A stretch of 64,000 nucleotides of DNA, taken from positions 1 through 64,000 of the forward strand of contig NZ_JARQWW010000004.1 in assembly GCF_029543125.1 (NCBI RefSeq), in the 5' to 3' direction. The position numbers and the translations under genes are program-made. The DNA comes from Caulobacter segnis. GTDB taxonomy: Bacteria > Pseudomonadota > Alphaproteobacteria > Caulobacterales > Caulobacteraceae. The notes beneath the pieces are model-generated. The model saw only the letters and a list, made by a program, of their open reading frames with translations, had not been told where the DNA came from and made no database searches. The first letter of the stretch is position 1. Every line of letters starts with the position of its first letter. This document shows positions 1 through 64,000 of the stretch, one piece after another.

Positions 1-147
1 TCGCGGCGCCGAACGGGGCTCGGGTCCTGAGCTGATTCGTGGCCCCCCCGGGGGGGGAGCTCCGGGGGATGTTGGGTGTGGGGGAGCCCCCTCCACCGCT
101 TCGCGGTCCCCCTCCCCCGGAGGGGGAGGATTTTGAAGAGCTGACCG
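1..147. other. upstream edge and GC-rich intergenic repeat before pheT
   Basis: The first ~36 bases may be the tail of an upstream gene (two frames reach a stop at about position 30-35), but it is too short to identify; pheS would be the usual neighbour. The rest is C- and G-rich inverted-repeat sequence, including a CCCCCCC/GGGGGGG palindrome near 44-58 and a small hairpin CCGC-TTC-GCGG near 98-108. Similar GC-rich hairpins recur at other gene ends in this window. Confidence 0.5.
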
Positions 148-2574
148 ATGAAATTCACTCTCTCCTGGCTCAAGGACCACCTCGAGACCGACGCGACGAT
201 CAGCCAGGTCGTCGACGCCATGACCATGGCGGGCCTCGAGGTCGAACACGTCACCGACCCGGCCACCAAGCTGGCCCCGTTCACGGTCGCCAAGATCGTC
301 GAGGCGGTGCAGCACCCCAACGCCGACCGCCTGCGCGTCTGTCAGGTGGACACGGTGGACGGCCGCAAGGAGATCGTCTGCGGCGCCCCGAATGCCCGCG
401 CCGGCCTGACCACCATCTACGCCCCCATCGGCGCCTATGTGCCGGGCCTTGGCGTGACCCTGGTGGAGAAACCGGTGCGCGGCGTCGTCTCCAACGGCAT
501 GCTCTGCTCGGCCTCCGAGCTTGAAGCCGCCGACGAGAGCGACGGCATCATGGAGCTGCCCGACAGCCTGGCCGTCGGGACGCCCGCCGTGGACGCCCTG
601 GGCCTGGAAGGCGTCATTGACTTCGAGGTCACCCCGAACCGCCCCGACTGGCTGGGCGTCAACGGCATCGCCCGCGACCTGTCCGCCACCGGCCTCGGCA
701 AGTTCATCGACCGCAAGGTGGAGCCGGTCGCCGGCAAGTTCCCCTGCCCGATCACGGTGAAGGTGGACGGCGACGCCTGCCACATCTTCGCCGGCCGCCT
801 GATCAAGGGCGTCAAGAACGGCCCTTCGCCCAAGTGGCTGGCCGACCGCCTGACCGCCATCGGCCTGCGCTCGATCAACACGCTCGTCGACATCACCAAC
901 CTGATCACCTACGACCGCGCCCGGCCGCTGCACGTCTATGACGCCGACAAGCTGGTGGGCGACGTGATCGAGGCCCGCCTCGGCAAGGGCCCCGCCCAGC
1001 CCGGCGGCGCGCATGAGCCCTCGCCGGAGAAGCACGCCGACGAGCAGCTCATCGCCCTGGACGGCAAGACCTACGACCTGTCGTCGGAGATGTCGGTCAT
1101 CGCCGACGCCGGCGGCGAGCGTCCCGTCGGCATCGGCGGCGTCATGGGCGGCGAGTCCACCGGCTGCTCGGACGAGACGGTCAACGTCTTCGTCGAGGCC
1201 GCCTGGTTCGATCCGATCCGCACGGCCCAGACCGGCCGCACCACCGGCATCAACTCCGACGCCCAGTACCGCTTCGCGCGCGGCGTCGATCCGGAAAGCT
1301 GCATCGACGGCGTCGAGCTGGCCACCCAGCTGATCCTGGACCTCTGCGGCGGCGAGCCGTCGGACGTCACCGTCGCCGGCCAGGCTCCGGCCGCCCCGGC
1401 CCCGGTCGCCTTCGATCCGGCCTATGTGCAGCAGCTCTCCGGCCTGTCGGTCACCGCCGACAAGACCAACGCCATCCTCGCCGCGCTCGGCTTCACGGTC
1501 GAAGGCGGCAAGGTCACGCCCCCCTCCTGGCGTCGCGACGTCCACGGCAAGGCCGACCTGGTCGAGGAAGTGGCCCGCATCGCCGGCTTCGACAGCCTGC
1601 CGTCCACGCCCCTGCCGGAAGTCGCCCGCGCCGTCGGCGGCATCCTGACCGCCAAGCAGGCCCGCGCCCGCCTGTCGCGCCGCGCCCTGGCCGCCGCCGG
1701 CTATCAGGAAGCCGTGACCTGGTCCTTCACCTCCAAGGCCACCGCAGAGCTGTTCGGCGGCGGTCAGGCGGACCTGGTCCTGGCCAACCCGATCGCGGCC
1801 GAGCTCGACTGCATGCGTCCGTCGATCCTGCCCAACCTGATCGAGGCCGCCGGCCGCAACGCCCGCCAGGGCTTCCCGGACGTCGCCCTGTTCGAGGTCG
1901 GCCCGGTGTTCCACAGCGACCGCCCCGACGGCCAGCGCACCGCCGTGACCGCCATCCTGGCGCCCCACGCCCCGCGCGGTTGGGACAAGCGCCCGGCGGA
2001 CGACCTCTATTCGGTAAAAGCCGACCTCGTGGCCCTGCTGGAGGAGATGGGCGCGCCCGTCGCCTCCCTGCAGACGGCTCAGGGCTCTGCCGGCGCCTGG
2101 TGGCACCCGGGCCGCTCAGCGCGCCTGCAGCTCGGCCCCAAGGCCGTCCTGGCCGAGTTCGGCGAGATCCACCCCGCCGTGCTCAAGGCCCTGGACGTGG
2201 CCGGTCCCGTCTATGCCTTCGAGATTTGGCTGGAGGCCGTGCCGGAGCCGAAGAAGAAGGCCCTGAAGACCAAGCCCGCCTACACCGGCTCGGCCCTCAT
2301 GCCCCTGAAGCGCGACTTCGCCTTCGTGGTCGAAGCCGCCAAGCCGGCCGGCGATCTGGTCAAGGCGGCGCTGAGCGCCGACAAGGCCCTGGTCACCGCC
2401 GCGCGGGTCTTCGACGTCTATCAGGGCCCGGGCGTGGCCGACGGCTTCAAGTCCGTCGCCCTGGAAGTCACCATCCAGCCCACCGACCACACCCTCACCG
2501 ACGCCGAGATCGAAGCCCTGTCGACCAAGATCGTGGCGGGAGCTGAGAAGGCCGGGGCGAAACTCAGGGGCTAA
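148..2574 (+). CDS. pheT: phenylalanine--tRNA ligase beta subunit
   Basis: Beta subunit of the cytoplasmic alpha2-beta2 phenylalanyl-tRNA synthetase, which charges tRNA-Phe; the beta chain carries editing and tRNA-binding domains. The 808-residue length is typical of the bacterial long form. Visible domains in order are the N-terminal [11 protein letters not shown] start, an EMAP/OB-type tRNA-binding domain (about 39-150, with [12 protein letters not shown]), the B3/B4 editing region with NRPDWLGV near 165 and DITNL near 250, B5 near 420-490, and a C-terminal ferredoxin-like anticodon-binding domain from about 715. The ATG at 148 begins the family's conserved N-terminus. The catalytic alpha subunit gene is not in the window and probably lies just upstream. 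Confidence 0.97.
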
Positions 2575-2582
2575 TCCTCCTT

Positions 2583-2612
2583 CTCTCCTGCCCCGCTTGC
2601 GGGGTAGGAGAA
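2583..2612. repeat. GC-rich hairpin after pheT
   Basis: CTCCTGCCCCG and CGGGGTAGGAG flank a short CTTG loop, giving an 11-bp stem with one G-T type mismatch just after the pheT stop. It may act as a 3' end or processing hairpin. It belongs to a group of similar CCCC/GGGG hairpins found at other gene ends here. Confidence 0.55.
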
Positions 2613-2753
2613 GTCTGGTTGTCGCCGACGACGGCTCAGGTTAAACACGACCCGCACACGGAGAGCCTCGCCGAAATGCATGCGCGTTTCGACATCGCTG
2701 AAATGAACGCCACGAGCCGCATGGCCTCGTGCGTTTCGCCGTGCGCCGCGCTC

Positions 2754-2819
2754 ATGACCGCCACCATTAAAATTATGACCGTCTCCACTCGGACGGGGCG
2801 TCGGCGCGCGACCACTTAA
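2754..2819 (+). CDS. candidate Thr/Ile leader peptide (21 aa)
   Basis: A short ORF reads MTATIKIMTVSTRTGRRRATT. Seven of 21 residues are Thr, and the two Ile codons are both ATT, which should be uncommon in a genome this GC-rich. It lies 34 bases before a terminator-like hairpin with a T run, and the leader's own 3' part contains a segment (2790-2799) that can pair with the terminator's 5' arm. That is the arrangement of a classical amino-acid attenuator. There is no strong Shine-Dalgarno sequence, and the frame stays open upstream, so the start could be ATG 2703. Recognition rests on codon content and RNA pairing only. Confidence 0.45.
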   Translation: MTATIKIMTVSTRTGRRRATT

Positions 2820-2852
2820 AATCGCCGACAAAGATCGCAGGATCTTCCAAAG

Positions 2853-2882
2853 CCCCGCTCCGGAAACGGACGCGGGGTTTTT
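2853..2882 (+). terminator. attenuator-like terminator before the ACT-domain pair
   Basis: The arm CCCCGCTCCG (2853-2862), loop GAAA and arm CGGACGCGGGG (2867-2877, one bulged base) are followed by TTTTT. The hairpin stands 42 bases upstream of the next start codon, so it lies inside that gene's leader. The upstream segment CGGACGGGGC (2790-2799) mimics the 3' arm and could pair with the 5' arm as an antiterminator. A small AAGATC/GATCTT hairpin lies at 2831-2846. Confidence 0.65.
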
Positions 2883-2924
2883 GTCGTGCGGTCTTCGTCG
2901 GTCCAACCCAAGGACCAGAACGAA

Positions 2925-3227
2925 ATGTCTTCCCTACCCTACGCTCTACCCCTCCCTGATGCGCAGCCGCAAAGGTCGGTGACGCACCTGCTGCTGGTGG
3001 CCGCGGCCAACGCCCAGGCGGCGCTGGAAGCCGTGCGCACGGGCCTGGACCTGTCCGGCGGCGAATTGGCCGGCCTGACCCTGAAGCCGCGCGGCGAAAT
3101 CGTCGAAGCCTCGCTCAGCGTGCGCTCGCTCAGCGATGACGCGGCCGTGCGCCTGACCGCCAACCTCGCCAGCCGTCCGGGCGTCAGCTCGGCCCGCGTC
3201 GAGCATGTGTGGGGGAAAGCCTCGTGA
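2925..3227 (+). CDS. small ACT-like regulatory protein, IlvM-type (first of pair)
   Basis: A 100-residue soluble protein. After a ~20-residue Pro-rich start, the sequence VTHLLLVAAANAQAALEAV... has the beta-alpha-beta-beta-alpha-beta spacing of an ACT domain and ends SSARVEHVWGKAS. The size and pattern resemble acetolactate synthase small subunits of the IlvM type, which bind branched-chain amino acids, but identity is low. The ATG at 2925 has AGGA about ten bases upstream; a GTG at 2886 is possible but lies almost on the terminator. It overlaps the next ORF by four bases (GTGA). No acetolactate synthase large subunit is adjacent. The function is inferred, not recognised. Confidence 0.6.
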   Translation: MSSLPYALPLPDAQPQRSVTHLLLVAAANAQAALEAVRTGLDLSGGELAGLTLKPRGEIVEASLSVRSLSDDAAVRLTANLASRPGVSSARVEHVWGKAS

Positions 3228-3478
3228 AGCCGGACAGCGACAAACGCCGCCTGTTCATGGTCAGCGCGGCCGACACCACCGACGCCCTGATCCGCGTGCT
3301 CAACGTCGTGGCCGTGCAGCAGGCGCGGCTGCGGCGCGTGGAGGCCGCCCAGACCGCCGAAGGCCTGACCATTTCGCTGGAGACCGACGACGAGGGCGAC
3401 GATCGCGCCGACCTGCTGGCCAGCCGCCTGGGCGCCTGCCTGGCCGTGCGCGGGGTCGGTTTCGGCTGGCGAATGTGA
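3224..3478 (+). CDS. small ACT-domain protein, IlvM-like (second of pair)
   Basis: An 84-residue protein starting at the GTG that overlaps the preceding stop; a GTG at 3209 would add five residues. The stretch TTDALIRVLNVVAVQQARLRRVEAA...LTISLETDDE resembles E. coli IlvM (ETLERVLRVV...NINIELTV), the regulatory small subunit of acetohydroxyacid synthase II, in length and hydrophobic pattern. Translational coupling suggests the pair works together, perhaps as a heterodimer of ACT domains. No catalytic partner is encoded nearby, so either it acts in trans on an enzyme encoded elsewhere or it is a free amino-acid sensor. Confidence 0.6.
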   Translation: MKPDSDKRRLFMVSAADTTDALIRVLNVVAVQQARLRRVEAAQTAEGLTISLETDDEGDDRADLLASRLGACLAVRGVGFGWRM

Positions 3479-3498
3479 AGCTCGCCAGCCTCCGTCCT

Positions 3499-4098
3499 TT
3501 AGAACGGGATGATGTTCCGCTGGCGGCTGTAGGCCAGGTAGCCCACGTTCGCGCCCAGGCGCAGGCCGACGCCGGCGCGGATCGGGGCCAGGGTGATGTC
3601 GTCGGCGCGCTGGTAGTTCACGCCCAGGCCGCCGATCAGATAGGCCGACCCCTCGACGCCCGGGAAACGGCGGAAGATCGCGTCGGGGAACTGCAGATTG
3701 TAGCAGAGGGTGAAGACCCGGCTGCCGTTGCCGCCGATGTCCCAACCGATGGACGGCCCCTGCCAGTACACGTCCGTGGTCGGACGGCCCTTCATGTAGA
3801 TCAGGCCGCGGCCGTAGCGCGCGCCGATGGTGAAGGCGGCCGAGGCCTCCTCGCCGGCGATGTAGGCGGTGGGACGGCCGTTGTCGGCGAAGATCTTCTC
3901 CACCGCGCCGCCCAGGGCCTCGGCGGTCACGCCCAGGAAGTCGGAACCCTTCTGGACGATCTCGTCCATGGTGTAGGTGTCCGCGCGCTGCGAGCCGTCC
4001 TCGTTGAAGCCGCCCTGATCCTGGCGGGGCTGGGCCGTGGCGCAGCCGGTGGTGGCGAGGGTGGCGATGCCGGAGGCGATGAGAGCGCGGCGGTCCAT
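3499..4098 (-). CDS. eipA: EipA-family (DUF1134) periplasmic envelope protein
   Basis: A 199-residue exported protein of the DUF1134 family, whose Brucella member EipA is a periplasmic protein needed for envelope stress resistance. An N-terminal signal (MDRRALIASGIATLATTGCATAQ) contains a possible but imperfect lipobox around Cys19. The conserved core runs from about 45 to 199, with DFLGVTAEALGGAVEKIF, a Gly-rich GARYGRGLIYMKG stretch and the C-terminal GANVGYLAYSRQRNIIPF. Transcription diverges from lepA. A perfect TTAA-N7-TTAA CtrA box lies 71-85 bases upstream of the ATG, which fits reports that Brucella eipA is controlled by CtrA. Confidence 0.85.
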   Translation of the reverse strand: MDRRALIASGIATLATTGCATAQPRQDQGGFNEDGSQRADTYTMDEIVQKGSDFLGVTAEALGGAVEKIFADNGRPTAYIAGEEASAAFTIGARYGRGLIYMKGRPTTDVYWQGPSIGWDIGGNGSRVFTLCYNLQFPDAIFRRFPGVEGSAYLIGGLGVNYQRADDITLAPIRAGVGLRLGANVGYLAYSRQRNIIPF

Positions 4099-4168
4099 GG
4101 GCGGGCCTTTCGAATCAGGAGCTTGGCCGAAAATGGCCGACCATTTCGTCGGGTTTGCGGCGGCAAGC

Positions 4169-4183
4169 TTAATGAGGCGTTAA
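4169..4183. promoter_or_regulatory. CtrA binding site (TTAA-N7-TTAA)
   Basis: TTAATGAGGCGTTAA matches the full CtrA consensus exactly. It lies between divergent eipA (start 4098) and lepA (start 4296) and is nearer to eipA. Confidence 0.75.
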
Positions 4184-4295
4184 GCGCCTTTCGCATGGTC
4201 AAGCTGACGGCACGCTGACGCCCGGCCCCTGCCCTCACGGTTCAACAACCGTCGGGATGATGCATAAGCCCGCGAATATGCTAGAGGCAGCCCCC

Positions 4296-6101
<1,806 letters not shown>

Positions 6102-6113
6102 GTTCAGTTTCTC

Positions 6114-6141
6114 CTCCCCCGTAGCGAAGCGTACGGGGGAG
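6114..6141. repeat. GC-rich hairpin after lepA
   Basis: CTCCCCCGTA (6114-6123) and TACGGGGGAG (6132-6141) form a perfect 10-bp stem 13 bases after the lepA stop. There is no clear T run. Confidence 0.6.
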
Positions 6142-6164
6142 ACTTAAGCTCTCACCGTCTCCCC

Positions 6165-6267
6165 AGGCCTTGTGCCTAGGGCCCATACGCTCCGCTTTTC
6201 CGGAAGGTCAGCGGACGCAACACGTAACTCCAAAGGCAGTGGGGAATGGGCCCTAGGCACAAGGCCT
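6165..6267. repeat. 22-bp perfect inverted repeat with structured spacer
   Basis: The arm at 6165-6186 is the exact reverse complement of the arm at 6246-6267, with a 59-base spacer that has its own TCCGC/GCGGA pairing. The right arm region also folds alone (CCCTAGGC-ACAAG-GCCTAGGG). This fills most of the lepA to 6335 gap. It looks like an intergenic repeat of the kind scattered through Caulobacterales genomes. Confidence 0.75.
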
Positions 6268-6334
6268 AGGGCGCGACGACGCATCCGCGCCGCCGCGCCT
6301 TGAGATTGTCACCACCCGCGGGCAGCATCCTCCC

Positions 6335-6916
6335 ATGCGCCTGACCGCCGCCCTCATCGCCCTGTCCCTCGCCGCGCCTGCCCTCGCGCAGGACGCGCCG
6401 ACGGACGTGTCCCCCGTCACCGTCATGCCGGCGGGGGATCCGCCGAAGCTGGCGGGCAGTTATCCGGCCGAAGGGGCCGAAGTCGTGGCCGGGTTGCTGG
6501 CCCTGAAGCTGACCTTCGACCAGCCCATGGACCCCAAGGGCTGGCGCATCGCCCAGGCCTCTCCGAACATGGCCGCGACTGACGGCGCCGCGCCCGAGGC
6601 CGCGACCTCGCCCCTGGACTGCCTGGGCGTGCCGCGCCTGCTGAAGGACGAGAAGAGCTTCGTGGTCCTGTGCCGCACCCTGCCCGGGCGGCACTATGTG
6701 GTGGCTCTGAACGCGCCCGGCGCCGCGCCGGTGTCGCCGGACGGAACGCCCACCGCCTTCGCCAACCTGGGCGGCCGCAGCGCTTTGCCCGCCACCCTGG
6801 CCTTCGGCACCCGCCCGCGTGGGGATGATCCTGTGCGGACCCTGAAGGCGGCCATGAGCAATGCAGGGCTCAGCGATACGGACAGCCCGGTGGTGGATAC
6901 GCCGCAGATGCGGTGA
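6335..6916 (+). CDS. exported protein with a bacterial Ig-like fold, unknown function
   Basis: A 193-residue protein with a clear Sec signal peptide (MRLTAALIALSLAAPALA, cut before QD). The mature part has SYPAEGAEVVAGLLALKLTFDQPMD at about 48-72, which resembles the opening of Big_5-type Ig-like domains (a proline-rich strand, then F-x-QPMD). Two cysteines (near 95 and 111) could form a disulfide in the periplasm. The ATG at 6335 begins the signal peptide. No partner gene is obvious. I do not recognise a function. Confidence 0.7.
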   Translation: MRLTAALIALSLAAPALAQDAPTDVSPVTVMPAGDPPKLAGSYPAEGAEVVAGLLALKLTFDQPMDPKGWRIAQASPNMAATDGAAPEAATSPLDCLGVPRLLKDEKSFVVLCRTLPGRHYVVALNAPGAAPVSPDGTPTAFANLGGRSALPATLAFGTRPRGDDPVRTLKAAMSNAGLSDTDSPVVDTPQMR

Positions 6917-6925
6917 GGGGATGCG

Positions 6926-7025
6926 TGCTTCGACAGCTCGCTTCACTCGCGCTCAGCATGATGAACGTGGGTGCGCTCTGAATTCCTCATCCTGAGCTGG
7001 CGCGCAGCGCCAAGTCGAAGGATGC
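6926..7025. repeat. pair of CATCCT...AGGATG type intergenic elements
   Basis: Two related elements sit head to head. One at 6985-7025 has CATCCT and AGGATG outer arms around a TGGCGC-GCA-GCGCCA hairpin and contains the strings CTGAG and GTCGAAG. The other, at 6926-6963, carries the same strings in the opposite orientation (CTTCGAC, CTCAGCATGATG). This is a common type of dispersed repeat in alphaproteobacteria. Confidence 0.6.
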
Positions 7026-7030
7026 ACTCG

Positions 7031-7279
7031 CTAATGCAGATCATCCGGCGCATCCCGCGCCAGGTCGGCGACGATGGCCAGCTCCTTGCGGATGTGGGCC
7101 CAGACCTCGGGGCTCGCGTCGCCGACCTTGGAGCCCTCGACGGCGGCGATAGTGAACACCGCCCGCAGTTCGTCCAGCAGATCGGGATCGCGCAGCGCCA
7201 GCAGCGTCATCAGCGCCTTGAGCAGGCGGTCGTTCGCCTCGATCTTGGCGCGCAGCTCGTCCTCGACGGCCTGTTCCAT
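7031..7279 (-). CDS. hypothetical small helical protein
   Basis: An 82-residue acidic protein starting MEQAVEDELRAKIEANDRLL. It is predicted to be mainly helical, with no signal peptide or membrane segment. The frame is open upstream, but the extra sequence is Arg/Pro-rich shadow, so the internal ATG at 7279 is preferred. It diverges from the next gene across ~100 bases. I do not recognise the family. Confidence 0.5.
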   Translation of the reverse strand: MEQAVEDELRAKIEANDRLLKALMTLLALRDPDLLDELRAVFTIAAVEGSKVGDASPEVWAHIRKELAIVADLARDAPDDLH

Positions 7280-7377
7280 GGGCAGGCAACGTGCGGGCGG
7301 CGACCGCTGTTCCGCCAGCCGCCGCTTGCCCACCGGCGACACGGGCGCATGATGGAGCCCTGCCCCACGGAGATTCC

Positions 7378-7659
7378 ATGGCCGACGACGAACTGGAGCT
7401 TCTGAAACAGGCGGTGCGCGACCTGCAAGCCGAAAGCTTCGCAACCCGCGCCCTTCTGCCCTGGCTGATCGGCGTGGCCGTCAGCGGCTTCAGCGACGAC
7501 CCCGAAGGCCGCCTGCGCGAACTGCACGAAGTCGCCCAGGGCCGCCTCTACGAAATGGACATCGGCGGCGAGGAAGACGCCGTGGCGCGGCTGAAAGACC
7601 GGGCGTCCCTGGTTCTGGACGACTGGATCAACTCGATCCAGATCGAGCGGGATGGGTGA
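7378..7659 (+). CDS. hypothetical small protein
   Basis: A 93-residue protein, MADDELELLKQAVRDLQAES..., helical and acidic at the end. The start follows GGAG at about seven bases, which outweighs an open frame upstream to 7291. It has a loose resemblance (acidic helix, then a hydrophobic helix, then D-P-E/D) to the divergent 82-residue protein, so the two may be distant relatives. No known function. Confidence 0.6.
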   Translation: MADDELELLKQAVRDLQAESFATRALLPWLIGVAVSGFSDDPEGRLRELHEVAQGRLYEMDIGGEEDAVARLKDRASLVLDDWINSIQIERDG

Positions 7660-7791
7660 GGGATCGAGGGTGAGGGTGACAGCGGCGGCGGAGTTCAGCT
7701 CGGCCGCGCCACATCCTGAACCTCTTCCACCCCCTTACCTGCCCTTCCCCCATCAAGGGGGAAAGGAAGAAGCAACCCCAAGGACCACCCC
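7660..7791. other. short intergenic stretch with a CCCCC/GGGGG hairpin
   Basis: Between two hypothetical genes. It contains TTCCCCC (7745-7751) and GGGGGAA (7757-7763) as a 7-bp hairpin, with AAGGA serving the next gene. No other signal was seen. Confidence 0.4.
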
Positions 7792-8091
7792 ATGAGCCGC
7801 AATCGTCAACGGAAACCCGGCCCGCCCACGACGGAGGAGCTTGAGCAAAAGCTCGCCCGGGATCTGGCGGACCTGGAAGAGATGCTCAACATCGCCCTGG
7901 CGCTCTATCCACCCGTACGTGGCGAGCCGCGAATGCCCAGGACGCCTTCGCTCCCGAAGCTCAAACCCTTCTCGGGCCCGGTGACGAAAGCGCGGGAACA
8001 GGAAGTGCATGCGTTCACCAAGCTGGTCATCGCCATGGTGCGCGAGCAGCGCGGCATGCTTCCCCTCAAACCCCAATCCCCCCCATACTGA
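7792..8091 (+). CDS. hypothetical protein
   Basis: A 99-residue protein, with a basic and Pro-rich start (MSRNRQRKPGPPTTEELEQ), a short amphipathic helix, and a C-terminal helix with AREQEVHAFTKLVIAMVREQ. The ATG has AAGGA ten bases upstream. No signal peptide. The family was not recognised; the N-terminal basic patch would permit nucleic-acid or membrane-surface binding, but this is not shown. Confidence 0.55.
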   Translation: MSRNRQRKPGPPTTEELEQKLARDLADLEEMLNIALALYPPVRGEPRMPRTPSLPKLKPFSGPVTKAREQEVHAFTKLVIAMVREQRGMLPLKPQSPPY

Positions 8092-8116
8092 CCCCGTCGC
8101 CAAACGGGACCCACCC

Positions 8117-8791
8117 ATGAACTTCATGATTCAGCTTCTCGATTCCCTCGATGAGCTTCTGTTCCGGGTGATGAGCTGGCTGGTGTTCTATCCGCTCACC
8201 CTGTGGCGGACGGTGCTGCATCCCCTGAAGATGACCGCCTTCGCCGACCAGCAGATGAACGAGGCGGAGGAGCGCCGCCATGTGGCCACGGTCAGCCCGC
8301 CGCTGTTCCTCTTTCTATCTCTGCTGCTGTCGCACGGGCTCGAGCTGGCGCTGATCGGCGACAGTCCCCTGCTCGCCGAGCATCATCGGCTGGGCGATCT
8401 GGTGAACGACGACACCAGCCTGCTGGTCCTGCGGCTGGCCCTGTTCGCGGTCTTTCCGCTGCTGGTGTCGATCCGCCTGCTGCAGCGCCGGCGCGCCGCC
8501 CTGACGCGCGACACCCTCAAGCCGCCTTTCTACAGCCAGTGCTATCTGGCCGCGCCCTTCGCTCTGACCCTGGGCATGGCCGGGACGCTGTTGCAGATGC
8601 ACGCCCTGCCCTGGGCGGAGCTGACGGGCGCGGCGATGGTCATCATCGCCCTGATCTGGTTCGTGGCCGTTGAGGCGGCGTGGTTCCGCCAGGAGCTGGG
8701 CGCCTCGGTCGGGCGCAGCCTGCTGGACGCCGTGATCGCCACGGCCCAGGGGGTGGCGATCCTGGCGATCGTCGCGCCCCTGTTCGCCTAA
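8117..8791 (+). CDS. integral membrane protein, unknown function
   Basis: A 224-residue protein with about five hydrophobic segments (near 18-32, 60-80, 100-125, 145-165, 173-190 and a C-terminal one at 205-224), and a charged loop DQQMNEAEERRHVAT between the first two. The overall plan recalls Yip1/permease-like small membrane proteins. The ATG at 8117 lies 25 bases after the preceding gene, suggesting co-transcription. It converges on kdgK. No catalytic motif is visible. Confidence 0.6.
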   Translation: MNFMIQLLDSLDELLFRVMSWLVFYPLTLWRTVLHPLKMTAFADQQMNEAEERRHVATVSPPLFLFLSLLLSHGLELALIGDSPLLAEHHRLGDLVNDDTSLLVLRLALFAVFPLLVSIRLLQRRRAALTRDTLKPPFYSQCYLAAPFALTLGMAGTLLQMHALPWAELTGAAMVIIALIWFVAVEAAWFRQELGASVGRSLLDAVIATAQGVAILAIVAPLFA

Positions 8792-8792
8792 G

Positions 8793-8809
8793 GCGCTAGC
8801 CTAGCGCTT
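8793..8809. terminator. possible bidirectional hairpin at the convergent ends of 8117-8791 and kdgK
   Basis: GCGCTA and TAGCGC flank a three-base loop and overlap the kdgK stop codon. The stem is short and there is no T run. Confidence 0.35.
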
Positions 8810-9817
8810 GACGTCCAGGCCTTCGCCGTCGAGTAGGGCGTGGACGTCGCCAGCCGACACCAGGTTGAAGTCGCCGAACACCGCATGCTTCAGGGCGCCG
8901 GCGGCCAGGCCGAACTCAACCGCGTCGGCGTCGTCCATGCCGGTCAGCAGGCCGTGCAGCACGCCGGCGGCGAAGGCGTCGCCCCCGCCGATGCGGTCCA
9001 CCACCCCGGCCAGCGGGAAGGCGCGCGTGATGTGCTCGCCGCCGCCGCGCGACAGGATCACCGCCGACAGTTCGTGATGATCGGCCGAGGGCGTCAGGCG
9101 CACGGTCGAGGTCATGCGCTTCAGGTTCGGGAACACCTCGAAGGCGCGCTCGGCGGCCTTGCGGCGGCGCACCTGGGCGGACTCGTCCAGGAAGCTTTCG
9201 CCCAGGATCAGGGCGATGTCGCGGTCGTTGACGAAGGCCAGGTCGGCGCAGTCCAGGATCTGGCGCAGCACGGCCGGGCCGTCGCCGTTCCAGGCGGCCC
9301 ACATCTTGGCGCGGTAGTTGCCGTCGAAGCTGACGGGCACGCCCAGCTTGCGGGCGGTCTGCACCGCCTTGATCACCGCATTGGCGGCCGACGGACCGAC
9401 CGCCGGGGTCACGCCCGAGACGTGAAACCAGTCGGCGCCCTCCAGCTCCTTCTCCCAGTCGATGGCGTCTTCCGAGGCCAGGGCGAAGGCGGAGCCGGCG
9501 CGGTCGTAGGTGACCTCCGACGGACGCACCACGGCGCCCGGCGACAGGAAATACAGGCCCATGCGCCCGTCGACGAAACGCAGGCTCGAGGTGTCGACCC
9601 CGTGCCGGCGCAGCTCGTCCCGGGCCGAACGGCCCAGCGGGTTGTCGGGCAGGATGGAGACCGTCGCCGCGTCGTGGCCGAACTTGGCCAGGGACACGGC
9701 CACATTGGCCTCCGCCCCGCCGACGCAGACATTCAGCCGGGCCGACTGCAGCAGCAGCTCATTGGTGGGAGCAGAGAGGCGCAGCAGCACCTCGCCGAAG
9801 CAGACGACACGGCTCAA
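8801..9817 (-). CDS. kdgK: 2-dehydro-3-deoxygluconokinase (KDG kinase)
   Basis: A PfkB-family sugar kinase that phosphorylates 2-keto-3-deoxygluconate to KDPG, the entry to the lower Entner-Doudoroff route. The 338-residue protein has GGAEANVAVSLAKFG near 33-47 (PfkB signature 1 region) and DRIGGGDAFAAG near 283-294, with the catalytic Asp in GGGDAF. It is the last gene of uxaC-kduI-kduD-kdgK, 19 bases after kduD. No KDPG aldolase gene is present here, so that step must be encoded elsewhere. Confidence 0.93.
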   Translation of the reverse strand: MSRVVCFGEVLLRLSAPTNELLLQSARLNVCVGGAEANVAVSLAKFGHDAATVSILPDNPLGRSARDELRRHGVDTSSLRFVDGRMGLYFLSPGAVVRPSEVTYDRAGSAFALASEDAIDWEKELEGADWFHVSGVTPAVGPSAANAVIKAVQTARKLGVPVSFDGNYRAKMWAAWNGDGPAVLRQILDCADLAFVNDRDIALILGESFLDESAQVRRRKAAERAFEVFPNLKRMTSTVRLTPSADHHELSAVILSRGGGEHITRAFPLAGVVDRIGGGDAFAAGVLHGLLTGMDDADAVEFGLAAGALKHAVFGDFNLVSAGDVHALLDGEGLDVKR

Positions 9818-9836
9818 CGTTCAGTCTCCAGTCAGA

Positions 9837-10592
<756 letters not shown>

Positions 10593-10599
10593 AATGGGC

Positions 10600-11448
10600 C
10601 TACTTGAGTTGGCAGATGTCGAGGACGTTCATGTCCGTATAGTCGAGGTTCTCGCCGCCCATCGCCCAGATGAAGGTGTAGTTGGCGGTGCCCGAGCCCA
10701 TGTGGATCGACCACGGCGGGCTCATGACGGCCTCTTCGTTGGCGAGCACGATGTGACGCATCTCGTCCGGCTCGCCCATGTAGTGGAACACCCGGTCGTT
10801 CTCGCCGAGGCCGAAGTAGAAATACACCTCCGAGCGGCGGTCATGCAGGTGCGGCGGCATGGTGTTCCACACGCTGCCCGGCTTCAGGACGGTCATGCCC
10901 AGCAGCAGCTGCGCCGACTTGCAGGTGGTGGGGACGATGTACTGGTAGATGGTGCGCTCGTTGGAGGTCTCCAGCGCGCCGCGCTCCAGCGGGATGGCGT
11001 CCGCGAACACCAGCTTCTTGGTCTCGAAGGCCGCGTGGGCCGGGACGCTGGTAATGTAGAACCTGGCCGGGTTGGCCGCGTCCACGGACTCGAACACCAC
11101 GTCCTTGGCGCCCATGGTCACATAGATGCCGTCGCGCGGCTCGATGTCGTAGACGACGCCGTCCACGGTCACCTTGCCCTTGCCCTCGCCCACATTGATG
11201 GCGCCCAGCTCGCGACGCTCCAGGAACGGATGACCCGCCGCCGAGGCCGGCTCCGTCTGGTGCGGCAGGACCACCGGCTTGCTCACCGGCGCCGCGCCGC
11301 CGACCACGAAGCGTTCGTTGTGCGAGTAGTTCAGGCTGATGCCGTCCTCCTCGAACAGGTCCTGCATCAGGTAGCGGTCGCGCAGCTCGTCATTGGTGAC
11401 GCCGAACATCATGTCCGGGTGCGTGGCGTGATAGGTCTTGGCGAACAT
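10600..11448 (-). CDS. kduI: 5-dehydro-4-deoxy-D-glucuronate isomerase
   Basis: A cupin-type metal-dependent isomerase that converts 5-keto-4-deoxyuronate (from unsaturated uronates) to 3-deoxy-hexodiulosonate, the KduD substrate. At 282 residues it has the family's length. It begins [16 protein letters not shown] and contains the metal-site stretch [17 protein letters not shown] near 193-209. It follows uxaC by 33 bases. Its presence shows that the cluster can take unsaturated uronates released by polyuronate lyases, not only free hexuronates. Confidence 0.93.
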
Positions 11449-11481
11449 GACGGCCTCCGGGGCGCGGGGTTCTTCCAGGGA

Positions 11482-12927
11482 TCAGGCGGCGGCGGGCGTG
11501 GCGGTCAGCGGCTGGTCCAGCTTGTAGGCCTGCTTGGGCAGGTTGTAGGCCAGATCCACGACGGTTTCCGCCGCCTCGTTCAGATCCATGCGGTGTTCGG
11601 CGACCATCCGGGCGAGGAAGGCGCTGTCCACGCGGCGGGCCACGTCGTGGCGCGCGGGGATCGACAGGAAGGCGCGGGTGTCGTCGTTGAAGCCCACGGT
11701 GTTGTACAGGCCGGCCGTCTCGGTGACCTGCTCGCGGAAGCGCATCATGCCTTCCGGGCTGTCGTGGAACCACCAGGACGGGCCCAGCTTCAGGGTCGGA
11801 TAGTGGCCGGCCAGCGGCGCCAGCTCGCGGCTGTAGGTCGTCTCGTCCAGGGTGAACAGGATGATCGACAGGCGCGGATCGTTGCCCAGCTTGCCCAGCA
11901 GCGGACGCAGGGCCTGGACGTATTCGGTCTTGGCCGGGATGTCCGCGCCCTTGTCGCGGCCGTAAGCTTCGAACAGCTGGCGGTTATGGTTGCGGGTCGA
12001 GCCGGGGTGGATTTGCATGACCAGACCGTCGTCCAGGCTCATCTTGGCCATCTCGGTCAGCATCTGCGCCCGGAACAGCTCGGCCTTCTCCGGCGTCACG
12101 TCGCCCTTCAGCAGGCTCTGGAACAGGGCCTCGGACTCGGCCGCCGACAGGTCCGCCGTGGCCGCCGTCGGGTGGCCGTGGTCGGTCGACGTGGCGCCGG
12201 CCGCGATGAAGTCGGCCCGGCGCGAACGGTGGGCTTCCAGATAGCCGGCCCAGCTATAGACGTCGTGGCCCGACACCTCGGCGAAGCGCTGCATGGCGTC
12301 ACCGAAACGCTCGTCCTCGAAGTCGACGACCGCGTCCGGACGATAGGCGGTGACCACCCGGCCCTTCCAGCCGCTGTCGCGGATGGCGTGGTGATGGTTC
12401 AGGCTCTCGTGCGGGCCTTCGGTGGTGGCCAGCAGCTCGATGTTGAAGCGGTCGAACAGCGCACGCGGACGGAAGGCGTCCGTGGCCAGCTGCGCATTGA
12501 TCTCGTCGAAATACTTATCCGCGGTCTCGGCGCTCAGGCGAACCTGGAAGCCGAAGACCTTGGAGAACACGTAGTTCAGCCACAGCCACGACGGGGTCGC
12601 GCGGAACAGATGGAAGTTCGAGGCGAACAGCTTCCACGCCTTGCGCGGGTCGGTGTTCGGCACGCCTTCCTTGGACGGTACGCGCAGATCCTTCAGCGCG
12701 ATGCCCTGGCTGTACAGCATCCGGTACAGGTAGTGGTCCGGCGCCAGCAGCAGGTCGCAGGCGTCCTCGAACGGCGCGTTGGTGGAGAACCAGGACGGAT
12801 CCGTATGCCCGTGCGGGCTGATGATCGGCAGCTTCTCGACCAGGGCGTAAAGCTCCCGCGCGATGCCGCGCGTGGTCGGATCGGCCGGGAACAGACGGTC
12901 GTCGTGGAAGATCAGCGGCTGGGCCAT
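11482..12927 (-). CDS. uxaC: glucuronate isomerase (uronate isomerase)
   Basis: An amidohydrolase-fold isomerase that converts D-glucuronate to fructuronate and D-galacturonate to tagaturonate. The 481-residue protein begins with a conserved LFPADPTTRGIARELYALVEKLPIISPHGHTDP; the HGHTDP pair gives two metal ligands. WWFHDSPEGM and the PARHDVARR motif follow near the C-terminus. AGGAG lies nine bases before the ATG. It is the first gene of the minus-strand operon, with the shared LacI-type operator 58-72 bases upstream. Confidence 0.95.
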   Translation of the reverse strand: MAQPLIFHDDRLFPADPTTRGIARELYALVEKLPIISPHGHTDPSWFSTNAPFEDACDLLLAPDHYLYRMLYSQGIALKDLRVPSKEGVPNTDPRKAWKLFASNFHLFRATPSWLWLNYVFSKVFGFQVRLSAETADKYFDEINAQLATDAFRPRALFDRFNIELLATTEGPHESLNHHHAIRDSGWKGRVVTAYRPDAVVDFEDERFGDAMQRFAEVSGHDVYSWAGYLEAHRSRRADFIAAGATSTDHGHPTAATADLSAAESEALFQSLLKGDVTPEKAELFRAQMLTEMAKMSLDDGLVMQIHPGSTRNHNRQLFEAYGRDKGADIPAKTEYVQALRPLLGKLGNDPRLSIILFTLDETTYSRELAPLAGHYPTLKLGPSWWFHDSPEGMMRFREQVTETAGLYNTVGFNDDTRAFLSIPARHDVARRVDSAFLARMVAEHRMDLNEAAETVVDLAYNLPKQAYKLDQPLTATPAAA

Positions 12928-12984
12928 CGGGGGATGCTCCTGGGTTTCCGGCGCGGGAACTTACCCTTCCCGTTCTGCCGGCGT

Positions 12985-12999
12985 GGTAACCGGTGTCAT
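12985..12999 (-). promoter_or_regulatory. hexuronate operator copy 1 (uxaC operon)
   Basis: On the minus strand the site reads ATGACACCGGTTACC, identical to the copy at 14201-14215. It lies between the 3' end of the LacI-family gene and uxaC. The ACCGGT centre is typical of LacI-family operators. Confidence 0.75.
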
Positions 13000-13021
13000 A
13001 GATTGAAGCAAGCTTGAGGGC

Positions 13022-14110
13022 TCACTTCCTGGGCGGCGGCCCTGAAGACTCGCGCACGACGAGCGACGGGGCAATACGTTCCGGCTCCGCCTTGAGTTCG
13101 CGGGGCTCCTGGCCGCCGGCGATCAGCTTCAGGGCGGCCATCCGGCCCACCTCCCGGGTGGGGATGCGGATGGTGGTCAGGGGCGGCCAGACGCGCGACG
13201 CGATCTGGAAGTCGTCGAAGCCGACCACGGTCAGGTCGGCCGGCACGCTCAGGCCCGCGCGGCGCGCCGCCTGCAGGGCGCCGGCGGCCATTTCGTCGTT
13301 GCCGCAGAAGATGGCTGTGGGACGCGGCTCCAGCTTCAGCAGCTCTTCCGCCGCGGCCATGCCGGATTCGAAGGTGTAGGCCGCGTTGGCCACCAGGCTC
13401 GGCTCAAGCTTGAGCCCGGCCTCGGCCAGGCCATCCTCAAAGCCCCCGCGGCGCTCGTGGGACGAACGGAAGGTGTCAGGACCGGAAATGAACGCGACCC
13501 GCACGTGACCCAGATCGGCGATATGCTTGGCGGCCTGATGCGCCCCCAACCGGTCGCGGCCGACGATCATGCGCTCCGCATCATCCACCGGCACGGAGGC
13601 GATGCGGATGTACTCGCAACCGATCTCGCGCAGCAGCCGCCCCACCCGCTCGTCTTCCGACACAGACGGGGTGACCACCACGCCGTAAAGGCGCTGGCGC
13701 TCGATGAAGGTGCGCAGGTCGGTCAGAAAGTGCGGGCTGGCGCGGTCGCACGGATGCACCACCAGCTCGAAGCCCGACCCCTTCATCCCGTCCAGCAGCC
13801 CCTGCTGCATGTTCACGACGTACTGCGGGTTCGGGTTGTCGTAGATCATGCCGATCAGGAACGACCGGCGGAACGCCAGGCCCCGGGCCTGGGGATCGGG
13901 CTCGTAGCCGTGCTCGGCGATCACCGCCTCGATCCGCTCGCGCGTTTCGTCACGCACCGACGGCGACTGGTTGATTACCCGCGACACCGTCTTTTTCGAC
14001 ACGCCCGCCAGGCGCGCGATATCGTTGATCGTCGGGCGCTTGCGGTTCGGGTCCGCGTCGAAAATCGGGCCGTCAGGCGAATGATCGTCAGGCGTCTTGG
14101 ATGCGGTCAC
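13022..14110 (-). CDS. LacI-family transcriptional repressor of the hexuronate genes
   Basis: A 362-residue regulator with an N-terminal helix-turn-helix (TINDIARLAGVSKKTVSRVINQ, about 25-46), a hinge helix region, and a periplasmic-binding-protein-like effector domain that begins FLIGMIYDNPNPQYV. It lies between the two divergent arms of the regulon, and all three operator copies are close by, so it is the obvious candidate to bind them and to release on a uronate or KDG signal. It may regulate itself, because the operator at 14201 also lies upstream of its own start. The exact name (UxuR/KdgR type) cannot be set from sequence. Confidence 0.9.
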   Translation of the reverse strand: MTASKTPDDHSPDGPIFDADPNRKRPTINDIARLAGVSKKTVSRVINQSPSVRDETRERIEAVIAEHGYEPDPQARGLAFRRSFLIGMIYDNPNPQYVVNMQQGLLDGMKGSGFELVVHPCDRASPHFLTDLRTFIERQRLYGVVVTPSVSEDERVGRLLREIGCEYIRIASVPVDDAERMIVGRDRLGAHQAAKHIADLGHVRVAFISGPDTFRSSHERRGGFEDGLAEAGLKLEPSLVANAAYTFESGMAAAEELLKLEPRPTAIFCGNDEMAAGALQAARRAGLSVPADLTVVGFDDFQIASRVWPPLTTIRIPTREVGRMAALKLIAGGQEPRELKAEPERIAPSLVVRESSGPPPRK

Positions 14111-14200
14111 GGCGGTCCGATCAACTTGGTCGAGTTCTGTTTTCTTAGCCTGATCGCACGTCTCACTACAAACACGGGCAAGAAAGCGCTATTGTGGATA

Positions 14201-14215
14201 ATGACACCGGTTACC
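14201..14215 (+). promoter_or_regulatory. hexuronate operator copy 2 (uxaA and regulator)
   Basis: ATGACACCGGTTACC lies 34-48 bases upstream of the altronate dehydratase start and about 90 bases upstream of the divergent regulator gene. Confidence 0.75.
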
Positions 14216-14248
14216 TAAGCCAGAAGACACGGTGCGTCGGGATGGAAA

Positions 14249-15757
14249 ATGGCGTCTGACACTCCTGCAACCGACCATGTGATTCACCACGTGGACCCTC
14301 GCGATCACGTTGCGACTGCTTTGCGCGACCTCAGTTCGGGCGAAATCGTCACCTCGGAAGGTCAGACGATCACTGTCCGCGCCGATATCCCCAAGGGTCA
14401 CAAGATCGCCGTCCGCACCGCCGCCGTCGGCGACGATGTCTGCAAGTACGGCTGGCCCATCGGCCGCGCGACCCAAGCCATCGAGATCGGCGACCACGTC
14501 CACGTCCACAACGTCGAGACCAAGCTGTCCGACCTTGAGACCTATGCCTACCAGCCGGCGATCGACTCCATCGGGCATGACCTCGATGCCGGAACCTTCA
14601 TGGGCTACCGCCGCAAGAATGGCCGGGTCGGCACGCGCAACGAGATCTGGGTGCTCTGCACCGTCGGCTGCGTGGCCAACACCGCCCGCCGCATCGCCGA
14701 AAAGGCCGCCGTGCGCTTCGCCGGCCGCGTGGACGGCGTCCACGCCTTCCCCCACCCCTTCGGCTGCTCGCAGCTGGGCGGCGACCTCGACCACACCCGC
14801 AAGCTGATCGCCAGCCTCGCCGCCCACCCCAATGCCGGCGGCGTCCTGATCCTCGGCCTCGGCTGCGAGAACAACCAGCTTTCGAAGCTGCTGGAGACCG
14901 CGCCGGAGATCGACCGCGACCGCCTGCGCTACTTCACGACCCAGACCGTCGAGGACGAACAGGAAGACGGCCTCGCCGCCGTCGAGGAACTGGTCGCCCT
15001 GGCCGAGAACGACAAGCGCGAGCCCTGCCCCGTCTCCGACCTCGTGGTCGGCCTGAAGTGCGGCGGCTCCGACGGCTTCTCGGGCGTCACTGCCAACCCG
15101 TTGGTCGGCCGCATCGCCGACAAGGTGGCCGACGCCGGCGGCACCCCGGTCCTGACCGAGATTCCGGAAGTGTTCGGCGCCGAACGCATCCTCATGGCCC
15201 GCGCCGCCAACCAGGGCGTGTTCCAGGACCTCGTTTCGGTGGTCAACGACTTCAAGCAGTACTTCATCGATAACCACCAGCCGATCTATGAGAACCCCTC
15301 TCCGGGGAACATCGCCGGCGGCATCACCACGCTGGAGGAGAAGTCCCTCGGCGCGGTGCAGAAGGGCGGCCGCGCCCCGGTGGTCAATGTCATCCGCTAT
15401 GGCGAGCAGATCGGCCCCCACGGCCTGACCGTGCTGGAGGCGCCGGGCAACGACGCGGTGTCGTCCACCGCCCTGACCGCCGCCGGCGCCACCGTCATTC
15501 TCTTCACCACCGGCCGCGGCACGCCGCTGGGCTTCCCCGCCCCAACCCTGAAGATCGCCTCCAACAGCGGTCTGGCCGGGCGCAAGCCGGGCTGGATCGA
15601 CTTCGACGCCGGCGTGGTGCTGGAAGAAAAGTCCATGGACGAGGCGGCCGACGATCTGATGGCCCTCGTGGTGGACACCGCCTCGGGCAAGCCGACCAAG
15701 GCCGAAATCAACGGCGAACGTGAGATCGCCATCTGGAAGCAGGGCGTTACCCTTTGA
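14249..15757 (+). CDS. uxaA: altronate dehydratase (UxaA family)
   Basis: An iron-dependent hydro-lyase that converts D-altronate to 2-keto-3-deoxygluconate. The 502-residue protein has an N-terminal SAF-like domain (about 1-95, with RDHVATALRDLSSGE and PKGHKIAVR) and a long UxaA domain beginning TFMGYRRKNGRVGTRNEIWV. Conserved cysteines appear in HPFGCSQLGGD, LGLGCENNQL and GLKCGGSDGFSGVTANPLVG. The stop overlaps the next start (TTGA). The gene belongs to the galacturonate branch, yet the neighbouring oxidoreductase looks more like the glucuronate-branch UxuB; see findings. Confidence 0.92.
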   Translation: MASDTPATDHVIHHVDPRDHVATALRDLSSGEIVTSEGQTITVRADIPKGHKIAVRTAAVGDDVCKYGWPIGRATQAIEIGDHVHVHNVETKLSDLETYAYQPAIDSIGHDLDAGTFMGYRRKNGRVGTRNEIWVLCTVGCVANTARRIAEKAAVRFAGRVDGVHAFPHPFGCSQLGGDLDHTRKLIASLAAHPNAGGVLILGLGCENNQLSKLLETAPEIDRDRLRYFTTQTVEDEQEDGLAAVEELVALAENDKREPCPVSDLVVGLKCGGSDGFSGVTANPLVGRIADKVADAGGTPVLTEIPEVFGAERILMARAANQGVFQDLVSVVNDFKQYFIDNHQPIYENPSPGNIAGGITTLEEKSLGAVQKGGRAPVVNVIRYGEQIGPHGLTVLEAPGNDAVSSTALTAAGATVILFTTGRGTPLGFPAPTLKIASNSGLAGRKPGWIDFDAGVVLEEKSMDEAADDLMALVVDTASGKPTKAEINGEREIAIWKQGVTL

Positions 15758-17178
15758 CCAAGCTTACTCTCTCCACCTTGTCCGAAGCCTCGGCCAAGGT
15801 GCTTCAGCCTGCCTATGATCCGACCGCCGTCGAGATTGGCGTGGTGCATTTCGGCCCCGGCGCCTTTCACCGCGCCCACCAGGCTTTCTACTTCGACGCC
15901 CTGCTGGCCAAGGACCCGCGCTGGGCGATCAGCGGCGTCTCCCTGAAGAGCCCCGGCGTCCGCGACGCCCTGGCCCCGCAAGCCGGCCTCTACGTTCTGG
16001 CCCAGCTCGACGCCGAGACGACCTTCCGCGTGATCGGCGCCATGCGCGAGATTCTCGTGGCGCCGGAAGATCCAGAAACGGTCTTCACCCGTCTGGCCAA
16101 GGCGTCGACCAAGGTCGTCACCACCACCGTCACCGAAAAGGGCTACTGCCTGGGCGGCGACGGCAAGTTGGACTTCGCCAACACCGACATCGCCCACGAC
16201 CTGCAGCATCCGCAGCGCCCCGACAGCGTCATCGGCTACATCGTCGAAGGCCTGCGCCGCCGCCGCGAGGCGGGCGTCGCCCCCTTCACCGTCATCAGCT
16301 GCGACAACCTCGCCGACAACGGCCACAAGCTGCGCGACGCGGTCGTCGCCTTCGCCGGCAAGCTGGACGCCGGCCTGGGCGAATGGATCAAGGCGAACAC
16401 CGCCTTCCCGCGCACCATGGTCGATAGCATCACCCCGGCCACCGACGACGCCCTGCGCGCCCGCGTCACCGCCGAGACCGGCTTCGAAGACGCCTGGCCG
16501 ATCCAGCGCGAAGCCTTCGTGCAATGGGTGGTCGAGGATGTCCTGCCCGCCGACGCGCCGGACCTGGCCTCGGTCGGCGTGACCCTGACCAACGACGTGG
16601 CCGCCTTCGAGGGCGCCAAGCTGCGCCTATTGAACGGCGCGCACTCCACCCTGGCCTATGTGGGCTCGCTCAAGGGCTACGAGACCGTCGGCGACGCCAT
16701 GGCCGACGCCGAACTGGCCGGCTTCGTGCGCAGCATGATGCTGGAGGACATCGCTCCCAGCCTCAGCACCCCGCCCGGCCTCGACATCCCGACCTATGTG
16801 GAGGCGATCCTCGGCCGCTTCCGCAATCCGGAGATTCGCCACCTGCTCTCGCAGATCGCCTGGGATGGCTCCAAGAAGCTGCCGTTCCGAATCCTCGAGA
16901 CGACGGCTGACGCCCTGGAGGCCGGCCGTTCGGTCGATCGCCTCGCCGTGCCGATCGCCGCCTGGATCGGCTTCATCGCCACCCGTACCGAAGCGGGTGT
17001 GCCGTTGGTCGACCCGCTGGCCGACAAGCTCGCCGCCCTAGGCGGCGCCTGCACTGGCGGGCCTGAAGACGTGGACGCCTTCCTCGGTCTGACCGAGGTG
17101 TTCCCGGTTTCGCTGGCCTCGAACACCACCTATCGAACCGCTGTCAAAGACGCCTATGCCGCCCTCTCGCGGGCCTGA
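15754..17178 (+). CDS. uxuB: mannitol dehydrogenase family oxidoreductase (fructuronate/tagaturonate reductase)
   Basis: A 474-residue NAD-dependent polyol/uronate reductase. The N-terminus VVHFGPGAFHRAHQAFYFDALL is the nucleotide-binding start; TVTEKGYCL (about 126-134), SCDNLADNGHKL (about 182-193), FPRTMVDSITPAT (about 214-226) and KLRLLNGAHSTLAYVG follow the order seen in E. coli UxuB. Family members reduce fructuronate to mannonate or tagaturonate to altronate. The start is TTG overlapping the uxaA stop, which implies coupling. Since no mannonate dehydratase is present, the physiological reaction may be tagaturonate reduction despite the UxuB-like sequence. Confidence 0.87.
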   Translation: MTKLTLSTLSEASAKVLQPAYDPTAVEIGVVHFGPGAFHRAHQAFYFDALLAKDPRWAISGVSLKSPGVRDALAPQAGLYVLAQLDAETTFRVIGAMREILVAPEDPETVFTRLAKASTKVVTTTVTEKGYCLGGDGKLDFANTDIAHDLQHPQRPDSVIGYIVEGLRRRREAGVAPFTVISCDNLADNGHKLRDAVVAFAGKLDAGLGEWIKANTAFPRTMVDSITPATDDALRARVTAETGFEDAWPIQREAFVQWVVEDVLPADAPDLASVGVTLTNDVAAFEGAKLRLLNGAHSTLAYVGSLKGYETVGDAMADAELAGFVRSMMLEDIAPSLSTPPGLDIPTYVEAILGRFRNPEIRHLLSQIAWDGSKKLPFRILETTADALEAGRSVDRLAVPIAAWIGFIATRTEAGVPLVDPLADKLAALGGACTGGPEDVDAFLGLTEVFPVSLASNTTYRTAVKDAYAALSRA

Positions 17179-17193
17179 CGGCCTCAATTGTCA

Positions 17194-17208
17194 ATGACAC
17201 CGGTTTCC
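17194..17208 (+). promoter_or_regulatory. hexuronate operator copy 3 (hydratase-transporter unit)
   Basis: ATGACACCGGTTTCC differs at one base from the other two copies. It begins 16 bases after the uxuB stop and ends 52 bases before the GTG of the next gene, suggesting a separate regulated promoter. Confidence 0.72.
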
Positions 17209-17259
17209 CCTACACACGACGACAATCAACAACCCTCAGGGAACAGGGAGCGTAACGGA

Positions 17260-18081
17260 GTGGACGCAGTACGGACCGCAACGGCCGCCTCGACGATCGC
17301 CAAGACACTTGTAGAGGCGCGTCTGTCCGCCACCGCCCTCCCCGGTTATCCCGGCGAGACGCCGGCGACCATGGATGACGCCTACGCCATTCAGGACATC
17401 GCCATCGGCCTCTACCCCGCCGAAGTCGGCGGCTGGAAAGTGGGCCTCATCGCCCCGGCTCTGCGCGCCGAACTGGGCGCCGAGCGCCTGGCCGGCCCGG
17501 TGTTCAAGAACAACATCTGGACCATCGGCGAAGGCGAGACCTTCCCCCTGCCGGTGATCCCGAACGGCTTCGCCGCCGCCGAGGCAGAGTTTATCGTCCG
17601 CGTGGCCAAGGACGCCCCGGCCGACAAGACCGACTGGTCCTATGAAGACGCCGAGGAATATGTCGGCGCGATCCACATCGGCTTCGAACTGGCCGGCAGC
17701 CCCCTGCCCGACATCAACGGCATGGGCCCCCGCGTCGTCGCTTCGGACTTCGGCAACAACGCCGGCCTGATCGTCGGTCCGGAGATCAAGGACTGGCGCG
17801 AGAAGGGCTGGGACAACCTGCCCTGCGAAACCTGGATTGATGACAAGCTCATCGGCACGGGCACGGCCGCCAGCATTCCGGGCAGCCCGATCGAGGCCTT
17901 CCGCTTCCTGATCGAGAACTGCGCGCGTCGCGGCCACCCGCTGAAGGCCGGCGACCTGATCACCACCGGCGCCGCCACCGGCGTCCACGAGATCTTCCTC
18001 GGACAATCGACTGTTGTGCGCTTCGGCGACTACGGCGAGATTGCCTGCAGCACGGTCAAGGCTGAACCGGCCTCGGTCTAA
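17260..18081 (+). CDS. 2-keto-4-pentenoate hydratase/MhpD-like protein (FAH superfamily)
   Basis: A 273-residue soluble enzyme of the fumarylacetoacetate-hydrolase superfamily, close in layout to MhpD-type hydratases. Visible signatures are GWKVGL near 60, the metal-site region AAEAEFIVRV, HIGFELAGSP and VASDFGNNAGLIVG, and the C-terminal LKAGDLITTGAATG. The frame opens upstream through the operator, so the GTG at 17260 (AGGGAG upstream) is chosen. Family members hydrate or dehydrate 2-keto acids; Caulobacter XylX uses a related fold for 2-keto-3-deoxyxylonate. Regulation with the hexuronate genes suggests a 2-keto-3-deoxy acid substrate, but this is inference. Confidence 0.75.
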   Translation: MDAVRTATAASTIAKTLVEARLSATALPGYPGETPATMDDAYAIQDIAIGLYPAEVGGWKVGLIAPALRAELGAERLAGPVFKNNIWTIGEGETFPLPVIPNGFAAAEAEFIVRVAKDAPADKTDWSYEDAEEYVGAIHIGFELAGSPLPDINGMGPRVVASDFGNNAGLIVGPEIKDWREKGWDNLPCETWIDDKLIGTGTAASIPGSPIEAFRFLIENCARRGHPLKAGDLITTGAATGVHEIFLGQSTVVRFGDYGEIACSTVKAEPASV

Positions 18082-18145
18082 CGCAGAACATCAGGGATGA
18101 ACGGCGCTCCCTGTTCCGGGAGCGCCAGGGACAGGCAGAGAGTTC

Positions 18146-19435
18146 ATGAGCGATGCAAAGTTCGGAGGCGTCACGCCTCCTCCCGTCTCAGAGAGAATTA
18201 CGAAATTCCGTTGGGTGATCGTCGGCCTGCTGTTCGCGGCCATGGTCATCAACTACGTCGACCGGCAGACCATCGGCCTGCTGAAGGCCGACCTGTCCAA
18301 GGAATTCAGCTGGTCGGAAACCGACTATGCCGACACGGTCTTCTGGTTCCAGGCGTCCTACGCCGTGGCCTACCTCTTCTGGGGCCGGATCATAGACAAG
18401 ATCGGGGCCCGCTACGGTTTCGCCATCGCCTTCGCGATCTGGCAGGTGGCGCACATCGCCCACGCCGGCGCGCGCGGCCTGACCGGCTTCATCTTTGCCC
18501 GCATCGCGCTGGGCGCCGGTGAAGGCGGCGGCTTCCCGGGCGGCATCAAGGCCGTGGCCGAGTGGTTCCCCAAGAAGGAACGCGCCTTCGCCACCGGCCT
18601 GTTCAACGCCGGCACCAACATCGGCGCCATCGTCACCCCGCTGGTCGTGCCCGTCGTGGCCCTGACCTGGGGCTGGCAGATGGCCTTCATCGTCACCGGC
18701 ATCGCCGGCCTCGTCTGGCTGCCGATCTGGCTCCTGGTCTACCGCAGCCCGCAAGAGCACAAGAGCGTCTCGCCGGGCGAACTGGCCCACATCACCCAGG
18801 ATCCCGCTGACCCGGTCGAGAAGATCGGCTGGTCGAAGATCCTGACCAAGCGCGAGACCTGGGCCTTCGCTCTGGGCAAGTTCCTGATCGACCCGGTCTG
18901 GTGGATGTTCCTCTTCTGGCTGCCGGATTTCCTGGGCAAGCGCCACGGCCTCGACCTGAAGAGCTTCGGCCCCCCGCTGATCGCCATCTACCTGCTGTCG
19001 GACGTCGGCAGCGTCGGCGGCGGCTGGCTGTCGTCCAAGTTCATGAACATGGGCTGGAGCATCAACAAGGCCCGCAAGATCACCATGCTGATCTGCGCCC
19101 TGCTCGCTGTGCCCGTGGCCTTCGCGGCCAATGTCGACAACCTCTGGGTCGCCGTGCTGATCATCGGCATCGCCACGGCGGCTCACCAAGGCTTCTCGGC
19201 CAACCTCTACACGCTGCCGGGCGACGTGTTCCCGCGCGGCGCAGTGGGCTCGGTGGTCGGCATCGGCGGCATGCTGGGCGCTTTCGGCGGCATGGCCATG
19301 GCCAAGTACGCCGGCTACGTCCTGGATCAGATCGGCACCTACACCCCGATCTTCATCCTGGCGGCCTCGGCCTATCTGATCGCCCTGGCCGTGGTTCACG
19401 TGCTCATGCCGAAGATGGATCCGGTCAAGGTCTGA
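18146..19435 (+). CDS. MFS hexuronate transporter (ExuT-like)
   Basis: A 429-residue inner-membrane major facilitator of the anion:cation symporter group that includes ExuT and related sugar-acid permeases. About twelve membrane segments are visible. The first, VIVGLLFAAMVINYVDRQTI, carries the NYVDR motif typical of this group; WGRIIDKIGARYGF is the loop 2-3 motif; GAGEGGGFPGGIKAVAEWFPKKER is the family signature around 115-140. It lies 64 bases after the hydratase and shares its operator, so uptake and catabolism are probably induced together. The substrate (glucuronate or galacturonate) is inferred from context. Confidence 0.88.
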   Translation: MSDAKFGGVTPPPVSERITKFRWVIVGLLFAAMVINYVDRQTIGLLKADLSKEFSWSETDYADTVFWFQASYAVAYLFWGRIIDKIGARYGFAIAFAIWQVAHIAHAGARGLTGFIFARIALGAGEGGGFPGGIKAVAEWFPKKERAFATGLFNAGTNIGAIVTPLVVPVVALTWGWQMAFIVTGIAGLVWLPIWLLVYRSPQEHKSVSPGELAHITQDPADPVEKIGWSKILTKRETWAFALGKFLIDPVWWMFLFWLPDFLGKRHGLDLKSFGPPLIAIYLLSDVGSVGGGWLSSKFMNMGWSINKARKITMLICALLAVPVAFAANVDNLWVAVLIIGIATAAHQGFSANLYTLPGDVFPRGAVGSVVGIGGMLGAFGGMAMAKYAGYVLDQIGTYTPIFILAASAYLIALAVVHVLMPKMDPVKV

Positions 19436-19460
19436 CCGGCCAGCATCGGCTGAAGATCAG

Positions 19461-19495
19461 CGGCGGCGCTCACTCGAGCGCCGCCGTTTTTCTTT
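19461..19495 (+). terminator. rho-independent terminator after the transporter
   Basis: CGGCGGCGCTC and GAGCGCCGCCG form a perfect 11-bp stem with an ACTC loop, followed by TTTTTCTTT. It closes the plus-strand hexuronate unit. Confidence 0.9.
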
Positions 19496-19498
19496 GGA

Positions 19499-20431
19499 TC
19501 AATTCGCCGGCAGAACGGTCATCAGCCCTCGGGCGAAACCGGACGGCGCCACCGTCAGGTGATCCTCGCCCGGCAGCACGTCGGAGCTGATGGTCAGGCC
19601 TGGATAGCCGCGCGACTTCAGGTTCGCCTCGAATAGCTGCATGTCGCCCACCAGATCGGCGTCGCGGTTGTAGCGGGGGTCAGCCGGCCGGATCGTCTCG
19701 TAACCGCCCACATACATGAACACCTTGGCCGGCAGATCCTTGTGCGTCTTGGCGTACTCCGCCTCGACCTTCAGCATGTGCTTCTTGTCGAACCAGAAGG
19801 ATGGGCTGCCCAGGATGTAGCCCTTGAACAACTCCGGCTCGTTCAGCAGGAACTCGGCGCCCAGCAGCCCGCCATAGGAATGGCCCAGGATGGTCCTCTT
19901 CGCGGGGTCGGCCCGGAACTTCCCCTCCACGAACGGCAGGACCTGCTCCCGGATGTACTGGCGATAAGCCGCGCTGCCGCCGTGGACCTCGCCCGGCGGC
20001 GAGCTGCTGGGGCCATTGGACGTCGGCGTATAGTCGCGGCGGCGGCTGGACGCGCCCCTGTCGCCCTCAGCGTAGGACAGCCCCACCAGGATGAAGTCGT
20101 CGACCTTCGGCCGGTCCAGGTTCAGCCGCCGCACCATCGAGCGGATCACCGGGAACGCATAGTCGGCGTCGGTGACGTACAGCACCGGATAGCGCCGCTG
20201 CGCATCGAACTCGTAGGAGGCCGGCAGGCTGACGAAGACCTGGTACTTCCGCCCGGAGGCCGGGTCAGGCACATCCCAAACCTGAGTGCCGGTCAGGACA
20301 TAGGGCGCGCCGTTCCCTGACTGCGCCGTGGTCACTGTCGGCGTCTGCGTCGTCCGCACCGCGCTGTTCTCGGTCTTGCCACACCCGGAAACGGCGATCG
20401 CCGCCGTCGCCGCCAGAACCATCAACCGCAT
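19499..20431 (-). CDS. alpha/beta-hydrolase esterase lipoprotein
   Basis: A 310-residue putative esterase (esterase D/Fes-IroE type fold). The N-terminus MRLMVLAATAAIAVSGCGK is a lipoprotein signal with Cys17. YPVLYVTDADYAF near 81-93 and the nucleophile elbow GHSYGG (about 187-192) are visible, and DLVGDM and GEDHLTVAP near the C-terminus can supply the acid and His. The family includes siderophore ester hydrolases, but no iron genes are adjacent, so the substrate is unknown. Confidence 0.8.
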   Translation of the reverse strand: MRLMVLAATAAIAVSGCGKTENSAVRTTQTPTVTTAQSGNGAPYVLTGTQVWDVPDPASGRKYQVFVSLPASYEFDAQRRYPVLYVTDADYAFPVIRSMVRRLNLDRPKVDDFILVGLSYAEGDRGASSRRRDYTPTSNGPSSSPPGEVHGGSAAYRQYIREQVLPFVEGKFRADPAKRTILGHSYGGLLGAEFLLNEPELFKGYILGSPSFWFDKKHMLKVEAEYAKTHKDLPAKVFMYVGGYETIRPADPRYNRDADLVGDMQLFEANLKSRGYPGLTISSDVLPGEDHLTVAPSGFARGLMTVLPAN

Positions 20432-20495
20432 GCATCTCTCCCCTAAAGCTTCACCATGGAAGGCTTCGCGGAGGAATGTGGCGCGGGCTGGGCGG

Positions 20496-21350
20496 CTATT
20501 TGCGGCCCTTGGGGACGTTGATGACCAGGTTGTCGATAAGGCGCGTCTTGCCGAAGCGCACGGCCATGGAGGCCAGGACCTCGCCCGACAGGCGGTCCTC
20601 GACCTCCTTCAAGGTCAGATTGTCGGCCAGGCTGACATAGTCGACTTCAGCAGACGGCTCCTCGCCGATGGTCCGGCGCATCGCCTCGCGCACCGCCTCG
20701 GCCTTCCGCTCGCCCCGCTCCACCAGGATGCGCGCCAGGGTCAGGGCGCGGAACAGCACCCGCGCGGACTGGCGGTCGGCCAGAGACAGGTAGACGTTGC
20801 GGCTGCTCATGGCCAAGCCGTCCGGCTCCCGCACCGTCGGGCAGATGACGATCTCCGAAGGGATCGACAGGTCCAGGGCCAGCTTGCGGATCACCGCCGC
20901 CTGCTGGGCGTCCTTCTGGCCGAAATAGGCGCGGGTCGGCTGGACGATGTTCAGCAGCTTGGCCACCACCGTCGCCACGCCGTTGAAGTGGCCGGGACGC
21001 GAGCCGCCCTCCAGCCCCTCGCTGACCCCGCCCACGGTGATGCTCGTGTCGAAACCCTCGGGGTACATCTCGATCGGCTCGGGCGTGAACACCAGGTCCA
21101 CCCCCGCCGCCTCCAGCAGCGACAGATCGCGCGGCAGGTCGCGGGGATAGCGCGACAGGTCCTCGTTCGGGCCGAACTGGGTCGGGTTGACGAAGATGCT
21201 GGCCGCCGCGGCCCCGCACTCCTCCTTGGCCCGCTTCATCAGGCTGATATGGCCCTCGTGCAGGTAGCCCATGGTCGGGGCGAAGCCGAGGTCGCCGAAA
21301 CGCGCCCGCTCGGCGCGGAATTCGGCGATGGTGGCGACGACCTTCATCAC
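20496..21350 (-). CDS. panC: pantothenate synthetase
   Basis: Condenses pantoate and beta-alanine with ATP to form pantothenate. The 284-residue protein has [19 protein letters not shown] (about 22-40, HIGH-type motif), [11 protein letters not shown] near 60-70, [12 protein letters not shown] near 143 and MSSRNVYLS near 179-187. Its start overlaps the panB stop by four bases, so the two are coupled. panD is divergent just beyond panB, completing the route to pantothenate except ketopantoate reductase. Confidence 0.95.
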
Positions 21351-22198
21351 GCGCCCTTCAGAGCTTCAGCCAGCTCGGCCGGGTCGATCTTGCTGCTGTT
21401 GGCGTCAGTGGGGAACGAGCCTCCGCGAACCTCATCCGCATAGGCCTTCACCGCGCCCTCGATCGCCGCGCCGACGTCGGCGAACTGCTTGGCGTGGCGG
21501 GGCGGCTTGTCGCCATAGAGACCCAGGATGTCGTGCCAGACCTGCACCTGGCCGTCGCAGCCCGCGCCGGCGCCGATGCCGATGGTTGGAATGGTCAGGC
21601 GCTTGGTGATCTCCGCCGCCAGGGCCGCGGGGGCCAGCTCGATCACCACGGCGAAGGCGCCGGCCTCTTGCAGGGCCAGGGCATCCTCCAGCATCCGTCG
21701 CGCGTCGGCGGCGGCCTTGCCCTGCACCTTCAGGCCGATCTGGTTCACCGACTGCGGCGTGAAGCCGATATGGCCCATGACCGGGATGCCCAGGTCCACC
21801 AGCTTGCGGACGATGGACGCGATGGACGCCCCGCCCTCCAGCTTCACGCCAGCCACGCCCGCCTCTTGCAGCAGACGGCCCGCCGACCGCACGGCCGAGG
21901 CTTCGTCGGCATAGCTCAGGAACGGCAGGTCGGCGATCACCAGGGCCTTGCCCGCGCCACGCACAACGGCGGCCGCGTGGCGCACCATGTCGTCCACCGT
22001 CACCGGCAGGGTCGTGCCGTGGCCGTGGACCACCATGCCCAGGCTGTCGCCCACCAGCAGCACCGGCACGCCCGCCCGTTCGGCCAGGATCGCCGAGGTG
22101 AAGTCATAGGCGGTCAGCATGGCGATCTTCTCGCTCCGGGCCTTCATGTCGGCCAGGTCGAGGGTCGTCACGGACTTCTGCGAAATCGTCGCGGACAT
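21347..22198 (-). CDS. panB: 3-methyl-2-oxobutanoate hydroxymethyltransferase
   Basis: Transfers a hydroxymethyl group from 5,10-methylene-THF to alpha-ketoisovalerate, the first committed step of pantothenate synthesis. The 283-residue protein has [13 protein letters not shown] near 24-36, [12 protein letters not shown] near 49-60, [14 protein letters not shown], and [12 protein letters not shown] near 136-147. It is the first gene of panBC. Confidence 0.95.
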
Positions 22199-22303
22199 AG
22201 GTTATCACACGTAAGCTGACAAAACGGGTCGCGGACCCTATATCACGCGCCAAGACGGCGCCCAGACGAACCGTCACCCGCAGGTCGAGATAGAGAGTTG
22301 ATC

Positions 22304-22672
22304 ATGCGCGTTCTGATGCGCTCGAAAATCCACAACGCCACGGTCACCGAGGCCAACCTAGCCTATGTCGGGTCGATCACCATCGACCAGGACCTGCTGG
22401 ACCATGTGGATCTGTGGGCGGGCGAAAAGGTGCTGGTGGTGTCTAACACCAGCGGCGCGCGCCTTGAGACCTATGTCATCGCCGGCCCGCGCGGCTCTGG
22501 CTGCATCTGCGTGAACGGCGCCGCCGCCCACCTGATCGGCGAGGGCGAGCAGATAATCATCATCGCCTTCGAAATCACCGACAAGCCGGTTCAGCCGAAG
22601 GTGATCCTGGTGGACGAGAAGAACCGCTTCGTGCGTTCGCTGGTCGAGGAGCCCTCGACCGTCATCGCCTAG
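22304..22672 (+). CDS. panD: aspartate 1-decarboxylase (pyruvoyl-dependent)
   Basis: Makes beta-alanine for PanC. The proenzyme cleaves itself at Gly23-Ser24 in YVGSITID to produce the pyruvoyl cofactor. Other family motifs are [12 protein letters not shown] (about 50-61) and the Gly-rich [19 protein letters not shown]. At 122 residues it is near the usual length. A TTG at 22298 is in frame, but ATG 22304 fits E. coli PanD better. Transcription diverges from panBC. Confidence 0.93.
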
Positions 22673-22860
22673 TTCTGCGCTGGGCTGTTTTGGCGCGGTC
22701 CCTCCTGACCGCCAGCCGGGCTTGTGGCCGCGATCTGGCCGCCCGACTCATGGCCGGGGCTGTTCAGGCCGAAATAGGCGATAGCGCCGACAATCAACGC
22801 GCCGACCACGCCCAGGATCGCCCAGCCGCGCTTGACCGAACCCTGCATCTTTTCCGCCAT
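22669..22860 (-). CDS. small single-pass membrane protein
   Basis: A 63-residue protein with a charged N-terminus ([12 protein letters not shown]), one membrane segment ([20 protein letters not shown], about 13-32) and a Gly/Ser/Gln-rich tail. AAGGAGAT lies seven bases before the ATG, which clearly sets the start; the longer open frame upstream runs antisense through the tRNA gene and is not coding. Its stop shares four bases with panD's. No known function. Confidence 0.65.
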
Positions 22861-22991
22861 GGCGATCTCCTTTGGGAGGGAAACCGGGGGCTGACAGTCT
22901 TGGTTCCAAATCGGAGACTTCCACCCTTGCGGCGAAGCATCCCCCCGACTATGGTCCGCGCCGCTTCGACCGGCGCCCCGCGCCAACGAGC

Positions 22992-23066
22992 GGGCCGGTA
23001 GCTCAGTGGTAGAGCATTCGACTTTTAATCGAATGGTCGTGAGTTCGAACCTCACCCGGCCTACCA
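22992..23066 (+). tRNA. tRNA-Lys (anticodon UUU)
   Basis: A full cloverleaf is visible: acceptor GGGCCGG/CCGGCCT, D arm GCTC...GAGC, anticodon stem TTCGA/TCGAA around loop CTTTTAA (anticodon TTT), T arm GTGAG-TTCGAAC-CTCAC, discriminator A and an encoded CCA. Confidence 0.97.
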
Positions 23067-23127
23067 TTCTCCTACGAGAATAAAGTTCGACCGCCCCACC
23101 CACTGGATCTACGTCGGCGTCATCGCG

Positions 23128-23661
23128 TTGTTCGTCGTCATGACAGCCGTGCGGCTGCTGTCAGGCCCTGAAAGCTGGGGCTCTGCGGCGGACTGGGCGG
23201 CGGCGGGCGCCAGCGTGCTGGTGGTCTTAGTCACCCTGGAGCTGGCCACGGCCGAGCGCCGGAACATCGAGGCCCGGCGGGCGGCCGAGCGGCTGAGCCT
23301 GCTCGACGCCGTGCAGGACGTGGTTCAGGCGGTGACCCGCCACAACGCCGTGATCCGCAACGCCGCCAAGAATCGCGATCACGGCCATATCCAGCAGATC
23401 ACCGTCTCGGAGTTCCGTCACAACGACGAGGCGCTGAACGGCCTGTTCTCCATGCCGCCCACCCAGTGGCCGACGGCGGAGCTGTATCGTCGCGCCTTCC
23501 AGGTGTCGCTGCAGCGGGACCATCTGATCCGGGCGATGGGAGAGCTCTCGACGCAAGAGCGGCTGTCCAAGGCCGATTGGGACGAGTTCGACCGCGCCCT
23601 GCGGCGTTCCGCCGACGCGGAACAGAAGTTCACCGAGGCCCTGGCCGCGGCTCGCGCTTGA
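23128..23661 (+). CDS. membrane-anchored helical protein, unknown function
   Basis: At least 177 residues from TTG 23128. There is an initial hydrophobic segment, a second one (ADWAAAGASVLVVLVTLELA, about 22-41), then a long cytoplasmic helical region rich in Arg and Glu. The frame continues coding-like upstream (FDRPTHWIYVGVIALF) to about 23083 without an ATG, GTG or TTG, so the true start is uncertain; the tRNA gene ends at 23066. The function was not recognised. Confidence 0.6.
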   Translation: MFVVMTAVRLLSGPESWGSAADWAAAGASVLVVLVTLELATAERRNIEARRAAERLSLLDAVQDVVQAVTRHNAVIRNAAKNRDHGHIQQITVSEFRHNDEALNGLFSMPPTQWPTAELYRRAFQVSLQRDHLIRAMGELSTQERLSKADWDEFDRALRRSADAEQKFTEALAAARA

Positions 23662-23733
23662 GCGCCAGAATTATACTTTCGTAACGTCACCGTTCCTCGT
23701 TGCCGCCTTCGAGACGAGCGGTATCTTGGCCCT

Positions 23734-24327
23734 ATGCGTATGCTTCTGATCACTCTCGCCCTGGCCGTTCCGGCGGTCGCCCTCGCCCAGCCTTCCCGTC
23801 CGCAAGACGACGAGGCGCGCATCAAGACCACCGGCGAGGCCAACAGCGAAAGCATCCAGGGCGCGGCCCAGGCGCCGCTGCGTGACCTGAACGTGGTCCG
23901 CACCAAGATCCCCCCGATCCTGCTGGAGGTCATGCACGACCCCTACGAGCGGCCATCACCTTCCAACTGCCGTCGGATAGCTGAACTGGTCCGTCCGCTG
24001 GACGAGGCCCTGGGCGTCGATCTGGACCAGCTTCCGGCCGGCGAGGACGAGGACCTGCTGGATCGCGGCAAGACCGTCTCCTACGGCGTCATGGCCGGCG
24101 TGGCGTCGAGCCTCATCCCCTTCCGGGGCGGCGTGCGGATGCTGACCGGCGCGGAACGGCACGATCGACTGGTGGCGGCGGCCATCACCTCGGGCAACGT
24201 GCGCCGCGCCTATCTGAAGGGCCTCGGCGAATCCAAGGGCTGCAATCCGCCCGCGACCCCCACCCACGTGAAGAGCAGCATCCCCCGCGAGGAGAAGCGC
24301 TCCGGGCCGAAATACCCGATCCGCTAG
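23734..24327 (+). CDS. secreted protein, unknown function
   Basis: A 197-residue protein with a signal peptide ([18 protein letters not shown], cut before QP). The mature region has an acidic patch ([11 protein letters not shown]), a hydrophobic Gly-rich stretch [21 protein letters not shown] (about 117-137) and a basic tail. Two cysteines (near 80 and 168) could pair. Its stop overlaps the convergent tgt stop by four bases. Not recognised. Confidence 0.65.
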
Positions 24328-25448
24328 CCGCCCTTGGCGGCCAGGTGGCGTTCGCGGAAGTTCTTGCGGAACGCCTCGAACCGCCCCTCCTCGATCGCCG
24401 CGCGCATGGCGGCGGTCAGGGTCTGGAAGAAGGCGATGTTGTGCCAGGACAGCAGGACCTGGCCCAGGATCTCGTCCGACCGCACCAGGTGATGCAGATA
24501 GGCCTTTGAATAGGCGCTGCTGGCCGGACAGGCGCTGGCCTCGTCCAGCGGGCTGTCGTCCTCGGCGAAGCGGGCGTTCTTCAGGTTGATCGCACCGTCC
24601 CACGTCCAGGCCTGACCGTGGCGGCCCGAACGGGTCGGCAGGACGCAGTCGAACATGTCGACGCCGCGCGCCACCGCCTCCACCAGGTCGATGGGCTTGC
24701 CCACCCCCATCAGGTAGCGCGGCCGGTCGGCGGGCAGCATGGCGGGGGCGTAGTCGAGCACCTCGCACATGGCCTCATGCCCCTCGCCCACGGCGAGGCC
24801 GCCCAGGGCGTAGCCGTCGAAGCCGATCTCTTGCAGGCGTTCCGCCGACTCCCGACGCAGATGCTCGAAGGTCGAGCCCTGCTGAATGCCGAACAGGGCC
24901 TGGCTGTCACGGTCGCCGAACGCGGCCTTGGACCGTGCGCCCCAGCGGGCGGACAGCAGCAGCGCCTCGCGGGCGCGCTTCTCCTCCGCCGGCCAGGCGA
25001 CGCACTCGTCCAGCTGCATGACGATGTCGCTGCCCAGCAGGTCGGCCTGGATCTCGATGGACCGTTCCGGCGTCAGGACGTGCTTGGAGCCGTCGATATG
25101 GCTGGCGAAGGTCACCGCCTCTTCGGTCACCTTGCTGATGCCCGACAGGCTCATCACCTGGAAGCCGCCGCTGTCCGTCAGGATCGGCTTGTCCCAGCGC
25201 ATGAACCTGTGCAGCCCGCCCAGGCGCTTCACCCGCTCGGCCGTGGGCCGCAGCATCAGGTGATAGGTGTTGCCCAGGATGATGTCGGCGCCGGTCTGGG
25301 CGACCTGATCCACGGTCAGGGCCTTCACGGTGCCGGCCGTGCCCACGGGCATGAAGGCCGGGGTGCGGATATCGCCGCGCGGGGTCTTCAGGACGCCCGT
25401 GCGGGCCCCGCCGTCGGTTGCTTTCAGTTCAAAGGGAAAGGCTGCCAT
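24324..25448 (-). CDS. tgt: queuine tRNA-ribosyltransferase
   Basis: Exchanges guanine-34 of GUN-anticodon tRNAs for preQ1 in queuosine synthesis. The 374-residue protein shows the TIM-barrel signatures [11 protein letters not shown] near 58, [12 protein letters not shown] near 90, [20 protein letters not shown] near 214 and [12 protein letters not shown]. The usual zinc motif CxCxxC...H reads S305-x-C307-x-x-S310 with His336, so two of the three cysteine ligands are Ser. The ATG at 25448 shares one base with the queA stop. Despite the altered zinc site it is full length and in the expected operon. Confidence 0.93.
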
Positions 25449-26497
25449 CAGGCGGCCCGCCATAGCAGGCTGCCGTCGCCATAGGAATAGAAGCGGTATC
25501 CGTCCGCGATGGCGTGCTCGTAGGCCGCCCGCATGGTCGCCTGCCCGGCGAAGGCGCTGACCAGCATGAACAGGGTCGATTTGGGCAGGTGGAAATTGGT
25601 CATCAGACCGTCGGCGGCCCGGAAGCGATAGCCCGGCGTGATGAAGATGGCGGTGTCATCCGCGAACGGCTTGATCACCCCGTCCTCGCCCGTGGCGCTC
25701 TCCAGCAGGCGCAGGGACGTCGTGCCCACGCAGATGATCCGCCCCCCAGCGGCATGGACGGCGTTCAGGGCGTCGGCGGTCTCGCGCGGCACCACGCCGA
25801 ACTCGGCGTGCATCTTGTGTTCGGATACGTCGTCGGTCTTCACTGGCAGGAAGGTCCCCGCCCCCACATGCAGGGTGACGAAGTGGGTCGATACGCCCCG
25901 CTCGCGGATCGCGGTCAGCAGCTCCGGCGTGAAGTGCAGGCCGGCGGTCGGCGCGGCGACAGAGCCGTCCTCGCGCGCATAGACCGTCTGGTAATCGCTG
26001 CGGTCCTGGGCGTCCTCGCCCCGCTTGGCGGCGATATAGGGCGGCAGGGGCATGTCGCCCCGGGTGTTGATCGCCTGGTCCAGGTCCGGCCCCGACAGGT
26101 CGAAGGCCAGCAGCACCTCGCCCCCGTCGTGCTTTTCGACCACCGTGGCGTCGAGCCCCTCGCCGAAGTTGACGCGGTCGCCGGCCTTCAGGCGCTTGCC
26201 CGGCCGCATGAAGGCGGTCCAGCGGTCGGCGGCGGCGCGCTTGTGCAGGGTCGCCTCGACCACGGTGATGTTGCCGTCCCGCGCCCGCGTGCCTGACAGA
26301 CGAGCGGGAATGACCTTGGTGTCGTTGAACACCAGGGCGTCGCCAGGCTGCAGCAGACCCGGCAGATCGCGGACGATCAGGTCGGACATTCCCTGCTCGG
26401 GTTGAACCAGCAGCAGGCGCGCGGAATCGCGGGGCTGGGCCGGCCGCAGGGCGATGCGGTCTTCGGGCAGGTCGAAATCGAAATCGGACAGGCGCAT
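25448..26497 (-). CDS. queA: S-adenosylmethionine:tRNA ribosyltransferase-isomerase
   Basis: Transfers and isomerises the ribosyl group of SAM onto preQ1-tRNA to give epoxyqueuosine, the step after Tgt. The 349-residue protein starts [20 protein letters not shown]. It has [30 protein letters not shown] near 57-68, [12 protein letters not shown] near 170, [10 protein letters not shown] and the C-terminal [14 protein letters not shown]. An upstream extension of the frame is rejected because the family starts at this ATG. queA-tgt form an operon. Confidence 0.95.
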
Positions 26498-26617
26498 TGG
26501 GCGCGGTGAAGGCCACGGCGCGAGGATCAGGTCAAGCACAAGGCGCCGGTGAAGACGCCGCAGCGCCATCGCCAAGCTTCCTCAAACGCGTCCGAAATAA
26601 CGTGCTAGAGGCACGCC

Positions 26618-27622
26618 GTGAGACTGATTTTGAATCTTGCCCTGCTGCTTTTGCGCGCCGGCGCCCTGGCCCTGGCCCTGGGCTGCGCCTTGCTGGCCAT
26701 CGCTGCGCAGGGCGGCCGCTGGTCGGCGACCCTGGACACGGCGGCGCACTTCTCGCCGCTCTGGCTGGTGGGCGGTCTTCTGGCGGCTGTTCTCGGCGCC
26801 CTCGTCTCCCGTCAGGAGGAACGGCGCGCGATCCTGGTCGTGGCGGCGACGGCGGTGATCCTGTCCGGGCTTCAGATGGCGCCGGAGTTGTGGGCCCGTG
26901 CGACCCAGGAAACGGTCGCGCCGGGGGGCGAGACGCTGAAGGTCATCCAGTTCAACGCCTGGGGCGACAACGACGACCCGGAAGGCTCCGCCCGCTGGGT
27001 CATCGAGCAGAACGCCGACATTGTGCTGGTCGAGGAGAGCTATGGCGGGCGCGGGCGTTTCCACAAGCTGCTGCGCGAGGCCTATCCCCACCGCACTGCC
27101 TGCCCCAGGACCCGTCCCTGCCAGAACCTGATCCTCAGCAAGGAGGAGCCGACCGAACAGGGCGACTTCGCTGACCGCCCCGGCGAGCGGAACGGAAGGC
27201 CCTTCCTGTCTGTGGTCTATGCCAAGTTCGGCGAGGGCGACCGCGCCTTCACCGCCATGAACGCCCACTACGCTTGGCCTTGGCCCGCCGGCTATCAGCA
27301 GGCCCAGTCCGCCGCCCTGGCCGAGAAGCTGACGTCGTTCGACCACGACAACCTGATCCTGACGGGGGACTTCAACTCAACCCCGTGGTCATTCACCCTG
27401 CAGCGGCAGGACAAGGCGTTCGCCATGGAGCGACGCACCCGCGCCATGCCCAGCTGGCCGGCGCGTTTCGAGCGGACGGGCTTCCAACCGCTGTTTCCGA
27501 TTTTGCCGATTGATCACGTCTACGCCGGCAAGGCCTGGCGGACGGTGAAGGTCGAGCGGGGTCCGAGACTGGGCTCGGACCACCGCCCGGTGGTCGTCAC
27601 ATTGACGCGCGTCGGCCGTTAG
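26618..27622 (+). CDS. membrane-anchored endonuclease/exonuclease/phosphatase family protein
   Basis: A 334-residue protein with three N-terminal hydrophobic segments (within about 3-95), then an EEP hydrolase domain. VIQFNAWGDN (near 109-118) is the Asn motif, LVEES the Glu motif, MNAHY, LTGDFNSTPWS (about 250-260) the DxN motif, and LGSDHRPVVV near the end the catalytic SDH. Relatives cleave phosphodiester bonds in nucleic acids or lipids; with the active domain probably outside the membrane, the substrate is open. The start is GTG. It converges on the cyclophilin with a four-base overlap. Confidence 0.82.
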   Translation: MRLILNLALLLLRAGALALALGCALLAIAAQGGRWSATLDTAAHFSPLWLVGGLLAAVLGALVSRQEERRAILVVAATAVILSGLQMAPELWARATQETVAPGGETLKVIQFNAWGDNDDPEGSARWVIEQNADIVLVEESYGGRGRFHKLLREAYPHRTACPRTRPCQNLILSKEEPTEQGDFADRPGERNGRPFLSVVYAKFGEGDRAFTAMNAHYAWPWPAGYQQAQSAALAEKLTSFDHDNLILTGDFNSTPWSFTLQRQDKAFAMERRTRAMPSWPARFERTGFQPLFPILPIDHVYAGKAWRTVKVERGPRLGSDHRPVVVTLTRVGR

Positions 27623-28086
27623 GCGTCGGCGGCGACCTTGAAGCTCAGGATCTTGCCCGGGTTCTGCGGCGGTTCGCCGACCGGCAGGGCGTCCACATTC
27701 TCCATGCCTTCAACCACCTCGCCCCACACGGTGTACTGACCGTCCAGGAAGGTGACTTCGTCGAAGCAGATGAAGAACTGGCTGTTGGCCGAGTTCGGAT
27801 CCGGGGTGCGCGCCATCGAGCAGACGCCACGGACGTGCTCGGCGTTGGAGAACTCCGCCTTCAGGTCCGGCTTGTCCGACCCGCCGCGGCCGGTGCCGGT
27901 CGGATCGCCGCCTTGGGCCATGAAGCCGGGGATGACGCGGTGGAAGGTCACGCCGTCATAAAAACCCTCGCGGGCCAGTTCCTTGATCCGGGCGACGTGG
28001 CCCGGAGCCAGGTCAGGACGGAGGCGAATGACGACACGACCGCTTTCCAGGGTCATGACGATGGTGTTTTCAGGATCGGTGCTCAT
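27619..28086 (-). CDS. peptidyl-prolyl cis-trans isomerase (cytoplasmic cyclophilin)
   Basis: A 155-residue cyclophilin without a signal peptide, so cytoplasmic. It contains FYDGVTFHRVIPGFMAQGGDPTGTG near 45-69, the PPIase active region, and SANSQFFICF near 108-117 (family motif NSQFFI). It speeds proline isomerisation in folding. It follows an exported paralogue by nine bases, so one transcript probably serves both compartments. Confidence 0.93.
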   Translation of the reverse strand: MSTDPENTIVMTLESGRVVIRLRPDLAPGHVARIKELAREGFYDGVTFHRVIPGFMAQGGDPTGTGRGGSDKPDLKAEFSNAEHVRGVCSMARTPDPNSANSQFFICFDEVTFLDGQYTVWGEVVEGMENVDALPVGEPPQNPGKILSFKVAADA

Positions 28087-28095
28087 GAAACCGCC

Positions 28096-28920
28096 CTATT
28101 TCACTTCAACGGGAATGTCGACGTCGCAGGGTGAAAAATCCGCGCCCCGCGTCGCCTTGACCCGGTCGGCCTCGGCCTTGAACCAGGCGCTTCGGGTGTC
28201 GACCACGCGGACCGACGGGCGTTCCTTGGCCGGAATATCGGCCAGGACACGCACCTTCTGCATCACGTCCTGCGGCGCGGGAACCGGTTCGCCGGTCTTG
28301 ATCGAGCGCACGGCTTCGAGACCGCTGAGAACGCGGCCAAAAGCGGTGTAGCGCTTGTCCAGGGACGGATAGGCCTGGCGCATCAGGAAGAACTGGCTGT
28401 TGGCCGAGTCCGGATTGTCGCCGCGGGCCATGCCCAGCACACCGGGGCAGAACATCCCCCAGGCCGAGACCTTGCGGTCGGCGGTCATGGCGGCCAAGGC
28501 GGTGGTCTGGCTCATGGCCGGCATCGTGCCGATGAAGCCGAGCTCAGCGCCCGCCGGCTTGGCCACGGTCGAAAACATCGAATCCGCACCCCGGCGCCAG
28601 GTGAACTCGCCGACCAGGTCGTCCTTCTCCGAGCCGCCGGTGCCGTCGTCCTTCGGATCGCCGGTCTGGGCCATGAACTCGTTGATCACACGGAAAAAGC
28701 TGCGGCCGTCATAGAAACCGGCGCGCGCCAGTTCGCGAACGCGCGTCGCGTGGTTCGGCGCCGCCTCCGGCGACAGCTCGGCGATGATCCGGCCCTTGTT
28801 GGTGTCGATCACCAGGACGTTTTCGGGATCGGGAGTCCGCCAATCTGCGGCGCCCGGCTGGGCGAACGCCGGAGCGGCGACGACCGCGACGACAGCGGCG
28901 ATGGTCAGGGATCGGATCAT
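28096..28920 (-). CDS. periplasmic peptidyl-prolyl cis-trans isomerase (cyclophilin)
   Basis: A 274-residue cyclophilin with a signal peptide (MIRSLTIAAVVAVVAAPAFA, cut before QP). The fold shows AGFYDGRSFFRVINEFMAQTGDP and DSANSQFFLMRQA. Relative to the neighbouring cytoplasmic copy it has a longer middle insert and a ~50-residue C-terminal extension ending DFSPCDVDIPVEVK. ATG 28920 begins the signal peptide; the frame upstream overlaps coaD and is not used. Confidence 0.9.
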   Translation of the reverse strand: MIRSLTIAAVVAVVAAPAFAQPGAADWRTPDPENVLVIDTNKGRIIAELSPEAAPNHATRVRELARAGFYDGRSFFRVINEFMAQTGDPKDDGTGGSEKDDLVGEFTWRRGADSMFSTVAKPAGAELGFIGTMPAMSQTTALAAMTADRKVSAWGMFCPGVLGMARGDNPDSANSQFFLMRQAYPSLDKRYTAFGRVLSGLEAVRSIKTGEPVPAPQDVMQKVRVLADIPAKERPSVRVVDTRSAWFKAEADRVKATRGADFSPCDVDIPVEVK

Positions 28921-28942
28921 GTCACTTCTCTGGGACTGAAAC

Positions 28943-29437
28943 TTAGGAGCGGGCGACCTTGGCCAGCAGCTCGTCACGCACGCCCGGAGGGACGAACTTG
29001 GAGACATCGCCCCCCAGCAGGGCGATCTCCTTGACCAGCCGCGAGGCGATGGCCTGGTGGCGCGGATCGGCCATGAGGAACACCGTCTCGATCTCCCGAT
29101 CGAGCTGCTGGTTCATGGCCGTCATCTGGAATTCGTACTCGAAGTCGGCCACGGCCCGCAGGCCGCGGACGATGATCTTGGCGCCGACCTCGCGGGCGAA
29201 GTTCATCAGCAGGCTTTCGAACGGCTGGACCACGATCTCGGTCTTGCCGGCGAACTGGGCGGTTTCGCGGCGGATGATCTCCACACGCTCTTCCAGGGGA
29301 AACATCGGCCCCTTGCCCGCATTGATCGCCACGCCGATGACCAGCTTGTCGACCAGCTTCACGGCCCGGCCGATGATGTCGAGATGGCCGTTGGTGATCG
29401 GGTCGAAAGTGCCCGGATAGAGACCGATGAAAGACAA
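28943..29437 (-). CDS. coaD: phosphopantetheine adenylyltransferase
   Basis: Catalyses the fourth step of coenzyme A synthesis, adenylating 4'-phosphopantetheine. The 164-residue length is usual. LYPGTFDPITNGHLDII (about 6-22) carries the nucleotide-binding TxGH-type motif (TNGH), and VRGLRAVADFEYEFQMTAMN (near 90-109) and the DPRHQAIASRLVKEIA region complete the family pattern. It lies between gyrA and the cyclophilins. Confidence 0.95.
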   Translation of the reverse strand: MSFIGLYPGTFDPITNGHLDIIGRAVKLVDKLVIGVAINAGKGPMFPLEERVEIIRRETAQFAGKTEIVVQPFESLLMNFAREVGAKIIVRGLRAVADFEYEFQMTAMNQQLDREIETVFLMADPRHQAIASRLVKEIALLGGDVSKFVPPGVRDELLAKVARS

Positions 29438-29464
29438 ACTGACCCCCTTGGCTGCGTGCGCGTC

Positions 29465-32203
29465 CTACGGGGTCTCGTCCGCCCCGCTTTCTTCCTCTTC
29501 GCCGCCAGCTTCCGCCAGACGCTCGACACTCACCACATGCTCATCGCCCGACTTGCGGAAGATGGTCACGCCCTGGGTGTTTCGCGCTGCAACACGGATC
29601 TGGCCGACGGGGCAACGTATCAATTGCCCGGCGTCTGTCACCAGAAGGATTTCGTCGCTCTCCTCGACCGGGAACGAAGCCGCCAGGCGGCCGCCGCGCT
29701 TGGTGATGTCCTGGGCCAGCAGGCCCTGACCGCCACGGCCCGTCCGGCGATAGTCGTAGGCGCTGGTGCGCTTGCCGAAACCTTCGGACGAAACGGTGAG
29801 GATGAACTCCTCCGCCGCGCCGAGCTCGATGAGGCGCTCGGGCGAGACATAGGCGTCGCCCACGTCCTCTTCGTCCTCGGGGGCCGAGACGGGAGCCTCC
29901 TCCCCTTCGCCTTGAGCGGCGGCGCGAAGAGCGTTCGCGTGCTTGAGATAGACCGCACGTTCGGCCGGCGTCGCATCGACGCTGCGCAGGATGGCCATGG
30001 AGATGACGGTGTCGCCTTCCGCCAGCCTCACGCCGCGCACGCCCGTGGAGTCACGGCCGGCGAAGACACGCACTTCATCCACCGCGAAGCGGATGCAGCG
30101 GGCCATGGCCGTGGTCAGCAGCACGTCATTGTCCGCCGTGCAGAGGTTCACGCCCACGATGTGGTCGCTCTCGTCCAGCTTCATGGCGATCTTGCCGTTG
30201 CGCCGGATGTCGGCGAAGTCCGAAAGCTTGTTGCGGCGCACATTGCCGGACTCGGTCGCGAACATGATGTCCAGGCGATCCCAGGTGGCCTCGTCCTCCG
30301 GCAACGGCAGGATGGAGGTGATCTGTTCGCCCGGCTCGATCGGCAGCAGGTTCACGAACGCCTTGCCGCGCGAAGTCGGATTGCCCAGCGGCAGACGCCA
30401 GACCTTCAGCTTGTAGACCTTGCCGCCCGAGGTGAAGAACAGCACCGGCGCGTGGGTCGAGGCGGAGAATACGCGGGTGACCGCATCTTCTTCCTTCGTC
30501 GCCATGCCCGAACGGCCCTTGCCGCCGCGATGCTGCGTCCGATAGCTGGCCAGCGGCGTGCGCTTCACGTAGCCGCCGTGGGTGACGGTGACCACCATCT
30601 CCTCACGGGGGATCAGGTCCTCGTCATCGACGCCGGCCTCGCCGTCGACGATGGTGGTGCGGCGCGGAATGGCGAAGCGGTCCTTGACCTCGACCAACTC
30701 CTCGCGGACCACGCCCATGATGTTGGCGCGGTCGGACAGCAGTTCCAGATAGCCGCGGATCGCGACCGCCAGGGCGCCGGCTTCCTCGAAGATTTCGTCA
30801 CGGCCCAGGCCGGTCAGGCGCGACAGGGTCAGGGCCAGGATGGCGCGGGCCTGTTCGTCCGTCAGGCGGACATTGCCGCCTTCCAGCATCACGGTGCGGG
30901 GGTCGGCGATCAGCTCGACCAGCGGGATCATGTCACCGGCCGGCCAGTTCCGCTCGCACAGGCGCTCGCGCGCTTCCGCCGGGTCCTTGGACGAGCGGAT
31001 GATGTGGATGAACTCGTCGATATTGGCGACGGCGATGGCGAGACCGACCAGGACGTGGCCGCGATCCCGCGCCTTGCCCAGTTCGAACTTGGTCCGCCGG
31101 ACCACGACTTCCTCGCGGAAGTCGATGAAGGCCGACAGCATCTCGCGCAGGCCCATCTGCTCGGGCCGTCCGCGGTTCAGCGCCAGCATGTTGACGCCGA
31201 AGGAGGTCTGCAGCTGCGTGTAGCGGTAGAGCTGGTTCAGCAGCACGTCGCCCGAGGCTTCGCGCTTCAGTTCGATCACGATGCGCATGCCGTCGCGGTC
31301 GCTTTCGTCCCGCAGGTCGGCCACGCCCTCGATCTTCTTGTCGCGCACCATCTCGGCGATGTGCTCAACCAGGCTGGCCTTGTTCACCTGGAACGGGATG
31401 GCCGTGATGATGATGGCGTCGCGGCCCTGGCGGATCTCCTCCACCGTGGCGATGCCGCGCATGATGACCGAGCCGCGGCCCGTCTGCAGCGCCTGGCGCG
31501 GGCCCGAACGGCCGATGATCTCGCCCCCGGTCGGGAAATCCGGCCCGGGCACGATGTCCAGAAGGTCGTCCAGCGCGATATCCGGCGTGTCGATCATCGC
31601 CAGGGCGGCGTCGATGATCTCACCCAGGTTGTGCGGCGGGATATTGGTGGCCATGCCGACCGCGATGCCGCCCGCGCCGTTGACCAGCAGGTTCGGAATC
31701 CGCGCCGGCAGGACGACCGGCTCCAGTTCCTTGCCGTCGTAGTTCTCCTGGAAATCGACAGTGTCCTTGTCGATATCGGCCAGCAGCGCCGTGGTCGGCG
31801 GCGCCATGCGGCTTTCGGTGTAGCGCATGGCCGCCGGCATATCGCCGTCGATGGAGCCGAAGTTCCCCTGGCCGTCGATCAGCACCAGGTTCATCGAGAA
31901 CGGCTGGGCCATGCGGACCATGGCGAAATAGACCGAGGCGTCGCCGTGCGGGTGGAAACGACCCAGCACGTCGCCGACCACGCGGGCCGACTTGGAGTAC
32001 GCCTTTTCCGGCGTCATCCCCAGGTCGTGCATCGAATAGAAGATGCGCCGGTGCACCGGCTTCAGACCGTCGCGCACGTCCGGCAGGGCGCGGCTGACGA
32101 TCACGCTCATGGCGTAGTCGAGGTACGAGCGCTTCAGCTCGTCTTCGATGGCGATGGGGGCCACGCCCCCACGCAGGGCGGCGTTATCGGTGTCGTCAGT
32201 CAC
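29465..32203 (-). CDS. gyrA: DNA gyrase subunit A
   Basis: The breakage-reunion subunit of the type II topoisomerase that introduces negative supercoils. At 912 residues it is of normal length. The catalytic Tyr128 lies in AMRYTES; the C-terminal beta-pinwheel carries a GyrA box in the form QHRGGKG, which separates it from ParC. In the quinolone-contact loop [10 protein letters not shown] (84-93) the residues matching E. coli Ser83 and Asp87 are Ala89 and Phe93. The start is ATG 32203. It diverges from sodC. Confidence 0.97.
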
Positions 32204-32354
32204 TGTGGGGAATGGCCCGGAATCGCTGCGGAATCTTCACCCCCCTTGTTACCATCCCGGCGCCCGTCACGCAAAAAAACCAAACGCTTTCCGGAACCCT
32301 TCGCGCACGGCTAAGGTTGAGACCTGTTCGCATCTCGAAAAACGGAGCCTCCCC

Positions 32355-32876
32355 ATGCGCCTGATCGCCTTCGCCGCCGCGACCGCCCTCGTCGCCACCG
32401 CCGCCGTCGCTCAGACGCCGCCCTCCGCCGAGATCAAGAACAACGCCGGCGTGACCGTGGGCACGGCCACCTTCCAGGAAGGCCCCAAGGGTGTCCTGGT
32501 ACAGGTCAAGGTCAGCGGCCTGACCCCCGGCTGGCACGGCATCCACTTCCACGCCGTGGGCGATTGCTCGGACACGGCCAAGTTCCAGAAGTCGGGCGCC
32601 CACATCAATCACGGCGGCGACCACAAGCTGCCGCACGGCCTGCTGAACCCGGACGGCAACGACTTCGGCGAACTGCCGAACATCTTCGCCGGCGCCGACG
32701 GCGTGTCCGAAGCCCAGCTTTGGAGCGCGCTCGTCTCCTGGTCGGGCAAGGACGGCCGCCCGGCCCTGACCGACGCGGACGGCTCGGCCCTGGTCATTCA
32801 CGCCAAGCAGGACGACCACATCAGCCAGCCCATCGGCGGCGCCGGCGACCGCGTCGCCTGCGCGGTGATCAAGTAG
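32355..32876 (+). CDS. sodC: periplasmic Cu/Zn superoxide dismutase
   Basis: Removes superoxide in the periplasm. The 173-residue precursor has a signal peptide (MRLIAFAAATALVATAAVA, cut before QT). Copper and zinc ligands are visible in HGIHFHAVGDC (near 62-72), NHGGDHKLPHGLLNPDGNDFGELPN is the zinc loop, and VIHAKQDDH a late Cu ligand. Cys residues in GDCSD and RVACAV form the family disulfide. CGGAG precedes the ATG; an open frame upstream overlaps the gyrA start. Confidence 0.94.
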   Translation: MRLIAFAAATALVATAAVAQTPPSAEIKNNAGVTVGTATFQEGPKGVLVQVKVSGLTPGWHGIHFHAVGDCSDTAKFQKSGAHINHGGDHKLPHGLLNPDGNDFGELPNIFAGADGVSEAQLWSALVSWSGKDGRPALTDADGSALVIHAKQDDHISQPIGGAGDRVACAVIK

Positions 32877-32889
32877 GCATCGGCTCGAT

Positions 32890-32908
32890 CCTCCCCCGCT
32901 GGGGGAGG
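32890..32908. terminator. bidirectional hairpin between convergent sodC and bioA
   Basis: CCTCCCCC and GGGGGAGG flank a three-base loop, immediately after sodC and before the bioA stop. It has no long T run on either side; it belongs to the CCCC/GGGG hairpin set. Confidence 0.5.
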
Positions 32909-32912
32909 AACT

Positions 32913-34175
32913 TTAGGAAAGCACCGTCCGGATCGCACTGGCCAAGGTCGCCAGCTCCGCATCCGACGTCACGAAGGCCGGGGTCAGATAGACGATCTTG
33001 CCGAACGGCCGGATCCAGACCCCCTGATCGACAAAGCGGGCGGTGAGCGCGGAAGCGTTCACCGCCTCTTTCATCTCCACCACCCCAATCGCTCCCAGCA
33101 CCCGCACATCGGCGACGCCGGGCAGGCTGCGGCAAGGCTCCAGCCCCTCCCGCAAGGCGGCGGCGATGCGCGGCACATCCGTCTTCCAGCCGCCCGCCTC
33201 CAGCAGGTCCAGCGAGGCGTTGGCCGCCGCGCAGGCCAGCGGGTTGGCCATATAGGTCGGCCCATGCATCAGGGCCGCGTCGCCCCGGTCGCTCCAGAAC
33301 GCCTCGAACACTCTGGTGCTCGCCACCGCCGCCGATAGCGGCAGGGTGCCGCCGGTCAGGGCCTTGGACAGGGTGACGATGTCTGGGGTCACGCCCGCCG
33401 CCTCCATGGCGAACAGCGTCCCCGTCCGGCCGAAGCCGGTGAAGATTTCGTCGAAGATCAGCAGCACGCCATGCTTGTCGGCCAGGCGACGCAGCCGGCG
33501 CAGCACCTCCGGATCGTGCAGCAGCATGCCGCCCGCGCCCTGCACCAGCGGCTCCACCAGCATGGCGGCGATCTCTCCGCCACGCTCGGTCATCAAAGCG
33601 TCCAGCGTCGCCTCGGCCGCCTCATCCACCGGCAGGTCGCCGATCACCTGGGCGGGCATGACTCCGGCGAACAGGGCGTGCATCCCCTCCTCCGGGTCGC
33701 ACACCGTCATGGTGGCCAGGGTGTCGCCGTGATAGCCGCCCCGGAAGGCCAGGAACTTCGACCGGCCCGGCTCGCCCCGGTTCAGATGGAACTGCACCGC
33801 CGTCTTCATGGCGATCTCCACCGAGACCGAGCCGCTTTCGGCCAGGAACACATGGTTCAGGTCGCCCGGCAGCAGCCCGGCCAGCCGCTGCGCCAGCCGA
33901 TAGCCCGGCTCATGCGCCAGACCGCCGAACATCACATGCGGCATCCGATCCAGCTGCTCGCGCACGGCGGCGGCGATGTGCGGGTGGTTGTAGCCGTGAC
34001 AGGCGGTCCACCAGGAGGCCACCCCGTCGATCAGCTCCCGCCCGTCCTCCAGCACCAGCCGCGCGCCGCGGGTCGCCTTCACGGCCAGGGGCGCCGGAGC
34101 GGTCTTCATCTGGCAATAGGGCCGCCAGACATGCGGCGCGCCGGCGGTCAGCCAGGCGGGCTGGGCGTTGGTCAC
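32913..34175 (-). CDS. bioA: adenosylmethionine-8-amino-7-oxononanoate aminotransferase
   Basis: A PLP enzyme of biotin synthesis that turns KAPA into DAPA using SAM as amino donor. It is 420 residues from GTG 34175, preceded by GGAG; ATG 34193 is an alternative. VWRPYCQMKT near 20, DGVASWWTACHGYNHPHI near 48-65, GYHGDTLATM, and the PLP lysine in TLSKALTGG near 268 are family motifs. It diverges from bioF-bioD across about 70 bases, a typical bio arrangement. bioB is not here. Confidence 0.94.
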   Translation of the reverse strand: MTNAQPAWLTAGAPHVWRPYCQMKTAPAPLAVKATRGARLVLEDGRELIDGVASWWTACHGYNHPHIAAAVREQLDRMPHVMFGGLAHEPGYRLAQRLAGLLPGDLNHVFLAESGSVSVEIAMKTAVQFHLNRGEPGRSKFLAFRGGYHGDTLATMTVCDPEEGMHALFAGVMPAQVIGDLPVDEAAEATLDALMTERGGEIAAMLVEPLVQGAGGMLLHDPEVLRRLRRLADKHGVLLIFDEIFTGFGRTGTLFAMEAAGVTPDIVTLSKALTGGTLPLSAAVASTRVFEAFWSDRGDAALMHGPTYMANPLACAAANASLDLLEAGGWKTDVPRIAAALREGLEPCRSLPGVADVRVLGAIGVVEMKEAVNASALTARFVDQGVWIRPFGKIVYLTPAFVTSDAELATLASAIRTVLS

Positions 34176-34245
34176 AGGGAATCTCCATTGCACAGTCGGC
34201 GGGCGTTGCTATGCCCTGCGCCCCTTGTTCGCAACGGAGCGGCGC

Positions 34246-35406
34246 ATGGACAGCCTCCAGACCTTCGCGGAATCCAAGCTGGCCGGGCTCGAGGCCCGCA
34301 GCCTGCGCCGGACGCTGAAGCCGACTCACCGCCTCGACGGCCTGTGGGTGGAGCGTGGCGGGCGCCGCCTGCTGTCGTTCTCGTGCAACGACTACCTCAA
34401 CCTGTCGCATCATCCGGCGGTGAAGGCGGCGGCCCAGGCGGCCGTGGACCTGTATGGCGTGGGCGCGGGCGCCTCGCGGCTGGTCACGGGCGATCATCCC
34501 TTGCTGTCCGAACTGGAAGCCCGACTGGCGCGGCTGAAGGGGGCCGAAGCGGCCTGCGTCTTCGGCTCCGGCTATCTGGCCAACACCGGGGTCATTCCCG
34601 CCTTCGCCGGGCCGGGCGACCTGATCCTCGTGGACGAGCTGGCTCATGCCTGCATCTGGGCGGGGGCCAAGCTGTCCGGCGCTGAGACCATTTCCTTCCC
34701 GCACAATGACGTCGCGGCGCTTGGAGCGATCCTGAAGGCACGGCGCGGCGAAGTGCGGCACGTGCTGGTCGCCACCGACGGGGTTTTCTCCATGGACGGC
34801 GACCTTGCGCCGCTGGACCGACTGTCAGCGCTGTGCCGCGAGCATGACGCCTGGCTCCTCAGCGACGACGCCCACGGGGTCGGCGTGCTCGGCGGCGGAC
34901 GCGGCTCGGCGCATGAGTTTCCGGGCGCCGAGATTCCTCTGCAGATGGGCACCCTGTCCAAGGCGGTCGGCGGCTACGGCGGCTATCTTTGCGGCTCGCA
35001 AGCGGTGATCGACCTGCTGAAGACCCGCGCCCGCACGGTGATCTACGCCACCGGCCTGCCGCCCGCCTCCGCCGCCGGGGCCATCGCCGCGCTCGACATC
35101 ATCGAGAATGATCCGGCGCTGACCGCCGCTCCACTGGCCAAGGCGCGCCTGTTCACCCGCGCCGCCGGCCTGCCGGATGCGGCCAGCCCGATTGTCCCGG
35201 TGATCATCGGCGAGGCCGCGGCCGCCCTGGACGCCGCCGCCAAGCTGGAGGCCGAGGGTTTCCTAACCGTGGCCATCCGGCCGCCGACCGTGCCCGCCGG
35301 CACGGCGCGCCTGCGCCTGGCGTTCACCGCCGCTCACCCCGACGCCGAGATTCTGCGCCTGGCCGAGTTGGTGAAGAGCCTGACCGCCGAGAGGCAGGCG
35401 GCATGA
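34246..35406 (+). CDS. bioF: 8-amino-7-oxononanoate synthase
   Basis: A PLP-dependent alpha-oxoamine synthase that condenses pimeloyl-ACP/CoA with alanine to form KAPA. The 386-residue protein has FSCNDYLNLSHHP (about 44-56), GAGASRLVTG near 78-87, SDDAHGVGVLG near 206-216 and the PLP lysine in GTLSKAVGGYGGY near 235-247. The frame is open to 34168, but ATG 34246 fits the family start. It overlaps bioD by four bases (ATGA). Confidence 0.93.
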   Translation: MDSLQTFAESKLAGLEARSLRRTLKPTHRLDGLWVERGGRRLLSFSCNDYLNLSHHPAVKAAAQAAVDLYGVGAGASRLVTGDHPLLSELEARLARLKGAEAACVFGSGYLANTGVIPAFAGPGDLILVDELAHACIWAGAKLSGAETISFPHNDVAALGAILKARRGEVRHVLVATDGVFSMDGDLAPLDRLSALCREHDAWLLSDDAHGVGVLGGGRGSAHEFPGAEIPLQMGTLSKAVGGYGGYLCGSQAVIDLLKTRARTVIYATGLPPASAAGAIAALDIIENDPALTAAPLAKARLFTRAAGLPDAASPIVPVIIGEAAAALDAAAKLEAEGFLTVAIRPPTVPAGTARLRLAFTAAHPDAEILRLAELVKSLTAERQAA

Positions 35407-36062
35407 GCGTCCTGTTCGTCACCGCCACCGGGACCGATGTGGGCAAGACCTACGTCTCCTGCGCCCTGATCCGCGCCCTGCGCGCCGCCGGGCGGCCGAT
35501 CCGGGCCTTCAAGCCGGTGGTCAGCGGCTTCGACCCCGCAGAGGCGGGGGCCAGCGACCCCGGCCGTCTGCGCGCCGCCCTCGGACCGGATGCGCCATCT
35601 CTGGAGCAGATCGCCCCGCTGCGCTTCGCCGCCCCGCTCTCCCCGCCCCTGGCGGCGCAGATGGAGGGCGTCACCCTGTCGTTGGACCAACTCGAAGCGC
35701 TCTGCCGGGATCAGATGGCGGGCGACGCGCCCCTGCTGATCGAAGGCGCCGGCGGCGTGATGTCGCCCCTTACCGACAGCGAGACCAACCTCGATTTGAT
35801 CGACCGGCTCGGCGTCTCCGCCATCCTGGTGACGGGCAGCTACCTAGGCACGATCAGCCACACCCTGACCGCGCTGGAGGTTCTGAAAGCGCGCGGCGTG
35901 CCTGTCGCCGCCGTGGTCATGAGCGAAAGCGAGAACGCTCCGGACCTCGCCGAGACCGCCGCCGGCCTGTCAGCCTTCATGCCGGACATCCCGCTATTCA
36001 CCGCGCCGCGAGACGCAGGCGGTTGGGACGCCTCAGCTCTGGCTCGCGGCCTGAGCTTCTAG
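35403..36062 (+). CDS. bioD: dethiobiotin synthetase
   Basis: An ATP-dependent carboxylase that closes the ureido ring on DAPA. The 219-residue protein starts MSVLFVTATGTDVGKTYVS, whose GTDVGKT is the P-loop, and continues with FKPVVSG near 38-44 and LIEGAGGVMSPLTD near 115-128. It is translationally coupled to bioF. Its 3' end overlaps the convergent transporter gene by 30 bases. Confidence 0.95.
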   Translation: MSVLFVTATGTDVGKTYVSCALIRALRAAGRPIRAFKPVVSGFDPAEAGASDPGRLRAALGPDAPSLEQIAPLRFAAPLSPPLAAQMEGVTLSLDQLEALCRDQMAGDAPLLIEGAGGVMSPLTDSETNLDLIDRLGVSAILVTGSYLGTISHTLTALEVLKARGVPVAAVVMSESENAPDLAETAAGLSAFMPDIPLFTAPRDAGGWDASALARGLSF

Positions 36063-36953
36063 CGCCGCCAGCCGGGCTCGGCGCCGCTCATCGAAGGTGA
36101 CGATGGCGACCCCGGCCAGGGTCGCGGCCCCGCCGCCGATCAGTTGCACCGTGACCTTGTCGCCCATCAGCAGGATGCCGATGGCGCAGGACACCAGCGG
36201 CGTCAGCAGGAAGAAGGGCGTCACCCGCGACGGCTCCCGCCGCTGGACCAGCCAGAACAGCAGGCTGGACGCGCCGATGGACGAGGCCAGCCCCGCGAAC
36301 ACCACGCAGGCCCAGGCGAAGGGCGAGGCCGACTTCACCTGTTCCACAAGCTGCGGTTCAAACCCCACGGCGGAGCCCAGCAGCACCGGCGCGGCGATCA
36401 GGGATGTGAAGGCCTGCATCTTTAAGGGCCGCACGCCGGGCAGGCGGCGGACGAGGATGGTCGCAAACGCCCACAGGGCCGCCGCGGCCACGATCAGGAC
36501 GATGGGCCAAAGATCACCCGCCGTGTGCGGATCGAGGGTCATCCAGGTCACGCCTACGAAGGCGACCGCCAGGCCCAGGACGCCGGCCCGCGTCATCCGC
36601 TCGCCCAAGACCCGCCAGGCGAACAAGGCCGTGAACGGAATCCACAGCTGGCTGGCCACCACCAGCGGGCTCAACTGCTCGGCCATGGCGAAGCCGATAT
36701 AGACCAGGCCGAAATGCAGCGGCCCGGATAGCACGATGATCGGGCCCAGCTTCTTCGGATCGGGAAACGGCGGCCGCGCCAGCAAGGGGAACAGCACGGC
36801 CAGCGAGATCAGGAAGCGAAAGCCGCCCACGAACAGAGGCGGCAGCTCCGTCGTCGCCACCTTGGCCGCGGCGTTGTTCAGGCCCCAGACCAGGATGATC
36901 GTCGCGATCGCGGCGACCTCGACAGGCGTGAACGGCGTTGAGGGGCGGCTCAT
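36033..36953 (-). CDS. EamA/DMT-family transporter
   Basis: A 306-residue inner-membrane protein with ten hydrophobic segments arranged as two EamA repeats. The first begins ATIILVWGLNNAAAKVA; the second, around LIVAAAALWAFATILVRR. Drug/metabolite transporters of this type export amino acids or metabolites. Its location next to biotin genes may be incidental, since it is on the other strand. The substrate is unknown. Confidence 0.85.
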   Translation of the reverse strand: MSRPSTPFTPVEVAAIATIILVWGLNNAAAKVATTELPPLFVGGFRFLISLAVLFPLLARPPFPDPKKLGPIIVLSGPLHFGLVYIGFAMAEQLSPLVVASQLWIPFTALFAWRVLGERMTRAGVLGLAVAFVGVTWMTLDPHTAGDLWPIVLIVAAAALWAFATILVRRLPGVRPLKMQAFTSLIAAPVLLGSAVGFEPQLVEQVKSASPFAWACVVFAGLASSIGASSLLFWLVQRREPSRVTPFFLLTPLVSCAIGILLMGDKVTVQLIGGGAATLAGVAIVTFDERRRARLAALEAQAASQS

Positions 36954-37013
36954 GGCTCAGGAAACAGCTGTGGCGTGGCTTCCTAGACCGGAACGCCCCT
37001 CTTGTCGCCCAAG

Positions 37014-39272
37014 CTATTGCGGCGTGGTCCCGCCCCCGAAATCAAAGCCGGGATCCCTGGGCTTCCGCCCCGCCGAACCGAAGGTGTAGGTCAGGCCCAC
37101 ATGGATCGCCCGCATGTTGTTCTCGCGAAGCGTGCGCCGTTCCAGTCCAGGCGTTTCGAACACCTGCCGAAGCCGCAGCGTGCCGAGAACGTCCGGCGCG
37201 GTGACGACGAACGAGAGGCTGTCGTTGAGCTTGCGGCGGTAGCCCAGGTTCAGCAGGCCCACATTCTTGATGTAGCCCTGCGCCGTCAGCCGCTGGCCCA
37301 TCAGGTTGCCCTGCGCCTGCAGGAAATCCTTGGGCGTCACCTGCCAGCTCAGCGATCCGCGCCCCGCCAGGGTGACGTCTGAGCGCGTGCCGGAGAAGCC
37401 CAGCCGCGAGGCGTCGATCTCGAACCAGTAGGCGTTGCCGCTGACGTTGTAGCTGAGGGTCTTGGTGATCTTGCCGTTGGCGACCAGCTCCAGGCCGCCG
37501 TTGCGCCCCTGCCCCAAGTTCTCGCGGGTGCTCAGCAGGATGCCGTCGCCCAGCTCGCGCACCACATCCGTCACGCCCTTGCTGCTCTCGCGATAGTAGA
37601 GCGTCGCCAGATAGTAGGTCGAACCCTTGCGGCGCTGGTACGCGACCTCGAAGCTGTCCGTGACCTGCGGCTCCAGGAAGGGATTGCCCTCCCGGTAGTT
37701 CAGCGGATCGACATAGACGCGGTACGGGTTGAGGTCGCGCGCCGAGGGCCGCTGGATGCGGCGGCTGTAGCTGGCCGTGACCTGCTGATCACCCGGCAGT
37801 TTGTGTGAGAGGTGCAGGCTCGGATAGAGCCGGAAATAGTCGTTCTCCACCTGCACATTGCTGGTGATCTGGTTGATGTCGATCAGGGTCTGTTCAGCCC
37901 GCAGACCCGCCAGCACGGTCAGGTCTCCAATCGGCCGCTCATAGGTCACGTAGCCTGCGTGGACGGTCTGGTCGTAGGCGAACAGGTTGGTCATCGACGG
38001 ATCGACGACCACGGCGTCGGACCGAGGCCCGCGGGCGCCGAAGTTGTCGTAGTCGTTGAGTTCGACGTTCAGGTTATAGCCGAGCTTCAGCTTCGACCCG
38101 CCGCTCATGGGCCGCGTGTAGTCGACCTTCAGCTCCGTCTCGTCCGTTTCGGTGACGAAGGCGAGACGTTCGTAGACGTCGGCTCTGGGCGGTACACGCT
38201 CGGCGTAAAGCAGGCCGTTGCGGAAGTCGGCATAGCTGTTCTCGTGGCTGAGATTGACCACCAGCTCATGGTCGGGATCCTTGAACCTCTGACGCCAGCT
38301 GCCGCTGACCTCGGTGTTGCGGACGTCGAAGTCTATCGTGCCGTTGCGGTCGTAGACGCGGGACAAGGCGTCCATGAGCCGCTGCTCGAAATGCTCGAAG
38401 GTGCCGGCCGAGACGTCCACGTCGCTGTGGCGGACCTGGGCGCTCAGCCGTGTGCGGTCGGTCAGGTCGTAGTCGACGCTGGTGCGGGCGTTCCACATGC
38501 TGCCGTCGCCGATACCGGTCGTGCGGTCCTTACCGATCAGAACGCCGCCGGTTTCCTCGTCGATCTGGATGCGGTCATCCAGGCTGCGATACTTCTGGGG
38601 GTCCGTGCGGAAGCCGAAGTCGCCGGCCACGGTCAGTTTCCTGGAATTGTAGGCGCCGCTCACCCCGCCGCTGGTACGGCCTTCGGAGCCATGGTTGGCG
38701 CGAACGGAGCCAGACCAGCCCGGCTTGCGCGAGGTCTTGCTGATCAGATTGATGACCCCGGCCGAACCGTCGGGGCGCAGGGCCGCCGAGGGATTGGTCA
38801 TCACCTCGACCCGCTCGATCTGGTCGGCCGGCAACTGCTGCAGGGCCGCGGTCCGCCCCTCCCCGCGAAACATGCCGGAAGGCTTGCCGTCGATCATGAT
38901 GGTCACGTTCGGATCGCCGCGCAGGCTGATGTTGCCCTGCACATCCACGTCCACCGAGGGGATGTTGCGCAAGGCGTCGGCGATCGAGCCGGTGGTGGCC
39001 TGCAGATCCTTGGCGATGCTGTAGCTACGGCGATCGATCGACGTCCGCAGCTCCTGCCCCGGAGCCGTGACCACGACGCCCTGCACCGTGTTGGGCTGAC
39101 TTGGCGCGGTCGCCGGAGGCGTGGCGGGCGCCGGAGCGGCGCTGGCGGGAGCCGCCGTCTGCGCAACGGCGATGGAGCTGGCTGACGCCGCCATCATGAG
39201 CGCCGACGCCAGGCGCAGGACTTCGGGGCGCGCCGCCATAGGGGCGCGCGGACGCATGTGCAGAGAACGCAT
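37014..39272 (-). CDS. TonB-dependent outer-membrane receptor
   Basis: About 752 residues from ATG 39272 (the frame is open to 39317). A signal region is followed by an Ala/Pro-rich linker (ASAAPAPATPPATAPS), then a plug domain with QGVVVTAPGQEL, SIADALRNIPSVDVDVQGNISLRGDP, IMIDGKPSG and NPSAALRPDGSAGVINLI, then a beta-barrel with many alternating aromatic strands and the terminal HVGLTYTFG. It resembles the outer membrane beta-barrel family receptors common in Caulobacteraceae. A short palindrome sits upstream. The cargo is unknown. Confidence 0.88.
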   Translation of the reverse strand: MRSLHMRPRAPMAARPEVLRLASALMMAASASSIAVAQTAAPASAAPAPATPPATAPSQPNTVQGVVVTAPGQELRTSIDRRSYSIAKDLQATTGSIADALRNIPSVDVDVQGNISLRGDPNVTIMIDGKPSGMFRGEGRTAALQQLPADQIERVEVMTNPSAALRPDGSAGVINLISKTSRKPGWSGSVRANHGSEGRTSGGVSGAYNSRKLTVAGDFGFRTDPQKYRSLDDRIQIDEETGGVLIGKDRTTGIGDGSMWNARTSVDYDLTDRTRLSAQVRHSDVDVSAGTFEHFEQRLMDALSRVYDRNGTIDFDVRNTEVSGSWRQRFKDPDHELVVNLSHENSYADFRNGLLYAERVPPRADVYERLAFVTETDETELKVDYTRPMSGGSKLKLGYNLNVELNDYDNFGARGPRSDAVVVDPSMTNLFAYDQTVHAGYVTYERPIGDLTVLAGLRAEQTLIDINQITSNVQVENDYFRLYPSLHLSHKLPGDQQVTASYSRRIQRPSARDLNPYRVYVDPLNYREGNPFLEPQVTDSFEVAYQRRKGSTYYLATLYYRESSKGVTDVVRELGDGILLSTRENLGQGRNGGLELVANGKITKTLSYNVSGNAYWFEIDASRLGFSGTRSDVTLAGRGSLSWQVTPKDFLQAQGNLMGQRLTAQGYIKNVGLLNLGYRRKLNDSLSFVVTAPDVLGTLRLRQVFETPGLERRTLRENNMRAIHVGLTYTFGSAGRKPRDPGFDFGGGTTPQ

Positions 39273-39348
39273 GAAACCCCGACTTCTACGAGCTATGCAT
39301 GAACAGCACAGCTTCACCGTGTGGCGATTTGTAGGCAGGTCAAATCGA

Positions 39349-39362
39349 ATTACAAGCGTAAT
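39349..39362. promoter_or_regulatory. ATTAC-N4-GTAAT palindrome upstream of the TonB receptor
   Basis: A perfect 5-bp inverted repeat in AT-richer DNA about 77-90 bases upstream of the receptor start. A regulator site is possible; it does not match a Fur or Zur box that I can recognise. Confidence 0.35.
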
Positions 39363-39396
39363 CTACATGATCGGCCGCAAACGTCCAAACATGCGA

Positions 39397-39424
39397 ACGG
39401 CCGCCCCGTTTCCGAGGCGGCCGT
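39397..39424 (-). terminator. hairpin downstream of ssb
   Basis: ACGGCCGCC (39397-39405) and GGCGGCCGT (39416-39424) form a 9-bp stem shortly after the ssb stop. The following minus-strand sequence has only a weak T tract. Confidence 0.6.
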
Positions 39425-39452
39425 CGTAGAATTCAAGTTCTTGCGCCGAAGC

Positions 39453-39965
39453 CTAGAACGGGATTTCGTCGTCCAGGTCGGCCGAGAAGTTCTCGCGCGG
39501 GCCGCTGGGCTGGTTGCGTTGACCGCCACCGCTGAACCCGCCGCCGCCACCGCCACCGCCGCTGTAGCCGCCATCGAAATCACCGCCGCCCGAGCTGGCG
39601 CCCGAGGAGTCGCCACGCCCGCCGAGCATGGTCAGCTCGCCGCGGAACTTCTGCAGCACGATCTCGGTGGAGTACTTTTCCTGGCCGCTCTGATCGGTCC
39701 ACTTGCGGGTCTGCAGCGCGCCTTCGATGTAGACGGTCGAGCCCTTGCGCAGGTAGTTCTCGGCGACTTTCACCAGGTTGTCGTTGAAGATCACGACCCG
39801 GTGCCATTCGGTCTTTTCCTTGCGCTCGCCCGAGGTGCGGTCGCGCCAGCTTTCCGAGGTGGCGATGCGCAGGTTGGCGACGCGGTCGCCCGACCCGAGG
39901 CTGCGGATTTCCGGGTCCGCGCCCAGATTGCCGACCAGAATGACCTTGTTGACGCTGCCCGCCAT
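39453..39965 (-). CDS. ssb: single-stranded DNA-binding protein
   Basis: Coats single-stranded DNA in replication and repair. The 170-residue protein has an OB fold ([38 protein letters not shown]), a Gly-rich linker with a run of Gly (about 124-150) and the acidic protein-interaction tail [14 protein letters not shown]7-TTAA site resembling a CtrA box lies about 46 bases before the start. Confidence 0.96.
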
Positions 39966-40010
39966 CGCTCGCTCTCCCGAGGCTCGCCTGACGACCCATG
40001 CGTCAGAATC

Positions 40011-40025
40011 TTAACGGGAACCTAA
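40011..40025 (-). promoter_or_regulatory. CtrA-like site upstream of ssb (TTAG-N7-TTAA)
   Basis: The minus strand reads TTAGGTTCCCGTTAA, one base from the CtrA consensus. The same TTAG variant appears before the TPR-glycosyltransferase gene. Confidence 0.45.
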
Positions 40026-40086
40026 TGGCGGACCGAGAGCGGAAGCAATCCGCCCTCGCCAATCTTCCTGTGGACGACAGTCGCCG

Positions 40087-40470
40087 CTATTGCGGCATTG
40101 CCCCCGGGACGGCCAAGCGACCGTCGCCAGTGCGCACCAGCGCAAGATAGCGCCCGCCTGTCAGGGTCTTGCCGACAAAGATCCCCTCACGCTGCACGAA
40201 CAGGAAGTTGCCCTGATAGGCGCCGATCAGCTGTTGCTGGTTCATGCCCATCCGGTTGAAACGGATGCGCATCCCTTCCAGCGACGCGGCGCAGTTCTCC
40301 ACATTGGGCTGGTTCTTGGCCAGGACGTTGAACTTCATCGTTCCGTCCTTCTGCGCCGCCACGTGCCAGCAGACGCCGGTGTCGTACGGCGCCTCGATCG
40401 GCTTCTCGCAGCCGGCCAGGGTGACGGCCGCCAGGCCGGCGGCGGCGATGAGGGCGAGCTTGGTCTTCAT
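40087..40470 (-). CDS. putative lipoprotein, unknown function
   Basis: A 127-residue protein whose N-terminus MKTKLALIAAAGLAAVTLAGCEK has a clear lipobox LAGC (Cys21). The mature part has CWHVAAQKDGTMKFNVLA and ENCAASLEGMRIRFNRMG, with two further cysteines that could pair. It follows the next membrane protein by nine bases in the same direction, so the two envelope proteins probably form an operon. Not recognised. Confidence 0.7.
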   Translation of the reverse strand: MKTKLALIAAAGLAAVTLAGCEKPIEAPYDTGVCWHVAAQKDGTMKFNVLAKNQPNVENCAASLEGMRIRFNRMGMNQQQLIGAYQGNFLFVQREGIFVGKTLTGGRYLALVRTGDGRLAVPGAMPQ

Positions 40471-40479
40471 GACGTCTCC

Positions 40480-41136
40480 TTAGCCGGCGGGCGGCGCGCA
40501 GCCGGGCACGGACGGGGCGATAGCGCGGAAGCGGCGGTTGTCGTTAGAAGCCTCGATGCGGCCCGAGGTCAGGCGCAGGGTCTGATCACCCCAACGGCCA
40601 TAAGCCGTGCCTGCGTCACACCGGCCGGCATAGAGGATCTGGATGCACTCGTTCATCGTCCCCTCGCCCGGGATGCGGCTCCATTGTCCGGCCTCATAGC
40701 GCCAGCAGGACGAAACGGGCGAAGAGGCTTCCTGGACCTCGGGACCCGTCGGCGCCGGCGCCGGATTGGCCGGCTGAGCCTCGGGCGGCGGCAGAGGCGT
40801 CAGCATCATGCCCGCCTCGTCGGCCGCGGCCAGGGCGCCCGTCTCGTCCACGCCGACGTCCAGGGCGCCGGTGCCGACGCCATTGCGCGAGGCGCACTCG
40901 GCCAGGGTCAGCTCGCCCACGAATTGTCCGCCGACAAAGCAGCGCAGCGGGCGGGCAGGATCGAGCTTGCTCTCCTCCTGGGTCCCCATCTCGACCACGA
41001 GCCCCCCACGCGACGCGGGCGGATCAGACCGGGGCCCGCTGTCGCGGGCCATCAGGCCGGCAGCGATAGCAACGCCGGCCACAACGGCGACGCCTGCGCC
41101 GATGAGGATGAACTTGCGGTCGGTGGGGAATGCCAT
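40480..41136 (-). CDS. membrane-anchored protein, unknown function
   Basis: A 218-residue protein with an N-terminal membrane anchor (FILIGAGVAVVAGVAIAAGLMA, about 9-30), then an exported part with a short domain (PLRCFVGGQFVGELTLAECASRNG), a Pro-rich linker (TPLPPPEAQPANPAPAPTG) and a C-terminal domain with WRYEAGQWSRIPGEGTMNEC and YGRWGDQTLRL. Several cysteines suggest disulfides. The repeated idea of a short Cys-containing module on each side of the linker is notable. First gene of a two-gene unit with the lipoprotein. Confidence 0.65.
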   Translation of the reverse strand: MAFPTDRKFILIGAGVAVVAGVAIAAGLMARDSGPRSDPPASRGGLVVEMGTQEESKLDPARPLRCFVGGQFVGELTLAECASRNGVGTGALDVGVDETGALAAADEAGMMLTPLPPPEAQPANPAPAPTGPEVQEASSPVSSCWRYEAGQWSRIPGEGTMNECIQILYAGRCDAGTAYGRWGDQTLRLTSGRIEASNDNRRFRAIAPSVPGCAPPAG

Positions 41137-41175
41137 GCTCGACGCCTACGACGCGGCGGCGCCCGATTCAAGGCG

Positions 41176-44118
41176 CTAACCGCCGGTCAGCTTCGCCAGT
41201 GCATCCCTGTAGCTGGCGATCTGCTTTGTCAGATAGGCCGGAACCGTGCCGCCCTGCTTGCCCTGGGCCTCAGTGATCGGCGCCGGCGGGTTGAGCAACT
41301 CGCGATAGGCGCGTTGCACCGTGGTCATGGCTTTGGTCAGGGCGTCCGTGGCCGACTTCAAATCCACCTTCGAGGTGAGGTCGTAGCTCTGATCCAGCTG
41401 TAAGCCCCAGATGGCGCCCTTGCCGTCCGCCGGAACATTGCGGCCGCCCTCTTCCCGGGTCTTGTAGATCAGCCCTTCAGACAGACCGAGCGCTTCAAGC
41501 GCGTCCTTGTCACCCTTGCCGGAGACGATCTCGACGTAGGAGCTGTTGTAGGCGGCGGTGATGCGCAGCTGACGACGGTCGCCGGTGGTGGCGAACTCGA
41601 CCTTGGCCTGGTTGCCGCTGGCGCGCCGGATCTTGTCGGCCAGGGTGTCCAGCGTGTCCTTGCCGTCGATTGTGATGGTGGTCAGCGGACCGCCTGGACG
41701 GGTGCGGAGCTGAAACTGGTCGCCGGCGCGCACGCCCGTGCTGGAGGTGATCAGCTCGGAGGCCTTGGCGAACATCTGTCCGCGCGGCAGGCCGAAGGTG
41801 TCCAGCACGCTCGCGCCGCCAGCATCCACGGCGATGGAGGTCGGAGCGGCGATGCCGTCCTTGCCGGTGATGCGCTGCATCCAGTCAGCGAGGCCCGAAC
41901 CCATGTCGATCTGCGCGACATAGCCGTCCTGCTTGCCCAGCGGGGTCGTGCCGCCCAGATCCTTGCCGGCCAGACCCGTCAGATAAACCTTGCCGCTGGA
42001 CACGGCCATGCCGGTGACGGTGTCATCCTCGGCGCCGCCGTAATAGGTGATCGCATCACCGGCTGTGCTGGCCAGATCGGTCGACAGGGTGGCCGCGAAA
42101 CCGTCCATCCGCCCCTGGGCGCTGTTCTTCTGATTACTGACGTTCAGCGCGCCATTGCCCGAGGAGCCGGCGATCCACAGCTTTCCGCCTTCCAGAACCA
42201 GGCCTGCGATCGATCCTCCGCCAAGGCCGCCGAGATCGCGGACCGGACCGCTCGTGACAAGGCCGGCGGTGACCGCGCTGGTCGTCTTCACGCCGACCTG
42301 CGCTTGGCTGGTGTCGCCTCCGGTGGTCGTCGCCGTCGTCGGCGCGCCGCCGTCAAAGCTCGTTGACGTTTCTTCGATGTAACCGCCGTTCTGGAAGCTG
42401 GTGCGCTTCACGGTCGTGCTGGTCAAAGCCACGTCGAAGTTGCGAACCACCGCTCGCCCAGCCTCGACAGAGGCCACATAGACCTTGTCGCCATCGACCA
42501 CGAGGCCCGCGACGCTGTCCTTCTCGGCAGTACCGAACTGGGTTGTGAACAGGGCCTTGGGCTTGCCGTCGGCCTGGGTGGCGAAGGCGGTCAGATAGCC
42601 GTCCTGCCCGCCCTTGGCTGAGGCGAATGTCGGAGAGGCGGCGCCATCGTGACCCGCCATGGCTGAACTGGTGTTGCCCGCCACATAGAGCGTGCCGTCC
42701 GCGCCAAAGGCCAGCGCGGTTGCGGCGTCCGTCTCCAGAGCCCCTCGCCGCACGGTCCAGGTCTCGTCGCCGTTGGTGTCGTACAGCGTGACGAAGCTGT
42801 CGGACTTGTCGCTGCCGGCGCCAGAGTTCAGCGGGCCGTTCCCGCCGTCAGGCAGGCCCGTCAGCTCCCCTGTCACCGAGCCGGCCACGGCCACCTTGCC
42901 GTCCGCCGAGACCGCCAGATTGAAGCCCGAAGCCGTCTCCGCCGCGCCCAGCGAGCGCGCGAACATCAGGTTGCCGGAAGAGTCGTACTTAAGCAGCGCG
43001 ACGTCCTGCTTGCCTTTGATCGCCTGACTGTCGATGTTCAGGGAGTCGTTCTCGGCGTGCGAGACATTGGCCAGCATGTAGACAGAGCCGTCAGCGCCCG
43101 TGACGGTCTTCTGAACACTGTCGATCGTGCCCTGAAGCGTGTCGGTGAAGATGGAACCGCCCACCGCCGTCCCGAGCGCGCCGTTGATTTTCGTCAGCGT
43201 GTTCCTGAACACGCCGTCGTCCGTCTTGGCGTCCTTGTCCGGATCCGGATCACCCGAACGGGTCGTCACATAGACTGCTGGTGAAGACGTCGCCGCCGAG
43301 AAGGTCAGGGTCTCGGCCATGTCGCCGTTCACCTTGAAGGAGAAATCGTCGCCCTTGGCCGGCAGCTTGATCGTCTCGCCGTTGGCGCCCTTGACCTCGG
43401 TTTCGGCGCCCTTGGTCTGTTGGACGGCGAAGGTCGTCCAGAGCCCGGCATCCTTCAGCTTGCCGTTGATGAAGGCGGCGACCGACTGCATGGTCCGCGG
43501 CGTGGCGCCCATCTCCGCCAGATCAATGTCGATATCGAAGGTGTTGTTCACCTTCTTCACCTGAATCTTGAACGCGGCGGGGCCTTGCAGGGCAGGAACC
43601 TCATCACCGGCCTTACCGGAGTAGATGGTTCCGGTGCTGTAGGTGTAGTTCGACTTCTTGACCCCGACCGTACTCTTCACGGTGCTTTGGGCCACGCCCG
43701 TCGTTAAGCGCACATCCTCCAGATTCAGGCCGTGGGTGTACTTCGCGACCTCATCCATGCCCTTGTTGAAGGCCGTTTGAATGCGCGCCAGCTCACTGTC
43801 GGTGACGCCCTTCTCTCCCGCACGGGCCGCCAGGCCGGACAGGGCGGCCAGACCTTGATGCAGAGCGAAAAGCTTGCGGTGATCTTCTGCGGCGCCCGCG
43901 GACTCCAGATTGGCGCTGCCCTCATCGATGAATTTGCGTCCGCCGAGCACCTTCTTGACCAAGGCGTCAGCCTTCAGGTCCTCGTTCGAGGACGCCCACG
44001 GCGCTACGACGCGATTGCTGTTGGCCGATCCGCCGGATGACGCCGCTGCCGTCGCGTTGGCGACGCCGGAACGGGCCTGATAGTAGCCGAGCAACAAGCT
44101 GCTATCGAAGGTGATCAA
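41176..44118 (-). CDS. FlaEY-like flagellin-regulatory protein (propeller core, flagellar C-terminus)
   Basis: A 980-residue protein, last gene of the flagellin cluster. It starts at TTG 44118 behind a strong AAGGAG. The N-terminal ~150 residues are helical; the middle (about 350-740) holds repeated units of the form VALLKYDSSGNLMFARSLG...VAVAGSVTG and DSFVTLYDTNGDETWTVRRG...LYVAGNTS, which look like SBBP-type propeller repeats; the C-terminal ~190 residues (ITIDGKDTLDTLADKIRRA, then LRITAAYNSSYVEIVSG, then DALEALGLSEGLIY) resemble the flagellin hook IN region of FliD-like proteins. Caulobacter FlaEY, also of this locus, modulates flagellin production; identity is inferred from size and position. 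Confidence 0.65.
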   Translation of the reverse strand: MITFDSSLLLGYYQARSGVANATAAASSGGSANSNRVVAPWASSNEDLKADALVKKVLGGRKFIDEGSANLESAGAAEDHRKLFALHQGLAALSGLAARAGEKGVTDSELARIQTAFNKGMDEVAKYTHGLNLEDVRLTTGVAQSTVKSTVGVKKSNYTYSTGTIYSGKAGDEVPALQGPAAFKIQVKKVNNTFDIDIDLAEMGATPRTMQSVAAFINGKLKDAGLWTTFAVQQTKGAETEVKGANGETIKLPAKGDDFSFKVNGDMAETLTFSAATSSPAVYVTTRSGDPDPDKDAKTDDGVFRNTLTKINGALGTAVGGSIFTDTLQGTIDSVQKTVTGADGSVYMLANVSHAENDSLNIDSQAIKGKQDVALLKYDSSGNLMFARSLGAAETASGFNLAVSADGKVAVAGSVTGELTGLPDGGNGPLNSGAGSDKSDSFVTLYDTNGDETWTVRRGALETDAATALAFGADGTLYVAGNTSSAMAGHDGAASPTFASAKGGQDGYLTAFATQADGKPKALFTTQFGTAEKDSVAGLVVDGDKVYVASVEAGRAVVRNFDVALTSTTVKRTSFQNGGYIEETSTSFDGGAPTTATTTGGDTSQAQVGVKTTSAVTAGLVTSGPVRDLGGLGGGSIAGLVLEGGKLWIAGSSGNGALNVSNQKNSAQGRMDGFAATLSTDLASTAGDAITYYGGAEDDTVTGMAVSSGKVYLTGLAGKDLGGTTPLGKQDGYVAQIDMGSGLADWMQRITGKDGIAAPTSIAVDAGGASVLDTFGLPRGQMFAKASELITSSTGVRAGDQFQLRTRPGGPLTTITIDGKDTLDTLADKIRRASGNQAKVEFATTGDRRQLRITAAYNSSYVEIVSGKGDKDALEALGLSEGLIYKTREEGGRNVPADGKGAIWGLQLDQSYDLTSKVDLKSATDALTKAMTTVQRAYRELLNPPAPITEAQGKQGGTVPAYLTKQIASYRDALAKLTGG

Positions 44119-44197
44119 CCGGACAACTCCTTGGCGCGCATGGCGCTTCCGCGAAGATTATCGCCGTTCAGGCCTTTCAAGTCGTTAAGACTTGGCG

Positions 44198-44752
44198 CTA
44201 GGCGGCGATCATTCGGGCGTCGATAAGCGACTGGCGAACGCGGTCGCCGCTGCTCTTCCACTCGTCAGCCAGAAGACCCAGCAGAACGACATCACGGCGG
44301 ACGCCGTCCTTCAGAACGTGAGCGCGCAGATAGCCCTCGCGCAGAAAGCCAACAGCCGTCTGCGCTTTCAGCGCCGGATCGTTGTCGGCCATCACCTCGG
44401 CGAACACCTTTTCAAGGCCAAGCTCACCGAAAGCCTTATCAATTCCAAGAACTTGCGCAGCGCGCCCCACGCCGCGGCCACGCGCCTCAACCGAGCCCAG
44501 GAACCAGTTCCAGGCTGCTCGCCGATGATGGTTCTGAAGTCCGGTGAGCGTCAGAAGGCCTGCCGGCTTCTCCCCCTGAACAATCATCCACCCGCGCATG
44601 TCGGGATCGCCGCGCAACGCATCAAACCATGCCTTGTGCGCAGCTTCGCTTGGAAAGGCGGCGTCGGACATCCAGCGATCCACCTCGGGCTCGCGACGCC
44701 AGGCGAAAAGCACCTGCTCGTCCGCGTCCTGAAGCTCGCGAAGGCTAATCAT
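44198..44752 (-). CDS. GNAT acetyltransferase, PseH/FlmH-like
   Basis: A 184-residue N-acetyltransferase. SLRELQDADEQVLFAWRREPEVDRWM (start) and the acetyl-CoA loop VEARGRGVGRAAQVLG near 90-105 give the GNAT fold; the layout of W-R-x-x-P-E-V-x-R-x-M followed by F-L-R-E-G near 138 matches PseH, which acetylates the amino sugar precursor of pseudaminic acid. In Caulobacter the equivalent flmH is needed for flagellin glycosylation. It lies 23 bases after the divergent flagellin and before the FlaEY-like gene. Confidence 0.72.
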   Translation of the reverse strand: MISLRELQDADEQVLFAWRREPEVDRWMSDAAFPSEAAHKAWFDALRGDPDMRGWMIVQGEKPAGLLTLTGLQNHHRRAAWNWFLGSVEARGRGVGRAAQVLGIDKAFGELGLEKVFAEVMADNDPALKAQTAVGFLREGYLRAHVLKDGVRRDVVLLGLLADEWKSSGDRVRQSLIDARMIAA

Positions 44753-44775
44753 AACTAAGCCCCTGCCCTAAGGCG

Positions 44776-45612
44776 CTACTGGCCCTGGAAAAGCGAAAGG
44801 ATCACTTGCGGCGCCCCGTTGGCGATCGACAGCGCCTGCACGCCAAGCTGCTGCTGGACCTGCAAGGCCTGCAGACGCGCACTTTCCTTCGCCATGTCAG
44901 CGTCGACGAGGTTGCCGACGCCGGCTTCCAGCGTGTCGCTGAGCTTGCCGATGAAGGTCAGGTGCGCCTCGATCCGCTTGGCCTGCGAGCCGACCGTGGC
45001 GACCGCGCCGTTGGTCTGCTGAATGGAGGCGTCGAGCAGGCCCAGCACCGTACCGGCATTGCCAGGCGTGAGAATATCCGACCCCGTCGGAACCGTGACA
45101 TTGGGACCGCCGACGGTGAGGTCCTGCAATGACAGGGTCACCGCCAGGACCGCATCCGCATCGGCGAGGAACCGGAGGCTCTGCGAAAGCGAGGCGTCCA
45201 GAATGTTGGACCCGTCGAAGCTGGCGTTGGCGACCACTTGGCCGAGCTGAGACAACAGCCCTGTGAAATCATCGTTCAGCGCCTTGCGCGCGGAGCTGCC
45301 CAGCGATGTCTCCATCGCGGCGATGACCTTCTCGCGCATCTGGTTGAGCAGGCCCGAGACGGACTCCCCCGCGGCCATGGCCACGTCCGAAATCGATTGA
45401 GCCCGGTTCAGGCTCATCTTCACGGAGCTGAGCGAGCTGACATCCGCGCGTTGATCCTGAGCGATCGACCAGATCGAAGCGTTGTCCTTCGCGCCAGAGA
45501 TCGCCAGCGAAGTGCTGATCCGGTCCTCGGCCTTGCCGAGTTCGTCCGTCGTCTTGTTCAGGTTCTGAAGGGCGATCAGAGCGGACTTGTTGGTGTTAAC
45601 GCTCAGCGTCAT
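44776..45612 (-). CDS. flagellin, divergent paralogue
   Basis: A 278-residue flagellin with the conserved N-terminal SVNTNKSALIALQNLNKTTDELG and C-terminal [29 protein letters not shown] helices (D0/D1). The centre (about 140-195) differs from the two other flagellins, including SLSQSLRFLADADAVLAVTLSLQDL and TVGGPNVTVPTGSDILTPG. GGGAG precedes the ATG. It has no sigma-54 site; an inverted pair of CtrA half-sites lies about 75-105 bases upstream. It may be a specialised, minor flagellin comparable to Caulobacter FljJ. Confidence 0.92.
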   Translation of the reverse strand: MTLSVNTNKSALIALQNLNKTTDELGKAEDRISTSLAISGAKDNASIWSIAQDQRADVSSLSSVKMSLNRAQSISDVAMAAGESVSGLLNQMREKVIAAMETSLGSSARKALNDDFTGLLSQLGQVVANASFDGSNILDASLSQSLRFLADADAVLAVTLSLQDLTVGGPNVTVPTGSDILTPGNAGTVLGLLDASIQQTNGAVATVGSQAKRIEAHLTFIGKLSDTLEAGVGNLVDADMAKESARLQALQVQQQLGVQALSIANGAPQVILSLFQGQ

Positions 45613-45685
45613 GAGCCGTCTCCCATAGGCGTTTTGCCTGGCCGCAGAACGCCTCGATTCGAGGCCGTTCCGCCATAGAGACGAG

Positions 45686-45718
45686 CGTTAACCATAAGAG
45701 GTGTCCGTATGGTTAACG
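45686..45718. promoter_or_regulatory. inverted CtrA-type half-sites upstream of the divergent flagellin
   Basis: CGTTAACCATA (45686-45696) and its exact complement TATGGTTAACG (45708-45718) are 11 bases apart. TTAACCAT is a described short CtrA motif. The pair lies 74-106 bases before the flagellin ATG. Confidence 0.55.
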
Positions 45719-45771
45719 AGAATAAACCACGAATTTTAACACCTGGACGCCCCTACGTCGCAGGCGGAGCC

Positions 45772-46056
45772 TTAGCTCTTGGCGTCGAAGATCGTCCCCG
45801 GAACGTAGTCCGGCGCCTTCATGATCCGCAGCACTTCCTCGCGCGGAAACTGCGAGACCACCTCACCCGTGACGCGGTCGAGGGTCTTGTAGACATAGAC
45901 GCCCGTGGTCTCATCACGCTCGATGAACAGGCGCACGTCCGAAGCCGACGGCTCGGTCAAGGGCTGGCCCGTACGAGCAAAGCCGCCCTCGACTCCGGGG
46001 GCGGCGCGACCTTCGACATCGACAGACAGGTTCAGTTGCGGAACTGGATCGGTCAT
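45772..46056 (-). CDS. FlaG-family flagellar protein
   Basis: A 94-residue protein with the FlaG core: DVRLFIERDETTGVYVYKTLDRVTGEVVSQFPREEVLRIM (about 40-79), in which VxKxxDxxTGEVxxQxP is the family pattern. FlaG proteins affect filament length in other bacteria. A strong GGAAGGAG precedes the ATG. It lies between flagellin genes in the same direction. Confidence 0.8.
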   Translation of the reverse strand: MTDPVPQLNLSVDVEGRAAPGVEGGFARTGQPLTEPSASDVRLFIERDETTGVYVYKTLDRVTGEVVSQFPREEVLRIMKAPDYVPGTIFDAKS

Positions 46057-46134
46057 CTCTCCTTCCGCCGGCCGCCAGGGGCCGACGCCTTTCTGACAGA
46101 TGGCGCCGCCCTAGGGCGCGCCGCACGGGAGGGT

Positions 46135-46161
46135 GGAAGGCGGGCGACAAGCCCGCCTTCC
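46135..46161 (-). terminator. hairpin after the second flagellin
   Basis: GGAAGGCGGGC and GCCCGCCTTCC form an 11-bp perfect stem with a GACAA loop, beginning nine bases after the flagellin stop. No T run follows, so it may act as a 3' stabiliser as well as a terminator. Confidence 0.65.
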
Positions 46162-46169
46162 TGAGTTCC

Positions 46170-46991
46170 TTAGCGGAACAGACCCAGCACGGTGGAGGTC
46201 GAGGAGTTGGCGATCGACAGCGCCTGCACACCGAGCTGTTGCTTGGTTTGCAGAGCGGTCAGTCGGGCGCTTTCCTTGGCCAGGTCGGCGTCGACCAGGT
46301 TGCCCACACCGGCATCCAGGCTGTCTTGCAGCTTGTTGATGAAGGTCAGGTGGGCGTCCAGGCCGGCCGAGTTCGTACCCAGCGAAGCCAGCTTGTTGGT
46401 CGCCGTCGACAGAGCGGTCGTGATCGTGCTGACCATGTCCACCGCGTCAGACGCGTTGGTGAAGGTCGAGTCCGAATCCAGACCCAGGCCGCCCAGCGAC
46501 AGGTTGCGCGCGGTCACGGTGAAGGCGTCGCCCGAATCGTTCGACAGGAACGACATGGAGTTCGTCGAGCCGTCGATGATGTTGGCGCCGCTGAACTTGG
46601 CGTTGCTGACGGCCTTGGTGATCTGATCGCGCAGCGAATTGAAGTCGGCGGCGAGCGTTTCACGGCTGGCGGTGGTGATGGAGGTGTCAGCCGCAGCGAG
46701 GGCCTTTTCCTTCATCTTGTTCAGCAGGTCCACGACCGTGTCGCCGGCGGCCAGGCCGACGTCGATGGTCGATTGACCGCGCTGCAGCGAGTCGCGCACG
46801 GCGTTCAGCGAGTTGGAGGTGGCGGCCTGGTTCTTGGCGATAGCCCAGATGGCGCCGTTGTCCTTGGCGGTGGCGATCTTCTTGCCGGTGTTGATGCGGC
46901 CTTGGACCACGCCCAGTTCGGTGTTGGTGCCGTTGAGGGTCTGCAGGGCAGCCATAGCCCCGACGTTGGTGTTCACGCTGTTCAGCGCCAT
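46170..46991 (-). CDS. flagellin (sigma-54/FlbD-type promoter)
   Basis: The 273-residue filament protein starts [21 protein letters not shown] and ends [15 protein letters not shown]. The D0/D1 helices are conserved, and the central part is short as in Caulobacter alpha-type flagellins. AAGGAA lies in the loop of a hairpin touching the ATG. A canonical GG-N10-GC sigma-54 element is 72-87 bases upstream, and a perfect 24-bp inverted repeat of FlbD-like sites is about 160-210 bases upstream. The C-terminal half is nearly identical to the 47270-48091 flagellin, including 148 identical bases. Confidence 0.95.
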
Positions 46992-47012
46992 TCGAGAGTT
47001 CCTTTTTCTCGA
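46992..47012 (-). promoter_or_regulatory. hairpin presenting the flagellin Shine-Dalgarno
   Basis: On the mRNA strand, TCGAGA and TCTCGA pair around the loop AAAAGGAAC, which contains the ribosome binding site, and the stem ends directly at the start codon. Such a fold could control initiation, for example through FlbT. Confidence 0.5.
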
Positions 47013-47062
47013 TTTCCGACGTCGTTTTGACGGCCGGGGGCATTTTGCCCATGGTGATGGGT

Positions 47063-47078
47063 AGCAATGACCGGGCCA
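47063..47078 (-). promoter_or_regulatory. sigma-54 promoter of the second flagellin
   Basis: The minus strand reads TGGCCCGGTCATTGCT, matching TGGC-N8-TTGC with correct GG-N10-GC spacing. Transcription would begin near 47051, about 60 bases before the start codon. Confidence 0.85.
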
Positions 47079-47149
47079 AATCTGCCTAGCCGGCAGAAAT
47101 TTCCCAACGCATTGAAATTGCAGCGTTATAGGTTTGTTTAGAACAGAAA

Positions 47150-47202
47150 TGCCCGGCAACTTCTGCCGATTCCAGGGCGGAATCGGCAGAAGTTGCCGGG
47201 CA
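47150..47202. promoter_or_regulatory. 24-bp perfect inverted repeat made of two FlbD-like sites
   Basis: The arms 47150-47173 and 47179-47202 are exact complements separated by five bases. Each arm holds CCCGGCAACTTCTGCCGA, itself a CGGCA-N5-TGCCG repeat, with the core GCAACTTCTGCCGA similar to sites before the first flagellin. The centre is about 100 bases upstream of the -24 element, a normal enhancer distance. Confidence 0.65.
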
Positions 47203-47235
47203 AAAACGCCTCAAACGTACTTAGCTTAAAGTTAA

Positions 47236-47260
47236 TGGGGAGGCGGCGAGCGCCTCCCCA
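47236..47260 (-). terminator. terminator-like hairpin after the first flagellin
   Basis: TGGGGAGGCG and CGCCTCCCCA form a 10-bp perfect stem nine bases after the flagellin stop. The minus-strand tail ATTAACTTTAAG is AT-rich but not a pure T run. Confidence 0.7.
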
Positions 47261-47269
47261 TGCCAGTAG

Positions 47270-48091
47270 TTAGCCGAACAGCGACAGGACCGACTGCGGC
47301 GCCTGGTTGGCGATCGACAGGGCCTGCGTGCCGAGCTGTTGCTTGGTCTGCAGAGCGGTCAGTCGAGCGCTTTCCTTGGCCAGATCGGCGTCGACCAGGT
47401 TGCCCACACCGGCATCCAGGCTGTCTTGCAGCTTGTTGATGAAGGTCAGGTGGGCGTCCAGGCCGGCCGAGTTCGTACCCAGCGAAGCCAGCTTGTTGGT
47501 CGCCGTCGACAGAGCGGTCGTGATCGTGCTGATCATGGCGCTCGCGTCAGCGGCCGTGGCGAAGGTCGAATCCGAGTCCAGACCGATGCCTTGCAGCGAC
47601 AGGTTACGAGCCACCACGGTGAAGGCGTCGCCCGAGTCGTTCGACAGGAACGACATTTGATCGGTCGAGCCGTCGACGATGTTGGCGCCGCTGAACTTGG
47701 CGTTGCTGACAGCCTTGGTGATCTGGTCACGAAGAGTCGTGAAGTCTGCGGCCAGGGTCGCACGGCTGGCGCTGGTGATGGAGGTGTCGGCCGCAGCAAG
47801 GGCCTTTTCCTTCATCTTGTTCAGCAGGTCCACGACCGTATCGCCAGCGGCCAGGCCGACGTCGATGGTCGATTGACCGCGCTGCAGCGAGTCGCGCACG
47901 GCGTTCAGCGAGTTAGCGATAGCCGACTGGTTCTCGGCGATCGCCCAGATGGCGCCGTTGTCCTTGGCCGAACCGATTTTCTTGCCGGTGTTGATGCGGC
48001 CCTGCGAAATCTGAAGCTCGGTGTTCGTAGCGTTCAGGTTCTGCAGCGCAACCATCGCGCCGGCGTTGGTGTTCACGGAGTTAGCGATCAT
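47270..48091 (-). CDS. flagellin
   Basis: The 273-residue filament protein starts [20 protein letters not shown] and ends [15 protein letters not shown]. The helical ends and the [24 protein letters not shown] block are shared with the 46170-46991 flagellin. It is the flagellin closest to flaF-flbT. AGGGA precedes the ATG. Two tandem FlbD-like sites lie about 155-210 bases upstream, with a weaker sigma-54 candidate between. Confidence 0.95.
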
Positions 48092-48137
48092 GGGTCCCTA
48101 CCATTTTGGTCGGAATTTCCCGGCTTTTTGCCGGACG

Positions 48138-48153
48138 AGCATTATGCTCACCC
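48138..48153 (-). promoter_or_regulatory. weak sigma-54 promoter candidate of the first flagellin
   Basis: The minus strand reads GGGTGAGCATAATGCT, with GG-N10-GC spacing but poor match at -24 (no TGGC). It overlaps a GAGCAT-ATGCTC palindrome. An alternative starting TGGCCTGG four to eight bases upstream has nine-base spacing. Confidence 0.35.
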
Positions 48154-48247
48154 AGGCCATCGCAAGCTGCGGACCACATTGCGGCGACAAGAAAGCCCAA
48201 CAAAAACAGAGGAAGACATCGCGCTCTTCAGCGCGCGCAATAAATCG

Positions 48248-48299
48248 CCAGCAAATATTGCCGAGCTAGCGGCACTTTCTGCCTGCAAATTTCGCCGAG
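48248..48299. promoter_or_regulatory. two tandem FlbD-like (ftr) sites upstream of the first flagellin
   Basis: CCAGCAAATATTGCCGAG (48248-48265) and CCTGCAAATTTCGCCGAG (48282-48299) match at 15 of 18 bases and are 34 bases apart, about three helical turns. They share the core GCAAnTnYYGCCGA-like pattern with the palindrome at 47150-47202. Confidence 0.6.
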
Positions 48300-48301
48300 C
48301 A

Positions 48302-48332
48302 GAAAGCAAAACGGCGCGGGAAACCCGCGCCG
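48302..48332 (-). terminator. rho-independent terminator of flbT-flaF
   Basis: On the minus strand CGGCGCGGG and CCCGCGCCG form a 9-bp stem with a TTT loop, followed by TTTTGCTTT. It lies 28 bases after the flaF stop. Confidence 0.85.
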
Positions 48333-48360
48333 CATCACACCACCACGATCGAATTGACCC

Positions 48361-48720
48361 TTAAGCTACAGCTCGCTGCGACAAGCCCTGCATGATCGCC
48401 CGATTGATCTCGATCAGAGGCTCGAACTCCTCTTCCTTGCGCATCACCGCGCTGGAGTGACGAGCGACCCAAAGGCTCAGGGAGATGATCGAGGCCCGCA
48501 GCTCAGGGGGCAGCCTGTTTGCGGACGACGAGCAGTCCGTCGCCAAGGCCGACCAAAGCTTGCGATTGCGATCCAGGGCGGCCATGCGCCCCTGAATATC
48601 GTCACGCGAACCAGCCGCCGCGTCCATAAGGCCGCGCGTCACCTCGCCAAACAGACGGTACTCAATGTCGCGAGGCGCCTCAGCGCTGGTTGCTATTTGT
48701 TGGTACGCCCGAAGGGACAT
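48361..48720 (-). CDS. flaF: flagellin chaperone/regulator FlaF
   Basis: A 119-residue helical protein, [31 protein letters not shown]..., with [12 protein letters not shown] and [19 protein letters not shown]; these match FlaF. In Caulobacter FlaF is needed for flagellin secretion and works against FlbT in controlling flagellin translation. Its 5' end overlaps the flbT 3' end by 41 bases in another frame, implying coupled expression. Confidence 0.92.
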
Positions 48721-49105
48721 TCCCCAGCCTCTCGTTCTCGTACTCGATCAGTCGACGGCTCAGCATCAACGCCTTGTAGAATTCCTTCGCCAGAACATGC
48801 TTCGAAATGGTTACGCAATCGGCCAACACAGTCGGATTGCTGATCGCCCCCATGAACTCGCTCATTCGGCGGACGAACTCGTCGTAGTGGGCCTCAAGGC
48901 CACCCTCGTCGAGATACATCATCATTACGGGGAAGTAGATCCGCCGTGCCGGCGTAACCGCTTCCGAGGCCTGCATGATGTCCTTCTCACGAAGAACCGA
49001 GGCCTTGTTCTGCAGAATCACAGTCGCCCGCCGATCGCCGTTCTGCAGAACCGCTCCGTTCAGCACGAAGCGCTCCCCCGGCTTCAAGGACAACTTCAAC
49101 GGCAA
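48680..49105 (-). CDS. flbT: flagellin translation regulator FlbT
   Basis: A 141-residue protein, [35 protein letters not shown]..., with [28 protein letters not shown], typical of FlbT. FlbT represses flagellin translation by acting at the mRNA 5' leader until the hook is complete. The start is TTG 49105 with GGAGGGAAG about nine bases upstream. First gene of flbT-flaF. Confidence 0.94.
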
Positions 49106-49197
49106 GACAGCTTCCCTCCAGCCACGTCAGACAGGGGCTGAACTAGGCGAAACGTGGTTAACAAGCCGTTTCCCCGAGTTGCGCAACGCGCCACCCC

Positions 49198-49212
49198 TTA
49201 GCAATCAATTAA
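49198..49212 (+). promoter_or_regulatory. CtrA-like site upstream of the TPR-glycosyltransferase gene
   Basis: TTAGCAATCAATTAA fits TTAA-N7-TTAA with one change and lies 46-60 bases before the ATG. A GGTTAAC string at 49156-49162 is nearby. Confidence 0.5.
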
Positions 49213-49257
49213 GCATGCCAATTCAGATTCGAGTCACTTGAGAATCGGAAAGCGTCC

Positions 49258-51075
49258 ATGTCCTCCAGCAAAGCGCAGATATCCCACGCAGCCCTGCTCG
49301 GCACGACTGAGGTGGCGGCCGTAGGCGGCTGGGTGTCGCCGAAAGCTCCGCAGATTGGAGACTCCGCGTCCAAAACCGCCCTTGAACGCCTCAGCAAGGC
49401 CGTGGCGGATCTCAAACAGCAGGAAATGCCGAACATCCTGCGCCGGGCGATCAGCTCCATCCGGGCCGCGCGCTACGATGAAGCCGAGAAGCTGGCGCTG
49501 GCCGCCCTCAAGCTCGACAACAATCAGGGCATTGCTTGGCACGTTCTAGCGATCGCGCGGGAGAAGATCGGCGACTACGGCGGTTCACTCCGCTGCTACG
49601 ACGCCGCCCAGAAACTGCTGCCGGACGATGGCGCTATCGCGTTGGACCTGGGCCGGTTGGCAGGCCGGCTCGGCATGCCCGAGATCGCGATCAAGCTTTA
49701 CAGCATTCACCTGTCGCGAGACCCCGCATCTATCGAGGCCTCGAACAACATGGCGACCTCTCTGCGGGAGATGGGCCGTTTTGACGAAGCTATCGATGTC
49801 GTCAAACCGTTCCTGACGGAGCATCCTCAGAGCGACATGCTGTGGAACACGCTCGGCACGATTTTGTCGAACAAGGGCGATTCCGAGACCGCACGCATCT
49901 TCTTTGACGAAGCCCTCCGCCTGCGTCCCGACTTCGGCTTGGCGCTCTACAACCGCAGCGCCGCCCGCTTCGACCTGGGCGACATGGACGGCGCCATGAC
50001 CGACTGCGACGCCGCCATCGGTCTCGGCGGCTCCGCCAGTGATCTCGACAACATGCATTTCTCGCGGTCGCTGCTGTTGATCGCGAGCGGACGTCTTGAG
50101 GAAGGCTGGGAAGCGTACGAAGCCCGCTTCCTGCCGGGGCACACAAACGCTCCGCGGTTCATCGCGAAGGCGACGCGGTGGCGTCCTGGCGACGATCTCG
50201 CTGGCAAACACCTTGTCGTCTACACGGAACAAGGCATCGGCGATGAGGTGCTGTTCACCAATGTCATCCCCGACGTCATAGAGGCGCTGGGCCCGGATGG
50301 TCGCCTTACAATCGCTGTAGAACGACGCTTGAAGCCCTTGTTCGAGCGCTCCTTCCCCACGGCTCGCATCCTGAACCACAAGACGGTCAGTCTCGAAGGA
50401 CGCATCACGCGGGGCTCTCTGGAGATCGAAACCTGGGAGGATGTCGATTACTGGACCCCCATTGGCTCGCTCTTGCGCGAATTCCGCCGGTCGGTGGACG
50501 ACTTCCCGACACAGGCGGGCTTTCTCACCGCTGACCCTGAACGCGTAGCTTACTGGCGGGCTTGGCTTTCCTCGCTGCCAGCCGGTCCGAAGGTCGGCAT
50601 CCTATGGAAGAGCTTGAAAGTCCATGGGGACCGCGCCCGTGGCTACTCGCCATTCCATCAATGGAAGCCCGTGCTGACAGTCCCCGGCGCCGTGTTCATC
50701 AATCTTCAGTACGGGGATTGTGAGGAGGAGATCGCAATCGCCAAGAACGAGTTTGGCGTCGACATCATCCAGCCGCCGGGCCTCGATCTGAAGGAGGATC
50801 TCGACGACCTGGCCGCCCTCTGCACCGCTATGGACCTGATCATGGGCTGTGCGAACGCCACCACACAGATCGCCGGCAGTTGCGGCGCCCCGATCTGGAT
50901 CACTACCGGGCGTCTGAGTTGGACGCGCTTGGGAACGGACCACTATCCGTGGCACCCCAGCGCCCGCTGTTTCATCATCCCTGACTTCAGAGACTGGGCG
51001 CCGTTCATGGAGCATCTCGGTGAGGCGCTGACTCAGTTCGTAGTTCAAGGAACTGAGGTTCGGTCAGCGGGTTGA
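49258..51075 (+). CDS. FlmG/FlbA-type TPR protein with glycosyltransferase-like C-terminus
   Basis: A 605-residue protein. The N-terminal half (about 60-290) is a series of tetratricopeptide repeats, for example AWHVLAIAREKIGDYGGSLR and ALYNRSAARFDLGDMDGAM. From about 300 on, GDDLAGKHLVVYTEQGIGDEVLFTNVI and the later ALCTAMDLIMGCANATTQIAGSCGAPIWI recall GT-B/heptosyltransferase-like folds. Caulobacter FlmG has this design and links pseudaminic acid to flagellins bound by its TPR part; FlbA is a TPR protein next to flbT. Position beside flbT supports this. The catalytic residues cannot be set by eye. Confidence 0.75.
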   Translation: MSSSKAQISHAALLGTTEVAAVGGWVSPKAPQIGDSASKTALERLSKAVADLKQQEMPNILRRAISSIRAARYDEAEKLALAALKLDNNQGIAWHVLAIAREKIGDYGGSLRCYDAAQKLLPDDGAIALDLGRLAGRLGMPEIAIKLYSIHLSRDPASIEASNNMATSLREMGRFDEAIDVVKPFLTEHPQSDMLWNTLGTILSNKGDSETARIFFDEALRLRPDFGLALYNRSAARFDLGDMDGAMTDCDAAIGLGGSASDLDNMHFSRSLLLIASGRLEEGWEAYEARFLPGHTNAPRFIAKATRWRPGDDLAGKHLVVYTEQGIGDEVLFTNVIPDVIEALGPDGRLTIAVERRLKPLFERSFPTARILNHKTVSLEGRITRGSLEIETWEDVDYWTPIGSLLREFRRSVDDFPTQAGFLTADPERVAYWRAWLSSLPAGPKVGILWKSLKVHGDRARGYSPFHQWKPVLTVPGAVFINLQYGDCEEEIAIAKNEFGVDIIQPPGLDLKEDLDDLAALCTAMDLIMGCANATTQIAGSCGAPIWITTGRLSWTRLGTDHYPWHPSARCFIIPDFRDWAPFMEHLGEALTQFVVQGTEVRSAG

Positions 51076-51083
51076 TTCAGGGC

Positions 51084-51102
51084 GGCGGGGACGGTCCCCG
51101 CC
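51084..51102 (+). terminator. hairpin after the TPR-glycosyltransferase gene
   Basis: GGCGGGGA and TCCCCGCC pair around CGG, just after the stop. No T run. Confidence 0.45.
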
Positions 51103-51120
51103 AGCTCCAGGAGTCGCCCC

Positions 51121-51378
51121 ATGACCCCCGAAGTCGACTACCGATTTCATGACCCGCTGCCGCTCCGGCCCGCGCCGGATGATGGCGCGATCCGCCAGTT
51201 GAGTGCCGACGATACGGTCGACGAGGATGAAGACCTCGACGACGACGATGAAGACGAGGCCGAAGACGCCAATCCCCTCCCGCCCAGCAAGCTGGACAAG
51301 GAGAAGCAGCTCGATCACGGGCTGAAAGAGACCTTCCCGGCCTCCGACCCGGTCTCGATCAATCCCGGCGCCGACTAG
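51121..51378 (+). CDS. small acidic protein with an ETFPASDP C-terminal motif
   Basis: An 85-residue very acidic protein; a run of Asp/Glu (about 33-50, VDEDEDLDDDDEDEAED) is followed by KLDKEKQLDHGLKETFPASDPVS. The LxxxLxETFPASDP ending occurs in many small bacterial proteins of unknown role. It is a separate unit with its own terminator. Not assigned. Confidence 0.65.
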   Translation: MTPEVDYRFHDPLPLRPAPDDGAIRQLSADDTVDEDEDLDDDDEDEAEDANPLPPSKLDKEKQLDHGLKETFPASDPVSINPGAD

Positions 51379-51398
51379 ATCCACGCTGAAGCCTGATC

Positions 51399-51441
51399 AG
51401 GGCGGCGTGGGACTTGAATGTCCCGCGCCGCCCTTTAGTTT
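51399..51441 (+). terminator. rho-independent terminator after the acidic protein
   Basis: AGGGCGGCGTGGGAC and GTCCCGCGCCGCCCT form a 15-bp stem with one G-T pair, loop TTGAAT, followed by TTAGTTT. Confidence 0.8.
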
Positions 51442-51474
51442 GCGATCTGTTGAACACTTGTTTGGATCGATCGC

Positions 51475-52341
51475 ATGGGCCGTTTCGAAGGCACTCAGGA
51501 TTACGTCGCCACCGAGGACCTGAAGGTCGCCGTCAACGCCGCAATCGCACTTGAGCGGCCGCTGCTGATCAAGGGCGAGCCCGGCACCGGCAAGACCGTC
51601 CTTGCCTACGAAGTGGCCAAGGCCATGGGCGCCCCGCTGCTGACCTGGCACATCAAATCGACCACCAAGGCCCAGCAAGGCCTCTACGAATATGATGCCG
51701 TCACCCGCCTGCGCGACAGCCAGCTGGGCGAGGAGCGGGTCAAGGACGTCAAGAACTACATCAAGAAGGGCAAGCTCTGGGAGGCGTTCGAGGCCCCGGC
51801 GCGCCCTGTCCTGCTGATCGACGAGATCGACAAGGCGGATATCGAATTCCCGAACGACCTCCTGCAGGAGCTCGATCGCATGGAGTTCTACGTCTATGAG
51901 ACGGGCGAGACGATCAAGGCGGCTGTCCGCCCCGTGGTGATCATCACCTCCAACAACGAGAAGGAGCTGCCGGACGCCTTCCTGCGCCGCTGCTTCTTCC
52001 ACTACATCCGCTTCCCGGACGAGGCGACGATGCAGGCCATCGTTGACGTCCACTTCCCGGGCATCAAGGCCAAGCTGGTCGGCGAGGCGCTGCGCATCTT
52101 CTACGACATGCGCAAGGTGCCGGGCCTGAAGAAGAAGCCCTCCACGTCGGAGCTGCTGGACTGGCTGAAGCTGCTGCTGGTCGAGGACATCGACGAAGCT
52201 GTCCTGCGGGAGAAAGACCCGACCAAGCTGATCCCGCCCCTGCACGGCGCGCTGCTGAAGAACGAGCAGGACGTCCATTTGTTCGAGCGGCTGGCCTTCC
52301 TGGCCCGTCGCGAAGGCGGTTCGGGGCGCCCCGGCGCATAG
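51475..52341 (+). CDS. MoxR-family AAA ATPase
   Basis: A 288-residue AAA+ protein with Walker A GEPGTGKT near 37-44, Walker B PVLLIDEIDKAD near 111-122, and sensor 1 in VVIITSNNEKELPDAFLRRC (about 158-177). MoxR ATPases act as chaperones, usually with a VWA-domain partner encoded next door. No such partner follows here; the next gene is an unrelated lipoprotein behind a terminator. Confidence 0.88.
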   Translation: MGRFEGTQDYVATEDLKVAVNAAIALERPLLIKGEPGTGKTVLAYEVAKAMGAPLLTWHIKSTTKAQQGLYEYDAVTRLRDSQLGEERVKDVKNYIKKGKLWEAFEAPARPVLLIDEIDKADIEFPNDLLQELDRMEFYVYETGETIKAAVRPVVIITSNNEKELPDAFLRRCFFHYIRFPDEATMQAIVDVHFPGIKAKLVGEALRIFYDMRKVPGLKKKPSTSELLDWLKLLLVEDIDEAVLREKDPTKLIPPLHGALLKNEQDVHLFERLAFLARREGGSGRPGA

Positions 52342-52408
52342 TTTCGTTGCGGCGATTTAATGCTGCACCGGCAAGTCTTACCGCAATTTCATTGGACCCT
52401 CCCCCGGC

Positions 52409-52434
52409 CACGCCGCACCCTCGCGGCGTGTTTT
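52409..52434 (+). terminator. terminator after moxR, 16 bases before the next start
   Basis: CACGCCGC and GCGGCGTG pair around ACCCTC and are followed by TTTT. The next ATG is at 52451, so the lipoprotein gene cannot have a normal promoter after it. Confidence 0.7.
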
Positions 52435-52450
52435 GAGAGGGGAAGAAACG

Positions 52451-53155
52451 ATGAAACGCTCGTTCCTGTTCACGGCCGGAGTCGTGTGCGTCGCCGGGCT
52501 CGCCCTGGCCGCCTGCGGTCCTGACGGCAAGCCGCCGAAGCCCAGCAACAACCATTGGAACGACAAGGCCTCCACCGTGAAGGCGCGTCTGGAATGCCCC
52601 GACAAGCAGGGCGAGCTGACCCGCGTCAGCGTTGCGCCGGACGGCAAGTCCTGCACCTACACCGCGAAGGACGCCGAGGTGGTCATCCGCCACCTGCCCG
52701 TGGGTCCGGAAGGCGCACAGGCCGCCCTGGCGCCCATCGAGAACGATCTGCGCACCATCGTGCCGTTCGAAGTCCGCAAGCCCACGCCGGGCGGCAAGCA
52801 CACCGAGATCAACCTGCCCGGCCTGCACATCACCGCCCATGACGACGAGGGCGGCGACGGCGGCGCGGCCGAGGTCCGCGTCGCCGGCATTCACATCAAC
52901 GCCAATGAGAACGGGGCGGAGATCCGCGCCGAACACTTCGGCGAGAACGCCGTGCGCGCCAGCCTGATCCTGGCCGCCGGCGACGATGCGCCGGAACAGC
53001 ATGTGGTCGGCTATGAGGCCCGCGGGCCGGCGAACGGGCCCCTCGTCGTCGCCGTGGTCAAGGCCAAGGACCGGGACTACACCGACAACAAGGATAAGGA
53101 CGGGGTCTTCTCCAGCATGAAGAAGCTGGTGCGGATGAACGTCGACGAGAAGTAG
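52451..53155 (+). CDS. putative lipoprotein, unknown function
   Basis: A 234-residue protein with a lipoprotein signal (MKRSFLFTAGVVCVAGLALAACG; lipobox ALAAC, Cys22). The exported part has LECPDKQGELTRVSVAPDGKSCTYTAKDAEVVIRHLP and repeated short strands (INLPGLHITAHDDE, VRVAGIHINANENG) that look like a small beta structure. GGGGAAG precedes the ATG. Similar proteins are known only as hypothetical. The leader contains a terminator (see that entry). Confidence 0.72.
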   Translation: MKRSFLFTAGVVCVAGLALAACGPDGKPPKPSNNHWNDKASTVKARLECPDKQGELTRVSVAPDGKSCTYTAKDAEVVIRHLPVGPEGAQAALAPIENDLRTIVPFEVRKPTPGGKHTEINLPGLHITAHDDEGGDGGAAEVRVAGIHINANENGAEIRAEHFGENAVRASLILAAGDDAPEQHVVGYEARGPANGPLVVAVVKAKDRDYTDNKDKDGVFSSMKKLVRMNVDEK

Positions 53156-53161
53156 GCCGGA

Positions 53162-53533
53162 TCAGACCGGCTGGACGTCCACCACCTTGTAGGTGAGCGG
53201 GCGGCCGTCCTCGTCGGTCACGGTCACATATTCACCGACCGCGAAGCGGTGCTCGCCCAGGCGATGCACCGGTTCGTCGTCTCCATCATCCTCGCCGTCA
53301 TAGTCGAAGAACCAGCGGCTGCCCTTACGAGCCAGACGCCCGTCAGCGGCGTCCTCGTCCGGGGCGAAGCGGCGGACGGTGCAGTCGCCCTTCGCCTTGG
53401 CGTAGGCTGCCTCGTCCAACATGCCGTCGCTGGTCAGCGGGGCTGTCAGTGCATAGCCGCGATGGTCATCCCCGCCGGCGAATTCGGTGCCAGGATTGCG
53501 GGCCAGCCGCATCACGATGCGCGAAAGAGTCAT
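53162..53533 (-). CDS. hypothetical protein
   Basis: A 123-residue protein beginning MTLSRIVMRLARNPGTEFAGGDDHRGYAL, with an acidic middle (FDYDGEDDGDDEPVHRLGEHRF) and a C-terminal strand-rich part, VGEYVTVTDEDGRPLTYKVVDVQPV. No signal peptide. It lies in tandem downstream of a universal stress protein on the same strand (68 bases). The function is unknown. Confidence 0.65.
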   Translation of the reverse strand: MTLSRIVMRLARNPGTEFAGGDDHRGYALTAPLTSDGMLDEAAYAKAKGDCTVRRFAPDEDAADGRLARKGSRWFFDYDGEDDGDDEPVHRLGEHRFAVGEYVTVTDEDGRPLTYKVVDVQPV

Positions 53534-53601
53534 GGGTCTTCCCTTCTTCTTGTGGAGAATTGAGAGACAGAAACCGAGAGAATTCGGCGACTGCGCGGAG
53601 A

Positions 53602-54417
53602 CTAGTGAGACAGGAACAGCGACGGACCGTCTTCGGCTCCCAACAGGGAGCGGGTCGTGCCGCCGAAAATGTATTCCTGCAGACGCGGATGCCCGAAGGC
53701 GCCCGCCACCATCAGGCTGGCGCCCAGCTGCCTGGCCGCATCGAGAAGAATGGAGGCGGCGTCGCCCCCCTCCCCGCCCGTCTGGACCTCCGCCACCACG
53801 CCGCGCACGGCGTAGAAGGCCTGAAGCTCCGCCGGATCAAACTTGCGCGAGGTCGCCGTCGGGGCGCTGAAAATCACCACGCGCGACGCCTTCTGAAGCA
53901 GCGGCAAGGCCGTGCGGGCGGCGCGGCTGGCTTCCTTGCCGCCGTCCCAGGCTACGAGAGCCACGCCAGTGGCGGTGAAGTTCGGGCGCGCGACGATGGT
54001 CGGGCGCTGCTCGTCGGCGACGATCTGCTGGAACGCCTCGGCCAGGGGCCCGCGCCCCCGCGCGGCGGCGTCATCGAACACCACCACGTCCGACAGGCGC
54101 CCCTGCATGGACAGGCCCGCCCAGACCGGGCTTTCCAGCGAGATGAAGCGCTTGGTCTTGGCGGTGCAGGCGTCAAAGGCCGTTCGGGCGGCGCGCTCGC
54201 CCGTGGCGGTGGCTTCCTTCAGGCTCTCGATGGCGGTGATCTGAACCCCGCCCATGAATCCCTCGCCCATCCAGGGCATCAGGTCGGCCACGTCGGCGGG
54301 CGTATGCACAGCCGCCACTTCCGCCTCGAAGGGAGCCGCCACCGCGGCGGCGACGGCCAGAACCGCATCATCACCCTTGCCGCCAGCCAGCGGCGCCATG
54401 ATCCTCGCCCAGCTCAT
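53602..54417 (-). CDS. universal stress protein family (two Usp-like halves)
   Basis: A 271-residue protein with Usp signatures. The N-terminal half starts MSWARIMAPLAGGKGDDAVLAVAAAVAAPFEAEVAAVH; the C-terminal half contains ALVAWDGGKEASRAARTALPLL and the typical end LMVAGAFGHPRLQEYIFGGTTRSLL, where GxxGxxR/G-x9-G(S/T) reads GAFGHPR...GGTTRS and may bind ATP. The frame is open upstream to 54558, but ATG 54417 is the family start. Confidence 0.85.
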   Translation of the reverse strand: MSWARIMAPLAGGKGDDAVLAVAAAVAAPFEAEVAAVHTPADVADLMPWMGEGFMGGVQITAIESLKEATATGERAARTAFDACTAKTKRFISLESPVWAGLSMQGRLSDVVVFDDAAARGRGPLAEAFQQIVADEQRPTIVARPNFTATGVALVAWDGGKEASRAARTALPLLQKASRVVIFSAPTATSRKFDPAELQAFYAVRGVVAEVQTGGEGGDAASILLDAARQLGASLMVAGAFGHPRLQEYIFGGTTRSLLGAEDGPSLFLSH

Positions 54418-54485
54418 GATCCATTCTCCTCTTCGAGGCATTTGTTGTGGGCGACAGCCGGCGCGTCGTTGATCTTCGTCAAGCG

Positions 54486-55169
54486 ATGGGCCAAGCCAAC
54501 AGCCTTCACTATGGGAACGATCAAGTGGCGAAAGGGCTGCAAAGAACGAAAGCGCCACCCCGGGCCTGGCAGCGGATGCTGTCCGGCCGGCGCCTGGACC
54601 TGCTCGATCCCTCGCCCATGGACATCGAGATCGAGGACATCGCCCACGGCCTGGCGCGCGTGGCCCGCTGGAACGGCCAGACGATCGGCGAGCATGGCTT
54701 CTCGGTGGCCCAGCACTCCGTGGTGGTCGAAGAGATCGCCGTCCACATCCGACCGGACCTGGAGCCCAAGTGGCGCCTGGCCGCCCTGTTGCACGACGCG
54801 TCGGAGTACGTGATCGGCGACATGATCTCGCCTTTTAAGGCGGCCTTGGGCGTGAGCTACAAGGCTTTCGAGGCGAAGCTGGAGGACGCGATCCACATCC
54901 GCTTCGGCCTGCCGCCGAAGGTCCCGGTTGAGATCAAGAAGCTGATCAAGCAGGCCGACCGCGCCTGCGCCTTCTTCGAGGCGACGCAACTGGCGGGCTT
55001 TTCGGTGGAGGAGTCCCTGGGCTTCTTCGGCGCGCCGCCGGCCGGGTATAATCTGGTGATCGACCCGCAGCCCGCCCGCGAGGCGCAGGAACGCTACGTC
55101 CACCGCTTCCACGTCCTGTCCGAGGCCGCCGGGTTCGAACCTGTCGCCGCCGCGCACGAGACCGAATGA
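54486..55169 (+). CDS. HD-domain phosphohydrolase (YfbR-like)
   Basis: A 227-residue HD hydrolase. EDIAHGLARVARWNGQT, FSVAQHSVVVEEI and LAALLHDASEYVIGDMISPFK give the metal residues (His, HD and a later Asp), as in YfbR-type nucleotidases. GTG 54447 is also in frame; ATG 54486 is chosen, though neither has a strong binding site. It overlaps the next gene by four bases, so the two are coupled. Confidence 0.78.
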   Translation: MGQANSLHYGNDQVAKGLQRTKAPPRAWQRMLSGRRLDLLDPSPMDIEIEDIAHGLARVARWNGQTIGEHGFSVAQHSVVVEEIAVHIRPDLEPKWRLAALLHDASEYVIGDMISPFKAALGVSYKAFEAKLEDAIHIRFGLPPKVPVEIKKLIKQADRACAFFEATQLAGFSVEESLGFFGAPPAGYNLVIDPQPAREAQERYVHRFHVLSEAAGFEPVAAAHETE

Positions 55170-56152
55170 GCACCCCGGTCGAGTCTCCCTCCGTCGTCAT
55201 CGGACTGTCGGCCGTCACGGTCGCCATCCGCGACGGCGAGGCGGTTGTCCTGACCGTCCGGCCACACGACGCGGTGACGGACCGCACCTCGACCCTGGCG
55301 GGCCTGCCGTTCGGCCCGTTCAATCCGCAGATCGACCGCACCTTCGAACTGGCCCTGCGGGACTTCGTGACCGAGCAGACGGGCTTCGAGCTCGGCTATG
55401 TGGAGCAGCTCTACACCTTCGGCGACAAGGGCCGCGACGCTCCCCGGGCCGAGGTCGGGGCCGGCGCGGCGCGCGTGGTCTCGGTCGGCTATCTGGCGCT
55501 CACGCCCTCGGCCGCCGGCGCCAAGGCGGACACGGCCTGGGCCCCCTGGTCGCGCTTCTTCCCCTGGGAGGACTGGCGCGAGGGGCGGCCCGCAGCCATC
55601 GACGACGCCCTGGCCCCCGCCTTGCGCGCCTGGGCCGGACAGGATGAAAGCCGGCTGTCGCGCATCCGCATCCACTTCGCCCTGGACGGCGCCCCATGGA
55701 ACGAGGAGCGCGTGCTGGAGCGCTACGAGCTGCTGTACGAGGCCGGCCTGGCCCCGGAAGCCGCCCGCGACCTGGCTCGCGACCAGGGACGCCCCGCCGC
55801 CGAGCCCGCCGCCCTGTCGCCGGCCTTCGGCGAGCCGATGATCTCCGACCACCGCCGCATCCTGGCCACAGGCCTGGGCCGTCTGCGCGGCAAGCTGAAG
55901 TATCGCCCGGTCGTCTTCGAACTGATGCCGACGGAATTCACCCTCAGCGCCCTGCAGCGCACGGTGGAGGCCATCGCCGGCGTCGCCCTGCACAAGCAGA
56001 ACTTCCGCCGCGTGGTCGAGCGCACGGATCTGGTGGAAGGCTTGGGCCGGCTGGACGTGGAGACCGGCGGGCGCCCCGCCGAGCTGTTCCGTTTCCGCCG
56101 CGAAGCCCTGGCCGCCCGCCCGGCCTTCGGCCTGTCGCTGCCCCTGCTGTAG
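55166..56152 (+). CDS. NrtR-like regulator: NUDIX-like domain plus winged helix
   Basis: A 328-residue protein. The N-terminal ~180 residues are NUDIX-like (VIGLSAVTVAIRDGEAVVLTVRPHD...). The NUDIX box is degenerate: RDFVTEQTGF where the family has REUxEExGU, so hydrolysis is unlikely. The C-terminal ~95 residues (LKYRPVVFELMPTEFTLSALQRTVEAI... NFRRVVERTDLVEG) match the winged-helix part of NrtR, the NAD-biosynthesis repressor that senses ADP-ribose. Coupling to an HD phosphohydrolase gene hints at nucleotide-metabolism control. Targets are unknown. Confidence 0.78.
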   Translation: MSTPVESPSVVIGLSAVTVAIRDGEAVVLTVRPHDAVTDRTSTLAGLPFGPFNPQIDRTFELALRDFVTEQTGFELGYVEQLYTFGDKGRDAPRAEVGAGAARVVSVGYLALTPSAAGAKADTAWAPWSRFFPWEDWREGRPAAIDDALAPALRAWAGQDESRLSRIRIHFALDGAPWNEERVLERYELLYEAGLAPEAARDLARDQGRPAAEPAALSPAFGEPMISDHRRILATGLGRLRGKLKYRPVVFELMPTEFTLSALQRTVEAIAGVALHKQNFRRVVERTDLVEGLGRLDVETGGRPAELFRFRREALAARPAFGLSLPLL

Positions 56153-56239
56153 CTTCGCTATCAGCGCGTTCATCGCATCTGACTTCAACCGCGACCATAA
56201 CGCTGGTAGGCGAAGCGCCCTGTCAGCTGGAGCCTTGCC

Positions 56240-57082
56240 ATGAATGTCGCCAATGTCGCCGCCTTTTCCGATGGTGACGCCGGAGGCAATCCGGCCGGTG
56301 TCGTCCTGTGCGACACCCTGCCGTCCGCCGAAGAGATGCAGGCTGTCGCCGCAGAGGTCGGCTATTCGGAGACCGCCTTCTCCGCCCGCGAAGGCGAGGT
56401 CTGGCGCACCCGCTATTTCGCGCCGGAGATGGAGGTGCCGTTCTGCGGTCACGCCACCATCGCCCTGGGCGCGGTGCTCGCCCTGAACCATGGGGACGGC
56501 GTCTATCCGCTTCAGTTGAACGAAACCGCGATCTCGGTGGAAGGCCGCCGGGACGGAGACCGCCTGACCGCCGCCTTGCAGTCCCCGACGACCCGCAGCG
56601 CGCCGGCCACGGCCGATCAGGTCCAGGCGGCGCTGGCGCTGTTCGGCTATACGGCCGCCGACCTCGATCCGCGCATCCCGCCTGCTCAGGTCAATGGCGG
56701 CGCCGCGCACCTGCTGCTGGCCCTGGCCGACCGCGCGGCGCTTTCCGCCATGAAGTACGATCTGGCGGCGGGCCAGGTGCTGATGCGGGAGCATGGCTGG
56801 GTGACCATCAGCCTGGTCCACGCCGAGACCGAGCGCCTGTTCCACGCCCGCAACCCCTTCGCGGCTGGCGGCGTGTACGAGGACCCCGCAACCGGCGCGG
56901 CGGCGGCGGCCTTCTCCGGCTATCTGCGCGACCTGGACTGGCCGCACGGCGGGTCGATCGAGATCATCCAGGGCGAGGACATGGGCGCGAAATCCCGCCT
57001 GTTCGCCCAGATCACGCCGGAGAAAGGCGCCAGCATCCGCGTTTCAGGCGCGGCGCGCCTGATGAAGCCGCTTGGGGCCTAA
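56240..57082 (+). CDS. PhzF-family isomerase
   Basis: A 280-residue protein of the PhzF/YddE family, two-domain isomerases resembling diaminopimelate epimerase. NVAAFSDGDAGGNPAGVVL near 5-23 and VGYSETAFSAREG near 40-52, with the acid Glu in SETAF, are present, as are FCGHATIALGAVL near 73-85 and EDPATGAAAAAFSGYL near 213-228. No phenazine genes are adjacent, so the substrate is unknown. It converges with a four-base overlap on the hydroxylase gene. Confidence 0.87.
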   Translation: MNVANVAAFSDGDAGGNPAGVVLCDTLPSAEEMQAVAAEVGYSETAFSAREGEVWRTRYFAPEMEVPFCGHATIALGAVLALNHGDGVYPLQLNETAISVEGRRDGDRLTAALQSPTTRSAPATADQVQAALALFGYTAADLDPRIPPAQVNGGAAHLLLALADRAALSAMKYDLAAGQVLMREHGWVTISLVHAETERLFHARNPFAAGGVYEDPATGAAAAAFSGYLRDLDWPHGGSIEIIQGEDMGAKSRLFAQITPEKGASIRVSGAARLMKPLGA

Positions 57083-57981
57083 CCGTCCCGCCCCGTCCGC
57101 GCCCGCCACTTGGCCTTGAGGCTGGCCGAGGTGTCGCGCGATCCGTCAGGGCTCCAGCCCGGCGGGCCGAACAGGTAGCCGACCACTTCACGCGGGGAGC
57201 GGGATTTCAGCAGGTCCTTGCCGATGCCGATCCATTCGTGGAACGCCACGTGCAGCAGGTTGAAGCCGCCGAGGTTGCGCACCAGGCCGTAGCGCGGCGG
57301 CTCTTCGTCCGTCTCGGGCGTGAAGGTGCCGAACAGGCGATCCCAGATGATCAGGATGCCGGCGTAGTTGGCGTCGAGGTAGCGTGGGTTACGGGCGTGG
57401 TGGACCCGGTGATGCGACGGGGTGTTGAACACCGCCTCGAACCAGCGCGGCATGCGCTTCACCGCCTCGGTATGGATCCAGAACTGATAGACGAGGCTGA
57501 TGCCCTTCTGGATCGCCACCATGGCCGGCGGGAAACCGATGAAGCTGAGCGGCAGCCACAGCAGCCAGGTGCCCGCCACGCCGCCGGTCCAGGTCTGCCG
57601 CAGGGCGGTGGTCAGGTTGTAGTGCTGCGAGGAGTGGTGGTTCACGTGGCTGGCCCACCAGAACCGGCGCTCGTGCGACAGGCGGTGGAACCAGTAGTAG
57701 GTCAGGTCCTCGGCGAAGAAGATCACCACCCAGGCCCAGATGGCGGTCATCGGGATGTCGAACAGCCGGTGCTGATAGACCCACAGGCTGGTCGCGAAGA
57801 TCAGGCCGCCGGTGAACAGGCCGGCGATGCTGCTGCCGAAACCCATGAGCAGGGATGTGGCGGCGTCCTTCGGCTCATAGACCGCCTTGGCCTTGCCGAA
57901 CCGCGCCAGGATGATCTCCAGCACCACGGCGAGGACGAAGAACGGCACCGCCAGGGTGACGGGGTCGATGTCCGGCTTCAT
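57079..57981 (-). CDS. sterol desaturase/fatty acid hydroxylase family membrane protein
   Basis: A 300-residue di-iron membrane enzyme. Histidine clusters are HRLSHE (about 121-126), HVNHHSS (about 133-139) and HRVHHARN (about 206-213), as in the fatty acid hydroxylase superfamily. About four hydrophobic segments surround them. Family members hydroxylate or desaturate lipids such as carotenoids or fatty acids. ATG 57981 overlaps the upstream small gene by four bases. Confidence 0.87.
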   Translation of the reverse strand: MKPDIDPVTLAVPFFVLAVVLEIILARFGKAKAVYEPKDAATSLLMGFGSSIAGLFTGGLIFATSLWVYQHRLFDIPMTAIWAWVVIFFAEDLTYYWFHRLSHERRFWWASHVNHHSSQHYNLTTALRQTWTGGVAGTWLLWLPLSFIGFPPAMVAIQKGISLVYQFWIHTEAVKRMPRWFEAVFNTPSHHRVHHARNPRYLDANYAGILIIWDRLFGTFTPETDEEPPRYGLVRNLGGFNLLHVAFHEWIGIGKDLLKSRSPREVVGYLFGPPGWSPDGSRDTSASLKAKWRARTGRDG

Positions 57982-58301
57982 GCCCGCATCCCTTTGGGCG
58001 GCCACGGGGTCGCGCCGATGAAGTCATCGCGCCAGGGCGCCAGGCGGGCCACATAGCCGTCGCCCAGGCGGAACAGGACCAGGGCCTTGTCGCCGGCGCG
58101 CGCCACGGCGCCGCGGCCCTGGTCTGCGATCCAGACCTGATCGGGTTCGATGTCGGGAAAGTCGTCGGCCAGCAGCGTCCGGACGGCGGTCTCGTCCAGC
58201 GGCGGCGTGGGCCGCGCGATCTTCGCCCACCAGGCGACAGCGACCATGCCGGCGACCATGCCGGCTGACGTCAAAAGCTGTATGAGCAGCGCCTTGTTCA
58301 C
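57978..58301 (-). CDS. small membrane-anchored protein
   Basis: 107 residues from GTG 58301 (VNKALLIQLLTSAGMVAGMVAVAWWA, one membrane segment). GGAGGAAA precedes this start with good spacing; a longer form from 58340 is less likely. The C-terminal part, about 60 residues with QVWIADQGRGAVARAGDKALVLFRLGDGYVARLAPW, resembles a small beta domain. Coupled by overlap to the hydroxylase gene. Not recognised. Confidence 0.65.
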   Translation of the reverse strand: MNKALLIQLLTSAGMVAGMVAVAWWAKIARPTPPLDETAVRTLLADDFPDIEPDQVWIADQGRGAVARAGDKALVLFRLGDGYVARLAPWRDDFIGATPWPPKGMRA

Positions 58302-58304
58302 GCG

Positions 58305-58402
58305 ACGCTTTCCTCCCCTTGAACGGGGAGCCTCGGTCACGGTGACGGCAGCGTCAAGTTCGATGGAGGGCTCGCCCCTCCCCGCGAACGGGAAGGGGCG
58401 GC
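58305..58402. repeat. two GC-rich hairpins between 57978-58301 and the beta-barrel gene
   Basis: CTCCCC-TTGA-ACGGGGAG near 58313-58330 and a CGCCCCTCCCC/GGGAAGGGGCG pairing near 58373-58401 form two consecutive hairpins of the CCCC/GGGG set. No T run follows either. Confidence 0.45.
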
Positions 58403-58412
58403 CGGATCGGGT

Positions 58413-58952
58413 TTAGAACTTGCGGACGTAGGCCACGGAGGCGACGTCGGCCTTGCCGCCGTCGTTCTTGAAGTCGTGGCGGGTGTAGTCCACGCGCACG
58501 CCGTTCTTCTCGTCGAAGAAGTACTGGGCGCCCGCGCCGTAGTTCCAGGAATCGCCGTCGGCCTCGCTCTCAATGCCGGCCACGGAGCTCTTGATCTGCG
58601 TGTTGCCGTAACCGACGCGGGCGAACAGGTCGAGGTTCGGCTGAATCGGCACATAGCCCACCGCATAGCCGGCGATCTGGTGGTCGATGTCGCGCTTCAC
58701 GCGCACGCCGCCCACGTAGCTGTGGTCCTTGTCGACGCCGGTGGCGGCTTCACCCTCGACACCGAAATACTGGCCGAAGCGGGCGCCGATGCGGCCCTGC
58801 ACCGAGCCGAGGTCGGCGCCGTCTACGCCCGACCTGGCGACGCCGGCCGTGCCGTAGATGGTGGTCCCGCCCATGGCCTGGGCCGAAGCAGCGGCCGGAA
58901 CGATGGCGGCGGCGAAAGCAGCGGCGCTAGCCGCGATCATGAGAGACTTCAT
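58413..58952 (-). CDS. outer-membrane beta-barrel protein (OmpA/OmpW-like small porin)
   Basis: A 179-residue protein with a signal peptide (MKSLMIAASAAAFAAAIVPAAASA, cut before QA). The mature part has repeated alternating strands (YGTAGVARSG, YFGVEGEAATGV, YVGGVRVKRD, YAVGYVPIQPNLDLFARVGYG, WNYGAGAQYFF) and ends VASVAYVRKF with a terminal Phe for outer-membrane insertion. The ATG 58952 has no clear Shine-Dalgarno; its upstream is AT-rich (ACAATAAAA). Stand-alone gene. Confidence 0.82.
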   Translation of the reverse strand: MKSLMIAASAAAFAAAIVPAAASAQAMGGTTIYGTAGVARSGVDGADLGSVQGRIGARFGQYFGVEGEAATGVDKDHSYVGGVRVKRDIDHQIAGYAVGYVPIQPNLDLFARVGYGNTQIKSSVAGIESEADGDSWNYGAGAQYFFDEKNGVRVDYTRHDFKNDGGKADVASVAYVRKF

Positions 58953-59178
58953 TTTTATTGTACTCACTCTACTCGAACAGCACCCCAGTTCGTCCCTCGC
59001 GGGACGCCCCTGGTTCGCAGCCAAACGCGACCTGCCAAGGGCGGTTGCGGCCTTAATTGGGGCGTCGCGGCCATATCCGGGCCACATCCAGACACGTGAC
59101 GGCGCTATCCGGCGTGCTATTGATCGGGCCATAAAACCAATGTGAGCCGCGCCTGCGCGCGGCGTCGGGAAGTCTTTC

Positions 59179-60300
59179 GTGCATCAAGCCGTCATCGCCG
59201 CCACGGGGCTGTTCACCCCGCCGCACAGCGTCTCGAACACCGAACTGGTCGACGCCTTCAACACCTTCGTCGAGCGCTTCAACACCGCCAATGCCGCCGC
59301 CATCGAGGCCGGCGAGGTCCAGGCGCTGAGCCCCTCTTCTCCCGAGTTCATCGAGAAGGCCTCGGGCATCAAGTCGCGCTTCGTCATGAACAAGACGGGC
59401 GTCGTCGATCCCGAGATCATGCGCCCGATCATCCCCGAGCGCCCGAACGAGGAAATCTCCGTCCTGGCCGAGATCGCGGTCGAGGCGGCCAAGAACGCCA
59501 TCGCCGCCTGGGGCAAGCCGGTCAGCGAGATCGGCGCCGTGCTGTGCGCCGCCTCGAACATGCAGCGCGCCTATCCGGCCATGGCCATCGAGGTGCAGCA
59601 GGCCCTGGGCATCGACGGCTTCGCCTTCGACATGAACGTGGCGTGCTCGTCGGCCACCTTCGGCATCAAGACGGCGGCGGATTTCATCGCCACCGGCTCG
59701 GCCAAGGCGGTGCTGATGGTGAACCCGGAGATCTGCTCCGCCCACCTGAACTTCAAGGACCGCGACAGCCACTTCATCTTCGGCGACGTGGCCACGGCGG
59801 TGATCGTGGAGCGGGCGGAGGACGTCCCCGAGGGCAAGGGATGGGACATCCTCGGGACGCGGTTGAAGACCCAGTTCTCCAACAACATCCGCAACAACTT
59901 CGGCTTCCTCAACAACGCCGCGCCGGAAGGCATTGGTCAGAAGGACAAGCTGTTCGTGCAGGAAGGCCGCAAGGTCTTCCGCGAGGTGGTGCCCATGGTC
60001 AGCGAGATGATCGTCGAGCACGCCAACAACATCGGCGTCGATCCGCACGGCCTGAAGCGCATGTGGCTTCACCAGGCCAACATCAACATGAACGAGATGA
60101 TCGGGCGCAAGGTGCTGGGCCGCGATCCGGCGCCGGGCGAGAACGTCATCATCCTGGACGAGTACGCCAACACCTCGTCGGCCGGCTCGATCATCGCCTT
60201 CCACCTGCACCACGACGGGTTCAAGTCGGGCGACGAAGGCCTGATCTGCAGCTTCGGCGCCGGCTATTCGGCGGGGACGGTGTTTGTCCGGAAGCGGTAG
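59179..60300 (+). CDS. 3-oxoacyl-ACP synthase III family protein, FabH2-type
   Basis: A 373-residue thiolase-fold condensing enzyme. The catalytic Cys156 lies in NVACSSATFG; His lies in MWLHQANINMNEMIG and Asn in YANTSSAGS near the C-terminus. The length and the long N-terminal insert (FNTANAAAIEAGEV, SSPEFIEKASGIKSRFV) resemble the Pseudomonas FabH2 that condenses malonyl-ACP with medium-chain acyl-CoA, rather than the standard ~320-residue FabH. The start is GTG 59179. It is not in a fatty-acid operon; convergent with the protease. Confidence 0.87.
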   Translation: MHQAVIAATGLFTPPHSVSNTELVDAFNTFVERFNTANAAAIEAGEVQALSPSSPEFIEKASGIKSRFVMNKTGVVDPEIMRPIIPERPNEEISVLAEIAVEAAKNAIAAWGKPVSEIGAVLCAASNMQRAYPAMAIEVQQALGIDGFAFDMNVACSSATFGIKTAADFIATGSAKAVLMVNPEICSAHLNFKDRDSHFIFGDVATAVIVERAEDVPEGKGWDILGTRLKTQFSNNIRNNFGFLNNAAPEGIGQKDKLFVQEGRKVFREVVPMVSEMIVEHANNIGVDPHGLKRMWLHQANINMNEMIGRKVLGRDPAPGENVIILDEYANTSSAGSIIAFHLHHDGFKSGDEGLICSFGAGYSAGTVFVRKR

Positions 60301-60303
60301 TGC

Positions 60304-61533
60304 CTACGGACGCGGCGGCTCGCCCAGGTGGGCCGCCTTCCAGTCCATGGCGCGACGGATGCGCACGCTGACGGCGGGGTGATCGTAGAACAGGACCTCC
60401 TCCAGCTTGCTGGGCGTGGCCGCGCGATAGTCGATGGTCTTCACCAAGGCCCGCGCCAGCCCGTCCGGCTCGTTGAAGTTCTCCAGGGAGTAGCGGTCGG
60501 CGTCTGATTCCGGGAAGCGGACCATGGTGTTGATGGCTGGCGTGGCGAGCACGCCGATGATCGTCACCAGGATCATCAGAATGGGCAGGCCCGCCGGATC
60601 GGCGATCCCCGTCACGCCCCAGCCGCCCAGCAGCCGCGCGGCCACCGGGAACAGGGCCTGGGCGATGAAGCCCATGATCATGGTCCCAAAGCCGAAGAAG
60701 GCGATCAGCTCGAACAGGTGGCCGCGCTTGTAGTGGCCCATCTCGTGGCCCACGACGCCGCGCACCTCGGCCAGGTCGGCGTCCTTCTTGAACATCACGT
60801 CGCTCATGGCGATACGGGAGGTGCCCAGGAAGCCCGAGACGTTGGCGGTGTAGCGGTTCGACTGCTTGGAGCCGTTGTAGACCAGGATCTTGTCCGTCGG
60901 CACGCCCACCTGCCGGCCCATGGCGACCACCATGTCGCGCACTGGCCCGGGCGGGGCCGGCTCGTACTTGTTGAAGATCGGCTCGATGAACAGCGGAGCC
61001 AGGAACAGCATGAACAGGCCGAACGCGCTGACCACCAAGCCCGTCCACACCGGCCACAGGCGCGGCGCGCGGCGGATCAGGAAGTAGATCAGCATGATCA
61101 GCAGGCTGACCACCACCACGCCCATGACGCCGCCGATCAGATGCTCGGTCATCCAGCCCGCGACAGGCTGGCTCGTCAGACCGTACTGCGTCTCGCGCCA
61201 CCAGCCGGAATAGGCGGCCCACGGCAGCTCGATCACCCAACTGACGGCAAAGAAGGCCGCCGCCGCCAGGAAGGCCGCGAGCCACGGCCTCGGGCGACGA
61301 CGCTGCACGGCCGCCGCGGCCCGGCGCGACACGCCCAGACGCAGGATGATCCACGCCGCCAGGATCGAGACCAGCGCGCCCCACAGGATCAGCCAGTGGC
61401 CGCCCTGGGTGTAGGCCTGCGCCTTTTCGTGCGCGGCGGGCGGAAGTTGGGCCAGATAGGCGGCGGTCGCGGCGGCGGGGTCGAAACTCGACACGGCTGT
61501 ACTGGACTCCAAGCTTGACCTTGAGTTGGACAT
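60304..61533 (-). CDS. M48-family zinc metalloprotease (Ste24/CAAX protease type)
   Basis: A 409-residue membrane peptidase with about seven hydrophobic segments. The zinc motif is HEMGH (near 262, in VVGHEMGHYKRGHLFE), with a downstream ESDADRYS providing the third ligand, as in Ste24. FGLTSQP is replaced by YGLTSQPVAGWM, close to the family's substrate-chamber motif. Bacterial members cleave membrane or misfolded envelope proteins. The start at 61533 diverges from the amidohydrolase gene by about 70 bases. Confidence 0.9.
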   Translation of the reverse strand: MSNSRSSLESSTAVSSFDPAAATAAYLAQLPPAAHEKAQAYTQGGHWLILWGALVSILAAWIILRLGVSRRAAAAVQRRRPRPWLAAFLAAAAFFAVSWVIELPWAAYSGWWRETQYGLTSQPVAGWMTEHLIGGVMGVVVVSLLIMLIYFLIRRAPRLWPVWTGLVVSAFGLFMLFLAPLFIEPIFNKYEPAPPGPVRDMVVAMGRQVGVPTDKILVYNGSKQSNRYTANVSGFLGTSRIAMSDVMFKKDADLAEVRGVVGHEMGHYKRGHLFELIAFFGFGTMIMGFIAQALFPVAARLLGGWGVTGIADPAGLPILMILVTIIGVLATPAINTMVRFPESDADRYSLENFNEPDGLARALVKTIDYRAATPSKLEEVLFYDHPAVSVRIRRAMDWKAAHLGEPPRP

Positions 61534-61602
61534 GATCCGCGCCGGTTGTCACCGGCCCCGCCGAAGCTATGGTTCAGGCGCAAGATTCAGGATGCGGGAG
61601 CG

Positions 61603-63276
61603 ATGATGAAGCTGAAGGCGATCTTCCTGGCGGGGGCCGCGCTGCTCGCCGCCGCTACGGCGGCCAAGGCCGACACCTGGGTGATGAACGCCAACGGTTA
61701 CGCCCTGGGCAAGGACGGCAAGCCGGTCCCCTTCCGCACCATGCGCATCGGTAAGGACGGCAAGATCGCCTGGGTGACCCAGGCCGTTCCCCGCATCGCC
61801 TGGGGGCCGGACGACGTGATGGTGGACGCCGGCGGCAAGACGGTGATCCCCGGCCTGATCGACGCCCACGGCCACGTCATGGGCCTGGGTTTTCAAGCCC
61901 TGGCGCTGGACCTGAACGGCACGAAATCGCTGGATGAGGCCCTGCAGCGGCTGAAGGCCTACGCCGCCGCCAATCCGGACAAGCCGTGGATCATCGGCCG
62001 CGGCTGGAACCAGGAGATCTGGAAACTCGGACGCTTCCCCACCGCCGCCGAGATCGACGCCGTGGTCAGCGACCGTCCCGTCTGGCTGGGCCGCGTGGAC
62101 GGCCATGCGGGCTGGGCCAACAGCAAGGCGCTGGAGATCGCCGGCGTCACCGCCGCCTCCAAGGACCCGACGGGCGGCCGCATCGAGCGCAAGGCGGACG
62201 GCTCCCCCGCCGGGGTGCTGGTGGACTCGGCCCAGGACGTGGTGGACGCCAAGGTCCCCGCCCCCACCGCCGCCGACGCCGAAGCCGCCCTCGCCGCCGC
62301 CCTGAAGATCATGGCCGAGGTCGGCCTGACCGGCGTGGGCGACGCCGGCGCCGATCCCAAGACCTGGGCGATCTATGACCGGTTCGGCAAGGAAGGCCGG
62401 CTGACCGCCCGCATCTACGCCATGGCCGGCGGCATGGAGTCCCTGGAGGCGATCTCGCCCAAGGGGCCCATCGACTGGACCCATGACGACCGTCTGGCCC
62501 TGAAGTCGGTGAAGCTCTATTCGGACGGGGCGCTCGGCTCGCGCGGGGCTTTCCTGAAGGCGCCCTACAGCGACGATCCCAAGAACATCGGCCTGCAGTT
62601 CCTGCCGCAAGACAAGCTGAACGGCATGGTCCGCAGCGCCGCCTCGCGCGGCTATCAGGTCAACGTCCACGCCATCGGCGACGGCGCCAACGCCGAGGTG
62701 CTGGATGCCTTCGAGAGTGTGAAGGGCTCCACGCCCAAGGGCCTGCGCCACCGCATCGAGCACGCCCAGGTGGTCGATCCCGTGGATCTGCCCCGCTTCG
62801 CCAAGCTGGAGGTGATCGCCTCCATGCAGCCGACCCACGCCACCTCCGACAAGAACATGGCCGAGGACCGCCTGGGCAAGGCGCGGATGAAGGGCGCCTA
62901 TGCCTGGCGCAGCGTGCTGGACAGCGGGGCGAAGTTCGCCGGCGGCTCCGATTTCCCGGTTGAGGCGCCGAACCCCTTCTTCGGCATCCATGCCGCCGTC
63001 ACCCGCCAGGACCACAACGACCAGCCCCTGGGCGGCTGGTATCCGGGCGAGGCCCTGACCCTGGACGAGGCGCTGGCCGCCTTCACCACCGGCGCGGCCT
63101 ATGCCGAGTTCGGCGAAGGCAAGTTCGGCAGCCTGTCCCAGGGCGAATGGGCCGATTTCCTGATCCTCGACGCCGACCCGTACAAGATCCAGCCCAAGGA
63201 CCTGTGGAAGATCAAGGTCCAGGAGACCTGGGTGGGCGGCAAGCGCGTGTTCCAGCGTGAAGGCGCCGCCAAGTGA
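61603..63276 (+). CDS. exported amidohydrolase (YtcJ/LAF3-like)
   Basis: A 557-residue metallo-dependent hydrolase with a signal peptide (MMKLKAIFLAGAALLAAATAAKA, cut before DT). Metal-site motifs are VIPGLIDAHGHVMGLG near 81-96, LYSDGALGSRGAF near 304, NVHAIGDGANAEVLDAF near 352 and HRIEHAQ near 381. The C-terminal AGGSDFPVE holds the last Asp. The substrate is unknown; the family includes amidases acting on varied amides. GGGAG precedes the ATG. Its stop overlaps the next gene by four bases. Confidence 0.9.
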   Translation: MMKLKAIFLAGAALLAAATAAKADTWVMNANGYALGKDGKPVPFRTMRIGKDGKIAWVTQAVPRIAWGPDDVMVDAGGKTVIPGLIDAHGHVMGLGFQALALDLNGTKSLDEALQRLKAYAAANPDKPWIIGRGWNQEIWKLGRFPTAAEIDAVVSDRPVWLGRVDGHAGWANSKALEIAGVTAASKDPTGGRIERKADGSPAGVLVDSAQDVVDAKVPAPTAADAEAALAAALKIMAEVGLTGVGDAGADPKTWAIYDRFGKEGRLTARIYAMAGGMESLEAISPKGPIDWTHDDRLALKSVKLYSDGALGSRGAFLKAPYSDDPKNIGLQFLPQDKLNGMVRSAASRGYQVNVHAIGDGANAEVLDAFESVKGSTPKGLRHRIEHAQVVDPVDLPRFAKLEVIASMQPTHATSDKNMAEDRLGKARMKGAYAWRSVLDSGAKFAGGSDFPVEAPNPFFGIHAAVTRQDHNDQPLGGWYPGEALTLDEALAAFTTGAAYAEFGEGKFGSLSQGEWADFLILDADPYKIQPKDLWKIKVQETWVGGKRVFQREGAAK

Positions 63277-64000
63277 TCCGCTTCGCCTCCCCCATCGCCG
63301 CAATCGTCGTCTGCATCGCCGCCCCGGCCTTCGCCGCGCCGCAGGAGATCAACGCTTACACCCGCTACGAACTGCTGGCCCCGGGGTCGGGCAAGTTCCG
63401 CATCATCTATGACGTGACCGCCGCCCGTCCGGGCGCGACGGCCTATTTCAACCCCATCCGCAAGGGCAGCATCGCCACGGACGAAAGCGTGGTCGACATG
63501 GCCACGGGCAAGCCGCTGGAATTCAAGGTGGTGGACGGCGCCACCGCCCGCACCACCGGCCTGCCGGAAGCGAGCCTCGACAGCGACTACATCCGCGTCA
63601 CCCTCGCCCGCCCGGTGCCGGCCGACGGCGGCCAGGGCCGGGTGCGCATCGACAAGACCTATGAGGACGCCAAGTCCTACTTCCAGGACGGCCAGGACAT
63701 CGTCTTCGACCGTCCGCTGGGCGTGAAGCGCAACGCTGTGGTGTTGCCGGCCGGTTATCAGCTGGTGTCGTCGAATTACCCGTCCCAGGTGGCGCAGGAG
63801 GCGGACGGCCGCCTGCGGATCAGCTTCATCAACAACACCTCGGCCCAGGCGCCGCTGAAGCTGCGCGCGCGTCCGGGCAAGCTGACGCCGACGGCGAACG
63901 GCGCGGCGGCCAAGGTGTCCGAGCGCGCGCGCCAGACACGGGACATCGTCTATTTCCTGAACGCGCCAGAGACGAACAGCTTCCGGCTCCATCACGACTA
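63273..64000 (+). CDS. exported protein, 3' end cut by the window
   Basis: A GTG start overlapping the amidohydrolase stop (GTGA), with a signal peptide of about 24 residues (VIRFASPIAAIVVCIAAPAFA, cut before AP). The remaining ~220 residues are strand-rich (YELLAPGSGKFRIIYDVTA, YFNPIRKGSIATDESVVDM, IDKTYEDAKSYFQDGQDIVFDRPLG). The reading frame is open at the window edge, so it is partial. Operon position suggests it works with the exported amidohydrolase. Not recognised. Confidence 0.7.
   Translation, partial: MIRFASPIAAIVVCIAAPAFAAPQEINAYTRYELLAPGSGKFRIIYDVTAARPGATAYFNPIRKGSIATDESVVDMATGKPLEFKVVDGATARTTGLPEASLDSDYIRVTLARPVPADGGQGRVRIDKTYEDAKSYFQDGQDIVFDRPLGVKRNAVVLPAGYQLVSSNYPSQVAQEADGRLRISFINNTSAQAPLKLRARPGKLTPTANGAAAKVSERARQTRDIVYFLNAPETNSFRLHHD

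Follow-up and report, generated by a model that had tools for sequence, protein, structure and literature searches.

A probable ribosome-mediated attenuator in front of two small ACT proteins in Caulobacter segnis

Attenuators are textbook controls of biosynthetic enzymes. In E. coli, the leaders of thrL-thrABC and ilvL-ilvGMEDA combine mixed Thr/Ile or Ile/Leu/Val codons with a switchable leader RNA, and ilvM encodes a small ACT subunit that serves IlvG. Subunits of the IlvM type activate or desensitise their enzyme. In SdaAB, the beta chain of the Fe-S L-serine dehydratase, an allosteric domain is joined to an ACT domain. Within the genus considered here, the ilvBN operon of C. crescentus is attenuated via tandem Ile and Val codons, according to PMC4117421. 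We analysed a stretch of 64,000 nucleotides from Caulobacter segnis (contig NZ_JARQWW010000004.1, positions 1 to 64,000), referred to below as the window. Taken as a whole, the results make it likely that a ribosome-mediated attenuator in this window controls a bicistronic operon of two small paralogous ACT proteins, called ACT1 and ACT2 here.

The features of the window follow one another in the order pheT, leader, terminator, ACT1, ACT2, an EipA-family gene on the opposite strand and a lepA-like ORF (Table 1). Within the stored flanks of 40 named loci, pheT was found at 31, an msrA-like gene at 29 and an EipA-like gene at 28. These loci are mostly titled Caulobacter, and a few are titled only Caulobacteraceae, Caulobacterales, Alphaproteobacteria or Proteobacteria. 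A simple scan of the window did not find a sigma-70-type promoter for the leader. The candidate promoter listed in Table 1 resembles what we take to be the Caulobacter housekeeping consensus, and CTTGCGC and GCTAACTGT-like boxes were seen by eye at its place in relatives. An Rfam scan of the window at gathering scores returned a tRNA as its sole match. Comparison of the loci indicates that the leader-ACT unit is kept in Caulobacter and several relatives without an enzyme gene.

Table 1. Features of the leader-ACT locus and its neighbours, with positions in the window.
Feature	Position	Strand	Basis or remark
pheT	148-2574		
Candidate promoter, TTGTCG - 15 nt - GTTAAAC	2619..2646	+	By eye
Leader peptide ORF, 47 aa, MHARFDIAEMNATSRMASCVSPCAALMTATIKIMTVSTRTGRRRATT	2676..2819	+	Same-place ORF in relatives, frame conservation
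Putative control codons ACC ATT AAA ATT ATG ACC (Thr Ile Lys Ile Met Thr)	2763..2780	+	Position checked
Arm 1 (CCGTCT), predicted partner of GGACGG in arm 2 (hairpin 1:2)	2779..2784	+	Predicted fold
Arm 2, putative antiterminator strand CGGACGGGGC	2790..2799	+	Co-varies with arm 3
Small GATC/GATC hairpin between leader and terminator	2833..2844	+	99.2% of cells paired (60 rows), nearly invariant
Arm 3, terminator 5' arm GCCCCGCTCCG	2852..2862	+	Co-varies with arm 2
Arm 4, terminator 3' arm CGGACGCGGGG (2867-2877), then TTTTT (2878-2882)	2867..2882	+	Core stem invariant in 60/60
ACT1, 100 aa	2925..3227	+	AlphaFold2 model, PDB structure matches, same-genus profile matches
ACT2, 84 aa	3224..3478	+	GTGA overlap with ACT1; profile evidence
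EipA-family (envelope integrity) gene	3499-4098	-	Next to the ACT operon
lepA-like ORF	4257-6101		Named from its own sequence

A preliminary description of this DNA had proposed a leader of 21 residues. The corresponding segment, MTATIKIMTVSTRTGRRRATT at 2754-2819, is present, but it is the C-terminal part of a conserved ORF of 47 codons that starts at 2676, and the 21-codon leader was therefore rejected. The conservation of the leader in relatives, which that description had proposed as a check, turned out to be extensive. A leader ORF of 43-50 aa precedes ACT1 at all 40 named loci and occupies the same place at all 28 further same-genus loci (L004-L031) with full leader regions that came from an ACT1 search over 61 genomes; the two sets overlap in genomes, and one more locus, L032, ends at a contig edge. 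The leader also precedes ACT1 and/or ACT2 in five other genera (g16, g17, g23, g30 and g32), as judged from loci in which an unrelated protein X precedes ACT2 (see below), from L086 and L087 (g32), where the leader stands before ACT1 without a visible ACT2, and from the ACT1-ACT2 units L084, L085, L088-L091 and L093. In the leader part of alignment A4 (60 rows, columns 21-70), all 86 internal gaps are multiples of three (3, 6 or 9), while gaps 3' of the leader ORF have many lengths. Base differences among leaders are most frequent at the third codon position (212, 206 and 323 for the three positions). Synonymous and non-synonymous codon differences number 211 and 398 in frame, compared with 106/491 and 72/509 in the shifted frames, in a sample of 72 close pairs of equal length drawn from 41 distinct Caulobacter-group leaders, the pairs being related and not independent. 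These patterns argue that the leader is a short coding ORF whose frame is conserved.

The window leader has ATT Ile codons at 2766 and 2772. Codons were counted in stretches of 14 codons running up to about the antiterminator strand, using the 60 distinct leaders that remained of 66 after identical rows were dropped. The 840 codons, which come from related rows so that the counts are not independent, include 171 Thr, 131 Ile and 121 Met. Ile is encoded by ATT in 115 of the 131 cases (ATC 15, ATA 1); the share of ATT among the Ile codons of pheT and lepA in the window is 3/77. Every one of the 60 leaders has ATT and Thr in the counted stretch and 59 have Met, the exception being L038, for which the stretch was placed too far downstream by the script and was counted so. 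The Thr and Ile control codons proposed previously, including the two ATT codons, are thus present, but the Met codons, which had gone unmentioned, are equally striking. Judged by these counts, the leader carries putative control codons enriched in Ile, Thr and Met.

The terminator described previously as following the leader, with its run of T, was found in all its parts: 5' arm, loop, 3' arm and TTTTT. It was missing from the output of a simple terminator scan of the window because the stem has a bulge. In the structure check suggested for this region, none of 200 dinucleotide-shuffled sequences was predicted to fold as stably as RNA 2754-2890 (z -3.87). A GGGG..TTTT motif (≤160 nt) was found for all 66 leaders with positions, and the core stem is identical in the 60 distinct rows. 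Because they show almost no variation, the terminator and GATC stems provide no co-variation support. The proposed alternative pairing of 2790-2799 with the terminator 5' arm does co-vary. Among 22 clusters formed at 80% identity, the mean duplex energy of arms 2 and 3 was -18.23 for true pairs and -16.37 (sd 0.43) for re-paired ones, and 0 of 20,000 re-pairings were as good as the true pairing, with only 15 of the 22 clusters beating the mean of their own swaps. Across clades, the register and sequence of arm 2 shift together with those of arm 3. When the same test was applied to the terminator arms 3:4, which vary little, 8,284 of 20,000 permutations were as good. Hairpin 1:2 is the predicted fold of the short segment in 22/22 clusters (-3.2 to -10.7 kcal/mol). 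Its arms vary little as well and do not co-vary beyond swapped controls (own -6.99 versus swapped -6.92; 7,971 of 20,000 as good), which leaves predicted folding as the basis of the protector step. In the window leader, the second ATT lies 18 nt 5' of arm 2, and given the size of the ribosome footprint, a stall at that codon would hide arm 1 but keep arm 2 accessible. Comparison of leaders, codons and pairing supports the earlier proposal of antitermination by the leader strand, and together with the leader frame and the terminator it leads us to identify the element as a ribosome-mediated attenuator with high confidence.

Further pairings were noticed in the same region. CCGAC at 2825-2829, before the terminator, can pair with GTCGG at 2897-2901, after it, and GGTCC at 2900-2904 can pair with GGACC at 2912-2916, part of the Shine-Dalgarno-like AAGGACC before ACT1. 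For the outer helix around the terminator, co-variation is weak: 289 of 20,000 permutations did at least as well. This helix and the Shine-Dalgarno pairing could possibly form a second layer of control.

Neither window protein matches a family in Pfam or NCBIfam, both falling below the curated cut-offs, and no credible match to ACT1 and its family was found in Pfam, NCBIfam or PDB sequences. An AlphaFold2 model of ACT1 built from a 22-row alignment (pLDDT 82.6) has the order beta-alpha-beta-beta-alpha-beta. Compared with PDB structures, it matches at E 0.001 or better a set that includes the ACT domains of homoserine dehydrogenase, Rel and SerA, along with chains of similar topology from NikR, MgtC and ribosomal S10. 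We take the model to predict an ACT fold for ACT1. A single-sequence structure model of ACT2 was poor (pLDDT 66.7, two helices) and was set aside. The best PDB match of the ACT2 profile is the AHAS small subunit IlvH (E 0.0012), and Pfam ACT_5 is matched by 6 of 14 ACT2 family members, though not by the window ACT2. We take the two proteins to be paralogs because in many genomes ACT2 is also picked up by A2, a wider profile of ACT1, because ACT1 is in turn matched by the ACT2 profile A3, and because hhalign of ACT2 against the ACT1 family gives 97.5% (E 6e-12). Profile A2 also weakly matches the C-terminal ACT domain of homoserine dehydrogenase in g26. On this profile evidence, ACT2 is an IlvH-like ACT protein related to ACT1. 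The ACT1 profile A1 matches 51 of 199 family genomes at E 0.001 (33/39 in the window's genus, among the matches listed) and A3 matches 57 of 199 at E 1e-5 (37/39, likewise among the matches listed); two of the 39 same-genus genomes match neither. In a class-wide search with A2, 2 of 385 genomes matched, the window's own and one other.

The claim that the locus encodes two coupled, IlvM-like ACT proteins was thus borne out by the gene overlap, the predicted fold of ACT1 and the ACT2 profile, but not by a Pfam or NCBIfam match of the window proteins themselves. The contrary outcome, that the ORFs are not ACT domains, does not agree with the fold predicted for ACT1. The stated absence of a catalytic subunit also held: when the IlvB of this genome was run by tblastn at E 1e-3 over the window and 65 related loci (609,265 bases of locus sequence), no AHAS large subunit turned up, and the only match was the control locus L151. 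The genome has one TPP_enzyme_N protein, IlvB (602 aa), which is followed by an IlvN-like ORF (183 aa) and preceded by a GTG-started ORF, VDLEQQLVRDLKIVLTRRPTAA; ilvBN is located elsewhere in the genome, not at ACT1-ACT2. We consider it quite likely that ACT1 and ACT2 are an ACT regulatory pair.

The first gene of the pair is exchangeable. At 15 loci in 14 genomes (L107-L110, L116-L126), four of them of the window's genus, a protein of ~100-125 aa, here called X, replaces ACT1 between the leader and ACT2. X has no similarity to the ACT1 family. It weakly resembles the Serine dehydratase beta chain domain (SDH_beta; 6 of 13 members, best E 0.00011) and matches PDB 2iaf (E 1.6e-6). Relatives of the leader itself were sought in this genome and 119 family genomes with R1, a covariance model of the leader. 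In addition to the window copy (E 3.6e-19), this genome has a second copy at G000:C5:139716-139830 (E 5.7e-9), where a leader ending LSLAVVIIPAPVGRTSAS and its terminator stand before genes for an X homolog of 124 aa and a branched-chain aminotransferase (ilvE). This second leader of the genome, with Val-Val-Ile-Ile codons, lies at 6090-6224 on the reverse strand of locus L132 (G000:C5:132000-146000). Two weak matches in this genome were disregarded: one on C11 (E 0.59) has no leader, and the other (E 0.98) lies opposite the window terminator, on the reverse strand.

R1 matched 41 of the 119 family genomes at E 0.001. Fifteen matches lie outside ACT1/X-ACT2 units and the L132 copy, and all of these except G163:C26 were read. 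Among the 14, ilvD-like genes stand behind Leu/Ile/Val-rich leaders in other genera of the family at five (L136, L138, L139, L141, L144; one NCBIfam-confirmed), an aspartokinase-homoserine dehydrogenase (AK-HSD) stands behind Thr/Met-rich leaders at two (L143, L145), and X stands behind a Leu-rich leader at two. The remaining five matches, L137, L140, L142, L146 and L147, lack an amino-acid-rich leader; they probably reflect terminators hit by chance. Rfam CC2171 matches in L089 and L090 have no fixed place relative to the leader and were discarded. The codons of the sibling leaders fit the genes downstream and therefore count in favour of the attenuator reading. They tie this type of attenuator to Thr, Ile, Leu and Val.

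In the mechanism we propose, plentiful charged tRNA-Ile and tRNA-Thr, and in many relatives also tRNA-Met, would allow the ribosome to pass the control codons, upon which terminator arms 3:4 would form and transcription would end before ACT1. If the ribosome stalls at the ATT/ACC codons, arm 1 would be covered but arm 2 would be available for pairing with arm 3, so that the terminator would be blocked and ACT1-ACT2 made. The two proteins would then most likely act in trans: as regulatory subunits that respond to amino acids, they would serve a separately encoded enzyme of the homoserine-Thr-Ile/Met branch. We infer the starvation response, complex formation, the ligand and the target enzyme. 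By analogy with IlvM and IlvG, the leading single candidate for the target would be IlvB (AHAS), an assignment that we make tentatively. A regulatory subunit raised by starvation would be sensible if it activates or desensitises its enzyme.

The neighbours of ACT1-like genes point to methionine instead of AHAS. At all four type-B loci (L092, L095, L096, L099), the ACT1-like gene lies directly before a metY-like gene; NCBIfam tests of metY and metA covered one 113-aa metY fragment and one 130-aa metA fragment. At L095 a metA-like gene also follows the ACT1-like gene. A SAM-I/IV riboswitch (Rfam RF01725) lies just 5' of the ACT1-like gene at all five type-C loci tested (L094, L097, L098, L100, L101). 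Both kinds of neighbour tie ACT1-like proteins to methionine, and they would suit a scheme in which methionine or SAM is the signal sensed by ACT1-ACT2 and MetY/MetA or the supply of homoserine is what they regulate, with Met codons as key control codons and Ile and Thr reporting the same homoserine pool. The Met content of the leaders (121/840 counted codons) and the msrA-like gene at 29/40 named loci agree with such a scheme. However, the positions of the Met codons in several Caulobacter leaders would put them so far 5' that a ribosome stalled on them would stop short of arm 1, and it is ATT and ACC codons that lie close to that arm. Moreover, the sibling leader of the same genome appears to govern X-ilvE, and no metY adjoins the ACT pair in window 1-9000. 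We therefore regard the methionine scheme, including the leading role it gives to the Met codons, as rather unlikely. An enzyme of the methionine/homoserine branch has, in our view, slightly lower odds of being the target than AHAS.

Three other explanations fare less well. It is improbable that ACT1 and ACT2 are detached regulatory domains of an AK-HSD lacking its own. Some relatives do have a 581-aa AK-HSD fusion behind a Thr/Met-rich leader (L143:810-2552, L145:886-2628), and the one tested, from L143, matches Pfam AA_kinase and Homoserine_dh with no ACT match at E 0.01, its kind having NCBIfam matches that lie below curated cut-offs. Yet full-length fusions occur, among the matches listed, in genera g13, g14, g20 and g25, where the leader-ACT1/ACT2 unit is absent from the matches (g25 has ACT1-like genes with SAM-I/IV riboswitches), and the homoserine dehydrogenase of this genome is a separate protein of 429 aa with its own ACT domain. 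For the window's genus the idea is not supported. It is very improbable that the leader ORF makes a small protein with a function of its own and that the RNA pairing is incidental. Several leaders do, on inspection, have a hydrophobic N-terminal half, and a peptide of 43-50 aa would be long for an attenuator. But that half, also judged by eye, varies strongly across clades that retain the control codons and arm 2; in addition, arm 2 and the terminator co-vary, and the control region is rich in ATT. The loss of ilvG from an ilvGM-type operon, raised in the preliminary description, would fit the similarity of ACT2 to AHAS small subunits and the attenuation of ilvG-ilvM in E. coli. It was nevertheless rejected, and we hold it to be extremely improbable, since the tblastn search with IlvB at E 1e-3 found nothing but its positive control and thus no ilvG beside the ACT genes at the 65 related loci, and the pair is widespread without a large subunit, as seen from the ACT1 profile matches in the same genus.

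Returning to the attenuated ACT pair, one possible extension, to which we give limited credence, is that in Caulobacteraceae ACT1 or X, plus ACT2, forms a detached and exchangeable allosteric module that is made only on a shortage of Ile, Thr or Met and acts in trans on at least one separately encoded aspartate or branched-chain enzyme. If so, starvation would change the feedback properties of existing enzymes and not only enzyme amounts, and the attenuator would act on a regulator rather than on a pathway enzyme. Caulobacter is the genus of a model bacterium, and here the putative attenuator, kept across several genera, stands before nothing but small proteins of a ligand-sensing type. Together, the sibling leaders before ilvD-like, X-ilvE and AK-HSD genes, the exchange of the first gene and the metY and SAM-riboswitch neighbours of ACT1-like genes would outline a regulatory network. 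No description of an ACT-pair attenuator or of such a network was seen among the papers listed by our literature searches, and the main text of PMC2965389 does not mention Caulobacter.

Attenuation is an established mechanism, but we have seen no earlier case of it acting on a free-standing ACT pair whose first gene can be exchanged. The locus shares mixed control codons, a switchable leader RNA and a small ACT product (IlvM) with thrL-thrABC and ilvL-ilvGMEDA of E. coli, but those operons encode biosynthetic enzymes and the ACT1-ACT2 operon encodes none. It resembles IlvM, IlvH and IlvN in the predicted ACT fold and in the IlvH and ACT_5 matches of the ACT2 family. In contrast to them, it provides two separate paralogous single-ACT proteins that lie below Pfam detection, with no large subunit at the locus. 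Where the weakly SDH_beta-like X precedes ACT2, at 15 loci, the two kinds of domain and their order are those of SdaAB, whereas X and ACT2 are separate genes behind an Ile/Thr/Met leader, and no catalytic alpha chain was noticed nearby. The locus also resembles the ilvBN attenuator of C. crescentus (PMC4117421), which comes from the same group of bacteria and has a leader peptide with control codons, a terminator and antitermination on stalling. That attenuator responds through Ile and Val codons and precedes the catalytic and regulatory subunits of AHAS, whereas the putative control codons here are for Ile, Thr and Met and precede only two ACT proteins.
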